This document shows positions 1-45,131 of a stretch of 45,131 nt of DNA, piece after piece (within the stretch, counting starts at the first letter, position 1; every line of letters begins with the position of its first letter). The position numbers and the translations under genes were made by a program. The notes beneath the pieces were generated by a model that saw only the letters and a list, made by a program, of their open reading frames with translations, did not search any database and was not told the origin of the DNA. Where the stretch lies: IMG/VR virus record IMGVR_UViG_3300045973_001494, positions 1 to 45,131 of that record; one strand, 5' to 3'. Source of the stretch: a virus.

Positions 1-1587
1 CAGCGCCGCGCTGCGCACCAGGCCCATGCGCGCCGTGCCCGCATCGGTGTAGCGGACAAAATTGCCAGGCTTGATCAGGCCAGTCTCGGCCAGCACCGGC
101 AGCGTGAGATTGACGCGGGCCTGCATGCCGGTATCGGCGAGCACCGACAGGCCGCGCTGGCGGGCCGCGTCGGCGTGCGTGATGAGGGCATCTGTCACCA
201 TCGGCGCGACGATGTCGCCAGCCGTGCCTGCGCGGGTGACTTGCCCCAGCACGCCGCCGCCGCCGATGCCGCTGACAAACACCCGGTTGTAATCGGGCTT
301 GCGCGTCCAGTCGATGCCCTCCAACGTCACCACGGCCGAGGGCAGCTCAAAGTCTGGCGTGACAGGGACTTTAGGCGACGTGACATCTCCCCAGTCCCAC
401 GGCGCAACTGGATAGCCCGGCAGGATGCGCAGCGTCTTGCCCGTGTCGTGCGGCTGCACATAGCCGCCCGCCGCTTGCGCGATAACCGTGATCGCGCTGA
501 TGTACTCGCCCTGGTGCGCCCAGGTGTTACCCGGCACCAGCCAGTCGGTCAGGCCAAAGTCAACGTCCCAGCCGAGGCTCACGCCGTTTATCGTGAGCGC
601 GTCCAGCATGAGCTGCTGGGCGGTGCGGTCGCTGGCGCTGGTGAAGTTGAGGACAGGCGCATAGGGCGCGTCCAGAACAGCGGCCAGACCGCGCCCTTTG
701 ACCCCCACGCGGCCACTGGCAAACTGCTTTTGGCTGCCAAACCCCTCGCAGACCAGACGGTACGGCACGCCGTTGACGACGGCCTCGACCTCGACGGGCT
801 GCCCGTCGCTGCCCGGCGTGATCAGGGGCAGGCTGGCCAGCGCAATGCTGGCGCCCCAGCTCCAGGTCCAGGACTGCCAGTCGAGTGACATCGAAAACCC
901 ATAAATGGGGATAGGCATGTCGCCGTCCACGCGGCGCAGGGTGATGGAATTGATAGTCACATAAGACCTTAAAGTTGGAACGACGACATTGGCGCCGGGC
1001 GTCACGGTGTCGTCCACCCCTGGCGTGACGATGCCCCAGCCCGGATTGAGCGTCAGGCTGTAGCGGTCCCACGGCGCCAGAACTTCGGGCGCCGCGCTGA
1101 CAGCCAGCACCCAGCACAACGCGGTAGGGCGCTGCGCTGCAGCCAGCGGCCCGCCCCACGGCGCCCCGGTGCGCTCGTCGGCTGGCCGGGCTGTCTGCCA
1201 TACGGCAATGCGCTGGCACTGCACCACGGCCAGCGGCCCGCCCCAAGGCGCCCAGTTCACGCGGTCGATTGGCACGGCCAGCGCCCACGGCATGCGCGCC
1301 TGAGCCTGCGCAACACCCATCGGCCCGCCCCAGGGCGCCGCGCTGGTGCTGTCAGCCTGACGGGATGGACGCCAGACGATGGCCCGCCTGGCGTCGATGT
1401 TTTTGGCGCCAGCATGCCAAACAGCCGCAGTGGTGCGGTCGGCATTTTGGGCTGCTGCGGTGGGCGCGGCTATTGACCTGTCCAGCGCACCCGAGCCGCC
1501 CCAGCAGTTGCCAACGCCGAGATGGAGACGCTTTTTAGTCGGCGCACGCGGGTGTAAAAATGCGCTGGAAAATGCCGCTGAAAACAT
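1..1587 (-). CDS. Tail-tip / baseplate hub-like protein (3' end cut by window edge)
   Basis: 529 codons are open from the ATG at 1587 to the window edge; the C-terminus lies outside. The ATG shares its A with the TGA of the upstream fibre gene (TGATG), which suggests translational coupling. Residues of roughly 90-160 carry three copies of an APWGGP motif (GAPWGGPLAAAQ is one), each followed by a similar beta-like segment. A hub-like region follows that begins near PTLRSYVTINSITLRRVDG and describes a protein with phrases such as DGDMPIPIYGFSMSLDWQSW. Position after tape measure and tail-tip genes fits a hub or tail-tip component. No lambda J similarity is evident by eye. The role is inferred from position and general character, not from a certain family match. 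Confidence 0.75.
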   Translation of the reverse strand, partial: MFSAAFSSAFLHPRAPTKKRLHLGVGNCWGGSGALDRSIAAPTAAAQNADRTTAAVWHAGAKNIDARRAIVWRPSRQADSTSAAPWGGPMGVAQAQARMPWALAVPIDRVNWAPWGGPLAVVQCQRIAVWQTARPADERTGAPWGGPLAAAQRPTALCWVLAVSAAPEVLAPWDRYSLTLNPGWGIVTPGVDDTVTPGANVVVPTLRSYVTINSITLRRVDGDMPIPIYGFSMSLDWQSWTWSWGASIALASLPLITPGSDGQPVEVEAVVNGVPYRLVCEGFGSQKQFASGRVGVKGRGLAAVLDAPYAPVLNFTSASDRTAQQLMLDALTINGVSLGWDVDFGLTDWLVPGNTWAHQGEYISAITVIAQAAGGYVQPHDTGKTLRILPGYPVAPWDWGDVTSPKVPVTPDFELPSAVVTLEGIDWTRKPDYNRVFVSGIGGGGVLGQVTRAGTAGDIVAPMVTDALITHADAARQRGLSVLADTGMQARVNLTLPVLAETGLIKPGNFVRYTDAGTARMGLVRSAAL

Positions 1588-4034
1588 CAACCCATCCGGT
1601 ACGTGGTGTAGGTGTTGGCCGTGACCGATTTCACACTGCGCAGCGACGCCGATGCGCCAGCGGCCACCGTCACCGAGCCGACGATGGGGTGGCTGCCGCT
1701 CGCTCCCGGTGCCAGCGTGACGACAAACGCTGAAAGGTTGATCAGCGACCAGTTCACAGCATCCCCGGCACTTGCATTGTTCAGCTCCACGCTCATGGAC
1801 GCGCCCGAGGGTAGCGTCAAGGTGATGGGGCCAGTGGGCGCGCTGGTGACGATGTGCCCTATCACCGCACCAGTGCTCAGGGTGGCTGTAGCGTTGGCCG
1901 CCAGCGGCGCGGCTTGCGTGGTATCGCCCTGTTTACCCTGTTTGGACTTGGAGACGGAAAATATTTTTGTGAGCGTCATCCCGGCTTTGGTCGCAGTGAT
2001 GGTCGCATACCCGGTGTCGGGCGTGAGCGAATTGACAGTGCAGGTTTTACCGGAAAGAGACGCGCCCATACCGGCGCTGGGGGATGTGGTCACGCTCCAG
2101 TTTGCGCTGTCATCGACGCTGCCCACCATGATCCTGGCCGTCGTTTTGCAGTTCGTAAATACGCCGTTTTCGCCCGCAGAATCCGTGGTGACAGATGCCG
2201 AGTCGCTGCTTAAAACGAGTGTGATTGCATCGGCGCCAGCGGCGCCGGTCAGCCCGATTGGGCCGGTCGCACCAGTCGCGCCAGTCGCACCAGTTGCTCC
2301 AGTTTGACCCTGTGGTCCAGCTGGGCCGGGCTGGCCTGCTGCTGCAGCAGCCAGCGCTGCATCGGCAGTGGACTGGACTGCAGATATGGCAGCATCTACA
2401 TCTTCAACGGGCGGCGTCCAATCGGTCGGCTTATTGCCATGTTCGAGTTTTACGTTTCTCACGCAAACGCTGGACTCTGAACCGTCACCGCCGTTGTGGT
2501 CAAAGCGGATGCTCGAAGGGACTCCGTCAAATCCGGGAGGGACAAGAAACGTAATTTTGTTTTTGGTCCATGACGTAGAAAGTGGATAGTTTCCTGGCGA
2601 CAAAATTGCCCCATTTATCCAGTATTCATTGCCCAAAATGAAAAGATCAGCGCTGCCTACACTGCCAATTTGCCTGGACTCAAACGATAGAGTCATCTGC
2701 GCATTCCCGGCAAGCAGCATGGTGTGGCTAAAGATATATCCAGTCTCACCAGTGGATGCGCGAGTCACCCGAAACTCGGTCCCCTCCCTGTAGTCGTATA
2801 GCCAGCCCACGCCATTGCTTGAGCCAATGGCGAGATTTCTCCCCCCGATGACTACGGTGTCAGCGCCATCGGCACCCTGCGGTCCAGTTGGCCCGGCTGG
2901 TCCCTGCTGCCCAGTCGCACCATCCGCGCCCGCTGGGCCGGTCGCACCATCGGCACCCTGCGGTCCGGTTGGTCCGGCTGGTCCCTGCTGCCCGGTCGCA
3001 CCATCCGCGCCCGCTGGGCCGGTCGCACCATCGGCACCCTGCGGTCCAGCTGGTCCGGCTGGTCCCTGCTGCCCGGTCGCACCATCCGCGCCCGCTGGGC
3101 CGGTCGCGCCATCTGCGCCCGCTGGTCCGGCTGGCCCCTGTGGCCCGGTTGGTCCAGCTGGGCCGGGCTGGCCTGACGCAGCCAGCGCCGCATTGGCGGT
3201 GGCCTGGGCTGCGGATATGGCGGCATCTATGTCTTCAACAGGCGGGGTCCAGTCCGTCTTAACGTTGCCGTACTCGACCTTCACTTTGCGAATGCACAGC
3301 GTAGCCTCAGTACCATCTCCTCCGTTGTGGTCAAACCGGATACGAACAGGGCTTACCCAACTTGTAGGAGTCACCAATGTAAAGCTGCGCTTGCCCCAGT
3401 CTTCCGACAATGGGTGCTGAGCAGTCCAATACTCTTCAATGGGGTAATTTTCAGGAAGAAAAAACAGGTCATTACCGCCAAAAACACCTATGTTTTTCAC
3501 CTCGAAACTGAGGGTTATCTGTGTATTGGCTGGTAGCGATATGTGGTCAGAGTAGATATATCCAGCCTCACCAGTGGATGCGCGAATCATCCGAAACTCC
3601 GGCCCCTCCCTGTAGTCGTATTGCCAGCCCACGCCATTGCTTGAGCCAATGGCGAGATTTCTCCCCCCGATGACAATGTTGTCAGCGCCATCGGCACCCT
3701 GCGGTCCAGTTGGTCCGGCAGGCCCCTGCGGGCCGGTCGCACCGTCCGCGCCTGCTGGTCCGGCTGGCCCCTGCGGGCCGGTCGGGCCATCCGCGCCATC
3801 CGCGCCAGTCAGGCCGATTGGACCTTGAGGTCCGGTCGCACCATCCGCGCCCGTATCGCCCTTGGCGCCCGTCGCGCCAGTTGGTCCGGCTGGACCCTGC
3901 GGGCCGGTCAGCAATGCAATGTCCTCCGGGCTGAGATTGACCTGGTGTTCGAGGTCCGCAACTTCGGACGGCTGGATCACACCTTCTTCGGCTGTGTCCC
4001 CCCAGTTTGATGGCATGACGTGTTTGATCTGCAT
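1587..4034 (-). CDS. Collagen-like tail fibre protein with duplicated receptor-domain module
   Basis: 815 aa. A short N-terminal segment, including a probable virion-attachment region ([16 protein letters not shown]), is followed by long Gly-X-Y runs ([10 protein letters not shown] type) that predict a trimeric collagen-like shaft. Two near-identical globular modules, each starting [16 protein letters not shown], interrupt the shaft at about residues 121-270 and 395-555. A third Gly-X-Y stretch leads to a C-terminal beta-rich region with a probable Ig-like fold ([18 protein letters not shown]) and an alanine/serine-rich tip ending TYTTYRMG. Its place in the tail operon and this architecture support an adhesion fibre. 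The modules have a jelly-roll, carbohydrate-binding look, but that is inference. Confidence 0.9.
2899..3125. repeat. 81-bp tandem repeats in fibre shaft
   Basis: The segment beginning GGTCCCTGCTGCCC recurs at 2899, 2980 and 3061, a period of exactly 81 bp (27 residues of Gly-X-Y). The third copy diverges towards its end. The repeats are in frame, so gain or loss of a unit would change shaft length without breaking the gene. Confidence 0.85.
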
Positions 4035-4037
4035 GGC

Positions 4038-5609
4038 TTACTCCGCGTCCACGTCGCCGCGCAGCTGCAGATCAAAACTGTCGCCGTCGAGCGTGGCGCC
4101 GGGCAGCACGGTGCGGGCGCACCAGATCGGCTTGCTGGCGGGCAGGGTGTTAAAGCGCAGCTGGTTGCCCGCTTGCATGCCGCCGCCCCAGCCCGCCGCC
4201 CGCAGTGTGAAATAGGCTAGGCCGGTCAGTCGGTTGATGGGTTGCAGGTCGGCGCTGGTGCTGCCCGAGCCGATGACGCCCAGATTTTCACCAATCACCT
4301 GGAATGTGGTGGCACCGGTGAAGCTCAAGCGCCAGCGCTCGCTCACCGCGCCGTTGTTGAGCATTTCCAGCGGATAGTCGATGTCGTTGTACTGGCCCGT
4401 AGCCTGATCGCCGATCAGCGCGTCTGACCATTCGCCCGTCCAGCTGAACTGATCAAACAAATGCGTCACGCGCGCAGCGAGGTCGCCGAACACCAGCGTC
4501 GAGCTGACCTGCACACCGTCCGGGTAATCGCGCGTGAGCGGGTCGCGCAGGGTGATTTCGCCGTTGATCCGCACATCGGTGGCCAGGCTCATCTCTTCGA
4601 TGCGATGGCGCACTGTCATCGGCTGCGCAACGCCGGTCAGGTTGAGCGGGGCGGCCATTGTCACGGTGCCCAGCGCCAGGCTGGCCGTGTAGAGGCTGGC
4701 GGGTACGCGGGCACCGTCCGCATCGACCAGCCACAGATCGGACAGGCTGCCGCGCCCCGTGCTGTACGTCGCCCCGGCCACGGCCGGATTGGGCAGCGCC
4801 AGGCTGCCGGTGTGGTGGACGATCACCACGTCAGAGGGCCGGAAAATCGGCACGCGCCCGTCTGAGGGCAGACGCACCGGGTCCAAGCCCAGAATGTCGG
4901 CGTCCAGCGGCACGCTGGTGATCACCACAGCGTTGTAACGCAGCGTGGCGGGCAGCACGGCCGCAGGCTCCCAGATCATGCCGCCCACGACATTGGCCGC
5001 GTCGTACCACGGCTCGCTTTCCTTGCCGGTGGCGCTGACCATCTGCCCGAAGTCCACCCAGGCGTTGCCCATTTGCTGGTTGATGTGGCCACGCGCCCGC
5101 GCCCCGGTGATGTTGCCGTTCACGTCGGATGTGGCGGTTATCAGCGCGCCCGCCTTGTCATTGACCTGCACATACAGCGACGCCGGGCGCACGGGAGAGC
5201 CTGCCGTGCGAAATGACACGCCGACCGCCGTCCATTGGCCGAACGTGGTCAGGCAGGCGCGCACGGCCAGCGCTGCAGGCACGCCATCGGCCCATGTTGT
5301 GAGCCGCGCCATGCCGGTGTCGTAGTCGAGCGTTCCGGCTTCCAGGGCGCTGCCCGTGGCCATGTCCACGTCGGTGTAGAGCGTGCCAGCGCGGTCAATG
5401 TAGCGCTTTCCCGCAAATTCAAACACGACAGAGCTGGGCACCACTGCGTCGGTCAGGTTGCGCGTCAGGTCGAGCTGCAGCGGCGCATCGGCGGCGCTGA
5501 CGGCAACGCTGACAGGGTGCAGGTTGGCCGGGGCGCCAGTACGAATCCTGATGGTGTAAAGCCCCTCGGTAGCGGGGTAGGAATCAATGATGTTGGACCA
5601 GGATGCCAT
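4038..5609 (-). CDS. Tail protein of unknown function (tail-tip region)
   Basis: 523 aa, ATG at 5609, a few bases after the upstream gene and 3 bp before the fibre gene. The family is not recognised with certainty. The sequence is beta-rich with few charged residues, no membrane segment and no enzyme motif. It contains LDYDTGMARL, similar to the YxTG segments repeated in the neighbouring 672-residue protein, so the two may share a structural module. The mid-part (about residues 150-200) contains QQMGNAWVDFGQM. Its place between the tape-measure-proximal genes and the fibre suggests a tail-tip or fibre-adaptor structural protein. Confidence 0.8.
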   Translation of the reverse strand: MASWSNIIDSYPATEGLYTIRIRTGAPANLHPVSVAVSAADAPLQLDLTRNLTDAVVPSSVVFEFAGKRYIDRAGTLYTDVDMATGSALEAGTLDYDTGMARLTTWADGVPAALAVRACLTTFGQWTAVGVSFRTAGSPVRPASLYVQVNDKAGALITATSDVNGNITGARARGHINQQMGNAWVDFGQMVSATGKESEPWYDAANVVGGMIWEPAAVLPATLRYNAVVITSVPLDADILGLDPVRLPSDGRVPIFRPSDVVIVHHTGSLALPNPAVAGATYSTGRGSLSDLWLVDADGARVPASLYTASLALGTVTMAAPLNLTGVAQPMTVRHRIEEMSLATDVRINGEITLRDPLTRDYPDGVQVSSTLVFGDLAARVTHLFDQFSWTGEWSDALIGDQATGQYNDIDYPLEMLNNGAVSERWRLSFTGATTFQVIGENLGVIGSGSTSADLQPINRLTGLAYFTLRAAGWGGGMQAGNQLRFNTLPASKPIWCARTVLPGATLDGDSFDLQLRGDVDAE

Positions 5610-5615
5610 GATTTT

Positions 5616-7634
5616 TTATGCGCTGGTTGCGCCCAGTGTTGAATAAGACGGGCTCCAGTCGTAATACGTCATGGCGATTTCGGCCGTGATGGCCGCCATG
5701 CCTGTGACGTAGTTGACCGTGCCAATTTCCTGACCCGACGCCACCCCGTAACCGACGCTCACGGTTTGTTCAATCGTGAACAGTTTTCCGTTGCCGTCGT
5801 CGCGCAGGTTGACCACACCGGCATCGGTGACGATGCCCAGCTCCAGCCCGCCGGGCGTCACCACGCTGCCCAGGTTGATCGACGTGATGTCCGTGATGCC
5901 CACGGAATTGACGAGGTAGGTCGGCTCGCTGGGCGCATCGGGCACCAGCTTGCTGTAGGCCAGCGTCAACGCCGTGCCGCTGTCCGGGATGTTTGCCGCG
6001 TAATTGATCACCACCTGCCCGGTGGTGCGGTTGACGGTGCCGGTGGCGGCGCCAATCAGCGCGCCGCCTGCATCCGCCGCTGTGTGGACCACGCCGCCAG
6101 ATTCCCAGCTCGCCGTGAGCGTGTTCGGCGCAATCGGCAAATCGGTGAGCGTGATGACCTGCTGCACCGCCGTTCCAGCGGCGGACGTAGCGCCCGCCCG
6201 GATCATGTAGTGGACACGGCTGCCCCATGAAAACTGCAGGGCAGAGTCCACATCGGGCAGCGCGCCCAGCGTGACCACCAGCGCGCCCGTGGTGTAGTCG
6301 ATGCTGCCAGCGCCATAGGCTGGGTCAACGCCTGCCACCACGCCCGCGCCATCGTCGCGCAGGGAATACCAGCGCCCCAGCGCCCGGTAAGCCGCCCGCA
6401 GCGTGCCCGGCGCCGGAATAGGCAGCAGGGTCTGCGCATACACCGTGCCGCGCGTGGCCAGGGTGATGGGGACCGCCTGGGTATGGGACGGCTGAGAGAC
6501 TTCGACAGCCGGGACAAAGATGATGCGCAGCTCATCCATGTCAACGCCGAGCTGGGCTTTGATCACCAGGATGCCGGTCTGGTAATCGACGCTGCCAAAC
6601 AGCACGTAATTAGGGTCCAGGACAAAGTTTCCCTTGCCATCATCCACGGCCGTCGATGCCACTTCCGACGCCCCACCAAAGGCCTTTACGGTCACTGACC
6701 CAGGGACAATAGCGTGGTAGGTGTGCCACGTATATTCCGAGCCGCCACTATTTATGAGCCGTACCGCTTTGGTCTGCGTGATGGCACTGGCGGCAGTTGG
6801 GATGAGCTGCGCCGCGCTGGCCATCTCCATGTTGCTCAGCGCCGCGTCGCGGGTGGTCGAGGGCACGATGGTCGAATAAATCGAGTCGAGCATGATGTCC
6901 AAAGCACCGTGCGTGAGCGCGCCCGAGGCGGGCACGATGCCGTAATACCGCGCCGCATCGGCCACCGTGGTGCCCCGGACCAGCGCGGGCTTGGAAATCT
7001 GGCTGTAACGCCCAGGCGTGGCCGGGCCGTTGAACTCATAGCGCAGCGCCGCGCCAATCTTGATGACGATCACGCGGTAGGTAAAAATGCCGTGCTCATC
7101 CTCGAAATTGCGCACCTCGTGCTGCATGTCGCCCACCACCACATACTGCTGGTAATCGGTGACCCCGGCCGTCTCTTTGCTCAGGCACAGCACGTCGCCG
7201 ATGTTGGGCAGCGTCTCGTCCACGCGCTGATACACCTGGATCGACTGCTGCCCCGACAACTGCCGTCCGAACAGCGTCATGCGCGACTCAGGCCCGCTGA
7301 TCACATAGCTTTCGATACGGTCGCGGGCGGCGGTTCGGTCATCAAAATCGCTTCCCGTCGAAAAAATCGTGACGTGAATCCGGTCGTTGTCGGGCGCATC
7401 CATGACGGCCGCATGCGCCCCGGCGTAGGTGTCGAGGTTGGCCGTCATGGCCCCGGCGTAGATTTTGCGCAGGTTCACCTTGCCGTACACGCTGTCCAGG
7501 CGCGAGACTTTCGGGAAAACATTGCCGCTTTGCCCGTCCACGATGGCGCGGCTGGTGCGCCGCCCGCCGCCGTCGGGCGTGTCGCTCATGCGCTCGGACT
7601 GGAGCAGTTTGATGTCGTTGATGGTGATGGTCAT
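5616..7634 (-). CDS. Tail protein with repeated beta modules
   Basis: 672 aa, ATG at 7634, 3 bp after the 132-residue gene upstream. It looks like a structural protein, rich in small and beta-forming residues. Segments of the form (V/I)(D/N)xxTG(x)(x)(V/A) recur: VDYQTGILVI, IDYTTGALVV, VNRTTGQVVI and VNYVTGMAAI, spaced over the C-terminal two thirds. Each is preceded by a DDG/DAGG-like turn, so these are probably degenerate repeats of one beta domain. No catalytic motif is seen. Gene order places it at the tail tip. It could be a large tip scaffold replacing the lambda L/K/I genes; the exact role is unknown. Confidence 0.82.
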   Translation of the reverse strand: MTITINDIKLLQSERMSDTPDGGGRRTSRAIVDGQSGNVFPKVSRLDSVYGKVNLRKIYAGAMTANLDTYAGAHAAVMDAPDNDRIHVTIFSTGSDFDDRTAARDRIESYVISGPESRMTLFGRQLSGQQSIQVYQRVDETLPNIGDVLCLSKETAGVTDYQQYVVVGDMQHEVRNFEDEHGIFTYRVIVIKIGAALRYEFNGPATPGRYSQISKPALVRGTTVADAARYYGIVPASGALTHGALDIMLDSIYSTIVPSTTRDAALSNMEMASAAQLIPTAASAITQTKAVRLINSGGSEYTWHTYHAIVPGSVTVKAFGGASEVASTAVDDGKGNFVLDPNYVLFGSVDYQTGILVIKAQLGVDMDELRIIFVPAVEVSQPSHTQAVPITLATRGTVYAQTLLPIPAPGTLRAAYRALGRWYSLRDDGAGVVAGVDPAYGAGSIDYTTGALVVTLGALPDVDSALQFSWGSRVHYMIRAGATSAAGTAVQQVITLTDLPIAPNTLTASWESGGVVHTAADAGGALIGAATGTVNRTTGQVVINYAANIPDSGTALTLAYSKLVPDAPSEPTYLVNSVGITDITSINLGSVVTPGGLELGIVTDAGVVNLRDDGNGKLFTIEQTVSVGYGVASGQEIGTVNYVTGMAAITAEIAMTYYDWSPSYSTLGATSA

Positions 7635-7637
7635 GGG

Positions 7638-8036
7638 TTACAGCTCAAGGAAACGGAATGTGGGCAGGTACAGCAGCTCGGGCGTGATCTCGCCGTCGAG
7701 CAGCTTCCAGACTGGCTGAGCGCTGAAGCCCTTGCGGGCGTGGTCAAACATCACGGTGCGGGCCACGCCGCGCACAACGAGCGTTAACTCAATGCCGGGC
7801 AGCGCGGCCCAGGCTTGGAGCGTGGCGCAGGCGGCGCGGCTGATCCATGCGGCTGTGTCGGTGCCCTCAAGCGTGATGGGACGGCCTGCGAGCTTGAGGC
7901 CGACATCGACGATGAGCGCGCCGTCTGTGCTGTATTCGGTGCTTTGCTCGACCGGGCTCCAGTCGAACTCATCGGTCCACTGCAGGCGGTCGCTGAGCGT
8001 TGCCGTGGTGCCGTTGTAGGTCAGGGTGATGCTCAT
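7638..8036 (-). CDS. Small tail protein downstream of the tape measure gene
   Basis: 132 aa, ATG at 8036, 3 bp after the tape measure stop. It contains a beta-rich N-terminus (MSITLTYNGTTATLSDRLQW), then a segment with DVGLKLAGRPITLEG, and ends LYLPTFRFLEL. No membrane or catalytic motif is visible. Its position right after the tape measure gene corresponds to lambda gpM, a small tail-tip protein, but I see no convincing sequence similarity. The call rests on gene order and good coding character. Confidence 0.8.
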   Translation of the reverse strand: MSITLTYNGTTATLSDRLQWTDEFDWSPVEQSTEYSTDGALIVDVGLKLAGRPITLEGTDTAAWISRAACATLQAWAALPGIELTLVVRGVARTVMFDHARKGFSAQPVWKLLDGEITPELLYLPTFRFLEL

Positions 8037-8039
8037 GAT

Positions 8040-11000
8040 TTAACGGGAGGAGACGCTGCGGGCGTCGGCAAGCTGGCGCAGCAGGTCGTTGACGATGGCC
8101 TGGCTGTCGGCATCCTGCGTGCGCACGGTCTTCGTGCCGCCGCCGATGGGCCAGGCGAAGTTGGTGACGTAGGTCGGTGCGGGGGCTGCTGTCGGGGCCG
8201 GGGCCGGTGCGGCGGCTGGCGCTGGTGTGGCCGCTGGCGCTGGCGTGGTTTGCGTGCCAGCGCCGTCGCCGAAAGTGATGGTTTCAGCGGCTTTGAGCAG
8301 CGCGTAGCTCATCGTGCTGGCTTCGCCGCCGTATTTTTTCTGAGCGCTGTTGCCAAAATACTGAACGTTGCCCTTGCCGTCGCTGAACTCCAGGGCGAGC
8401 TTTTTGGCAGCAGCTTCATCATTGACGCCCGCCGATTTCAAAAACGCCATCACGCCCGTGAGCGTTCCAAGGTCGGTGCCCATGACAAGACGGTTACCGT
8501 CTTTCCCGGTCGCAAAGCCGTCTTTATCAACGCCCCGGCGCTTATTCTCAGCATCGATGACTTTTTGCTGAGCTGCAGCCTCCCGGCCAAGCAAATCAAT
8601 CTGGCGCTCTGTGTAAGCGCTGGACTGGGTGTACTTCATCATCATTCGATCAAAGGCGTCTTGCTGTGCCTTGACGGCTTCAGTGTTTGCGCGGGTAGCA
8701 CCAGTTTCACCACCTAGCGCAGACTTGTGTGCATCTGAAGCTGATGTGGCACTGCGCTTGGCCGCAGTCCACTCTGCATGCACACCTATCCCGTTTTTCA
8801 TGTCCTGAAGCTGTTTTTTCAGCTCGGTAATCACCGTCCCGGTAGCTTCAGCTTCTTTCAGTTTTATTTCAGCTGACCGGATGCTGTTTTCGATGTTCAG
8901 ACGCTGCACCTCTGTGAGCTGTCCTTTTGCTTCAAGTTCGGCGCGAGTTGCATTGGCCACCGAAATAATTCCACTGGCTTCAGTGTTCAGACTGGTGACA
9001 TGCAGCTCCACCAGCTGGATTTCGATTTCTTTTTGCTTGATGAGTCCCTGCCGAAATCCATACTCATTTCCAAGGCGAACGGCTTTTTGTTTTTCAGCTT
9101 CGGCCTGAGCTGTCAGCAAGTTGTAGCCCGCCTGTTCGAGCTGGAATTGAGACTGGAAAGCTGAGGATCGGGCAGCCTCTGTTTTTATCGAATCGGCCAG
9201 CGCGTCTTTGTAGAGTGCTTCGGCCAGCGTGCGGCGTCGGGTCGCATCCGTCACCGATTCCTTGCTCATCATTCCCTGCTTTTCCAGGGCAATATAGTCC
9301 GCCTCAACCTGCATGGCTTTTTCCATGGCCACGCGCAGCGAGGCCACGGCCATCGCGTTGTCCTGGTAGGTAGCCATTGCGATTTGGCGCGCTGTGGCTT
9401 CGTTTTTGGCCGCTTCCAGAGCGTTCTGACTGCCGACGGCTTCCGCTTCCATCGCCACCGCCTTGGTGCGGATGTCGGTGATTTCTTTGGCGCGGGCTTT
9501 GGATTCAGCTTCGTTGCCAGCCACGAGCGCGAGCTTTTGCGTGAGTTCAGCCTGCAGCGTTGCCAGAGCCTGATTGCGGGCGCTGGCCAGCGCTCCCAGC
9601 ACTGCCACATTTTTTTCAGCAGCGGCAATTTCAGCCTGCATTGTGTCTGCGTCGTTACCGCGCAATCGGGTAAGCGCAACGATGCTGTCACCCTCAATTT
9701 TTGCGGCTGCAGCCAGCTTTTCAGCGACCGCCACTTGCTTTTCTTGCGCCACCGTGATCTCGCCCAGCTTGACGCTGAGCTGCACCCACTTTGTGCCCAG
9801 TCCCGTGGTGCTGTCGCCCATGATTTTCTGGGCCAGCGCCACGCCATCGGTGGCGGCGGCATTGGCCTGGGCGGCGGCGGTGGCGCTGGCGATCTGCGCT
9901 GCAGATGCGGCGGCGGCCTGACCATTTACCCGAGTGGCTTCGGTCGAGACGACCAGCGCATCAGCATGTTTACCGGCCACGCCCGCCGCCGATGCAAACG
10001 ACTCAGTGAGCGCCCCGACGCGGCCCGACGCATCGCCGAAAATTTCCTTCAGCGCATTGAGCGGATTGGACAGCGTGACCAACCCCCCAAACAGCACAGC
10101 AGCGGCTTTGAATGCGCCAAAAATTATCTCGATGAAGGTTGCAATCGGAACCACAATCACGCCCAGCACAGCGGCCAGCGTGCGCAGAGACAGCGTCAAT
10201 AGCGCCATGCCGCCCGAGTCGCCCACATTCGTCAGGCTCAGCTCCAGTGCGTTTTTAAAGCGCTCCCAGCTGCCTGCAGCGGTGTTTGTGTCGCCCTCCA
10301 TCGACTTGAGCGATTCAGCCAGCGCCGGGAATAGGTCGCGGGCGGCCAGCTTGCCAGAGCTGACCAGATTGATCAACTGCAGCTCAGTTAACCCCAAACC
10401 TTTGGCAACCAGAGACAGACTTCCCGGCAAATTTTCCGAAAGTTGGCCACGAAGCTCTTCCATTTGCACGGTTCCCTTGCTGGCCATCTGGCTCAAAGCC
10501 TGCAGAGCAAGGGATACGCGGTCGGTGGACAGGCCGAGCGTGGCACCAGCTTTTGTGACGCTGCTAAACAGCGCATTGGTGGTTTCAAGCGGGATTCCAG
10601 CAGATTTTGTGGCCGCTGAAAATCCAATAAATGATCTCGACAAACTGCCAGCCGACACGCCCGCGCTGTCCGCAGTCTTGCGCAAAAACTCAAGTTGCGA
10701 TGCGGCAGTGGTGCTGTTTTTGTAAATGGCATCCAGTGCCCGGCGCGTTGACTCAAGTTCGGTGTTCGACTTCCAGAAAGCGGCACCCAGTTCAGAGACT
10801 TTCCCGACCAAATAGCTGATGCCGTTGGCAACCAGATTGCCTCCGGTGATTTGGCCCATGCCCGTGCTGAACGCAGCGCGCGCTTTGTCGGCAAATGTCA
10901 GGGTGCCCTCGACTTGCCGCAGGCTCAGCTCCAGCTCTTTGATTTTTGCGTTGCCTGCAGAAAAAGCGCTCTGCAGCCCGGCCCCGGTGGCACCGCTGCT

Positions 11001-12461
11001 GGTGCGGATGGTGTCCATTGCGGCACGGACGCGGGCGATTTCTGCCCGCAATTCAGTGGCGCTGCGCACGCCCACCGTCTGGAATGCGCCAGCCAGCTCT
11101 GCGGCGGCGGCCTTGGCGGCATCGGCCAGCCGCTTTTGCTCTGCTGCCGCAGCAGCAGCGGCAGCAGCGATTCGGGCGTTGTATTGCTCGGTGGCCTTTG
11201 CGGCATCACGCTGGGCGGCGCGCTCAGCCTCAAGAGCGGCTTGGCCGGCCTGGCGTACGCGGGCTAAATTCGCCATCTGGATTATTGCCAGACGGTCGGA
11301 TTCAGCCTGTTCGCGCCGCGCTTCATTGGCTTTGCGCTGAGCCTCTGCGGCAGCCTGCTGGGCGGCAGATTCTGCGGCCCTTGCTGCTGCCATTTTCCGA
11401 ATCAAGGCTTCAGCTTCATGCTGAGCTGCTATTTCTGCCAGCAGGGCAGCACGGCCTTTTTTCGACTGTTCCTCTTTTGCTTTTTCTTCAATCAGCAGCA
11501 GCCGGTCAGCCTCTCGCATTTCCGCCGCTGCCGCCTTGGCTGCCGCAGCAGCTGCAGCCGCAGAGGCAGCGATGCTGGCGTTGTACTGCTTGATTACATT
11601 TGCAGCGTCACGCTGCGCAGCGCGTTCGGCATCCAGGGCTGCAATGCCAGCCTGACGTGCTCGGGCCAGCCCTGCAATCTGTATTGCGGCTAGCCGGTCG
11701 GATTCAGCCTGTTCGCGCTGGGCTGCTGTGACTTTTCCATGAGCTTCAGCCGCAGCTTGACCCAGTAATTTTTCAGTTTGCGCCAGGCCCGTGGTCTCAA
11801 TTCCAACAGCCTTCAAGGCTGCGCGCGACTCATTTAAGGCGCGGGTCTTCTCCCCCATTTCAGCCGACAGCCTGCGCGCTGCAGACAGTGATCGTTCATA
11901 TTCTGAGGAGAGTGACTTTTCAGCCTGCTCCGCAGCTTTGACACTGGCTGTCGCATTCTTCAGCTCATCGCTCTGCTGCTTTAGGCTGGTGCGCAAGTTG
12001 TCCAGACCTGTTTTTATATTGGCGTTAGCCTCTTTGTAGGCATCAGTGCTGCGGGCGGCACCAGCGTTATCTGTGCGCAGCTGCACCAGGGCAGCGCGCT
12101 GCGCCTCGATCTTGGCCTTGGTATCGACAATGACCTGAGCAGCAGCAGCTTGCGCACCAGCCATCGCCTGCGTACTGGCTTGCGCCACGCGAAGGTCGCT
12201 GGCGAGCGCTTGAAAGCTGTGGTCGGCAGCATTCAGCGCTTGGCTGACCTGATTTGCTTCAACCTTTAGCGTTTTAAATGCCTCAATCGCCTGTTGTTTT
12301 TCGCCTATCCCCCTAAGTGCCTCGGCGGCTAGATTGGCCTGCCTTTTCAAATCCCCATCAAGAGTATTTCCGAGGGTTCGCAAGTTTTTTTCCAGCGTTT
12401 CCAGGCTAGCGCCTCCCGTCACTTCGGCATTTATCTGGATTTCGATGGGTTTAATTGCCAT
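8040..12461 (-). CDS. Tail length tape measure protein
   Basis: 1473 aa, by far the longest gene. The N-terminal half is alpha-helical coiled coil, very rich in Ala, Glu, Lys and Arg. A conserved tape-measure core follows around residues 570-720 (LRKTADSAGVSAGSLSRSF, then MASKGTVQMEELRGQLSENL). A hydrophobic stretch around 740-790 (TLAAVLGVIVVPIATFIEII) could insert in the membrane during DNA entry. The C-terminus is Ala/Pro-rich (PAPAATPAPAAAPAPAP) and then ends in a short charged segment. Residues ~248-313 and ~382-456 are two copies of the same helical block (both contain REQAESDRLA and ERAAQRDAA), so part of the ruler is an internal duplication. Length of this protein sets tail length. 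Confidence 0.95.
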   Translation of the reverse strand: MAIKPIEIQINAEVTGGASLETLEKNLRTLGNTLDGDLKRQANLAAEALRGIGEKQQAIEAFKTLKVEANQVSQALNAADHSFQALASDLRVAQASTQAMAGAQAAAAQVIVDTKAKIEAQRAALVQLRTDNAGAARSTDAYKEANANIKTGLDNLRTSLKQQSDELKNATASVKAAEQAEKSLSSEYERSLSAARRLSAEMGEKTRALNESRAALKAVGIETTGLAQTEKLLGQAAAEAHGKVTAAQREQAESDRLAAIQIAGLARARQAGIAALDAERAAQRDAANVIKQYNASIAASAAAAAAAAKAAAAEMREADRLLLIEEKAKEEQSKKGRAALLAEIAAQHEAEALIRKMAAARAAESAAQQAAAEAQRKANEARREQAESDRLAIIQMANLARVRQAGQAALEAERAAQRDAAKATEQYNARIAAAAAAAAAEQKRLADAAKAAAAELAGAFQTVGVRSATELRAEIARVRAAMDTIRTSSGATGAGLQSAFSAGNAKIKELELSLRQVEGTLTFADKARAAFSTGMGQITGGNLVANGISYLVGKVSELGAAFWKSNTELESTRRALDAIYKNSTTAASQLEFLRKTADSAGVSAGSLSRSFIGFSAATKSAGIPLETTNALFSSVTKAGATLGLSTDRVSLALQALSQMASKGTVQMEELRGQLSENLPGSLSLVAKGLGLTELQLINLVSSGKLAARDLFPALAESLKSMEGDTNTAAGSWERFKNALELSLTNVGDSGGMALLTLSLRTLAAVLGVIVVPIATFIEIIFGAFKAAAVLFGGLVTLSNPLNALKEIFGDASGRVGALTESFASAAGVAGKHADALVVSTEATRVNGQAAAASAAQIASATAAAQANAAATDGVALAQKIMGDSTTGLGTKWVQLSVKLGEITVAQEKQVAVAEKLAAAAKIEGDSIVALTRLRGNDADTMQAEIAAAEKNVAVLGALASARNQALATLQAELTQKLALVAGNEAESKARAKEITDIRTKAVAMEAEAVGSQNALEAAKNEATARQIAMATYQDNAMAVASLRVAMEKAMQVEADYIALEKQGMMSKESVTDATRRRTLAEALYKDALADSIKTEAARSSAFQSQFQLEQAGYNLLTAQAEAEKQKAVRLGNEYGFRQGLIKQKEIEIQLVELHVTSLNTEASGIISVANATRAELEAKGQLTEVQRLNIENSIRSAEIKLKEAEATGTVITELKKQLQDMKNGIGVHAEWTAAKRSATSASDAHKSALGGETGATRANTEAVKAQQDAFDRMMMKYTQSSAYTERQIDLLGREAAAQQKVIDAENKRRGVDKDGFATGKDGNRLVMGTDLGTLTGVMAFLKSAGVNDEAAAKKLALEFSDGKGNVQYFGNSAQKKYGGEASTMSYALLKAAETITFGDGAGTQTTPAPAATPAPAAAPAPAPTAAPAPTYVTNFAWPIGGGTKTVRTQDADSQAIVNDLLRQLADARSVSSR

Positions 12462-12505
12462 AGTCTGGAGTAGGTGGTTTTTGTTTTAGGGCGATGCAGC
12501 GGCAT

Positions 12506-12556
12506 CCACGGCACTTTCCGGCGCCGTGGCGGGAGGTGGTGCGCAGGCTGCGCACC
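12506..12556 (-). other. Two strong hairpins between tail tube and tape measure genes
   Basis: CCACGGC (12506-12512) pairs with GCCGTGG (12523-12529), and GGTGCGCA (12538-12545) pairs perfectly with TGCGCACC (12549-12556) around a 3-nt loop. Neither is followed by a T-run, so they are not classical terminators. They lie in the 102-bp gap between the abundantly needed tail tube gene and the tape measure gene, where they could stabilise the upstream mRNA end or lower read-through. Lambda-like phages normally have the frameshifted tail assembly chaperone here; there is no room for it. Confidence 0.6.
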
Positions 12557-12563
12557 GGGCGGC

Positions 12564-13313
12564 TTAAACCATCGAGACTTTGTAGTAGCGGCTGACGCCG
12601 GTTGCCGTCTTGGTCGGGTCCAGCAGCAGCGTGCCTTCCACGTCCAGCGTGTTGTGATCCTTGTTGATCAGGGCCAGCTTTTTGGTGATGCCCTGGCTGG
12701 CGCGCCAGATTTCAACCACCATCGGATTGCCGCTGTCGGCCTCGTTCAGGCCCTCGAAAATCAGCTCCAGTTCGCGGGCCTTGGTGGTCATGGCTTCGAC
12801 CACTGCATAAGCGGGGTGGGTGTAGCTGACGGTGATGTCGTCATCGTCGAGCAGATCGTCGGCGTCGGCTAGGGGGCGCAGGCCCGCCGCGCTGATTGTG
12901 TAATTGCCTGCAGCGGCAATCACGGTCGCACCTTTTTTCACGGTGACGGCCGATGGCCCGATGTGTGCCAGCCGCACCAGGCCGCCCAACTGCACGGTGT
13001 GGGCCTCGTCGGTGACGGTGCCGGTGGCCACGGCGCTGGAGACGCCAAGAATACTGCGCGCCAGATTGGTGACATTCAAGTCGGCCAGCTTCATGGAAAT
13101 CTTGACTTCCTTCACGCGGCGCACCTCGCTGTAGGTTCCGCCACCCAGCACGGTCATATCGGGCTGAGTCTGCGTATCCTCGCTGTGGTCGATCTGCAGC
13201 TCCAGCACGTTGCCGATGGGCATGGGTGCATCGGTGCTGCCGTACAGGCGGGCAAACACCTGGCCCACGGTCATGCTGGGCTTGTAAATCTGTTTGGTGA
13301 TGGCGATGGTCAT
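12564..13313 (-). CDS. Major tail tube protein
   Basis: 249 aa, ATG at 13313 in MTIAITKQIYKPSMTVGQV. The protein is of tail-tube length, starts with a short strand and a GNVLELQIDHSEDT segment typical of tube monomers, and has an acidic insertion (ADADDLLDDDDITVSY). The C-terminal part (ELELIFEGLNEADSGNP, then LEVEGTLLLDPTKT-like strand) resembles a beta-sandwich tail tube fold. Order (terminator, tube, tape measure) is that of siphovirus tail operons. The family is inferred from order, length and motif flavour. Confidence 0.85.
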   Translation of the reverse strand: MTIAITKQIYKPSMTVGQVFARLYGSTDAPMPIGNVLELQIDHSEDTQTQPDMTVLGGGTYSEVRRVKEVKISMKLADLNVTNLARSILGVSSAVATGTVTDEAHTVQLGGLVRLAHIGPSAVTVKKGATVIAAAGNYTISAAGLRPLADADDLLDDDDITVSYTHPAYAVVEAMTTKARELELIFEGLNEADSGNPMVVEIWRASQGITKKLALINKDHNTLDVEGTLLLDPTKTATGVSRYYKVSMV

Positions 13314-13339
13314 GAGGACTCTTTCAAAATCTTGTTGGG

Positions 13340-13759
13340 TTATCGGTTCGGCACCTGGCCGTGATACACGGCACTGGTGACAAAAATCAGTTCGTAGGCG
13401 GCGGAGCCTTCAGGTGGAAACTCAGGCTCGCGCACAGATTGCACAGCCATGCGCCGCCACGGCCTGCTGTTGATCTGGCCGGGATACCAGTTGTGCAGGC
13501 TGCCGATGACATCCGACAGCGCCGCATCAAGCTGATCTGCGGCCTGATCGCTCCGACGCACGATCAGCGTGATGGTCCATACCGGGTCCAGCGTGACCGC
13601 AGAGGCCTCGCTGTCGCGGGTCTGGGCACCAGAGCAGCGCACATCAACGGCGGGCATGATGCGCCGGTCGGTCAACTCGGTTCCAGCACGCACAGCCCAG
13701 CCGGTGAGGGCTGGCAGCTCCAGCAGGCGGGCCTTGATGGGGGATTCGAGCGCCAGCAT
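13340..13759 (-). CDS. Tail terminator-like protein (gpU position)
   Basis: 139 aa; the ATG at 13759 overlaps the stop of the gene upstream (TGATG), so the two are probably co-translated. The N-terminus (MLALESPIKARLLELPALTG) and the overall pattern of an alpha/beta protein with a conserved-looking VYHGQV end are usual for minor tail terminator proteins that cap the tube. It lies between the head-tail connector and the tail tube gene, exactly where lambda-like phages put gpU. Identity is inferred mainly from position. Confidence 0.75.
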   Translation of the reverse strand: MLALESPIKARLLELPALTGWAVRAGTELTDRRIMPAVDVRCSGAQTRDSEASAVTLDPVWTITLIVRRSDQAADQLDAALSDVIGSLHNWYPGQINSRPWRRMAVQSVREPEFPPEGSAAYELIFVTSAVYHGQVPNR

Positions 13760-14073
13760 CAGGCCGCCACGGGGTAAATCTTCAACTGCAGCCAGCCGGT
13801 CTCATCGGGCACCGTGCCGCCGCTCACGCGGTAGTCGGTGCCGTCAATCACCAGCGTGTGGCCTTCGGCGATGCCGGGCGCATGCGCGCCGTCGAACCCG
13901 CAGGTGCGGGTGGCGGTGTCGAGCGTTTCACCAAAAATCTCAGTGGGCGCGCTGTCGAGGATCACCCCGAACGGCCCGCCGCCCTGGTAGCTGGCGATGG
14001 CGTTGGCCAGCGTGGCGGCGCAGCCCTGATTGATCAGGGACTCGACACCGGCAAAAGGCGCAAGTGCTGCCAT
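13759..14073 (-). CDS. Head-tail connector (gpFII-like position)
   Basis: 104 aa. The ATG at 14073 lies 5 bp after the capsid gene stop; longer in-frame extensions upstream run into the capsid gene and look unnatural. The protein is beta-rich, with EIFGETLDTATRTCGFDG and a C-terminal ETGWLQLKIYPVAA. The middle segment, GHTLVIDGTDYRVSGGTVPD, resembles the beta-barrel of FII-type head-tail attachment proteins. It would join the portal/gpW collar to the tail. Assignment rests on order and this barrel-like segment. Confidence 0.78.
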   Translation of the reverse strand: MAALAPFAGVESLINQGCAATLANAIASYQGGGPFGVILDSAPTEIFGETLDTATRTCGFDGAHAPGIAEGHTLVIDGTDYRVSGGTVPDETGWLQLKIYPVAA

Positions 14074-14078
14074 AGTGA

Positions 14079-15119
14079 TCAGGTCCGTTTGGCGCGCTGG
14101 AGCATGCCGGGGCGTGTGCAGATGAACAGCGGGTAGCTGTAGATCTCGGGCCGCGCCCAAGCCTGACGATCCTTGTCGGTGACGACCATTGCATACACGT
14201 CTTGGCCGGGCGTGTTCACGAACGGGAGGAATTCGCCCGGCGAGAAGGCCGAGATGAACGCGCCAGGTGCGCCAGCCGGGAAGAACTTGCAACTTTCGGT
14301 GCTGATGGCTACTGTGCTCTTGTCATCCGTGCCACGGTAATTGACGAACAGAATGTCGCCATACATGAAAGAGCTGAAGGCGCGGCCCACGTTGTTGCGC
14401 AGTTCGCTGGCGCTTTGCTGATTCAGAAAGGTGGCGCGCACCTCGGGGTGAGCCGTCAGGTCATCCCAGAAGGCATCTCCGCAAATGCCTACGGAGTAGG
14501 TGCTGCCATCAATCCATGCGCCAGCAGCAGCGCGCTGCATGGCGCGGTTTACCTCGTTGCATTTCTTGCGGACGACGCCCGACGCTGGCGTGGCGTTATC
14601 CAGATCGAAGTCGATTTCATCGGGCTGTGCAATGCCGAACTCGGTGAACCAGTTGTAGATGGTGCTGCCATCGGCGTCCACCACGATGCCCTGTACCGCG
14701 CCCAAGCGCATATTTTCGTGCGTCAGCTCAACGGCGGCGCGCAGGCCGGTGGCACCGTCCATGATTTCAGCGACTTCGTTTTGCACGTTTTGCAGTTCGC
14801 TTTCAGTGCCGAAGGCGCGGATGCCTTCAATTTCGGTGGCGTACAGCGTGTTGCCGCGCGCGATGCGGGCGGTGCGGAAGTCGCGCATATTGCGTTTCTC
14901 GCGCTGCCCCTCTCCCAGCGGTGCGCCGCGCTCGCTGGTCTGGATCAGCGAGAGGACGCCGCCCTTATCTTCGATGGACACCAGCGGGGTGCGCACGCGC
15001 TTGGGCGTGAAGATGCCCAAATCGCCCAGAAAGCGCGGTTTGTACGGGGCGCGCTGCACGGCACCCGAGAGTTCGACCATGCCAAAGGCGCGTTGATTGA
15101 AAACGTCCATGTGAGCCAT
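14079..15119 (-). CDS. Major capsid protein, lambda gpE family
   Basis: 346 aa, close to the usual gpE length. MAHMDVFNQRAFGMVELSGA, followed by PYKPRFLGDLGIF, is the characteristic opening of gpE-type capsid proteins. TARIARGNTLYATEIEG, the AAVELTHENMRLGAV segment and the closing RPEIYSYPLFICTRPGMLQ also fit. It assembles the icosahedral head shell with the decoration protein encoded directly upstream. HK97-fold membership follows from the family. Confidence 0.93.
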   Translation of the reverse strand: MAHMDVFNQRAFGMVELSGAVQRAPYKPRFLGDLGIFTPKRVRTPLVSIEDKGGVLSLIQTSERGAPLGEGQREKRNMRDFRTARIARGNTLYATEIEGIRAFGTESELQNVQNEVAEIMDGATGLRAAVELTHENMRLGAVQGIVVDADGSTIYNWFTEFGIAQPDEIDFDLDNATPASGVVRKKCNEVNRAMQRAAAGAWIDGSTYSVGICGDAFWDDLTAHPEVRATFLNQQSASELRNNVGRAFSSFMYGDILFVNYRGTDDKSTVAISTESCKFFPAGAPGAFISAFSPGEFLPFVNTPGQDVYAMVVTDKDRQAWARPEIYSYPLFICTRPGMLQRAKRT

Positions 15120-15155
15120 GTTTTTTCCGTTCTTTTTTTAAGGATTTGCTGACGA

Positions 15156-15521
15156 TCAGCGGATGACGATGCCGAGCGCTTTCAGATCGGCGGTGGCGGC
15201 AGTCTTTTGGCCAGCGGAAATGCCAGCGGACCAGGTCAAGGCAGCGCCCACAACCTCGGTATCGCGGGAGTTGACGACGGCAGGCTTGTCGGCGGCGGTG
15301 GCATCCACGGCGGCAAACAGCACAGCGGCGGCGACCTGGCTGCCATCGGTGGCGGTGGGGGCCAGCAGGGTGTATTTGCCGCCGGTGGTGATCTTGCCCA
15401 GCACGGTGCCGGGCTGCAGGTTCTGGCCAGCGATGAGGGTGACGACATCGCGCGAGCGCGTGCCGTTGGCTTCGCTGATGATGTGCTCGCCGGTGTAGCG
15501 GCCTTCGGTGAGGGTGGTCAT
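15156..15521 (-). CDS. Head decoration protein, lambda gpD family
   Basis: 121 aa from the ATG at 15521 (MTTLTEGRYTGEHIISEANG). I chose this start because CAGGATCATCACC precedes it, giving an AGGA ribosome site at a fair distance, and because the family starts here; an upstream ATG would add an unnatural leader. Segments AGQNLQPGTVLGKI and the ending ADLKALGIVIR are typical of gpD-like trimers that cement the expanded capsid. Gene order, scaffold then decoration then capsid, is as in lambda (Nu3-D-E). Confidence 0.92.
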   Translation of the reverse strand: MTTLTEGRYTGEHIISEANGTRSRDVVTLIAGQNLQPGTVLGKITTGGKYTLLAPTATDGSQVAAAVLFAAVDATAADKPAVVNSRDTEVVGAALTWSAGISAGQKTAATADLKALGIVIR

Positions 15522-15556
15522 GGTGATGATCCTGTTGTGTGAGAGGGTTGCCCTGC

Positions 15557-15955
15557 TTATTGGGGGCGGATGCCAAAGGCGCGGTTCCACGAATTGGCAA
15601 CGGCGGCAGGCTCGTCCTGCTGCGCACTGCGGCCCTCGACACCGGAAACTGGCGGGTTTGGAATGTTTGCCATGACGGAGGCAAACTGGTTGGCCGTAGC
15701 CTGGGCGGGCGCTGCAGCAGCGGGGGCAGTACCAAGGACGGCGGTAGCCTGCTCAGCGCTCAGGCCGACGTTGACGCACTGCACGGCCAAAGCCATGTTG
15801 GCGCTGGCGCTCTGGTGCGTCAGGATGGCGCTGACGCGGGCGCGCTCAGCGTTTGCGCCCTGGGCGCGGGCGCTGTCCACATCGGCCTGGGTGTAGCTGG
15901 CGGTGGCGGCGGTGGTGGCGGCTGTTTGACCGCCGGGGGTGGTGTTACCTGGCAT
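15557..15955 (-). CDS. Nested capsid scaffold protein (Nu3-like) from an internal start
   Basis: 132 aa, in frame with the protease gene, starting at Met311 of that protein. The internal ATG is preceded by CAAGGAGCCTTC, a near-ideal Shine-Dalgarno AAGGAG with a 5-nt spacer, which is better than the ribosome site of the full gene. The product (MPGNTTPGGQTAATTAATAS onwards) is helical and Ala-rich with a basic, aromatic C-terminus (SWNRAFGIRPQ), as expected of a scaffold that binds capsid protein. Lambda makes Nu3 in the same way from gene C. Confidence 0.85.
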   Translation of the reverse strand: MPGNTTPGGQTAATTAATASYTQADVDSARAQGANAERARVSAILTHQSASANMALAVQCVNVGLSAEQATAVLGTAPAAAAPAQATANQFASVMANIPNPPVSGVEGRSAQQDEPAAVANSWNRAFGIRPQ

Positions 15956-16885
15956 GAAGGCTCCTTGAGGATTGCTGGCTGTAGAGCGGGCCGACGGCCC
16001 GGCAGGGTGTGACCGCGCACGGCGCGCGGCAAGTTCTGAAATCATTTGGTCGGTGGTCGAGACACGGTCAGCCAGCCCGGCTGCGATGGCGGCCACGCCC
16101 CGGTAGGTGGCGGCCTGCGTCTTGCGCACGGCGGCGGGCTGCATGTTGCGGTTGGGTGCCACCGCGTTGATGAACTCGTCATAAAGGCTGTTAATTTCGG
16201 CCTGCATGTCGGCATGCACCGCCAGCGGGAGCGGCTCGAATGGGTTGCCGTCAATCTTGTGCGCGCCGGCAAAAATGTGGGTGACTGCCAGCCCTTCATT
16301 GGCCATTGCCTTGGACATGTCCACATGGCGCATGACCACACCGATGGAGCCCGCATAGCCCGTCGTGGTCACGATGATCTCGTCGGCAGCGCTGGCACCC
16401 AGGTAGGCGGCGGATGCGGCCATGCCGTCGGCGATGGCGATCATGGGCTTTTTGCCGCGCAGCGCCAGGGCGCGCTGGGCGTATTCAAAGGCACCTTGCA
16501 CCTCGCCGCCTGGGCTGTCGTACACCTGCAGGACGGCGTGAACGTCGGTGTTGTCCATCGCGTCTTCCAGATCGGCGCACAGGTCGTTGTAGCCCAGCAG
16601 GAAAGTCGAGTCGGCATCAATGCGCGAGCGATGCACCAGCGCGCCGCTGATGTTGAGCACAGCCACGCCATCGACCACGCGGTAGCCGCGCGCCGCCTGC
16701 ACACCCTTGCGGGTGGAGAACATGCCCGGCGCGGTGCCGGGGCCGCTCTGGCCGCTGGCATCTGCCAAGTTCAGCGGAACGCCGGTCAGGCGCTCGCCCA
16801 GACCGGCAATGATGGCGTCGAGCTTTTGCGGGTGGATGAACAGCGGCACGTTGAAAATGCGCGCTGCAAGGTGGGGATATTTCAC
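15557..16885 (-). CDS. S49/SppA-type head maturation protease fused to scaffold (lambda gpC-like)
   Basis: 442 aa. The N-terminal 290 residues form an S49 (SppA/ClpP-fold) protease: VYDSPGGEVQG (~121-131), the nucleophile Ser158 in DGMAASAAYLG, GYAGSIGVVM (~176-185) and the probable general base Lys210 in AGAHKIDGNPF. The C-terminal 130 residues are Ala/Gln-rich, helical and scaffold-like, as in lambda gpC, whose 3' end encodes Nu3. The ATG overlaps the portal stop by 4 bp (ATGA), a sign of coupled translation. It cleaves scaffold and portal during prohead maturation. Confidence 0.93.
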   Translation of the reverse strand: MKYPHLAARIFNVPLFIHPQKLDAIIAGLGERLTGVPLNLADASGQSGPGTAPGMFSTRKGVQAARGYRVVDGVAVLNISGALVHRSRIDADSTFLLGYNDLCADLEDAMDNTDVHAVLQVYDSPGGEVQGAFEYAQRALALRGKKPMIAIADGMAASAAYLGASAADEIIVTTTGYAGSIGVVMRHVDMSKAMANEGLAVTHIFAGAHKIDGNPFEPLPLAVHADMQAEINSLYDEFINAVAPNRNMQPAAVRKTQAATYRGVAAIAAGLADRVSTTDQMISELAARRARSHPAGPSARSTASNPQGAFMPGNTTPGGQTAATTAATASYTQADVDSARAQGANAERARVSAILTHQSASANMALAVQCVNVGLSAEQATAVLGTAPAAAAPAQATANQFASVMANIPNPPVSGVEGRSAQQDEPAAVANSWNRAFGIRPQ

Positions 16886-18537
16886 GGGTTTCCTTGTGGT
16901 TGATCCTCTGGCGGCTCGTCAGGTGGCTCATCAAGCGGATCGTCAAGCGGCTCTTCTGGTGGCTCTTCGGGCGGCTCTACGGGCTGGGCGGCGGCGGTGT
17001 TCGCGCTGGCGCTGGCGGGCGCTGTGTCCAGCGGCAGGCCGCGCGCCAGCTTCATGGCGCGCTCAACGGCCAGTTGGTCAAGCACCTCTTCGTAGTCGTC
17101 GCCTTGCTCTGCGCATTCTTTTTCGAGGGTTGAGAGGCCCGCATCCATACGGATGACGGCGGCCTGAGCCTCTTTGACTGGGTCCACCCAGCCGCGACCG
17201 CCAAAAATGAATTTGCAGCGCAGGTAGGCGTACCTGTTGGCGTAAAAGCCCGGCGCCTCAATCTCGCCGGCGTTGACGGCTTCTTCAAACCACAGCGCGT
17301 AAATGGGCTGCAGCCAGTAATCCATCAGCCAGCGGCGGCGGCCGTGGAAGTAGCGCCAGGCTTCGAGCAGCGTGGCGCGGGCGCTGGACCAACTGGTCTT
17401 GCTGAAATCCTTCATCAGCAGCTCACGCGGCAGGTTGACGCCGACGCCGATCTGGCGCTCCAGCACTTCCATGAAGGCGGCAAAAGCCACGTTCGGGCGG
17501 CCCGGCGTGAAGCTGCTCATGCGCGCACCAGCGGGCAGCGGAATGACGGCGGCACCCTGCAGCTTGCTGATGTTGTGGGCTTGGCCAACAGACTTGTTCC
17601 AGGCGGCGCGTGGATCTTCGCCGAACAGGGCGGCGGCTGACTCCTGATCGAGGTTGGACTCCAGAAACGCGGCCACCAGCGAGTTGGCCAAGCTGGCCTG
17701 CAGCTCGTTGCTGGCGTATTTGCCAGTCATGTGGAATTCACGCATCACCGCCGAGACGATGGGGCGGCCACGGGACTGGCCGGTGCGCTCTTTGTCGTGC
17801 AGGTGAATGACGCGGGGGCGGCCCCAGTCGGTGAAGGCGGGCACGCGGTCCCACTGCTTGAGCTGCGAGGCGGTGGCACCATAAACGCCGTAAGCGTCGC
17901 CCGGATGGCGGCGCAGCAGGTGGTAGGCGGTGGGCGCGCCGTAGGTGTCGAACTCGATACCGCCGCGAATGTCGTCGCGGTATTGCAGGCCATCGGGCGT
18001 TGAGAGGCGGTCGGCCTCCATCACCATGATGCGGGTGCTCCATTTGTGGCCGGGGCGCGGGAGCCACAGAGGCAGGGCCAGCGCGTCGCCGTTGAGCATT
18101 GCGCCGCCCAGCGCCTGAATGGTCATGCCCAGCAGGTTGAGGGAGCGGGCCGCGTCGCATTCGGTGGTTTCGGCCCAGCTGCGGAACTTGGCCTCGACAT
18201 CGTTGCCCCAGGCGTGGGCCTGTTCGCGGCTCCAGCCCAGCAGGCGGTAGTCGGGCATGGCGCTCAGGCGCAGGACCGGGCCGACGATGTTGTCGCGCAT
18301 GGTCTGCATCGCGCCGCCCATGACGCCGTTGTTGCGGTCCAGGTCGCGGGAGCGGGCGGTGAGCGCGCCCAGTTCGGGCAGCAGGTCGGCGTCGGCGCTG
18401 GCCGCATACGGATTCCAGCCGCTCATGGCCAGATCGGTGAACGATGCGCCCTGGTAAGAAGACATGCTGGCACCAGCGCCGCCCTTGAGGGCGCTGGCGG
18501 CGTGGCGGCTGGTGGGGCGTTTGCTGCGGGCTGCCAT
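16882..18537 (-). CDS. Portal protein, lambda gpB family
   Basis: 551 aa, usual length for the family. LTARSRDLDRNNGVMGGAMQ followed by DNIVGPVLRLSAMPDY is a strong lambda-portal signature. Further marks are LNGDALALPLWLPRPGHKWS, IEFDTYGAPTAYHLLRRHPG, and RELLMKDFSKTSWSSARATL. The last ~30 residues are a low-complexity Pro/Glu/Asp tail (EEPPEEPLDDPLDEPPDEPP). It forms the dodecameric DNA-entry ring. The stop overlaps the protease start by 4 bp, and the start lies 2 bp from the gpW-like gene. Confidence 0.95.
   Translation of the reverse strand: MAARSKRPTSRHAASALKGGAGASMSSYQGASFTDLAMSGWNPYAASADADLLPELGALTARSRDLDRNNGVMGGAMQTMRDNIVGPVLRLSAMPDYRLLGWSREQAHAWGNDVEAKFRSWAETTECDAARSLNLLGMTIQALGGAMLNGDALALPLWLPRPGHKWSTRIMVMEADRLSTPDGLQYRDDIRGGIEFDTYGAPTAYHLLRRHPGDAYGVYGATASQLKQWDRVPAFTDWGRPRVIHLHDKERTGQSRGRPIVSAVMREFHMTGKYASNELQASLANSLVAAFLESNLDQESAAALFGEDPRAAWNKSVGQAHNISKLQGAAVIPLPAGARMSSFTPGRPNVAFAAFMEVLERQIGVGVNLPRELLMKDFSKTSWSSARATLLEAWRYFHGRRRWLMDYWLQPIYALWFEEAVNAGEIEAPGFYANRYAYLRCKFIFGGRGWVDPVKEAQAAVIRMDAGLSTLEKECAEQGDDYEEVLDQLAVERAMKLARGLPLDTAPASASANTAAAQPVEPPEEPPEEPLDDPLDEPPDEPPEDQPQGNP
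16909..16977. repeat. Degenerate 12-bp repeats encoding the portal acidic-proline tail
   Basis: On the plus strand, variants of GGCTCWTCXGGX repeat about every 12 bp and encode (D/E)(E/P)PP(D/E)E-like units at the portal C-terminus. They are in frame and likely vary by slippage. Confidence 0.6.
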
Positions 18538-18539
18538 GC

Positions 18540-18767
18540 TCAGACCAGATAGATCGGGCGGTGGCTGACCACGCCGTTGCGGCGGTTCAGTTCGGCGGTG
18601 ACGGCATCCGCTTCTTTGCGGATGTTGTCGGTCTGCTGCTGGAACTGGACGCTGCGCCCGTTGCTGGTGGCAGACGTGGGGCCGGTCAGCCGCGCATGGA
18701 GCGAGTCCATGAGGCGCTGGCGCAGCGCTTCAAGATCAGGTGTGGTGTAGTGGCTGTAAAGACCCAT
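18540..18767 (-). CDS. gpW-like head-tail joining protein
   Basis: 75 aa from the ATG at 18767 (MGLYSHYTTPDLEALRQRLM), the family's typical size and start. The pattern is two helices separated by a short beta hairpin (SNGRSVQFQQQTDNIRKEAD), then a helix and RNGVVSHRPIYLV. In lambda, gpW completes filled heads. In lambda the gene sits between terminase large and portal; here 3.8 kb of other genes separate it from terminase. A longer in-frame start at 18926 gives an unlikely N-terminus and would overlap the opposite-strand gene. Confidence 0.85.
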   Translation of the reverse strand: MGLYSHYTTPDLEALRQRLMDSLHARLTGPTSATSNGRSVQFQQQTDNIRKEADAVTAELNRRNGVVSHRPIYLV

Positions 18768-18882
18768 GCCCCGAGAATGCCGGGACGGCGCGGACATTTC
18801 TAGCCAAAACGTGTCACTATTTTTGGCTGGGCGGCATGGACGCACAGGTAACATGTAATTTTCACTTAAAAACTTCAAAAAA
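18768..18882. promoter_or_regulatory. Divergent intergenic region between gpW gene and inserted cassette
   Basis: 115 bp separate the gpW-like gene (leftward) and the cargo gene (rightward). It is AT-rich towards the cargo gene and should hold a promoter for the latter, perhaps also a second late promoter. I could not identify a convincing -35/-10 pair by eye. No strong ribosome site precedes the ATG at 18883. Confidence 0.4.
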
Positions 18883-20157
18883 ATGAGCAAAAAAGGACCG
18901 TTTGGGCTGTGGATGGGGATGATCAAGAGCGACTTTGATCAACCGCTTACCGAACTTGCTCCGTGTAAATTTCAGGCCAAAACTGTTTCACATCCTCATC
19001 CTGCATTTGCAAATTACATTGTTCATATTTCTCCTCGCGCCGGTCTTTTCTTGGTTAAGGCGACGGGTAAACCTATCGTTGCTAGTCCTGATGGAGCAGA
19101 GTTGAAATCAGCATTTGAAGTAATGGAGAAAAAACTTTCAACCATTTACGGAAAACAGAAAAAGATTGACACTCTTTTTGATGAAAGCCACTGGGCCGCG
19201 CCCGAAGACTGGATGCAATCAGTTTTTAGCAAAGAACGCTTTCTCGCTTCCGAGTGGAGCAGGGAAACGGGGGCTTCAATTGATGAGTCTTATTCGTCCA
19301 TTACTCTTTCCATTTGCGTTGATAATGTCTACGCAGGCTACATAGCACTTGAATATTCATTTAAAAATTTTGCAATCGCCCAAGCTGAAATATTGGCCTT
19401 GGAAGATGTTGTGCTTCGAGTAAATATGAGCACACCCAATCTTCCACCAGCTAATAAAGACGCATGGGAAGACTGGGACACAGAGCAGTACGCCCCCGGC
19501 ATGAGGGAGCGCAAGCTGGAAGGCGTGCGCCTCAATATCAAATTTATGGATCGCGCAGGACAAATCACCCGGCGCGACGTGGATGTACAGAAATATGCCC
19601 ATAATCCCGGCAATCATGCTGGTGTGATATATGCCTTTTGCCACCTACGCCAAGCGCGCAGACCCTTTGCATTCAGCCGAATCCAGCAGGCCACAGACCT
19701 GTCCACTGGCAAAACAATCCCGGACATTGGGACTTTTCTGGATAACGCCTATCAGGCCACGCCACTCTATACGGTAGAGCAGTTCCTCCAGGAACAGGAT
19801 GCAGCAATGTATGTCCTTTTCTCATTTGCCAAAGCTGATGGGGCAATGAGGGCCAAAGAGCGGAGCATCATCCTGCAATGGGCCAAGACGCAAGGCATGT
19901 CGGAACCTGCGGCAATTGCTGAGCTGGAAACTCAGATACGCGGCTGGTACATGACAAGGGGCGGCTTTTGGAATGCTGTGAAGATGGTTAAAACCCAGAA
20001 CCAGTCCGCAGAGTACATGCAAGCACTTTGGGCCTCCATCAACACCATGATGTCGAAAAAAACGCTGCATACACAAGAGGAGCAATTCCTGAGCTATGTA
20101 GCGCGGCAGTGGGGGTTCAAGGAAGCTAAACAAAAGACACTTTCCGTAAAGTCCTAG
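18883..20157 (+). CDS. Cargo protein with WYL-like and TerB-like domains
   Basis: 424 aa. The N-terminal half, ending near LEDVVLRVN, is of unknown family. Residues ~210-275 look like a WYL-type ligand-sensing domain: basic and aromatic, with HAGVIYAFCHLRQARRPFAF followed by SRIQQATD. Residues ~300-420 look TerB-like: AAMYVLFSFAKADGAMRAKE, then helical repeats and HTQEEQFLSYVARQWGF. Both domains recur in stress and defence proteins. The gene is visibly lower in GC than the flanking virion genes and reads against them, so it is probably a moron or defence gene acquired later. Its stop is directly followed by the C4-type RNA region. Function is not known. Confidence 0.85.
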   Translation: MSKKGPFGLWMGMIKSDFDQPLTELAPCKFQAKTVSHPHPAFANYIVHISPRAGLFLVKATGKPIVASPDGAELKSAFEVMEKKLSTIYGKQKKIDTLFDESHWAAPEDWMQSVFSKERFLASEWSRETGASIDESYSSITLSICVDNVYAGYIALEYSFKNFAIAQAEILALEDVVLRVNMSTPNLPPANKDAWEDWDTEQYAPGMRERKLEGVRLNIKFMDRAGQITRRDVDVQKYAHNPGNHAGVIYAFCHLRQARRPFAFSRIQQATDLSTGKTIPDIGTFLDNAYQATPLYTVEQFLQEQDAAMYVLFSFAKADGAMRAKERSIILQWAKTQGMSEPAAIAELETQIRGWYMTRGGFWNAVKMVKTQNQSAEYMQALWASINTMMSKKTLHTQEEQFLSYVARQWGFKEAKQKTLSVKS

Positions 20158-20159
20158 GC

Positions 20160-20165
20160 TACAAT
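20160..20165 (+). promoter_or_regulatory. Possible -10 box (TACAAT) for the C4/ant transcript
   Basis: TACAAT lies 22 bp before the closing stem of the C4-type RNA, which would place the start about 13-15 nt upstream of it. No good -35 is seen at 16-18 bp upstream, so the promoter is tentative. Confidence 0.35.
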
Positions 20166-20186
20166 TCGCACAAATCCACATCGAAA

Positions 20187-20279
20187 GGTGTGGTCGGGTT
20201 TGACAGCCCGGTAGATACAGCGGCCCAAAGCCGCAGCCTCCGCAGGTCATGCGGCTTTCTTGATTTCGTCCTGGATACC
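20187..20279 (+). ncRNA. C4-type antisense RNA controlling the antirepressor
   Basis: The 93-nt element is closed by GGTGT (20187) with ATACC (20275). Hairpin I is CGGG-TTTGACAG-CCCG (20195-20210). Hairpin II is a 7-bp stem AGCCGCA/TGCGGCT (20229-20256). The loop of I contains TTGACAG, complementary to CTGTCAA at 20350-20356. The loop of II contains GCCTCC (20236-20241), exactly complementary to GGAGGC (20417-20422) in the Shine-Dalgarno region of the antirepressor gene. Two loops that pair with two sites in the ant leader are the hallmark of C4 RNA in phages P1 and P7. The family call is from recognition of this layout; it was not run against a covariance model. Confidence 0.82.
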
Positions 20280-20289
20280 TCCGTTTATG

Positions 20290-20427
20290 GTGGCCCAGGC
20301 GGGAGAGCCGCAAGGCTCGCCGGTTTAAAGCCTCCGCTGTGTCGCCGGTCTGTCAATCCCGCCTTGGGCTACCACCCTTTTGACAGAGGGTGCAGTCTGC
20401 GTTCAGACACACATCAGGAGGCCATTC
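20290..20427 (+). promoter_or_regulatory. Structured leader and ribosome site of the antirepressor gene
   Basis: GTGGCCCAGGCGGGA near 20290 is largely complementary to TCCCGCCTTGGGCTACCAC near 20357. Within it sits GAGCC-GCAA-GGCTC, a perfect stem with a GNRA loop. TCTGTCAA (20349-20356) pairs with TTGACAGA (20380-20387), and GTCTG-CGTT-CAGAC (20395-20408) is another hairpin. The ribosome site AGGAGG (20416-20421) is 6 nt before the ATG. A second GCCTCC at 20330-20335 could mask it in cis. Competing pairings suggest translational or transcriptional control by C4 RNA. Confidence 0.75.
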
Positions 20428-21195
20428 ATGGCTGATTTCATCACGGGCACGTCCGCCCTCATTCCCGTCTTCACGGGCACCCTTTCCGACTCCACCGCCC
20501 GCCTGTGCGATGCGCGCACGCTGCATGCCTTCCTGCAGGTCAAGCGCGATTTCACGAACTGGATCAAGGGCCGCATCCGAAAATTTGGCTTTATCCCCGG
20601 AGTGGACTTCATTGAAATTGAAAATTTGAGCTCGCCCGATTTGGCGAGCTCAAAATCCCGCGCTCAAAAACTGACCGACTACCACCTGACCCTCGACATG
20701 GCCAAAGAGCTGTCGATGGTCGAGAACAACGACATGGGCAGGCAGGCGCGGCGCTACTTCATCGCGTGCGAAGCCGCCGCCCTCAACCCGGCGCGCATCA
20801 GCCCGGCCCAGCCAGCATCACTAAGCCCAGCGCTTGACAGCATTGACGTGCGCGCCCTGCTGCTGTCAGGCCAGGGCGAGACGGTACAGTTGACCCGCGT
20901 GCAGCAGGCCGCGCTGGAGCGTCATGCCTGGATGCTGGCACACGAGGCTTACGAGCTGGTGCGCGAACACATCGAGCGCCGCGTGGCTTGCAACAGCACA
21001 CCTGAGCAGCGCAGCAATCCCGCCAATCACCAGGTCTATGAAGTCATCAAGTCCATCACGCTGGGCAATGCACTGGTGCATAAACACCATACCCAGATTA
21101 ACCACATCCTACGCACCTCCAAATTTTTGAAGAGCTTGACCGATGACTTCTTTGGCGACATGAGCAGTGCCAGCCAGAAAGGCGGTGCCGCATGA
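20428..21195 (+). CDS. ant: AntA/AntB-type antirepressor
   Basis: 255 aa from the ATG at 20428 behind a consensus AGGAGG. The AntA/AntB domain covers about residues 15-115: RLCDARTLHAFLQVKRDFTN, WIKGRIRKFGFIPGVDF, YHLTLDMAKELSMVEN and ARRYFIACE. The C-terminal half is helical, with LERHAWMLAHEAYELVREHI. Antirepressors of this class bind and disable phage repressors and trigger lytic growth; in P1 they are held down by C4 RNA encoded in the same transcript, as seen just upstream here. The stop overlaps the next start by 4 bp. Confidence 0.92.
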   Translation: MADFITGTSALIPVFTGTLSDSTARLCDARTLHAFLQVKRDFTNWIKGRIRKFGFIPGVDFIEIENLSSPDLASSKSRAQKLTDYHLTLDMAKELSMVENNDMGRQARRYFIACEAAALNPARISPAQPASLSPALDSIDVRALLLSGQGETVQLTRVQQAALERHAWMLAHEAYELVREHIERRVACNSTPEQRSNPANHQVYEVIKSITLGNALVHKHHTQINHILRTSKFLKSLTDDFFGDMSSASQKGGAA

Positions 21196-22265
21196 GCCGC
21201 CCGCTGTACCGCCAAATGTCTGATCTGGTATGGGACAGCGCCCTGCCCGATGGCTTGGGCAAGTCAAAAAACGTCCTGCTGTGCTACTGCCACCACTTCA
21301 ACGACCTGGCTGGTGCCAGCTTTCCCGGCATGGCGCGTGTGGCCAAAATGTGCGGAATCAGTGTGCGTGCCGTCCAAAATCATGTTCGCGCTCTGGAACG
21401 CGCCCGTATCCTGCTGCCCCGCACGCGCCGGGGTCTTCCGACACGCTACGGCATTGACCTCAGCAGCCTGACACCGATTTTCCCCGAGAAAGTGCAGCCT
21501 GTGGATAACTTGCTGGACGCTGTGGATAACTCTGATTTTGAAGGGGCAACCCCGGCAGATTTTGCAGCAACCCCAGCAGAATCAAGCACCCTACCCCAGC
21601 AGATTGAGACGGCAACCCTAGCAGAATCTGTACCCAAACAGTCTTTAACTGCTAAAACAACTATCAGAACAGCCGACCCGGCTCTGCCGGATGCGGTGAT
21701 GATGGTCGATGGTGTCAATCCTCAAGTCCTGGCCGACTTCGCGGCCATCCGGGCCAAAAAGAAATTGGGCGCGCTCAACGCCACGGCGCTCGAAGTCTTG
21801 TGCAGCGAAGCGGCCAAGGCTGGCCTGACGCTGGCGCAGGTCTTGACGACGTGCTGCGCCCGCAACTGGGGCCGCTTTGAAGCCGCATGGCTGACGGAGG
21901 CCAGCCGCAGCCCGGCCAGCAGCGCCAGCATGGCCAACACCACGGTGCCCGCGCCGCCCGCAGGCCCGCCGCCCGAGCCGCTCAAACCCGCAGCGCCCGA
22001 AGTCGCCGCCGCTGGCCGCCAGCGGCTGCAGGAAATCCGCAAAACCATGCTTGGCGCACCGGCCATGCCAGCCGGGGACAGCGACATTCGCATCGCCCCC
22101 GACGCGCCCGGCTGGGCCGTCGCCCTGGTCAACAAGGCCAAGTCGGGCCAGTTTGTGACCAACGGCGTGCTGCGCGGTGCCTGCCTTGCGCTCAAGATCG
22201 ACCCGGCCAAGGTGCGCCGCGCCCAGGCTGGCCCGGCGGGCTTGGCGGCGGGCCGGGTGCATTGA
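21192..22265 (+). CDS. Helix-turn-helix protein, possible replication initiator-like (O-like)
   Basis: 357 aa, ATG overlapping the ant stop (ATGA). Residues ~1-90 hold a winged helix-turn-helix of the type found at the N-terminus of phage replication and primosome-related proteins: SFPGMARVAKMCGISVRAVQ followed by NHVRALERARILLPRTRRG. The middle (LNATALEVLCSEAAKAGLTL, then RNWGRFEAAWL) recalls the DnaD-like helical region of such proteins. The C-terminal part is Ala/Pro-rich and ends with GVLRGACLALKIDP. It may be a DNA-binding accessory regulator or a second initiator. The 3' end converges with the Mor-like gene 9 bp away. Confidence 0.82.
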   Translation: MSRPLYRQMSDLVWDSALPDGLGKSKNVLLCYCHHFNDLAGASFPGMARVAKMCGISVRAVQNHVRALERARILLPRTRRGLPTRYGIDLSSLTPIFPEKVQPVDNLLDAVDNSDFEGATPADFAATPAESSTLPQQIETATLAESVPKQSLTAKTTIRTADPALPDAVMMVDGVNPQVLADFAAIRAKKKLGALNATALEVLCSEAAKAGLTLAQVLTTCCARNWGRFEAAWLTEASRSPASSASMANTTVPAPPAGPPPEPLKPAAPEVAAAGRQRLQEIRKTMLGAPAMPAGDSDIRIAPDAPGWAVALVNKAKSGQFVTNGVLRGACLALKIDPAKVRRAQAGPAGLAAGRVH

Positions 22266-22274
22266 GCGGCGGCA

Positions 22275-22562
22275 TCAAGCCTCTGCAACAATGCGCCGCA
22301 CATGGCGCGGGCTCTTGCCGTATTCCTTGGCCAGTTCATGCAAGTTGGCACCGGTGAACTTCCGGCGAATCGCCGCATGCTCCTGCTGCCGCTGGAGGGT
22401 GCTGATGCTGGGCACGTAAAAGCGGGCACCCGCCATGCGCGTGATGATGCGGCTCACCAGGGCGCTGGCCATCGCCTCGCTGTCAGCAGTTCCAAAGCAG
22501 AGCGCCACGGCGCGGGCTTCGTCTTCAATGATGTTGAGCGGGTCTTCAAAGGCTGTGGTCAT
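22275..22562 (-). CDS. Mor-family transcriptional activator
   Basis: 95 aa from the ATG at 22562 (MTTAFEDPLNIIEDEARAVA). Longer in-frame extensions overlap the terminase gene and are improbable. The fold pattern, an N-terminal helical dimerisation segment then RRKFTGANLHELAKEYGKSP with a closing RHVRRIVAEA, is the Mor/C helix-turn-helix found in Mu-like phages. Such proteins activate middle or late promoters. It follows terminase large by 20 bp in the same direction, and is the last gene before the inserted opposite-strand cassette, so it is made late rather than ahead of the late genes; its target is unknown. Confidence 0.85.
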   Translation of the reverse strand: MTTAFEDPLNIIEDEARAVALCFGTADSEAMASALVSRIITRMAGARFYVPSISTLQRQQEHAAIRRKFTGANLHELAKEYGKSPRHVRRIVAEA

Positions 22563-22581
22563 GTCGGGGGGCAATGCTGGC

Positions 22582-24675
22582 TCAGTAAAAGCGGATGGGG
22601 GCAAACAGTTCGTCGTCGTTGCTGGGCATCGACGGTGCTGGCGCTGGCTCTTGCGCCGTTGGCGCGGGAGCCTGCAGCGCAGGCGGCTGCACTCGGGCGG
22701 CTGGCGCTGGCGGGGCGAACCCCTCCTCGCCTTCCAGCAGCAGCGGCGCTTGGCGCACGGCATGCTCGGCCAAGTCCCACTGGGTGGGGCGGCGCAGGTG
22801 CAGGCGCATGGCGCGGTACAGGTAAACGGCATAGACGGTGCAGTCCAGCGCCTCGTTGCGGCGGTCGGTGCGCGGCTTCCACTCGCGCTTGGCTGGGTTG
22901 TTGCGGCTCGGAATCTTGATCTCGCTCAGCAGCTGCTCGTAGAAGTCGTCGCGCACGCCGTCGTACCAGTGCATGCGACCGGGGCCATTGCCTTCAAGCC
23001 GCACGCGCCCGGCGTTTTCTGACCAGCCCAGAATCAGGTCTTTGGCTTTGGCCGCACCGACGACGCTGACGGCCACGCCGTGGCGCGCGGCTTTGGTGGA
23101 GCGGTTGTTGGGGTCCACTTTCTTGGGTGGCGTCCAGATTTCCACTCTGCCCACAGCGTCGGACGCACCTTTGAGGGCGAACACTGGGCGGTCTGCCTTG
23201 TGGTGCTTGCGCACAAAGGCATAAGTGGCGTCGCTGGTCTGGCCGTCCGAGCAGTCGATGCCTACGGCCTTGATGCGCAGGGCAGCGCCGGTGGCGTGGC
23301 GGATGCGCTTATCGAGCAGTTGCTCCAGGTCGATCCATGCACCAGCGTGGGCCACCACGGTGGGGGCGTACAGCTCGCCCCAATAGACCAGCCACATTTC
23401 CTCGCCGCGCCCAAAGGCCCAGACGGTGACGGCCAGCCGGTCGTGCTGCACGTCCACGGTGGCGTACACCTCAAGGCCGCCCATGGGGCAGCTCCACTCC
23501 AGATAGGGTTCGGCCCTGGCGCGCAGCACGTCCTCTTCTGGCAGCTCGCCCCGGTATTCCCAGGTGATGCCGAGGGTGGAGTTCCAGAAGGCGATCATGT
23601 CGTTGGGGTCGCCCCGGTCGAGCTTGTCTTTGGCTTCGAGGTACTTGCGCGCCAGCACGGGCACGCGGGACTCGTCGAAGGTGCTCAGCAGCTCGTTGAG
23701 GTAGAAGCCCGGTATGGCGCTGTCGGCGGTGGCCACCCAGCCGCCGCCGCAGGCCTCGGCGCGCCGCAGGTTGGCAATGCGCTCTTCATCGGTCCAGATC
23801 TGGCCGCAGTGCGGGCAGGTGTAGAAGGCTTCTTCGTGCCGGTGACGACCGTAAATCTCGCGCTGCGGGCCGTCTTCCGGCTCGGGAATGGTGACGTTTT
23901 CCCAGGCGAGGATGTGGGTTTCGTGGCAGGAGTGGCAGGGAACGTGGAAGTAGCGCTTGTCGGTCTTGCGCATTTCGGCTTCGACGGCGCTGGCGTCCTT
24001 GGCGGTGGGCGTGCCGCCGATCAGGATGAGGTGGTCGGGGTAGGTTTTGACGCGCTCTTCGAGCAGTTTGATGGAGTTGCCCTGCCCTCGCACGTCGGTG
24101 GCGGCGTCGTCTGGCTCTTCAACGATCACCACGCGGGCGCTTGTGGATTTCACGTCGCTTGGGCTGTTGGTGCCCACCAGCTTGAGCAGGCCACCGGGGA
24201 AGCGCTTGCGCAGCATGCTGTTGCCGTCGGCCCGGCTCTTGAGGTTGATGCGGCTCTTGAGAACGGCGCAGGCGCGGATCATGGGGTCGAGCTTTTCGCT
24301 GGCGAAGTCTTTGGCGGCCTGGGCGCGTGGGAAGGCGGCGACGATGACGCTGGGTTTGTAGTGGATGTGGTAGCCGATGACGTTGCAGACGATGCCTGCG
24401 GTGTAGCCGACCTGGGCGCTTTTCTGGATCACCATCTTGCGGGTGGCGTGGTGGTTGGCCACCTCTGCAATTCCGCGCAGGGCGGGCGACACATCCCAGC
24501 TGAAGCGCCCGCGCATGGCTGATTCTTCGTTGCTCAGCACGCGGTATTTGACTGTCCAGGCTGAGATGGGGAGCTTTGGCGGCGGCTTGAGTTTGCGCCA
24601 TGCGCGCCCGAGCATGGCGCGCAGCGCGATTCTGGCCCTGGCCTGGTGGTTGAGGTCCGAGTCGGCGTAGTTCAC
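22582..24675 (-). CDS. Terminase large subunit, lambda gpA family
   Basis: 697 aa. The Walker A-like motif is QKSAQVGYT (residues 84-92) and Walker B is ARVVIVEEPDDA (~180-191). Two CxxC pairs, VPCHSCHE and FYTCPHCGQIW, form a zinc-like knuckle as in gpA. The nuclease half contains YATVDVQHDRLAVTVWAFGR and VGIDCSDGQTSDATYAFVRK, with acidic residues suited to metal binding. The C-terminal ~60 residues are Pro/Ala-rich and end NDDELFAPIRFY, a likely portal-contact tail. The start overlaps the small subunit stop by 4 bp. It cuts and pumps concatemeric DNA into proheads at cos-type sites. Confidence 0.95.
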   Translation of the reverse strand: MNYADSDLNHQARARIALRAMLGRAWRKLKPPPKLPISAWTVKYRVLSNEESAMRGRFSWDVSPALRGIAEVANHHATRKMVIQKSAQVGYTAGIVCNVIGYHIHYKPSVIVAAFPRAQAAKDFASEKLDPMIRACAVLKSRINLKSRADGNSMLRKRFPGGLLKLVGTNSPSDVKSTSARVVIVEEPDDAATDVRGQGNSIKLLEERVKTYPDHLILIGGTPTAKDASAVEAEMRKTDKRYFHVPCHSCHETHILAWENVTIPEPEDGPQREIYGRHRHEEAFYTCPHCGQIWTDEERIANLRRAEACGGGWVATADSAIPGFYLNELLSTFDESRVPVLARKYLEAKDKLDRGDPNDMIAFWNSTLGITWEYRGELPEEDVLRARAEPYLEWSCPMGGLEVYATVDVQHDRLAVTVWAFGRGEEMWLVYWGELYAPTVVAHAGAWIDLEQLLDKRIRHATGAALRIKAVGIDCSDGQTSDATYAFVRKHHKADRPVFALKGASDAVGRVEIWTPPKKVDPNNRSTKAARHGVAVSVVGAAKAKDLILGWSENAGRVRLEGNGPGRMHWYDGVRDDFYEQLLSEIKIPSRNNPAKREWKPRTDRRNEALDCTVYAVYLYRAMRLHLRRPTQWDLAEHAVRQAPLLLEGEEGFAPPAPAARVQPPALQAPAPTAQEPAPAPSMPSNDDELFAPIRFY

Positions 24676-25178
24676 TCGGCGGCGTCCTCGTCTTCGGAGT
24701 CGCCTTCGTCGATGGCTTCGTCGGGGTCGTCACCGGCGGCCTGCCAGTTGGACAGGCGGCCCAGGAACTGCTCGAAGGTTTCGCGCAGCAGGTCTTCAAG
24801 CGCGGGCTTGCTCAGGCCGATGGCTAGCGAGGCCAGCCGGGGCGGCTCACCCAGCAGAAATTCACGGGCACCCAGGACGGCGCTGGCCCACAGCGGCTCG
24901 ACTTCGCTGGCGGGGATGAGCAGGCGGGCTTCTTTGAGTTCTTCGCGTTCGAGCTTGTCGCCCTGCAGCCGAAAGACGCGATCTTTTGGGGACTCGACGC
25001 GGACTTTGCGGATTTCGCGCTCGATCAGCCACTGGATACAGGCGGGCGTGTCGTATTCGCTGGCGATGCCGGGGCCGCCTTGGAACGCGACCGGGAAACC
25101 GAGCACCTGCCATTCGGTGATGGTCTTGGGGGCGACGCCGAAAACGGCGGCGATGTGCTCTTGGCCCTTGATGCGCAT
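24672..25178 (-). CDS. Terminase small subunit, Nu1-like
   Basis: 168 aa, ATG at 25178. The N-terminal winged helix-turn-helix reads KGQEHIAAVFGVAPKTITEW and then EYDTPACIQWLIEREI, closely like Nu1-family DNA-packaging proteins. A charged coiled-coil region follows (LQGDKLEREELKEARLLIPA), then a C-terminal segment that contacts the large subunit (EQFLGRLSNWQA) and an acidic tail. It would recognise the packaging site, which in this family lies just upstream of the gene. Confidence 0.92.
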   Translation of the reverse strand: MRIKGQEHIAAVFGVAPKTITEWQVLGFPVAFQGGPGIASEYDTPACIQWLIEREIRKVRVESPKDRVFRLQGDKLEREELKEARLLIPASEVEPLWASAVLGAREFLLGEPPRLASLAIGLSKPALEDLLRETFEQFLGRLSNWQAAGDDPDEAIDEGDSEDEDAAE

Positions 25179-25300
25179 GCTTACTTACCCCTTGAGAAAT
25201 TGCAGAACTAGAAAAAAACTGGGGTTAGAACTACCCGCACCGGCATCAACCCAGTAAGGACCCTCGACGTTTTGAGTACAAGCGAAGGACAAAAGCCACC
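25179..25300. other. Intergenic region upstream of terminase; candidate cos / late promoter region
   Basis: 122 bp between the gpZ-like gene and terminase small subunit. It contains an A-run (T-run on the minus strand, 25211-25217) and no ORF. In lambda-type phages with gpA/Nu1 terminases, cos lies here. I cannot define the nick sites by eye: no clear 10-12-bp staggered symmetrical site is visible, so this is a positional suggestion only. Confidence 0.4.
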
Positions 25301-26110
25301 TCATACCCCCGCCCCCCTTGCCGCCAGCCGCGCCGCGCTGTCACGAACCGCCTGCTCCAACTCCACCGGCAGTATCAAATCAACCTTTCGCTGCGCGATG
25401 CCATAGAAATCGAATCTTGGCTTGTAGTCTGCCGACTTCACATAGATCAGCACAGGCGTGATGTTCCGCCCGATGAACTCCCGCTGATACACACCAGGCT
25501 TTAGCCTCGTCCTGCCGCCCGGCAGCACGGCCAAGAACTGCCCGCCCGCCTTGCGCTGCCCCAAAATCCTGGCATTGATGCTTTGCGGCGTGTTCGTGTA
25601 GCCACTCAGAAGCTCAGTCCCCAGCTGGGCAATGATCTGGGCAATCTGTCCGCGACTGATGTTGCCGTAAGCATCCATCCGCGCACCCTCCCCAGGCACA
25701 GAAACCCACCCCCTTGGCATGGCTCCCTTGGCCTGGAGCGCCAGCTCAAACCGCTTGATCCGCCGCTGACCGCCATCGACCTGAAACTGCAGGTACTTAC
25801 CAGCTGGTGTGTTACCCCTGCCAGCATCCGAATACGACTGCACGCGCCCCGAAATATCCGTGGTCGCCTCAATATCAAAACCCACAACAGCCTGCAAATT
25901 CTTCGCACTCGCACCGAGATAGCGCAAATTCCGCACCGTGTGTGGGGATGGCCTGTCGAACACCGACGGCAGTTCCTTGCGCACCTCATCACGCACCTTC
26001 ACCGCCGTGCGTGTCAGCGCCGTGGCTACGGCCGCCCGCAACCGCCGCTCGCTGAAATCCTTCAGCTCCCGCTGCAGCCCCTCCAGGCCGTCAACCTTGA
26101 TGTCCAGCAC
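25301..26110 (-). CDS. Minor tail protein Z-like
   Basis: 269 aa. The start is GTG at 26110, chosen because GTGAAGGAGGGGAATT precedes it, with a consensus AAGGAGG. It resembles lambda gpZ-family proteins: an N-terminal pattern LDIKVDGLEGLQRELKDFSE, RRLRAAVATALTRTAVKVRD, then PHTVRNLRYLGASAKNLQAV and basic C-terminal segments (RFDFYGIAQRKVDLILPVEL). Z proteins act at the head-tail junction. In lambda this gene is among the tail genes; here it precedes terminase, an unusual position that suggests early-late or rearranged order. Confidence 0.8.
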   Translation of the reverse strand: MLDIKVDGLEGLQRELKDFSERRLRAAVATALTRTAVKVRDEVRKELPSVFDRPSPHTVRNLRYLGASAKNLQAVVGFDIEATTDISGRVQSYSDAGRGNTPAGKYLQFQVDGGQRRIKRFELALQAKGAMPRGWVSVPGEGARMDAYGNISRGQIAQIIAQLGTELLSGYTNTPQSINARILGQRKAGGQFLAVLPGGRTRLKPGVYQREFIGRNITPVLIYVKSADYKPRFDFYGIAQRKVDLILPVELEQAVRDSAARLAARGAGV

Positions 26111-26122
26111 AATTCCCCTCCT

Positions 26123-26205
26123 TCACAACCACACCCGCCAGCCGCTCAGCTGAGCCAGCACTTCACGCGCTGCACCCAGGTTTTCAATCTTGAGTTCAAT
26201 TTCCA

Positions 26206-26206
<1 letters not shown>
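26123..26206 (-). CDS. Small translationally coupled peptide (27 aa)
   Basis: The ATG at 26206 shares a base with the TGA of the replication gene (TGATG), and the stop lies 13 bp before the next start. The peptide MEIELKIENLGAAREVLAQL continues SGWRVWL. Its first residues recall the opening of the gpZ-like protein next to it (LDIKVDGLEGLQRE), so it may be a decayed duplicate. Coupling and compact spacing support translation; the function is unknown. Confidence 0.5.
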
Positions 26207-27237
<1,031 letters not shown>

Positions 27238-27294
27238 GACGACACCTCAAATTTGTAATCAACCATCTTGTTTCCCACCAGAAACGCACCGCAT

Positions 27295-27368
27295 AAAAAA
27301 AGACGCACGGCAGGCGGGCGGTGAAACCGCTTTTCAGTCGGGAGAGCAAATCCCTTCCTAGCCGTGCG
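27295..27368 (-). terminator. Multibranched terminator A (leftward early operon)
   Basis: CGCACGGC (27304-27311) pairs perfectly with GCCGTGCG (27361-27368). Inside are GCGGT-GAA-ACCGC (27318-27330) and GGGA-GAGCAAA-TCCC (27340-27354). Read on the minus strand, the closing stem is followed by TC and seven T residues (27295-27301), so it can act as an intrinsic terminator. It lies after the 121-residue gene and before the replication gene. The branched loop is unusual for a simple terminator. Confidence 0.65.
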
Positions 27369-27386
27369 AAAACCCATTTAGATATC

Positions 27387-27752
27387 TCAATCAGTGGCAG
27401 CAAGGGCCGAAGGGGTGCCGGTCGCAGCAGCAGCAGGCGCGCGCACCGTGTTGACGTTCTCGCTGCCCTTCTCCCGGCACTGGCGCTTTGCCGAGCGCAG
27501 CAGCCAGCCGTCGCGCACCATCTCCGACACGCGCCCGGCGAAGTAGCCATCAGCCACACGGCCGCGAGCGCCGCCGGTCTTGCCAGGCTGCTTTTCATAG
27601 ATGCGCTGGATTTCCGTCGCGGTCATATCGGCCACGCCGCGCCCATGCGCAAAGCGCACGATGTCCAGCACGTCACGCTTCATTTGCGAGAGCTTTTTTG
27701 GCTTTGCTGCAGGAGGTGCAGACACAAGCAATGTTTCAGAAACTCGACCCAT
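27387..27752 (-). CDS. Small early-operon protein, possible DNA-binding
   Basis: 121 aa, ATG at 27752. Residues ~22-90 are basic and helical with MKRDVLDIVRFAHGRGVADM, TATEIQRIYEKQPGKTGGAR and YFAGRVSEMVRDGWLLRSAK, which reads as a winged-helix-like fold (helix, recognition helix, wing). The N- and C-termini are Ala/Pro/Thr-rich. I do not recognise the family. It lies in the leftward operon between two terminators, and TAGATATCTC occurs at both its ends (27379-27388 and 27752-27761). Confidence 0.75.
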   Translation of the reverse strand: MGRVSETLLVSAPPAAKPKKLSQMKRDVLDIVRFAHGRGVADMTATEIQRIYEKQPGKTGGARGRVADGYFAGRVSEMVRDGWLLRSAKRQCREKGSENVNTVRAPAAAATGTPSALAATD

Positions 27753-27823
27753 AGATATCTCGTTTTATTGTTGATAGCCAGCACCGCCCGAGGCGAGTGG
27801 CAGTTGATAAATCGCAAGGGAGT

Positions 27824-28048
27824 TCACGCCCCGCCCTTGCCATCGGCAGCGGTGGCCAGTGGATTGATTTGGGCGCAGCGCAGGAGCAAAGTAGCCCGAT
27901 GGAACTCAGCCTCGACAGCGCGCTCAAGCACCGGCAACAGGTAGTCGGCACGGCTCTTGTGCTTGTCCACCATCAGCAGGGCATCAATTTTTGTGGCCAG
28001 CGAAGCGGGCACATCAAAGCGCAGTTCAATCATTTTTTCAGTAGCCAT
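27824..28048 (-). CDS. Small ribbon-helix-helix-like regulator
   Basis: 74 aa from the ATG at 28048. The start after GGGGGTTGT was chosen over an upstream ATG that lies in the terminator loop. The opening MATEKMIELRFDVPASLATK, a short strand followed by helices (IDALLMVDKHKSRADYLLPV), is the typical arrangement of ribbon-helix-helix DNA-binding proteins. Size and early-operon position fit a regulator. Family unconfirmed. Confidence 0.72.
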   Translation of the reverse strand: MATEKMIELRFDVPASLATKIDALLMVDKHKSRADYLLPVLERAVEAEFHRATLLLRCAQINPLATAADGKGGA

Positions 28049-28057
28049 ACAACCCCC

Positions 28058-28166
28058 AAAAAAGAAAAATCCCCTTCCGCACTGGCGCGCCCAAATCCTG
28101 TTGACGCACAACATCGGCCAGGGAGTAAAGCCGAAGCAGGCGCACCAGCTCATGTAGCGGAAGGGG
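28058..28166 (-). terminator. Terminator B with a long branched loop
   Basis: CCCCTTCCGC (28071-28080) pairs perfectly with GCGGAAGGGG (28157-28166), a 10-bp stem. On the minus strand it is followed by ATTTTTCTTTTTT. The 76-nt loop includes CTGGC/GCCAG pairing and the palindrome GGCGCGCC. It separates the zinc-finger gene from the RHH-like gene in the leftward operon. Confidence 0.65.
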
Positions 28167-28174
28167 TAAAAACA

Positions 28175-28450
28175 TCACAGCGCATCTACCAGACGGCGCA
28201 GCCAGCTGCCCGGCGGCAGCAGCGAATCAATGGCGCTGGCGCGCGGCGCACAGGCGACAGGCTCAGGCACTGCAGCGCCCTTGTGCAGCACGCGCACAGG
28301 CTCAGTGCCGATGGCCACGCCATAAGCGCAGGATTCACAAATGCACGACTCGCCATCAAGGCGAGATATCAGCATCGGTGTGCCGTTGCGGCTGGAAGCG
28401 CCGCAGAAATTGCAGAGATAAACACTGCCTTTTCCCATTCCATATTTCAT
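28175..28450 (-). CDS. Stand-alone ClpX-type C4 zinc finger protein
   Basis: 91 aa, ATG at 28450. Cys13-x2-Cys16 in VYLCNFCGASSRNG and Cys38-x2-Cys41 in ICESCAYG match the pattern of the ClpX N-terminal zinc-binding domain (CSFCG then ICDEC in E. coli ClpX). There is no ATPase domain. The remainder (EPVRVLHKGAAVPEPVACAP and a short amphipathic C-terminus) is unlike ClpX. In ClpX this domain dimerises and binds adaptors and substrates, so a free copy could interfere with ClpXP. That role is inference; the zinc-finger pattern is clear. Confidence 0.78.
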   Translation of the reverse strand: MKYGMGKGSVYLCNFCGASSRNGTPMLISRLDGESCICESCAYGVAIGTEPVRVLHKGAAVPEPVACAPRASAIDSLLPPGSWLRRLVDAL

Positions 28451-28485
28451 CGTTCAACCTCCCTGCCCTACAGCGCCAGCCAAAC

Positions 28486-28554
28486 AAAAAAGGCGAGCGG
28501 CCCGCTCCGTTACATTGATGGCTCCAACACACATCAATTTCACAAAGGGGCCGC
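28486..28554 (-). terminator. Terminator C with a competing antiterminator pairing
   Basis: On the minus strand, GAGCG-GGC-CGCTC (28495-28507) followed by GCC and six T residues is an intrinsic terminator. Upstream in that transcript, GCGGCCC (28548-28554) is exactly complementary to GGGCCGC (28497-28503), which would break the terminator stem, and ATTGATG/CATCAAT (28514-28538) forms a hairpin between. The two structures are mutually exclusive, as in an attenuator. It lies upstream of the zinc-finger gene in the leftward operon. Confidence 0.55.
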
Positions 28555-28556
28555 CC

Positions 28557-28868
28557 ATGCACGATCCAGAGAAATTCCAAGCGCAAACCATCAAAGCCAT
28601 AACAGACCTTCACGAGGCACTTGGGCAGAACCTGAGCCGCCAGTTGGCTCTCGGGGCGGTTGTTCGATCACTACTGGGTCAGCTTCCGCTGGAGGCTCTT
28701 GTCCGCGCACAGGAAGAATACGAGGCAGAAGTCGATCACCAGGTGGCGCAATTACCACCGGAATTTCAACGCCCAAAGTTTTGGGAAGAGTGGTCAGAGT
28801 TGATAGAAGCGCGGCGCAGGGAGCTTCAGAAAGCCAGAAAAACTCATCAGAAATCGGACGCAGGCTAA
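28557..28868 (+). CDS. Helical protein of unknown function, antisense within leftward early region
   Basis: 103 aa from the ATG at 28557, which has AAGGGG seven bases before it; an upstream ATG at 28515 is less well placed. The sequence is highly helical and charged: MHDPEKFQAQTIKAITDLHE, LRQLA-like region, then LVRAQEEYEAEVDHQVAQLP and basic EARRRELQKARKTHQKSD. No recognised family. It reads rightward, between the Cro-like and zinc-finger genes that read leftward, so it probably has its own promoter and may be expressed in the lysogen or oppose leftward transcription. Confidence 0.7.
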   Translation: MHDPEKFQAQTIKAITDLHEALGQNLSRQLALGAVVRSLLGQLPLEALVRAQEEYEAEVDHQVAQLPPEFQRPKFWEEWSELIEARRRELQKARKTHQKSDAG

Positions 28869-28921
28869 CCCTGCCAGACGAACGATCAAGAGCAGAGATA
28901 TCAGGAAACATCGCGGCCATC

Positions 28922-29281
28922 TCAGGCCCCCTGCCCTGCTGCGATATCGCTGGAAGCCGCAGCGGGTTGCCACGCCGAGCCTTGCGCAACCAGACCGGCA
29001 GCGACGGCCGGGCAGTCAAAGGCGGTGCCCCAGTCCTCGCCCGCAGCCGGGGCGATATCGCTGGGTTGCACTGCGATGGAGGGGACGGCCTGCCCCTGTT
29101 GGGCAAACATCGAAAGAAACAGTTGAGGGTGATCAACCTTGACTTGCGCGGGTATCCCCCGCTTCTTCCAGTTCTGGACGCGCTGCTGGCCACCTACGCG
29201 CGGAAACCCCAAAAGGTCGGACACCTTCGATGGCCCGCCCAGGTCAGTGATGATTTTCCAGTCAGTTGTTTTTTTATCCAT
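28922..29281 (-). CDS. Cro-like helix-turn-helix regulator, first gene of leftward operon
   Basis: 119 aa from the ATG at 29281 (MDKKTTDWKIITDLGGPSKV). Residues ~10-60 form a Cro/CI-type helix-turn-helix: GGPSKVSDLLGFPRVGGQQR, VQNWKKRGIPAQVKVDHPQL. The C-terminal half is Ala/Gly-rich and probably disordered. The -10 box lies only 6 bp before the ATG, so the mRNA would start at or very near the start codon (leaderless). An in-frame ATG further upstream would overlap the operator and repressor gene. Position and direction, divergent from the CI-like gene and leading to replication genes, fit Cro. Confidence 0.8.
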   Translation of the reverse strand: MDKKTTDWKIITDLGGPSKVSDLLGFPRVGGQQRVQNWKKRGIPAQVKVDHPQLFLSMFAQQGQAVPSIAVQPSDIAPAAGEDWGTAFDCPAVAAGLVAQGSAWQPAAASSDIAAGQGA

Positions 29282-29287
29282 CCCGAA

Positions 29288-29316
29288 ATTAAACACCACG
29301 TTTAACAAAAAGTCAA
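29288..29316 (-). promoter_or_regulatory. Leftward lytic promoter with overlapping operator OL1
   Basis: On the minus strand, TTGACT (29311-29316), a 17-bp spacer and TTTAAT (29288-29293) form a sigma-70 promoter. The operator TAAACACCACGTTTA (29290-29304 on the plus strand) overlaps spacer and -10. Its minus-strand reading is TAAACGTGGTGTTTA, one base from the perfect operator at 31236. The same layout is repeated at the rightward promoter at 31224. Confidence 0.78.
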
Positions 29317-29318
29317 TC

Positions 29319-29876
29319 ATGCCGTTTAACAACATCCTGTTTAGTGGCAAGACAATAGAGCGCGTGTCAGAAGTCCATCCGTCAATCCAACGCCTCTATC
29401 AGGCAGCCAAAGAACTCCGCGATGTAACGGGACAGTCAGCCGTGGCTCGACTACTGGAAAAGACCCCTCAAGTGGTCAAAAACTGGGAGGCGCGGGGTAT
29501 CTCCAGCGAGGGGGCGCTGCTGGCACAAAAAATTATTGGATGCGACGCCAACTGGGTGCTGGAAGGATCAGCACAAATGCGTGATGCAGCGCGGCTGCCA
29601 ACACCAGAGCTACCAGCCAAGACAGTCAGCCCAGGGCCAGAGCAGCCAACCTTCACGGGCACAGACCACCACAAAGCACCCCACCCGATTGAAAAAACAC
29701 ATTGGCCCTTCCGCCATGTATCGCTTCAGCGAATCGTTTTACTCAAGCGCAACCTGGGCGCTCACAGGGGCCGCGATGCCATGAATGACATCGGTGAAAT
29801 GCTGGAAAGCGCAGTCGTCAAGTGGGAGCGCCGACTTGAGCAGTCCCAGCTCCAACAACCTCAACGATCAGCATAA
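29319..29876 (+). CDS. CI-like phage repressor lacking a peptidase domain
   Basis: 185 aa from ATG 29319 (MPFNNILFSGKTIERVSEVH). The helix-turn-helix covers about residues 20-80: LRDVTGQSAVARLLEKTPQV, VKNWEARGISSEGALLAQKI, GCDANWVLEG, a typical CI-family N-terminus. The rest is Pro/Thr/His-rich, with WPFRHVSLQRIVLLKRNLG and a helical C-terminus. There is no sign of the S24 Ser-Lys protease domain, so RecA-driven self-cleavage seems unlikely. It diverges from the Cro-like gene across an operator region, and is followed 48 bp later by the nuclease gene, which may be co-expressed in the lysogen. Confidence 0.78.
   Translation: MPFNNILFSGKTIERVSEVHPSIQRLYQAAKELRDVTGQSAVARLLEKTPQVVKNWEARGISSEGALLAQKIIGCDANWVLEGSAQMRDAARLPTPELPAKTVSPGPEQPTFTGTDHHKAPHPIEKTHWPFRHVSLQRIVLLKRNLGAHRGRDAMNDIGEMLESAVVKWERRLEQSQLQQPQRSA
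29329..29343 (-). promoter_or_regulatory. Operator OL2 within the start of the repressor gene
   Basis: ACAACATCCTGTTTA reads TAAACAGGATGTTGT on the minus strand, matching the TAAACA-N3-TGTTTA pattern in 10 of 12 fixed positions. It lies just inside the CI-like coding region, so binding there could autoregulate the repressor. Confidence 0.55.
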
Positions 29877-29924
29877 AACCGCCAGAATTTATTACTTCCC
29901 GCCCCTCGACGGCGGTTAAGCCCA

Positions 29925-30518
29925 ATGCGACAAGCCCTCATCAGCTTCACCCTGCTTTTCACCCTGTTCGGTGATGCCCAAGCCCAGCAATCCTGCCTTG
30001 TGGTGGGTGTCATCGACGGCGACACGATTGATGCCCGTTGCGGCCAGACCAACGCCCACGAGCAAATCCGGATCAGGCTCACCGAAATTGATGCGCCCGA
30101 GAAAAATCAGCCCTTCGGCGCTCGCGCAAAACAGAGCCTCTCCGACCTGTGCTACCAGGTGCAGGCCACCATCACCTCGACATCCAAAGACCGCTACGGT
30201 CGCACGCTGGGGCGAGTCGAGTGCGGCGGCAAAGACGCGGCGCTGCACCAAACGCAGACGGGCATGGCGTGGTGGTATGCGCAGTACGGAAAAGATCGGG
30301 CTGTCCAGGCCGCCGAACAGCAGGCGCGTGCGGCTCGGGTCGGACTCTGGGCAGACGCTGCACCCACGCCACCCTGGGAATTTCGGCACCCGACCACAGC
30401 CCAGACCGCACCGGTGGCGCACCGCGCTGCAGCGCATGGCTCAGAGTGCCACGTCGGCCCACGCGGCGGCACCTACACGATCACAGCCAGCGGCCGCAAA
30501 AACTACGGCGGCTGCTGA
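29925..30518 (+). CDS. Secreted staphylococcal-nuclease-like (thermonuclease) protein
   Basis: 197 aa. A signal peptide covers about residues 1-20 (MRQALISFTLLFTLFGDAQA). The SNase domain follows: VVGVIDGDTIDARCG, IRIRLTEIDAPEKNQPFGAR with the Arg and Glu used for catalysis, and TSKDRYGRTLGRVEC with the second Arg. The C-terminus HVGPRGGTYTITASGRKNYG is a basic tail often found after SNase domains. Two Cys pairs could form disulfides outside the cytoplasm. It probably degrades extracellular or periplasmic nucleic acid, and is a lysogenic conversion candidate because it follows the repressor gene. Confidence 0.88.
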   Translation: MRQALISFTLLFTLFGDAQAQQSCLVVGVIDGDTIDARCGQTNAHEQIRIRLTEIDAPEKNQPFGARAKQSLSDLCYQVQATITSTSKDRYGRTLGRVECGGKDAALHQTQTGMAWWYAQYGKDRAVQAAEQQARAARVGLWADAAPTPPWEFRHPTTAQTAPVAHRAAAHGSECHVGPRGGTYTITASGRKNYGGC

Positions 30519-30615
30519 TAGAACTTAAAAATCAATCGTCCTCAGATGAAGAAAATGACCAGCACTCCATTGCCAAGCCCAAATCCACAACCGACACCAG
30601 ACCGCAGGGAACAGG

Positions 30616-31158
30616 CTAGCGTGCCAGTAAGGCCAGTCCGGTAGCGGCGAACGGCACGATAGCCGTAAAAAAGTACAAAAAGTTCAGAGCGCCCCCAACC
30701 CGGTGATTGCGCTCCGCCCATTGCGCCTGGCGCGCCTGAACACTCATAATTTCCGCAGCTCTCAGCGCCAGCAGGTCATTGCGAACAGAAACCTGCCGCA
30801 TCAAAATTTCCGGCTCGTTTCCGGGCGGATACATGCTTTCCGTGAACATGCAAAGCAGCACCCCCGCCACGGCCAGCAGAAACAGCAAAGCGGCGGCGAT
30901 CACCACCCCCACAACGATCCAGCGCTCGACAGGCTTGCCAAGCAGATTGACGGCAAACGCAGCCAAGCCGCCGCCCGCCCCCAACTGAAGTGTGATCAGG
31001 GTATGGGTGCGCTTGTTCAGCAGCTCCATAGACTCAAGGCGAAATGATGTCAACCTGGAGACCTGCGCCTCAACATAGTCGAGCGTTTCTTTGTCGATGT
31101 TCATAGCCTGAGTTTTACCACCACCGCCCTCTTGAGGCGGTTTTTTTTCGTCCGTCAT
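30616..31158 (-). CDS. Two-helix membrane protein, possible exclusion factor
   Basis: 180 aa, with GGATTGACAG before the ATG giving an AAGGA site. The N-terminus is cytoplasmic and helical (TLDYVEAQVSRLTSFRLESM), then transmembrane segments at about 62-110 (GLAAFAVNLLGK and WIVVGVVIAAALLFLLAVAG) and a C-terminal one (ALNFLYFFTAIVPFAATGLA). A coiled segment with VRNDLLALRAAEIMSVQARQ separates them. This arrangement resembles SLATT-type and superinfection-exclusion proteins but the family is not recognised. The gene is alone on the minus strand next to the rightward promoter and would be expressed in the lysogen. Confidence 0.75.
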   Translation of the reverse strand: MTDEKKPPQEGGGGKTQAMNIDKETLDYVEAQVSRLTSFRLESMELLNKRTHTLITLQLGAGGGLAAFAVNLLGKPVERWIVVGVVIAAALLFLLAVAGVLLCMFTESMYPPGNEPEILMRQVSVRNDLLALRAAEIMSVQARQAQWAERNHRVGGALNFLYFFTAIVPFAATGLALLAR

Positions 31159-31210
31159 CTGTCAATCCTTTGAACCCGCACCGTGCGAGCGTGTGAATTG
31201 TCGCAAAAAC

Positions 31211-31252
31211 TAAACATCGTGTGTTGACTCAAAACTAAACATGGTGTTTAAT
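31211..31252 (+). promoter_or_regulatory. Repressor-controlled rightward promoter with operators OR1 and OR2
   Basis: TTGACT (31224-31229), a 17-bp spacer and TTTAAT (31247-31252) form a sigma-70 promoter. The operator TAAACATGGTGTTTA (31236-31250), a perfect palindrome around TGG, overlaps the spacer and -10. A second copy, TAAACATCGTGTGTT (31211-31225), lies 25 bp upstream and touches the -35. The -35, spacer length and -10 are the same as in the leftward promoter at 29288-29316, so one repressor probably shuts both. Confidence 0.78.
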
Positions 31253-31756
31253 TCAATTCATGCCGAACAGCAATGTTCCCGCCCATCGCAGGCCCGGCAT
31301 GGTTCCTTAACAAATTGAGAGTGATTGAGCGAGGTGGAAAAGCATGGAGCTGCCCACGCACAAACGCAAGAAGGCACAACAGCGAGTCGCACGCTTTCGG
31401 CTCCCGGCCCCGTGTGGTGCGGCGATTACGGATGCGGGAAAAAGCCTTCAACCCGGAGATCAGCACCGGCCCTTCCTCAATCACTCTCAATGGAAATCGT
31501 CGATACGCGGCGGCTTGTGGCCCCCAGCTCTGCCCGCAGCGGCTCAAGACTGCGAAATGTCGCGCTGCTGGCCAGCGCGGTTCTGAAAAGCGCCAATCAC
31601 CGTGGCGCGGTAACGGTGAGAGCAAGCCTGGAACGGCGGCACCAACCCTTCCCACCGTGGAGCCGGATCGAGTCACCGGCACCGCCCTGCGCAAGCGGGG
31701 CAAAACCAAAGCGCCAAGTTCACGCAGGACGCCTTGGTTTTTAAAAAGGAGATCAC
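31253..31756 (+). ncRNA. Long structured leader of the rightward operon
   Basis: About 500 nt with no convincing ORF between promoter and first gene. Hairpin 1 is CATGCCG/CGGCATG (31259-31301). A perfect 16-bp stem ATTGAGAGTGATTGAG (31314-31329) with CTCAATCACTCTCAAT (31476-31491) encloses 146 nt that can fold further. Later hairpins are GCGCTG/CAGCGC and ACCGT/ACGGT. The end is terminator-like (see next entry). It may be a regulatory leader such as an antiterminator RNA, or a small independent RNA. The 178-bp inverted-repeat unit could instead be a MITE-like insertion; no target-site duplication is visible. Confidence 0.6.
31714..31742 (+). terminator. Terminator-like hairpin abutting the first ribosome site (attenuator candidate)
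   Basis: CCAAG (31714-31718) pairs with CTTGG (31733-31737) around a 14-nt loop, followed by TTTTT. An alternative AAACCAA (31703-31709) can pair with TTGGTTT (31734-31740). The AAGGAG of the first gene begins 4 nt after the T-run, so termination here would stop the operon at its last moment, and an alternative fold could let it proceed. Confidence 0.55.
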
Positions 31757-32527
31757 ATGAGCGACCCCATTTACACCGTATTTTTGCGCAGCAGCCCGAG
31801 CATGCTCACCCAATACAGCGGCGAAATCATCGTCCGCTCTCCCGTCGAAGATCACGAAAAGCTCTTTTCACTCGCCCTGCAGCACCTTGACGAATGCATC
31901 TTTCCGGGCCGCAGCAGTCCCGATTTTTGGGTTTTGGATGGCGTCCAGCTGGGTGACCACACCGACGCCGGAATTTCAAAAACCCGGTGTGAGCCACCCG
32001 CAGCGCCCGCAGCGCCTGTAACCATGAAAAATCCAAAAGCAAAGCCGTCAGCCGCCGCCTTCAGCGACCTGCCCTATCTGTCGCGTCGCCTGCTGCGCAT
32101 GATCACCAAGCACGAGGCCGTTGGCATCATGCGACTCGCAAAAGAGGTCAGCATTGAGCCGGGCCAGACGATGTCTGACGCGGTAGAAATGTCGCCCGCC
32201 ATCATCGCCCTGAACAAGGGCAAGCTGATTGAGCGCATCCGGGCCAGCTACCGCGCCACGCCAGCGGGCCACGCCATCATGGTCGGCGCGCCCAGCGCCA
32301 GCGCCGACTGCGACCGCGAACTGATCAAACTCAAGGCGCTTAACTTGGGGCCAAAGTCGATCACACCAACAAGCTGCAGCGGCGGCTGGAACGAAAAGAA
32401 GCAAACCCCATTCGTCAACTCGACAACGCGGATGTGCCGCCAAGGCGAGTTGCCCGCACCGGCAATGCGCCCGGCGCGCGCCGGGGCCAGCGACTTTCTG
32501 AAAATCAAATCACTTGCCGAGCATTAG
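31757..32527 (+). CDS. Unknown phage protein, possible winged-helix segment
   Basis: 256 aa, ATG behind AAGGAG with a 5-nt spacer, a strong site. Residues ~1-60 form a short alpha/beta domain (IYTVFLRSSPSMLTQYSGEI). The middle ~95-175, LPYLSRRLLRMITKHEAVGI then RLAKEVSIEPGQTMSDAVEM and IERIRASYRATPAG, may be a winged helix. The C-terminus has a motif often seen in small phage proteins (PAMRPARAGASDFLKIKSLA). It is the first gene after the long leader in the rightward operon. Function not known. Confidence 0.78.
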   Translation: MSDPIYTVFLRSSPSMLTQYSGEIIVRSPVEDHEKLFSLALQHLDECIFPGRSSPDFWVLDGVQLGDHTDAGISKTRCEPPAAPAAPVTMKNPKAKPSAAAFSDLPYLSRRLLRMITKHEAVGIMRLAKEVSIEPGQTMSDAVEMSPAIIALNKGKLIERIRASYRATPAGHAIMVGAPSASADCDRELIKLKALNLGPKSITPTSCSGGWNEKKQTPFVNSTTRMCRQGELPAPAMRPARAGASDFLKIKSLAEH

Positions 32528-32530
32528 CCC

Positions 32531-32836
32531 GTGAACGCCTCAACCCCCCTCCTCCTGGCGATCTTGGCCGCTGGCCTCTTTTGCCTCGTGCTGCTGGTCA
32601 AGGTCGGCATGTTGCCATCGTGCGCAGTGGCCGGGCTTGTCGTGGCGGCCACACATCTGGCACTTGCGGCCCCACTGGCCAAGGCAGGCTGGCTGATGAT
32701 TTCAGCTTACCTTTTCATTTGGGCCGCTTCAGTCGCTGCAGCGCTGGCCACGCACCACTGGCTGAGAGCGCACAAGATCACAAAGCCCGCCGCCCGCGCC
32801 GTCCAGGCGCGCAAACCAAAAATGAAAACACCATGA
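32531..32836 (+). CDS. Small membrane protein 1
   Basis: 101 aa from GTG 32531, 3 bp after the upstream stop. About three transmembrane stretches: LLLAILAAGLFCLVLLVKVG, LPSCAVAGLVVAATHLALAA and MISAYLFIWAASVAAALA, then a basic cytosolic tail. Its stop overlaps the next start (ATGA). No lysis gene lies beside it, so it is not obviously a holin; interference with superinfection is possible but unproven. Confidence 0.75.
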   Translation: MNASTPLLLAILAAGLFCLVLLVKVGMLPSCAVAGLVVAATHLALAAPLAKAGWLMISAYLFIWAASVAAALATHHWLRAHKITKPAARAVQARKPKMKTP

Positions 32837-33126
32837 AAAACCAGAGTTATGAGATGAGTGAATTGGTTTTTCACTTCATGACAGCAGAGTGGCTTATTGC
32901 GCTGCTGTACATCTTGTCAATGTGGCTGTTCACAAGCCAAACCCGATACGCACTTCTTGGGTTCCCGCTGTTCGCCGCCGCGCTGGCGTCCGGTGTTTAC
33001 GTGAGCTGGATGATGGCTCATGCGGGACTCACAGCCCAGCTTGTCATCCTGTCTGTGGTGTCCCTGTACGGCGTTCTTCGGGGCCGCTCAGGGCTGACGC
33101 TAAGGCGCACAACCATCGCCAAATAA
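32833..33126 (+). CDS. Small membrane protein 2
   Basis: 97 aa; ATG overlaps the preceding stop by 4 bp. Transmembrane segments are LIALLYILSMWLFTSQTR, YALLGFPLFAAALASGVYVS and LTAQLVILSVVSLYGVLRG. The C-terminus is basic (RRTTIAK). Paired in one operon with the previous membrane protein, suggesting they act together. A terminator follows. Confidence 0.75.
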   Translation: MKNQSYEMSELVFHFMTAEWLIALLYILSMWLFTSQTRYALLGFPLFAAALASGVYVSWMMAHAGLTAQLVILSVVSLYGVLRGRSGLTLRRTTIAK

Positions 33127-33143
33127 ATGCACTCCACCACCAC

Positions 33144-33183
33144 CCCGCCGCGCTGCTGATTTGCCAGTGCGAGCGGGTTTTTT
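33144..33183 (+). terminator. Rho-independent terminator after membrane protein 2
   Basis: CCCGC (33144-33148) pairs with GCGGG (33173-33177) with a single-base bulge, continuing inward through about seven more pairs including one G-T (CGCGCTG with CAGTGCG), followed by six T residues. Rightward genes continue beyond it, so read-through or a second promoter is needed. Confidence 0.78.
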
Positions 33184-33204
33184 AATCAAAATGGGGAAAT
33201 AAAA

Positions 33205-34881
33205 ATGGAACTCGAAAATGAAGACCGCGCCCGCCTGATTGCAAAAACAACCGCTTATGTGTTCATGTTTTTTGTCTTGGTCATTATCGCAATTGAATGC
33301 TTTTTTGTGTCGCAGACGCAAATGTCGCTCGAAGCGGAGGGCGCCAGAAAGTGGGCGAGTATTGGTCAGGGCATTGTTATTGTGATGATACCGACAATAC
33401 TTTTTGGAGCTTCGGGACTATTCCCGGAATACAAAAAATCATTTAATGTAATAGGTTTTGCGGCGGTGATTATTTCCATCGTAATGATGTCGCTTTCACA
33501 GGGTTCGTCGGACATCACTGCAGCCAAGGTTGCAGAAAGAAATGAAAAAGTGCGCAACCTGATTGAAGAAAAAATAAAGCGCGACACAAAAAAATCTGAT
33601 CAAATAATGATTAACGTAGAAAATCTTAATAAATCAAAAGAAGCATGGCATCACGTATTGGCAAATAAAGCGATGAAGCCATCATCCGCACCATCACAAG
33701 AAATGGATGATATTAAAGATTTGATGAAAATAAAAGAGAGTACCCCGCTTGCGGAATTGGTGGGGAAAGATTGGGTTATGGTTATCAGGTTGGCAATCGC
33801 TATCCTAATGGCCGTAGTGCATGCAAAGCTCATGAATGCAGCGGGCGACCTGATTCGCAAGTCGTTTGACATCAAGCCAATCGGGCAACAGATCCTTGAC
33901 GTGCTGCACAGCATGCGCACGCCGGGCCACGGACACCCGCCAACCACGGCCCCAGCCAGCCCAGCCCAGCAGCCAGCCGCCGCGCCCGCCGCGCCTGCTG
34001 CCGAGCAACCGCCAGCGGGTGGATTGATCACCGTTCAGCTCACAAAATTTGAGCCTGCAACGGCCTCAAACGAGGCCAGCGCACCCACACCGCAAGCGCC
34101 CGTCACGGTGCCAGAAGCCACGCCAGGGGCGACACCCGCCCCAGAGAAAAAAGTCATACAAATGCCAGGCTGGTTTAAGACCATCCTCAAAACCACTGGA
34201 GCTGCTACACCGACCATCACCGGGGCGGCGCAGATGCCATTACCAGCACCCCCACCAGCGCCCGACATTGCACCACCCGCTATCCGCGCTCTGGACGCGC
34301 AAGACCGCACCGCCGCCACACTTAAATCAGTGGTCCCGGACACACCGGATAGCCCACTGAAATCAGTGGGGTCGGGCGAGCCAGAAAAGCCAGCGCAGAC
34401 ACCGCCCGCGCAGCCAGAAACTCAAGCCCAAAGCGCACCCAAAACCACACCTAAATCAGTGGGGTTAAGTGAGCTGGAAAAGCCCGCCCAAGCGCCGCCA
34501 GCACACCCGCAAGCCGAGGCTGAAAGCACACCCGCAGACGCACCCAAATCAGTGGGCCAGGACGAGCCTGATGCACCCGTAAAGAGTGCAAAAAAGGCCC
34601 GTGCCGATGCCCCGCCAGAACAGGTAGATACGGGTGTGGAGTATCCATTTAACTTTCGATTTCTGCGCGTTGAAAAACTTGTCAAAAAAGGCTTACTTCC
34701 ATCAATCGACAACATCCGTTTTGCGGATATTAGTTGCGGGCAGGAGGTTGCAAGGCGTTATCAAGCTGCGATGGTAAAGCGCGGCGTGATTACCCGGAAA
34801 GGCTCTGTTTACGTGCTGACCGATAAATATCAAAAAGCCTTGGACGCAAGGGCGGCAAAAAAGAAACCAGCCGCAAAATAA
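33205..34881 (+). CDS. Membrane-anchored protein with repetitive linker and C-terminal winged helix
   Basis: 558 aa. N-terminal transmembrane stretches are TAYVFMFFVLVIIAIECFF, GIVIVMIPTILFGASGLF and SFNVIGFAAVIISIVMMSLS, plus VIRLAIAILMAVVHAKLM near 200. A Pro/Ala/Glu-rich region (~250-465) has four repeats based on KSVG or KSVV, encoded by AAATCAGTGG at 34324, 34360, 34453 and 34546. The end (PFNFRFLRVEKLVKKGLLPS then ADISCGQEVARRYQAAMVKR and KGSVYVLTDKYQKA) looks like a winged helix. The 5' third is AT-richer than its neighbours. An anchored DNA- or RNA-binding protein is suggested. Family unknown. Confidence 0.78.
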   Translation: MELENEDRARLIAKTTAYVFMFFVLVIIAIECFFVSQTQMSLEAEGARKWASIGQGIVIVMIPTILFGASGLFPEYKKSFNVIGFAAVIISIVMMSLSQGSSDITAAKVAERNEKVRNLIEEKIKRDTKKSDQIMINVENLNKSKEAWHHVLANKAMKPSSAPSQEMDDIKDLMKIKESTPLAELVGKDWVMVIRLAIAILMAVVHAKLMNAAGDLIRKSFDIKPIGQQILDVLHSMRTPGHGHPPTTAPASPAQQPAAAPAAPAAEQPPAGGLITVQLTKFEPATASNEASAPTPQAPVTVPEATPGATPAPEKKVIQMPGWFKTILKTTGAATPTITGAAQMPLPAPPPAPDIAPPAIRALDAQDRTAATLKSVVPDTPDSPLKSVGSGEPEKPAQTPPAQPETQAQSAPKTTPKSVGLSELEKPAQAPPAHPQAEAESTPADAPKSVGQDEPDAPVKSAKKARADAPPEQVDTGVEYPFNFRFLRVEKLVKKGLLPSIDNIRFADISCGQEVARRYQAAMVKRGVITRKGSVYVLTDKYQKALDARAAKKKPAAK

Positions 34882-34892
34882 TCAACCAACCA

Positions 34893-34916
34893 AGCCGCTT
34901 AACCAGCGGCTTTTTT
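34893..34916 (+). terminator. Rho-independent terminator
   Basis: AGCCGCT (34893-34899) pairs with AGCGGCT (34905-34911) around TAACC, followed by T residues. The stem is perfect. It separates the 558-residue protein from the following genes, which again continue in the same direction. Confidence 0.85.
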
Positions 34917-34933
34917 ACGACAGAAAGAACATT

Positions 34934-35005
34934 ATGAAAATCAAAATTTCAGAAATTACAAGCTTCAAAATTTCAGGGTTCAAGGTCTTGACCCAATCCG
35001 TGTGA
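34934..35005 (+). pseudogene. 5' fragment of a frameshifted gene (23 codons)
   Basis: MKIKISEITSFKISGFKVLT continues QSV then stops. The next frame reads QGLDPIRVMIEDETPGAGRI straight into the ORF that follows, and the combined reading SGFK-GLDPIRVMIED looks like one natural protein start. A single missing base near AAGGTC (34983-34987) would explain it. Whether this is a real mutation, a sequencing error or programmed frameshifting cannot be told here. Confidence 0.6.
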
Positions 35006-35529
35006 TGATTGAAGATGAAACCCCAGGCGCTGGACGCATCACCATTTCGTGCTTTCAGGAGAGCTGGACTGCAGCATGGGGAGCAATGGGGCACAAGAAC
35101 AAAGTCTCTGATTTTTTTATTCTTTGCGATCCACATTATTTGATTGACAACATTGCGGGCAATCTTAAGAAAATGGTTTTTCAGGGGAGTGCGCTTACAA
35201 GAAGGCAAAAAAAATCAATCATTGACCGCCGCCGCTGCAGTGGGGATTTTAATTGCATGGACCTTGATAGCCTGACCAAAGAAGAAGCCAGTGACCTGTG
35301 GGAGGAAATTGAAGGCGCTGAAATTTGGAATATTCGCCGGGTAAACGATATGCCGCCCGAACTCATGGAAAAGCTGTATGGCGAAGAATGGTGGTTTAAC
35401 GCCAATGCAGAAAAACCAAACCCAAAATACGAGTACCTGAAGCGCATTATCGAAACCGTACAGGCCGCGCTCAAACTCCAGAGCGCAGCACCAGCACCAG
35501 CAAAAGAGCAGTGGGGCATGGCAGCATGA
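35002..35529 (+). CDS. Remaining ORF of the frameshifted phage gene
   Basis: 175 aa from GTG 35002 (ATG at 35005 also possible). No good ribosome site precedes either codon, which supports the frameshift reading above. It starts MMIEDETPGAGRITISCFQE and contains WTAAWGAMGHKNKVSDFFIL, HYLIDNIAGNLKKMVF and acidic helices. It resembles a small family of phage proteins of unknown function whose N-terminus would be the 34934 fragment. The stop overlaps the next gene start by 4 bp. Confidence 0.75.
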   Translation: MMIEDETPGAGRITISCFQESWTAAWGAMGHKNKVSDFFILCDPHYLIDNIAGNLKKMVFQGSALTRRQKKSIIDRRRCSGDFNCMDLDSLTKEEASDLWEEIEGAEIWNIRRVNDMPPELMEKLYGEEWWFNANAEKPNPKYEYLKRIIETVQAALKLQSAAPAPAKEQWGMAA

Positions 35530-35687
35530 ACTCAATAATCATAACAATTGAAATTGAACCCGACTTCTTGACAAAAATAATCAACGGAGGGTTTTATCTT
35601 GCTGTTGCTTTTTTTGCCGGATTTGTCGTGGTGGTCGCCACTGGGGTTTTGTTTTCGCTGTGCAAAAAGAAGGATGGTACAAAATGA
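35526..35687 (+). CDS. Small single-pass membrane protein (53 aa)
   Basis: The ATG overlaps the upstream TGA (ATGA) and its own TGA overlaps the methyltransferase ATG, strong evidence of coupled translation. One transmembrane stretch, FYLAVAFFAGFVVVVATGVL, follows an N-terminal acidic part and precedes a CKKKDGTK tail. Confidence 0.75.
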   Translation: MNSIIITIEIEPDFLTKIINGGFYLAVAFFAGFVVVVATGVLFSLCKKKDGTK

Positions 35688-37609
35688 GACGCGACAGCTT
35701 CAACCCAGCGTTCGGCTCTGTCGAAATCCTCCACGGTCACCTGTTCTGCGGCATTGGGGCAGGGGCCAAGGGCTTCAACAAGGCCCGCCCCAGCGTGGGC
35801 ACGCTGACCGGCCGTTTCCGGTGCATCGGCGGCATTGACAGCGACCGCCAGGCCATCGAGGACTTTGGCCGCCGGACGGGCACGCCCGGCACGGTGCTGG
35901 ACCTGTTCGACCGCTCGCAGTACATCGCCTTCCACGGCCGCGAGCCGGGCGCTGAGTGGCGCGAAGCGGGCACCACCGATATTCACCGCGCCTTTGGCTA
36001 CGAGCGCCCGCACATCGTCTTTCTGTCGGCACCGTGCAAGGGCTTTTCCGGCCTGCTGTCCGAAAGCAAGTCGCACACCGAAAAATACCAGGCGCTCAAC
36101 CGCCTGACGTTGCGCGGGATCTGGCTGACGCTGGAAGCCTACAAGGACGACCCGGTAGAAATGCTGCTGTTCGAGAACGTGCCGCGCATCGCAACACGGG
36201 GCCGCCAGCTGCTGAACCAGATTACCGCGCTGCTGCGCCACTACGGCTATGCCGTGAGCGAAACCACGCACGACTGCGGCGAACTGGGCGGTCTGGCGCA
36301 AAGCCGAAAGCGCTTTTTGCTGGTCGCCCGGCACATGGAGAAGGTGCCGCCGTTCCTGTACCAGCCCGACAAGAAGCCGCTGCGCGCCGTCGGCGACATC
36401 CTGGGGCGCATGCCGCTGCCCGGCGACCCGGCTGGCGGCCCGATGCACCGCGTTCCCACGTTGCAGTGGAAGACCTGGGTGCGGCTGGCCTTTATCGAGG
36501 CGGGCGGAGACTGGCGCAGTCTGAACAAGCTCGCTGTCGAGGGCGGCGAGCTGCGGGATTACCTGATCGTGCCCGAGATGCACGGCGGCATGTTGGGCGT
36601 GCAGGACTGGGGCGCGCCCAGCGGCACGATCACAAGCAAGGGCCGCCCGAGCAACGGCAACTTTGCCATCGCCGACCCGCGCTTTGAACAATCCGCCAAA
36701 TGGAGCGACGGCCAGGCCTACGGCGTGCGCAGCTGGGACAAGCCCACCGGCACCATCGCTGGCCAGCAGAGTCCGGGCCAAGGTGCCTACACCGTCGCCG
36801 ATCCGCGCCACGGCGGCCCGGCCAAGCACTCGAACGAATTCCGCATCGTCAACTGGGCAGGGCCAGCGCAGGCGGTCACCAGCGCCCACGGCACAGGGCA
36901 GGCGGTTGCTGACCCACGCCGGCCCGGCGAAGGCTTCGGCAAGTACGGCGTAACAGCCTTTGGCGCGCCAGCGGGCACGGTGATCAGCGGCAGCACCACG
37001 GGGCAGGGCGCTTTTGCCGTCGCCGATCCACGGCCGGGCCTGGCGCGCGAGAAGGGCGACCACTACCTGACCGGCGGGCATTACGGCGTTGTGGGCTGGG
37101 ACAAGCCGAGCTACGCCGTGACGGGCACTGCGAACCTGGACAACGGGCATTGGACGGTGGCTGATCCGCGCAACTTGCCAACTTGCGCAAAATCGCAAAC
37201 TGACCCCGAATGCTTGACTGCAATGCCAGCACCGGCCGACAAGCTGGTATGCCGCATCGCCGCGCTCGACGGCACCTGGCACCGGCCGTTCACCACGCTG
37301 GAGCTGGCGGGCCTGCAGTCGCTGTTTGACCCGGATGAACTCTGGCCAGCCGATGCGCAGATGGCCAGCGAGGTGGCCGCCCACCACCGCGCCCACTTCA
37401 CGATGGCCGGAAACAGCGACCAACGCTGGCGCGAGGGCATCGGCAACGCTGTGCCCAGCGCGGCGGCCACCGCCATCGCCGAAGTGATGGGCGAGACGCT
37501 GCTGCTGGCCTGGGCTGGCGAGACATTCCAGTTGTCGGCCAAGCCGATCTGGGTAAGGCCGCTGGCCATTGCGATCAGCGTGCGCCAAGCACTTGGAGAA
37601 ATTACATGA
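35684..37609 (+). CDS. C5-cytosine DNA methyltransferase with repeat-containing central region
   Basis: 641 aa from ATG 35684 (MRRDSFNPAF). SAM-binding motif I is HLFCGIGAGAKGF (residues 19-31); catalytic Cys118 lies in SAPCKGFS; ENV of motif VI is at 164-166; QSRKRF of motif VIII at 206-211; motif X is GIGNAVPSAAATA (~585-597). Between VIII and X, residues ~299-496, five copies of a YGV-x2-W-x-x-P-x-G-T-(I/V) ... VADPR unit form an expanded target-recognition region (36578-37171). It could protect phage DNA from host restriction. The stop overlaps the next start by 4 bp. Confidence 0.93.
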   Translation: MRRDSFNPAFGSVEILHGHLFCGIGAGAKGFNKARPSVGTLTGRFRCIGGIDSDRQAIEDFGRRTGTPGTVLDLFDRSQYIAFHGREPGAEWREAGTTDIHRAFGYERPHIVFLSAPCKGFSGLLSESKSHTEKYQALNRLTLRGIWLTLEAYKDDPVEMLLFENVPRIATRGRQLLNQITALLRHYGYAVSETTHDCGELGGLAQSRKRFLLVARHMEKVPPFLYQPDKKPLRAVGDILGRMPLPGDPAGGPMHRVPTLQWKTWVRLAFIEAGGDWRSLNKLAVEGGELRDYLIVPEMHGGMLGVQDWGAPSGTITSKGRPSNGNFAIADPRFEQSAKWSDGQAYGVRSWDKPTGTIAGQQSPGQGAYTVADPRHGGPAKHSNEFRIVNWAGPAQAVTSAHGTGQAVADPRRPGEGFGKYGVTAFGAPAGTVISGSTTGQGAFAVADPRPGLAREKGDHYLTGGHYGVVGWDKPSYAVTGTANLDNGHWTVADPRNLPTCAKSQTDPECLTAMPAPADKLVCRIAALDGTWHRPFTTLELAGLQSLFDPDELWPADAQMASEVAAHHRAHFTMAGNSDQRWREGIGNAVPSAAATAIAEVMGETLLLAWAGETFQLSAKPIWVRPLAIAISVRQALGEIT

Positions 37610-38841
37610 AACACCAATCCACATTCTTCGACGGCGGGCGACGCCTGCAGATGAACGAATCCATTGAGCTGACCATCAAGTCGCTGCAGGCCTACGGCCA
37701 AGACCATCAGGACTGGGGCATTGCCTGGTCGGGCGGCAAGGATTCCAGCGCCACACTGACGCTGATCTGCTGGTTGATCGACACCGGCAAAGTTTCCCGG
37801 CCGCGCTCGCTGACGGTGTTCTACGCCGACACACGGCAGGAGCTGCCGCCATTGGCTATAGCCGCCGAGAAGATCATGGATGAGCTGCGCGAGCGCGGCA
37901 TCCGCGTCGAGGTGGTCACCGCCCCTATGGATAAGCGCTTCATGGTGTACATCTTGGGCCGGGGCGTGCCGCCGCCCAACAACAACACGCTGCGCTGGTG
38001 TACGCGCCAGATAAAGATCGACCCGATGCAGGACGCCATTGGCCAGCGCCTGGCCGAGTTTGAAGGAAATGTGCTGATGATCACCGGCGTGCGCCAGGGT
38101 GAGAGCGCCATCCGCGACGCGCGCATCGAGATGTCCTGCAGTAAGGACGGCACCGAGTGCGGCCAGGGCTGGTACCAGCAGGTGCTGCCCAACGCAAAGG
38201 GCTTGCGCGGCCGCATCGCTACGCTGGCACCGCTGCTGCACTGGCGCGTCTGCCACGTCTGGGAGTGGCTCAAGCACTGGGCACCGGCGGCGCAGTTCGG
38301 CGACTGGAGCACGGCCGCCATTGCCGACGCCTACGGCGGCGACGAGGCCGAGGAGATCAACGCCCGCACCGGCTGCATCGGCTGCCCGCTGGCGCAAGAG
38401 GACAGCGCCCTCAACACGATCCTGAAAAACGACCGCTGGGCCTACCTGGCGCCGCTCAAGGGCATCCGGCCGCTGTGGCGTGAACTGCGTGAGCCCAAGC
38501 ACCGGCTCAAGAAGGCAGGCATCGAGCGGCTCAAAGATGGCGGCATCGCCAAGAACCCCCAGCGCATGGGACCGCTGACCTTCGAGGCGCGGCTGATGGG
38601 CCTGACACGCATTCTCGGCATTCAAGGCGAGATCAACGCAGCCGCCCAGGCGCAAGGCCGGCCAGAAATCAGCCTGATCAACGCAGAAGAGGAAGCCCGC
38701 ATCCGGCAGCTGATCTCGCTTGAGACCTGGCCCGACGGCTGGGACGGTGACGAGCCCACAGCCGACACGGTGATGGAGACCATCTATCAAAACGGGGCCG
38801 TGCAGCCATTACTTTTTAGCGCTGAAGAGGCATTCACATAA
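37606..38841 (+). CDS. PAPS reductase / DndC-like PP-loop protein
   Basis: 411 aa. The PP-loop is WSGGKDSSAT (residues 41-50). TVFYADTRQELP follows, then LRWCTRQIKI (Cys132), ITGVRQGESAIRDAR (~160-173), and GCIGCPLAQ (Cys257, Cys260), with Cys178 and Cys185 between. PP-loop, GVRxxES and spaced cysteines fit the DndC / phage PAPS-reductase family, which holds an iron-sulfur cluster and activates a substrate with ATP. The ATG overlaps the methyltransferase stop, so the two are probably made together. DndA, DndB, DndD and DndE homologues are absent from the window. Confidence 0.88.
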   Translation: MKHQSTFFDGGRRLQMNESIELTIKSLQAYGQDHQDWGIAWSGGKDSSATLTLICWLIDTGKVSRPRSLTVFYADTRQELPPLAIAAEKIMDELRERGIRVEVVTAPMDKRFMVYILGRGVPPPNNNTLRWCTRQIKIDPMQDAIGQRLAEFEGNVLMITGVRQGESAIRDARIEMSCSKDGTECGQGWYQQVLPNAKGLRGRIATLAPLLHWRVCHVWEWLKHWAPAAQFGDWSTAAIADAYGGDEAEEINARTGCIGCPLAQEDSALNTILKNDRWAYLAPLKGIRPLWRELREPKHRLKKAGIERLKDGGIAKNPQRMGPLTFEARLMGLTRILGIQGEINAAAQAQGRPEISLINAEEEARIRQLISLETWPDGWDGDEPTADTVMETIYQNGAVQPLLFSAEEAFT

Positions 38842-38883
38842 CCCCGCCCGCCAGCACGCTGGAGGGCACCAAAAGAACTCGAC

Positions 38884-39573
38884 ATGAAAAAATCAATGCT
38901 TTTCAGCCGCCCGATGGTCCAAGCCATTCGGGACGGCCACAAAACCCAGACGCGACGCGCTTGGAAGATGCCAAAGGGCTGCACTTGGTACGTGGATGAG
39001 CCGCACTTTCGCGGCGAGGAGACTGGTGATTTTTGCACGGAAGAATTCGGCGGCGGATGGTGGAGCGTCGATGAGCTTGGCTGCCCCTACGGTCAGATTG
39101 GCGATATTTTTTACGTGAAGGAAACCTTCTTCGCCTTCGGTTGCTGGGTCACACGGTACAGCGCCCAGAAAAAGCGCGACGAGTGGCACTTCATCGACAT
39201 GACGCAGGAAGTTGGCCGCGAATACCGATACGCGGCTGATGAGCCGGAAGCCGCCCCGACCCCAAGAGCGCGCAGCGCCACACCAGACTGGTGGAAACGC
39301 CCGGCGCTGTTCATGCCCCGCATGACCAGCAGGTTCGCGCCCGAGATCATCGGCCGGGGCGTCGAGCGGCTGCAGGAAATCACCGAAGCCGACGCGCTGG
39401 CCGAGGGCATCGTCAAGATTACCGACGGCTACGGACTGCCGGATGGCCGCCACTTCCACGGCACAGACCCGCGCCAGAGCTACTTTTCGCTCTGGGAATT
39501 TATCAACGGCGCGGGCAGCGTTGCTGCAAACCCGTGGGTTCACAAAATCGAATTCAAAAGAGACGCCAAATGA
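38884..39573 (+). CDS. ASCH-like domain phage protein
   Basis: 229 aa. The first residues, MKKSMLFSRPMVQAIRDGHK then TQTRRAWKM, with GQIGDIFYVKETFFAFG, MPRMTSRFAPEIIGRGVERL and EITEADALAEGIV, are the recognisable order of ASCH/EVE-like proteins (a fold that binds RNA or modified bases). It lies directly after the methyltransferase and DndC-like genes. A role in reading modified nucleic acid is possible. The stop overlaps the next start by 4 bp. Confidence 0.8.
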   Translation: MKKSMLFSRPMVQAIRDGHKTQTRRAWKMPKGCTWYVDEPHFRGEETGDFCTEEFGGGWWSVDELGCPYGQIGDIFYVKETFFAFGCWVTRYSAQKKRDEWHFIDMTQEVGREYRYAADEPEAAPTPRARSATPDWWKRPALFMPRMTSRFAPEIIGRGVERLQEITEADALAEGIVKITDGYGLPDGRHFHGTDPRQSYFSLWEFINGAGSVAANPWVHKIEFKRDAK

Positions 39574-39968
39574 CCAAAAACGAATGGCTGCAGGTCGAAC
39601 AGCAGCTGAGCAGCCCATATGGTTGCGTTGAACTCAATGTGGACGGCTACAGACTGCTGCTGCAGGTAAGACAGTGCAAACCTTTGAAATTCATGATTTT
39701 TCCGTATGTGAACGGTGAATTCAAAGGTGCATGGCTTATTTCCGAATGCGAAGAGCAAAAGCGGTTTCTGCGGCCAAGGAAGGTGCCAATTTACAAACCG
39801 GCCGCAAAAAAGCGGATGACGGATGGGCTTTCAAAATCCGCCATCAAAAGGATGTGGGGCGACCGCCTTGACGAGACGCTCACCACCTTTGAGTGGGGAT
39901 GGCCGACATTCGGGGCGCTGCAGCGCCACCTGGTCGCCAACAACAAATCAATTGAGCTGGCAACATGA
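39570..39968 (+). CDS. Hypothetical phage protein
   Basis: 132 aa, coupled to both neighbours by ATGA overlaps. Sequence MTKNEWLQVEQQLSSPYGCV continues with a beta-rich region (LQVRQCKPLKFMIFPYVNGE) and a basic helical C-terminal half, RPRKVPIYKPAAKKRM and SAIKRMWGDRLDE, suggesting nucleic acid binding. No family recognised. Confidence 0.78.
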   Translation: MTKNEWLQVEQQLSSPYGCVELNVDGYRLLLQVRQCKPLKFMIFPYVNGEFKGAWLISECEEQKRFLRPRKVPIYKPAAKKRMTDGLSKSAIKRMWGDRLDETLTTFEWGWPTFGALQRHLVANNKSIELAT

Positions 39969-40198
39969 GCGCCGACACCCTGGCGCGCGACTTTGCAGCC
40001 GTACTGACCGATGCCAGCCGCATGGAATACGACAACGAAGACCCAATGCGGTACTCCAAGCGCCGCACCAGAAGCGCTGCGCTGGACACCCTGCGCAACG
40101 CGGTGGCCCAGGCCCGGCAGCTCATTGAGCTGGCCGAACTGGTGGAGCGCGATCACAACGAATTCAAAACCGAACTGGCAAAACAGGAAAAATCATGA
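39965..40198 (+). CDS. Small helical phage protein
   Basis: 77 aa, ATGA overlaps at both ends. Highly helical and charged (MSADTLARDFAAVLTDASRM; ALDTLRNAVAQARQLIELAE). Unknown function. Confidence 0.75.
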   Translation: MSADTLARDFAAVLTDASRMEYDNEDPMRYSKRRTRSAALDTLRNAVAQARQLIELAELVERDHNEFKTELAKQEKS

Positions 40199-41088
40199 AC
40201 CTCACACAAAACCACAACCTCGAAGGCCTGCGCGACAGCCTGCTGGCCCCCATCGAAATCATCCGTGACGAGGATGGCTACTTCTACCATCCAGCTCTTC
40301 CATTGACAGACGAGAACGTCAATTTCAAAAAGCTGCTGGCCGCGTTCGGCGTCGAGGCGGGATGGATCTTCCTGGAAGACGACTGCACCGACAAAGCCCT
40401 GCTCGAATCGGTCAGCGACGGGGGCAGCTGCGCAGGCTGGGAGCCATCTCCACCAGTTGGCGACGGCTGGGTGCTGCTGGCGATCTACGACACCGAAGAC
40501 GGGATCATCGCTCTGTTTGCGAGAGAAGCACCGGACACGATCTTGCCAAGACGCGACGAAACTGCCGTTGACCGATTCACCGCCGCCATGAAAGCCAAGA
40601 TGGCTAGCGCCCACATCAAGGGCAGAAGCGGCTGGCATGACCCGTTGCAATGCACCGCCGCAGACCTGTCTCGGATGCTGCGCAACCACGTCGAGAAAGG
40701 CGATCCGGTGGACGTGGCAAATTTCGCAATGATGCTTCATCAGCGCGGGAAGAAAATTGAGCAGGAAAACGTCGATCTGGTCGAAAGCAAAAGAACACTC
40801 ACGTGCGTTTATTGTGGGCACGAATATCCACAAGAAACCCCAGCACACGGCAGCCAAGTTCTGACAGACCATATCAAGGTCTGCGAACGCCACCCAATGC
40901 GAAAAGCCGAAGCCGAAATTGCCTTGTTGCGCTCCGCGCTGGCCGGGATGATCGGTGCCGACACAGAAGGCGAATTGCGGAAGATGGAAGCCGTGATGCG
41001 AATGCTTCCGGCACCAGAAGCCGACAAGGCGGTTTCCATCAATGCGATTCATGCGCTGCTGTCCACGCTGCCGAAGGCTTTGTCATGA
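40195..41088 (+). CDS. Ead/Ea22-like phage protein with zinc ribbon
   Basis: 297 aa, coupled at both ends. Residues ~1-120 are alpha/beta with acidic stretches. Residues ~125-185 (FTAAMKAKMASAHIKGRSGW, HDPLQCTAADLSRMLRNHVE, KGDPVDVANFAMML) are a module common in phage accessory proteins of the Ead/Ea22 kind. A zinc-ribbon-like segment has CVYCGHEYPQETPAHG followed by HIKVCERHP (~203-232). The C-terminus is helical. A modular accessory protein of unknown role. Confidence 0.8.
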   Translation: MNLTQNHNLEGLRDSLLAPIEIIRDEDGYFYHPALPLTDENVNFKKLLAAFGVEAGWIFLEDDCTDKALLESVSDGGSCAGWEPSPPVGDGWVLLAIYDTEDGIIALFAREAPDTILPRRDETAVDRFTAAMKAKMASAHIKGRSGWHDPLQCTAADLSRMLRNHVEKGDPVDVANFAMMLHQRGKKIEQENVDLVESKRTLTCVYCGHEYPQETPAHGSQVLTDHIKVCERHPMRKAEAEIALLRSALAGMIGADTEGELRKMEAVMRMLPAPEADKAVSINAIHALLSTLPKALS

Positions 41089-41414
41089 GCCGACTTATGC
41101 AAGTCCCTCGCGTCGAGGTGAGCGCCACCATCAAGCTGACAGAGCCAGAGCTGCGAGCTTTGGATGCCCTGGCCGGATACGGCGACGACGCTTTTCTCAG
41201 CATTTTTTACAAGCATATGGGGGAGGCCTATTTGAAGCCTCATGAGGCCGGCCTGAGGTCGCTTTTTGCCGTCATTCGCGCAGACCTCAATCCCATCCTG
41301 TCTCGGGCCAATGCGGCCAAAAAAGCATTTGCCCTTCGCGATCCAGTCATCCGCAGCCTTGAAGAACACAACGCACTGCTCAAGCGCCTGGCCGAACAGA
41401 AAGAAAACCCATGA
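41085..41414 (+). CDS. Hypothetical phage protein
   Basis: 109 aa; ATG overlaps the preceding TGA, and its own stop overlaps the next ATG. MSRLMQVPRVEVSATIKLTE is followed by helices (LRALDALAGYGDDAFLSIFY, AYLKPHEAGLRSLFAVIRAD). No family recognised. Confidence 0.78.
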   Translation: MSRLMQVPRVEVSATIKLTEPELRALDALAGYGDDAFLSIFYKHMGEAYLKPHEAGLRSLFAVIRADLNPILSRANAAKKAFALRDPVIRSLEEHNALLKRLAEQKENP

Positions 41415-41863
41415 ACGCCCAACCCATCAACGTCGAATCCATCGTCAAGCCCAAAGTGCCCAACGGGCGCGGCTGGGAACAGATCAAAAACCACATGACC
41501 CGCCAGCTTGACGCGCTGGGCGGTTACCCAAACCAGACCTGGTATCACCTCCAGACCGGCCTGCTGGCGATCTCTGCGGTCGAGGTGGCCACCGACCCCG
41601 GACAGCCCAGCCTTGGCCCCGAGTACCACCTGAGCATCAGCGCCTGCGGTAACCGCTGCAGCGCTGCCGATGCGCTGTGGGTGCTGGCACAGTTTGATCT
41701 GACCGACGCCAAAGAGGACAACCATGTCCCAAGCGGCAAGGTACGCAACTTCTGGCGACCGGTGGCCGATGGCCTGTCAGGCTACGAATGCCACTGCGTC
41801 GGTGAGGAGCCCGCCATGCGCGAGGACAAGGGCGATTACGTGTGGCGCGGGGTGACCCGATGA
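41411..41863 (+). CDS. Hypothetical phage protein
   Basis: 150 aa, coupled at both ends. It opens MNAQPINVESIVKPKVPNGR, and contains WYHLQTGLLAISAVEVATDP, LSISACGNRCSAADALWVLA and YECHCVGEEPAMREDKGDYV. Cys-containing alpha/beta protein without a recognised domain. Confidence 0.78.
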   Translation: MNAQPINVESIVKPKVPNGRGWEQIKNHMTRQLDALGGYPNQTWYHLQTGLLAISAVEVATDPGQPSLGPEYHLSISACGNRCSAADALWVLAQFDLTDAKEDNHVPSGKVRNFWRPVADGLSGYECHCVGEEPAMREDKGDYVWRGVTR

Positions 41864-42117
41864 GCAAACACCAGCACATCATCTACCTCAAGCCGCTCTA
41901 CCTAGCCCGCGAACAGGCGGCAGTCTTTTTGTCAATCTCAGGCTCAATGCTCGACAAGCTGGTGGCCCAAGGCAATGCGCCCAAGCCGCGCAAGCTCAGC
42001 GCCGGGCGTTCGGCCTGGCTGGTGGAGGAGCTTGAGACGTGGGGCAAGAACTTGCCGGTGTCGGACTTGCTGCCGCCAGTGAACAGCGGTTGCGGCCGGG
42101 CCGGAAAAAATAGTTGA
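41860..42117 (+). CDS. AlpA-like / excisionase-like small DNA-binding protein
   Basis: 85 aa from ATG 41860, coupled by overlap with the previous stop. IIYLKPLYLAREQAAVFLSI, SGSMLDKLVAQGNAPKPRKL, SAGRSAWLVEELETWGKNLP follow the AlpA/excisionase pattern of a MerR-like helix-turn-helix with a wing. Proteins of this kind direct integrase towards excision or regulate its gene. It is 1.7 kb from the integrase. A bidirectional terminator follows. Confidence 0.82.
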   Translation: MSKHQHIIYLKPLYLAREQAAVFLSISGSMLDKLVAQGNAPKPRKLSAGRSAWLVEELETWGKNLPVSDLLPPVNSGCGRAGKNS

Positions 42118-42121
42118 AATA

Positions 42122-42154
42122 TTTTTTATTACACGGAATCCGTGTAATAAAAAA
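42122..42154. terminator. Perfect 16-bp inverted repeat, likely bidirectional terminator
   Basis: TTTTTTATTACACGGA, a single central A and TCCGTGTAATAAAAAA form a perfect inverted repeat of 33 bp. Runs of T at one end and A at the other make it a terminator on both strands. It starts 4 bp after the AlpA-like stop. Palindromic TTACACGG core might also bind a protein. Confidence 0.82.
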
Positions 42155-42217
42155 GCCATGCACCGAAAATCTGGTGCAAACGGAGCCTCCCGGAATGAGG
42201 GGCACAGAAGACAAATT

Positions 42218-42625
42218 ATGCAAATAGTCAACAAAATTAATGGTGACGTGGTTGAGACAACCACGCGGGCCTGGTGGCTTAATTTCGCGATTGAATCAAG
42301 CGCTGGGGTAGCTGTGGCCCGCGTGCATGCAGACTCGACAACGCTGCGCGTCCCCTCTGCTGAGCAGATTAAGGCAGACCCAAGCCTCAATCCATATTGG
42401 GCCGACACCGAAAATAAGGGTCGCCTGCAGAACTACATGCTGGATTTGACCGAGGAAGATTTGAAGCTCTACGCAATCAAGCCAGGAATTCTTATCTACC
42501 CAGAAATCATTGATGGAGACAGGCCAGCCTCGAATACAGCAAAGAAAATTGTTTCGGCACATCAGCACGCACAATCGCAAGCCTGGCTGCAAAACGATTG
42601 CATAGGCAAGCCCTCAGACTATTGA
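42218..42625 (+). CDS. Hypothetical phage protein
   Basis: 135 aa from ATG 42218 (MQIVNKINGDVVETTTRAWW). The upstream ATG at 42158 has no ribosome site and an odd leader. The protein is alpha/beta with LNPYWADTENKGRLQNYMLD and a C-terminal helical segment. Unknown. It sits between two terminators and so may be a single-gene unit with its own promoter. Confidence 0.7.
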   Translation: MQIVNKINGDVVETTTRAWWLNFAIESSAGVAVARVHADSTTLRVPSAEQIKADPSLNPYWADTENKGRLQNYMLDLTEEDLKLYAIKPGILIYPEIIDGDRPASNTAKKIVSAHQHAQSQAWLQNDCIGKPSDY

Positions 42626-42641
42626 GTCGCACACCGTGAAG

Positions 42642-42658
42642 CCCGCCCTGCGGGTTTT
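42642..42658 (+). terminator. Rho-independent terminator
   Basis: CCCGC-CCT-GCGGG followed by TTTT, 13 bp after the preceding stop. Short but clear. Confidence 0.75.
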
Positions 42659-42713
42659 GCAGTGGTGATTTACACCAGACCGCGCCTCGGGTTTCAGGGG
42701 ATGGAAATTAAAA

Positions 42714-43004
42714 ATGATTGCACACCTGCTTTACACACCAACCGGCGACACGCCGATCATCCGCGATAGCGCAATGCTTGACCAGCACGGAGCCAGTATG
42801 ACGGTGGCAGTCAAGCTGCCAGACGGTTTTGTTTTGCGCGAAGGCGATCAAGGCAAGGAAATCAGGGATGTCCACGGATATGCCTGCCAGATCATGCGTT
42901 TTGCCTCAAGGCCAGGGCTTGTGCTGGGCTGGACTCATGTGCTGGCGACCCACAAGATTGCTTCAAACGGCCTGCCCGAAAGCCTCGAATTACAACTGGC
43001 TTGA
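42714..43004 (+). CDS. Hypothetical phage protein
   Basis: 96 aa, ATG at 42714 with GGGGATGGAAATT upstream. Beta-rich: MIAHLLYTPTGDTPIIRDSA, TVAVKLPDGFVLREGDQG and HVLATHKIASNGLPESLELQ. Unknown. Its stop overlaps a TTG start (TTGA) of the next gene. Confidence 0.75.
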   Translation: MIAHLLYTPTGDTPIIRDSAMLDQHGASMTVAVKLPDGFVLREGDQGKEIRDVHGYACQIMRFASRPGLVLGWTHVLATHKIASNGLPESLELQLA

Positions 43005-43657
43005 ATCCGAACCACGCAAACCGTGGCCGCCTGGTGGTCACGCTGGGCGGCCCGTGGCGCCTCTACCAGCGCGCCGCGCCGCCCGGCTGGGTGATGCTGG
43101 GCACCGTGCAGACGGGTGCCCAGATAGGCGCGCTGGGTGTGTCGGCCAGAGGGATTTACGCCCAGCTCAACGCGGGCCAGATCCACCCGATCAACCAGCG
43201 CAAGTTCGCAGCAATTTTTGAAAAAAGGATGGCAATGCTGAAAATCACAAACAACGGCCCCGAACTAGCCGATACAAATTATTGGGACAGCGAGCACGCT
43301 GCTGCAGGCTTGTTTTTCCTGACTTGGAATGCTGGTGCCGGGCGGCTGCTGGTGCCAGACAGCCGAATGGCTGACCTGAAAGAAATGCGCACGGCGCAAT
43401 ACGTCATCGTCTCGCGCGGGCCGTGGCCCGAGCGCAAGAAGGCGGAAGGCATCGAGTTGCTGTTTGAAGACCATAGCAACTCGCCGTATTGTTTGCACCT
43501 GTCCATCGAGCAGACTGACCGGCTGCTGCCGGACATCGAGCAGGGCGGCGGTTTTAAAGTCGTCGCGTGGACGCGCAAGGGCCGCGCCGCAGAATGGCCC
43601 GGCAAGTATCGCAAGGTGCCTAAAATCCCGTGCCTTGAGCCCTGGAGCGTGCAGTGA
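43001..43657 (+). CDS. Two-part phage protein from a TTG start
   Basis: 218 aa from TTG 43001, which overlaps the previous TGA. Residues ~8-75 (LVVTLGGPWRLYQRAAPPGW, VMLGTVQTGAQIGALGVSAR, GIYAQLNAGQIHPINQRKF) look like a small regulator-like domain. From Met77 (MLKITNNGPELADTNYWDSE onwards) the rest could be an independent protein, with AKFFLTW-like core and VVAWTRKGRAAEWPGKYRKV. A fusion of two usually separate phage ORFs is plausible. Function unknown. Confidence 0.7.
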   Translation: MNPNHANRGRLVVTLGGPWRLYQRAAPPGWVMLGTVQTGAQIGALGVSARGIYAQLNAGQIHPINQRKFAAIFEKRMAMLKITNNGPELADTNYWDSEHAAAGLFFLTWNAGAGRLLVPDSRMADLKEMRTAQYVIVSRGPWPERKKAEGIELLFEDHSNSPYCLHLSIEQTDRLLPDIEQGGGFKVVAWTRKGRAAEWPGKYRKVPKIPCLEPWSVQ

Positions 43658-43851
43658 TCACCGTCAGGCCACCCAGTCCGACGCCGACGGAAATCAAAGA
43701 GGCCAGGGGCAAGGCGGGCCTCAATCAAACCGAGGCAGCACAAGCAATTTATTCGGTGTTGAGGACTTGGCAAGACTGGGAGTCGGGAAAGGCAAAAATG
43801 CACCCAGGCCTCTGGGAGCTTTTTTGCATCAAGATGCTCAACGACGCCTAA
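43654..43851 (+). CDS. XRE-family helix-turn-helix protein
   Basis: 65 aa from GTG 43654, overlapping the preceding stop (GTGA). PTPTEIKEARGKAGLNQTEA, AQAIYSVLRTWQDWESGKAK, MHPGLWELFCIKML is a compact XRE helix-turn-helix of a type common near phage integrases. Its 3' end overlaps the integrase 3' end by 4 bp (convergent). Confidence 0.85.
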   Translation: MITVRPPSPTPTEIKEARGKAGLNQTEAAQAIYSVLRTWQDWESGKAKMHPGLWELFCIKMLNDA

Positions 43852-45131
43852 ACTGCCGTTTCCAGGCCCTCCAGATGCGCTGCCAGCAGGCCCAGCCAGT
43901 GCCGACGCTCTGCGTCGTAGCTGTGCCTGTTGTACGTGCCCACAATGTCTTTTGGCATATGGCCAATGATGGCTTCAGCGACTTCATCCCGGCAGCCCAG
44001 CAACGCCAGCAGCGTGCGCCCGGTGCGCCGCAGATCATGCGGCGACCAGTGCGCCACCGGTAGCACCAGCCCAGCGCTTTGGCGTCCGGTCACTTTGGCG
44101 GAGTAGGGTTGCAGGTTGTAGATGTAGGTTGAAAAGAAGTGCTGCCGGTACTGCTGGCCAGCGTCATCCTCAAACAACCAGCCCGACTCGCCGACCGCAG
44201 CCAGCCTGCGCTGCACAATTTCCAGCGCCCGCCCGACCAGCGGCACACGCAGATCCACCGCCTGGTGGTGCCGGGCGTTCTTCGTCGATTTTTTGGGCAC
44301 AGTCCACCACCAGCCGTCAGCTTCATGCGTGATGTGTTCCAGGCGCATTCCGAAAATCTCACCGCCGCGCGCGCAGGTCCACAGGTATAGCTGTAGAGCA
44401 TCGCGGCCAACGGCGTGCATGTTGGGCAGCCAGGCCAGCAGCGCGGCAATTTCACCCGGCTGCAGCACCCGGCGCTGTTGGCCAACGTGCTCGCCGCCGA
44501 TGCGTTTGCCTTGACTCTTCAGCCGCCCCCGCATCACCGCCCGCCACCAGTTCGGCGTGTCGCCGTCCAGCCGCCCGGCGTCGAGCGCGTAATCCCACGC
44601 CGCACCCAGCAGCGAGCGTAGCTTTGCGGCCGCTGTTGGCGTAGCTTTTCGGGCGTCCAGAATGTCAAAAGCATCGGCGCGCTTGATGTCTTGAGCGGGC
44701 CGCGCCGCAAAGTCTGCGCTGCCATCGAGCAGCTTGGCCAAGGCGCGCTTGGATGCGAGCAGGCCAGCTTCTTTGCGATTGAGGGCAAGGTGACCATCAA
44801 CGTAGTCTTGCACCAGGTGACGCACGGTGTAGGCTGTTGGGCGCTCCAGCTCACCGTGCCGGACCTTACGTTCGGCCCGGCGCCGCTGGCCAGGATCAAC
44901 CCCATCGCCCCGCTGGTCACGCAACGCCTGCCACTGCGCTGCAGCTGCCTGCACCGACAACGCTGGCCACTGCCCGATGGCGACTTGCTTCATGCGGCCG
45001 TCAGCCGCCTTGTACCGGTAAATCCACGTCTTGCGGCTGCTGGACACGACAAGGCGCAGACCCGAGCAGCCGTCAATCACCATGTGCTGGCCGGGCTGCA
45101 ACAGCTTGGCCGCACGGGCATCAAAAAACAT
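43848..45131 (-). CDS. int: Tyrosine site-specific recombinase (prophage integrase)
   Basis: 427 aa; the ATG ends exactly at the window edge. The N-terminal arm-binding domain (~1-90: PGQHMVIDGCSGLRLVVSSS, WIYRYKAADGRMKQVAIGQW) is followed by a core-binding domain and the catalytic domain: Arg in WTCARGGEIFGMRL (~250), HDLRRTGRTLLALLG (His-x-x-Arg), IIGHMPKDIVGTYNRHS with the nucleophile Tyr. All catalytic residues R-H-R-H-Y appear present. It integrates and, with an excisionase, excises the prophage. Promoter and attachment site lie to the right of the window. Confidence 0.95.
   Translation of the reverse strand: MFFDARAAKLLQPGQHMVIDGCSGLRLVVSSSRKTWIYRYKAADGRMKQVAIGQWPALSVQAAAAQWQALRDQRGDGVDPGQRRRAERKVRHGELERPTAYTVRHLVQDYVDGHLALNRKEAGLLASKRALAKLLDGSADFAARPAQDIKRADAFDILDARKATPTAAAKLRSLLGAAWDYALDAGRLDGDTPNWWRAVMRGRLKSQGKRIGGEHVGQQRRVLQPGEIAALLAWLPNMHAVGRDALQLYLWTCARGGEIFGMRLEHITHEADGWWWTVPKKSTKNARHHQAVDLRVPLVGRALEIVQRRLAAVGESGWLFEDDAGQQYRQHFFSTYIYNLQPYSAKVTGRQSAGLVLPVAHWSPHDLRRTGRTLLALLGCRDEVAEAIIGHMPKDIVGTYNRHSYDAERRHWLGLLAAHLEGLETAV

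Follow-up and report, generated by a model that had tools for sequence, protein, structure and literature searches.

The window, a 45,131-nucleotide stretch of viral DNA, contains an AntA/AntB antirepressor gene (ant) that is preceded by a C4 antisense RNA and, further upstream, by an RNA carrying targets for it; this identity of the locus is virtually certain. The best explanation of its organisation, and one we consider quite probable, is that of an IsrK-C4-ant immunity locus in which C4 exerts control both at an intrinsic terminator and at the ant leader. The silencing of an antirepressor gene by C4 RNA is known; what is new here is the prediction, made by comparing ~60 related loci, that C4 stops its own transcript at an upstream terminator.

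Results

A C4 RNA between an IsrK-like element and ant

A covariance search of the whole window with the Rfam C4 model (RF01695) gave a single match, at 20283-20379 on the + strand, covering 87/87 model positions with 70.3 bits (E 8.5e-12; gathering score 45 bits). The predicted fold of this RNA has an energy of -54.0 kcal/mol. It is the only C4 antisense RNA that Rfam finds in the window, and it lies between a structured element at 20187-20279 and the antirepressor gene, whose product scores 84.6 bits against AntA/AntB (PF08346; gathering score 27). The preliminary description had reported a structured RNA upstream of an AntA/AntB antirepressor, which is borne out, and had proposed that a C4-type antisense RNA controls ant. 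The system was thus rightly recognised, but antisense and target were exchanged: the 93-nt element at 20187-20279, taken there for C4, adjoins C4 and is the upstream target, an IsrK-like RNA.

The Rfam isrK model (RF01394) matches 20175-20261 over its full length with 43.0 bits (E 6.8e-8 in a 701-base search), short of the gathering score of 50, and c4-a1b1 (RF03163), the family of upstream C4 targets, matches 20162-20214 with 19.2 bits, short of 46.7. The RNA at 20175-20261 is not claimed as a member of the isrK family; it looks like IsrK and probably works like it. Its context is that of isrK in Gifsy-1, namely two hairpins and an intrinsic terminator, then a C4-type RNA, then an antirepressor. 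The full order of the locus is a promoter-like site, the IsrK-like RNA (b1, a1, terminator), C4, b2, a2 with the ribosome site, the antirepressor and an O-like replication initiator (Table 1). The order a1b1-C4-a2b2 is that of P1. An icd-like gene between C4 and ant, a trait of P1 immI, is absent from the window, where only a 48-nt leader separates the end of C4 (20379) from the start of ant (20428). Of 58 elements, 26 had a TANNNT motif with at least a 4/6 match in the -10 region, where shuffled sequences would give 8.9; within the window itself the promoter call is weak.

Table 1. Coordinates of the ant locus and its neighbours in the window
Feature	Position	Strand	Evidence
TerB-like protein upstream of the switch	18883..20157	+	Pfam TerB 6.8e-5, just under cut-off
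Candidate -10 box TACAAT of the IsrK-like/C4/ant transcript	20160..20165	+	5/6 match; good -10, weak -35
IsrK-like RNA, two hairpins and terminator	20175..20261	+	Rfam isrK, sub-threshold
b1 hairpin CGGG-TTTGACAG-CCCG, its loop the upstream target b1 of C4 b'	20195..20210	+	Complement of CTGTCAA in C4
a1 target GATACAGCGG, partner C4 loop CCGCTGTGTC (20334-20343)	20214..20223	+	10-bp complementarity, duplex -18.1 kcal/mol
Antiterminator hairpin GCGGC (20220-20224) / GCCGC (20230-20234)	20220..20234	+	Shuffle p 0.01 in window
Intrinsic terminator AAAGCCGCA...TGCGGCTTT + CTT	20227..20262	+	Stem -12.3 kcal/mol
C4 antisense RNA	20283..20379	+	Rfam RF01695; a' loop ~20330-20343, b' CTGTCAA 20350-20356
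b2 target TTGACAG in ant leader	20380..20386	+	Perfect complement of b'
a2 target, GACAC and Shine-Dalgarno GGAGGC	20406..20422	+	Two-part duplex with C4 a' loop, -20.2 kcal/mol
AntA/AntB antirepressor, 255 aa	20428..21195	+	Pfam AntA 7.3e-24; PHROG 5817 anti-repressor Ant 3.4e-47
O-like replication initiator	21192..22265	+	PHROG 678 (phrog_678) 8.8e-16
Mor-family late activator at end of TerL, convergent to ant operon	22275..22832	-	Pfam Mor 6.1e-13

Contacts of C4 with its targets

The two loops of C4 are complementary to the ant ribosome site (a') and to a second site in the leader (b'). The b' sequence CTGTCAA complements b1 (20200-20206) upstream and b2 downstream. The preliminary description had placed CTGTCAA in the ant leader; the motif lies inside C4 (20350-20356), and it is its complement TTGACAG that the leader holds at 20380-20386. 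The loop that was said to be complementary to CTGTCAA does exist, as TTTGACAG at 20199-20206. For the loop said to complement GGAGGC, the sequence GCCTCC is present at 20236, but the partner of the ribosome site is the GCCTCC in the C4 loop at 20330-20335. The copy at 20236 was rejected as a ribosome-site contact; it lies in the terminator loop, the sequence of which is not conserved in relatives.

Scanning viral contigs for the pattern yielded 41 non-redundant C4 loci, two further hits (L013 and L014), which resemble coding sequence, having been discarded. Two classes can be told apart: P1-like loci lack a terminator, whereas in IsrK-like loci an intrinsic terminator separates a1b1 from C4. 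The order isrK then C4 also occurs in Hafnia and Actinobacillus phages. The unlikeness to immI of P1 that had been suggested for the window holds insofar as the locus is of the IsrK class, whose terminator between a1b1 and C4 is known from Gifsy-1. No C4 lies beside the antirepressor gene of Bordetella phage IFTN1 (~43% identical), so that the protein also occurs without the RNA. A match to the sRNA-Xcc1 family (68.1 bits; L188 1973-2059) was seen upstream of an antirepressor gene in Bordetella phage vB_BaM-IFTN1.

The C4 loop varies widely in sequence, with 50 distinct versions in 55 loci, and among IsrK-like loci the match between a' and a1 covaries. Across 30 such loci the mean energy of a' with its own a1 was -12.8 kcal/mol compared to -6.4 kcal/mol with swapped partners, a difference equalled in 0/5000 permutations, and the natural a1 was the best partner for a' in 24/30. 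With the ant leader the corresponding values in IsrK-like loci were -14.1 kcal/mol for the natural and -9.3 kcal/mol for swapped partners (again 0/5000 permutations).

Competing hairpins between a1b1 and C4

Loci of the IsrK-like class have a G-rich arm, overlapping a1 at its 3' end, that is able to base-pair with the terminator's 5' arm; the result is a three-arm attenuator. In the window the terminator and the antiterminator share the arm 20227-20235, the 3' terminator arm is 20250-20258, and a1 and the antiterminator arm overlap by 4 nt. This arrangement is present both in the loci found through C4 (30) and in a separate set of 34 terminator-bearing loci that were found by the b1 hairpin only and were unused in the first analysis. 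Compared to dinucleotide shuffles, the antiterminator was significant (p<0.05) in 16/30 loci of the first set (Fisher chi2 168, 60 df); in the independent set the competing hairpin was found in 32/34 loci, 16 of them at p<0.05 (chi2 193, 68 df), although both combined p values are too small, the loci sharing ancestry.

Swapping terminator arms between loci weakened the antiterminator from a mean of -7.6 to -4.9 kcal/mol (62 loci, Wilcoxon p 6e-9), and matched changes are seen in the two arms: GGCGG/CCGCC, GGCGC/GCGCC, GGTGC/GCACC, GGCTC/GAGCC and AAGCGG/CCGCTT. In L002, L027, L063 and L071 an arm was overlooked or wrongly placed by the automatic parser, and L002 and L071 were excluded from this test. 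A MAFFT alignment of the attenuator misplaced the second arm; for the antiterminator its pair counts were left unused and the swap and shuffle tests were relied upon instead. The a1 target overlaps the antiterminator arm in 50/52 loci (25/26 in each set), an overlap partly forced by the shortness of the region.

Folding of the nascent window RNA, with the third arm not yet emerged, gave the antiterminator a probability of 1.0. This fell to 0.0005 when a1 was blocked, compared to 0.97 and 1.0 in controls where the flank 5' of a1 or the b1 loop was blocked. Over all loci, blocking a1 and b1 together lowered the mean predicted probability of the antiterminator (0.88 to 0.26) and raised that of the terminator (0.62 to 0.89). 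Blocking a1 must disturb an arm that it overlaps; the telling point is the placement of a1 there. The full-length window leader prefers the terminator even without C4 (0.76), and antitermination would therefore have to be kinetic. The competing hairpin is weak in the Enterobacterales and Pasteurellales examples examined (Gifsy-1, Hafnia, Actinobacillus), so attenuation may not hold in the one branch that has been studied by experiment.

Transcription attenuation by C4, as these folding models predict it, appears fairly probable. Alternatively, C4 could, as in P1, do no more than block translation of ant; the upstream element would then be a decoy and the terminator would set a fixed level of read-through. 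P1-type loci (e.g. L003, L005, L038, L041) do have a1b1 and C4 with no intrinsic terminator, and attenuation is therefore not needed for C4 to function. However, a fixed terminator would need neither a competing hairpin tuned to each terminator arm, as found in 32 of the 34 independent loci, nor a1 on the 5' arm of that hairpin, as found in all but two of the 52; control of translation alone is therefore unlikely.

Genomic setting of the locus

On the minus strand the genes run Nu1, TerL, Mor, then gpW-like, portal and other virion genes; between Mor and gpW the plus strand carries the TerB-like gene, IsrK/C4, ant and the O-like gene. The ant locus had earlier been placed inside a late operon, on the strand opposite to the virion genes. 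The opposite strand is confirmed, with the locus between TerL/Mor and gpW/portal, and the position is true of the window and of a relative, the 14.5-kb contig L042 (Nu1 90% and TerL 87% identical); it looks, however, like a separate operon convergent to TerL-Mor and not like a stray insert. In L042 an operon carrying C4, ant and repO follows TerL-Mor and converges on it; beyond the replication initiator it goes on for another ~5 kb of genes, which is why it looks like an operon of its own. That contig ends soon after C4, and the comparison covers the TerL-Mor side, not the join to the portal side. A chimeric assembly is a less likely source of the unusual position, since L042 has the same convergent order. 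Fourteen other loci gave a TerL match (four of them near-identical relatives); in all 14 C4 shares the strand of TerL, lying upstream of it in 11 and downstream in 3 (L004, L077, L104). Placement opposite to the late genes is uncommon but real.

The stop codon of ant overlaps the start of the O-like initiator as ATGA, an overlap that the reading frames of ant and repO in L042 also show. The true start of Mor is probably near 22580. The TerB-like gene, which immediately precedes the RNA switch, shares its strand and diverges from the gpW-like gene; it probably does not belong to the switch.

Several further features were observed. In L042 a small Arc-like DNA-binding protein is encoded at 8274-8699 (- strand), further along the operon than ant and the replication initiator. 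The window has a match to the int-alpA sRNA family at 27289-27368 on the - strand (39.7 bits, cut-off 35.8), adjoining a second replication protein (26206-27237); the phage therefore carries two replication-initiator-like genes. At 35660-38841 a DNA methyltransferase-like gene is followed by a phosphoadenosine phosphosulfate reductase-like gene, possibly a DNA-modification or defence cassette.

Discussion

The working of the locus may be pictured as follows. One transcript, from a promoter near 20160, would either end at the IsrK-like terminator (~20262) or continue into C4, ant and the O-like initiator. The longer RNA is presumably the source from which C4 is cut, and C4 would use the same pair of loops in trans at each of two sites. 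By pairing with a1 (and b1) on the nascent RNA it would break the antiterminator and let the terminator form, lowering transcription of C4 and ant; by pairing with b2 and the ribosome site it would, by homology to P1, block translation of ant. We infer the step from competing hairpins to C4-driven termination with the help of folding models. The same targets are present in the terminated IsrK-like RNA, which could soak up C4 and release the operon; that this short RNA is a sponge for C4 seems rather more probable than the contrary. In a cell without C4 the antiterminator would form first, and ant and the replication initiator would be made, leading to lytic growth; in a lysogen C4 would keep both itself and ant low.

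Among the closest known systems is that of the Salmonella prophage Gifsy-1 (NC_010392), where isrK (79.3 bits) is followed by C4 (69 bits), together with c4-a1b1 (48.1 bits), upstream of an antirepressor. The Gifsy-1 IsrK-orf45-anrP locus (RF01394 then RF01695) shares with the window the promoter, IsrK with its terminator, a C4-type RNA, in Gifsy-1 over "orf45", the antirepressor and the same two loop contacts; the C4 match (L126 34131-34214, - strand) covers the published orf45/STnc1160 region. Unlike Gifsy-1, the window has a sub-threshold isrK match, a strong antiterminator hairpin where that of Gifsy-1 is weak, no 45-codon leader reading frame, an antirepressor coupled to a replication initiator, and a strand opposite to the late genes. 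IsrK supplied in trans raised a transcription fusion ~8-fold and a translation fusion ~139-fold (PMC4825925), which is what titration of C4 would give.

The authors of that study explain the activation differently, by translation of orf45. On this model a leader reading frame over C4 must be translated for ant to be translated, and IsrK in trans opens its ribosome site; applied to the present locus, it would mean that C4 is not an antisense RNA. Mutations in isrK and orf45 support the model in Gifsy-1, and extra STnc1160 did not reduce the effect; with the P4 CI RNA as a parallel the authors considered a possible action of STnc1160 at the IsrK terminator, which a co-expression experiment did not support (PMC4825925). 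However, the leader reading frame has 13 codons in the window and from 13 to at least 97 elsewhere, whereas the C4 fold and its loop complementarity are conserved; the study, moreover, makes no mention of C4 RNA or phage P1 (PMC4825925). Leader coupling as in Gifsy-1 was rejected on the grounds that the frame is not conserved among loci, and as an account of the present locus it is very improbable. That the element at 20187-20279 is itself C4, its two loops pairing with the ant leader and ribosome site, is almost certainly wrong: its hairpins are present and their loops contain TTTGACAG and GCCTCC, but the Rfam C4 match adjoins that element and does not cover it, CTGTCAA is within C4, and the GCCTCC terminator loop is variable.

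An IsrK-C4-ant locus with control at both terminator and leader also resembles other systems in part. In pT181-type plasmid attenuators an antisense RNA acting in trans switches the nascent leader between antiterminator and terminator, the same choice as is predicted here; unlike in these, the antisense RNA of the window is encoded downstream, on the same strand, in the very transcript that C4 would limit. P1/P7 immI (RF01695, RF03163) shares the C4 fold and the a' and b' contacts upstream and at the antirepressor ribosome site, whereas the window adds an intrinsic terminator and a competing hairpin between a1b1 and C4. The P4 CI RNA, with seqA and seqC, is likewise a processed antisense RNA flanked by two target copies and causes premature transcription termination (PMC4825925); the likeness drawn here is one of described organisation, and P4 controls its replication genes where the window has the antirepressor first. 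Neither self-attenuation by C4 at an upstream terminator nor an antiterminator in IsrK or C4 leaders is described in the literature searched, which is weak evidence as most subscription papers lay outside it.

These results join subjects kept apart in the literature found, as the orf45 region of an IsrK study that does not speak of C4 (PMC4825925) is C4 by Rfam. C4-dependent termination would be a concrete and testable mechanism by which prophages hold an antirepressor down, and in the present phage the switch would also govern the replication initiator. The balance tips slightly towards IsrK-C4 being a widespread form of temperate-phage immunity, in which one antisense RNA controls its own transcript twice, by attenuation and by covering the ribosome site, the ended transcript serves as a sponge, and the ~50 loop types represent separate immunity types. 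This suggests that heteroimmunity between phages may be readable from short RNA loops.
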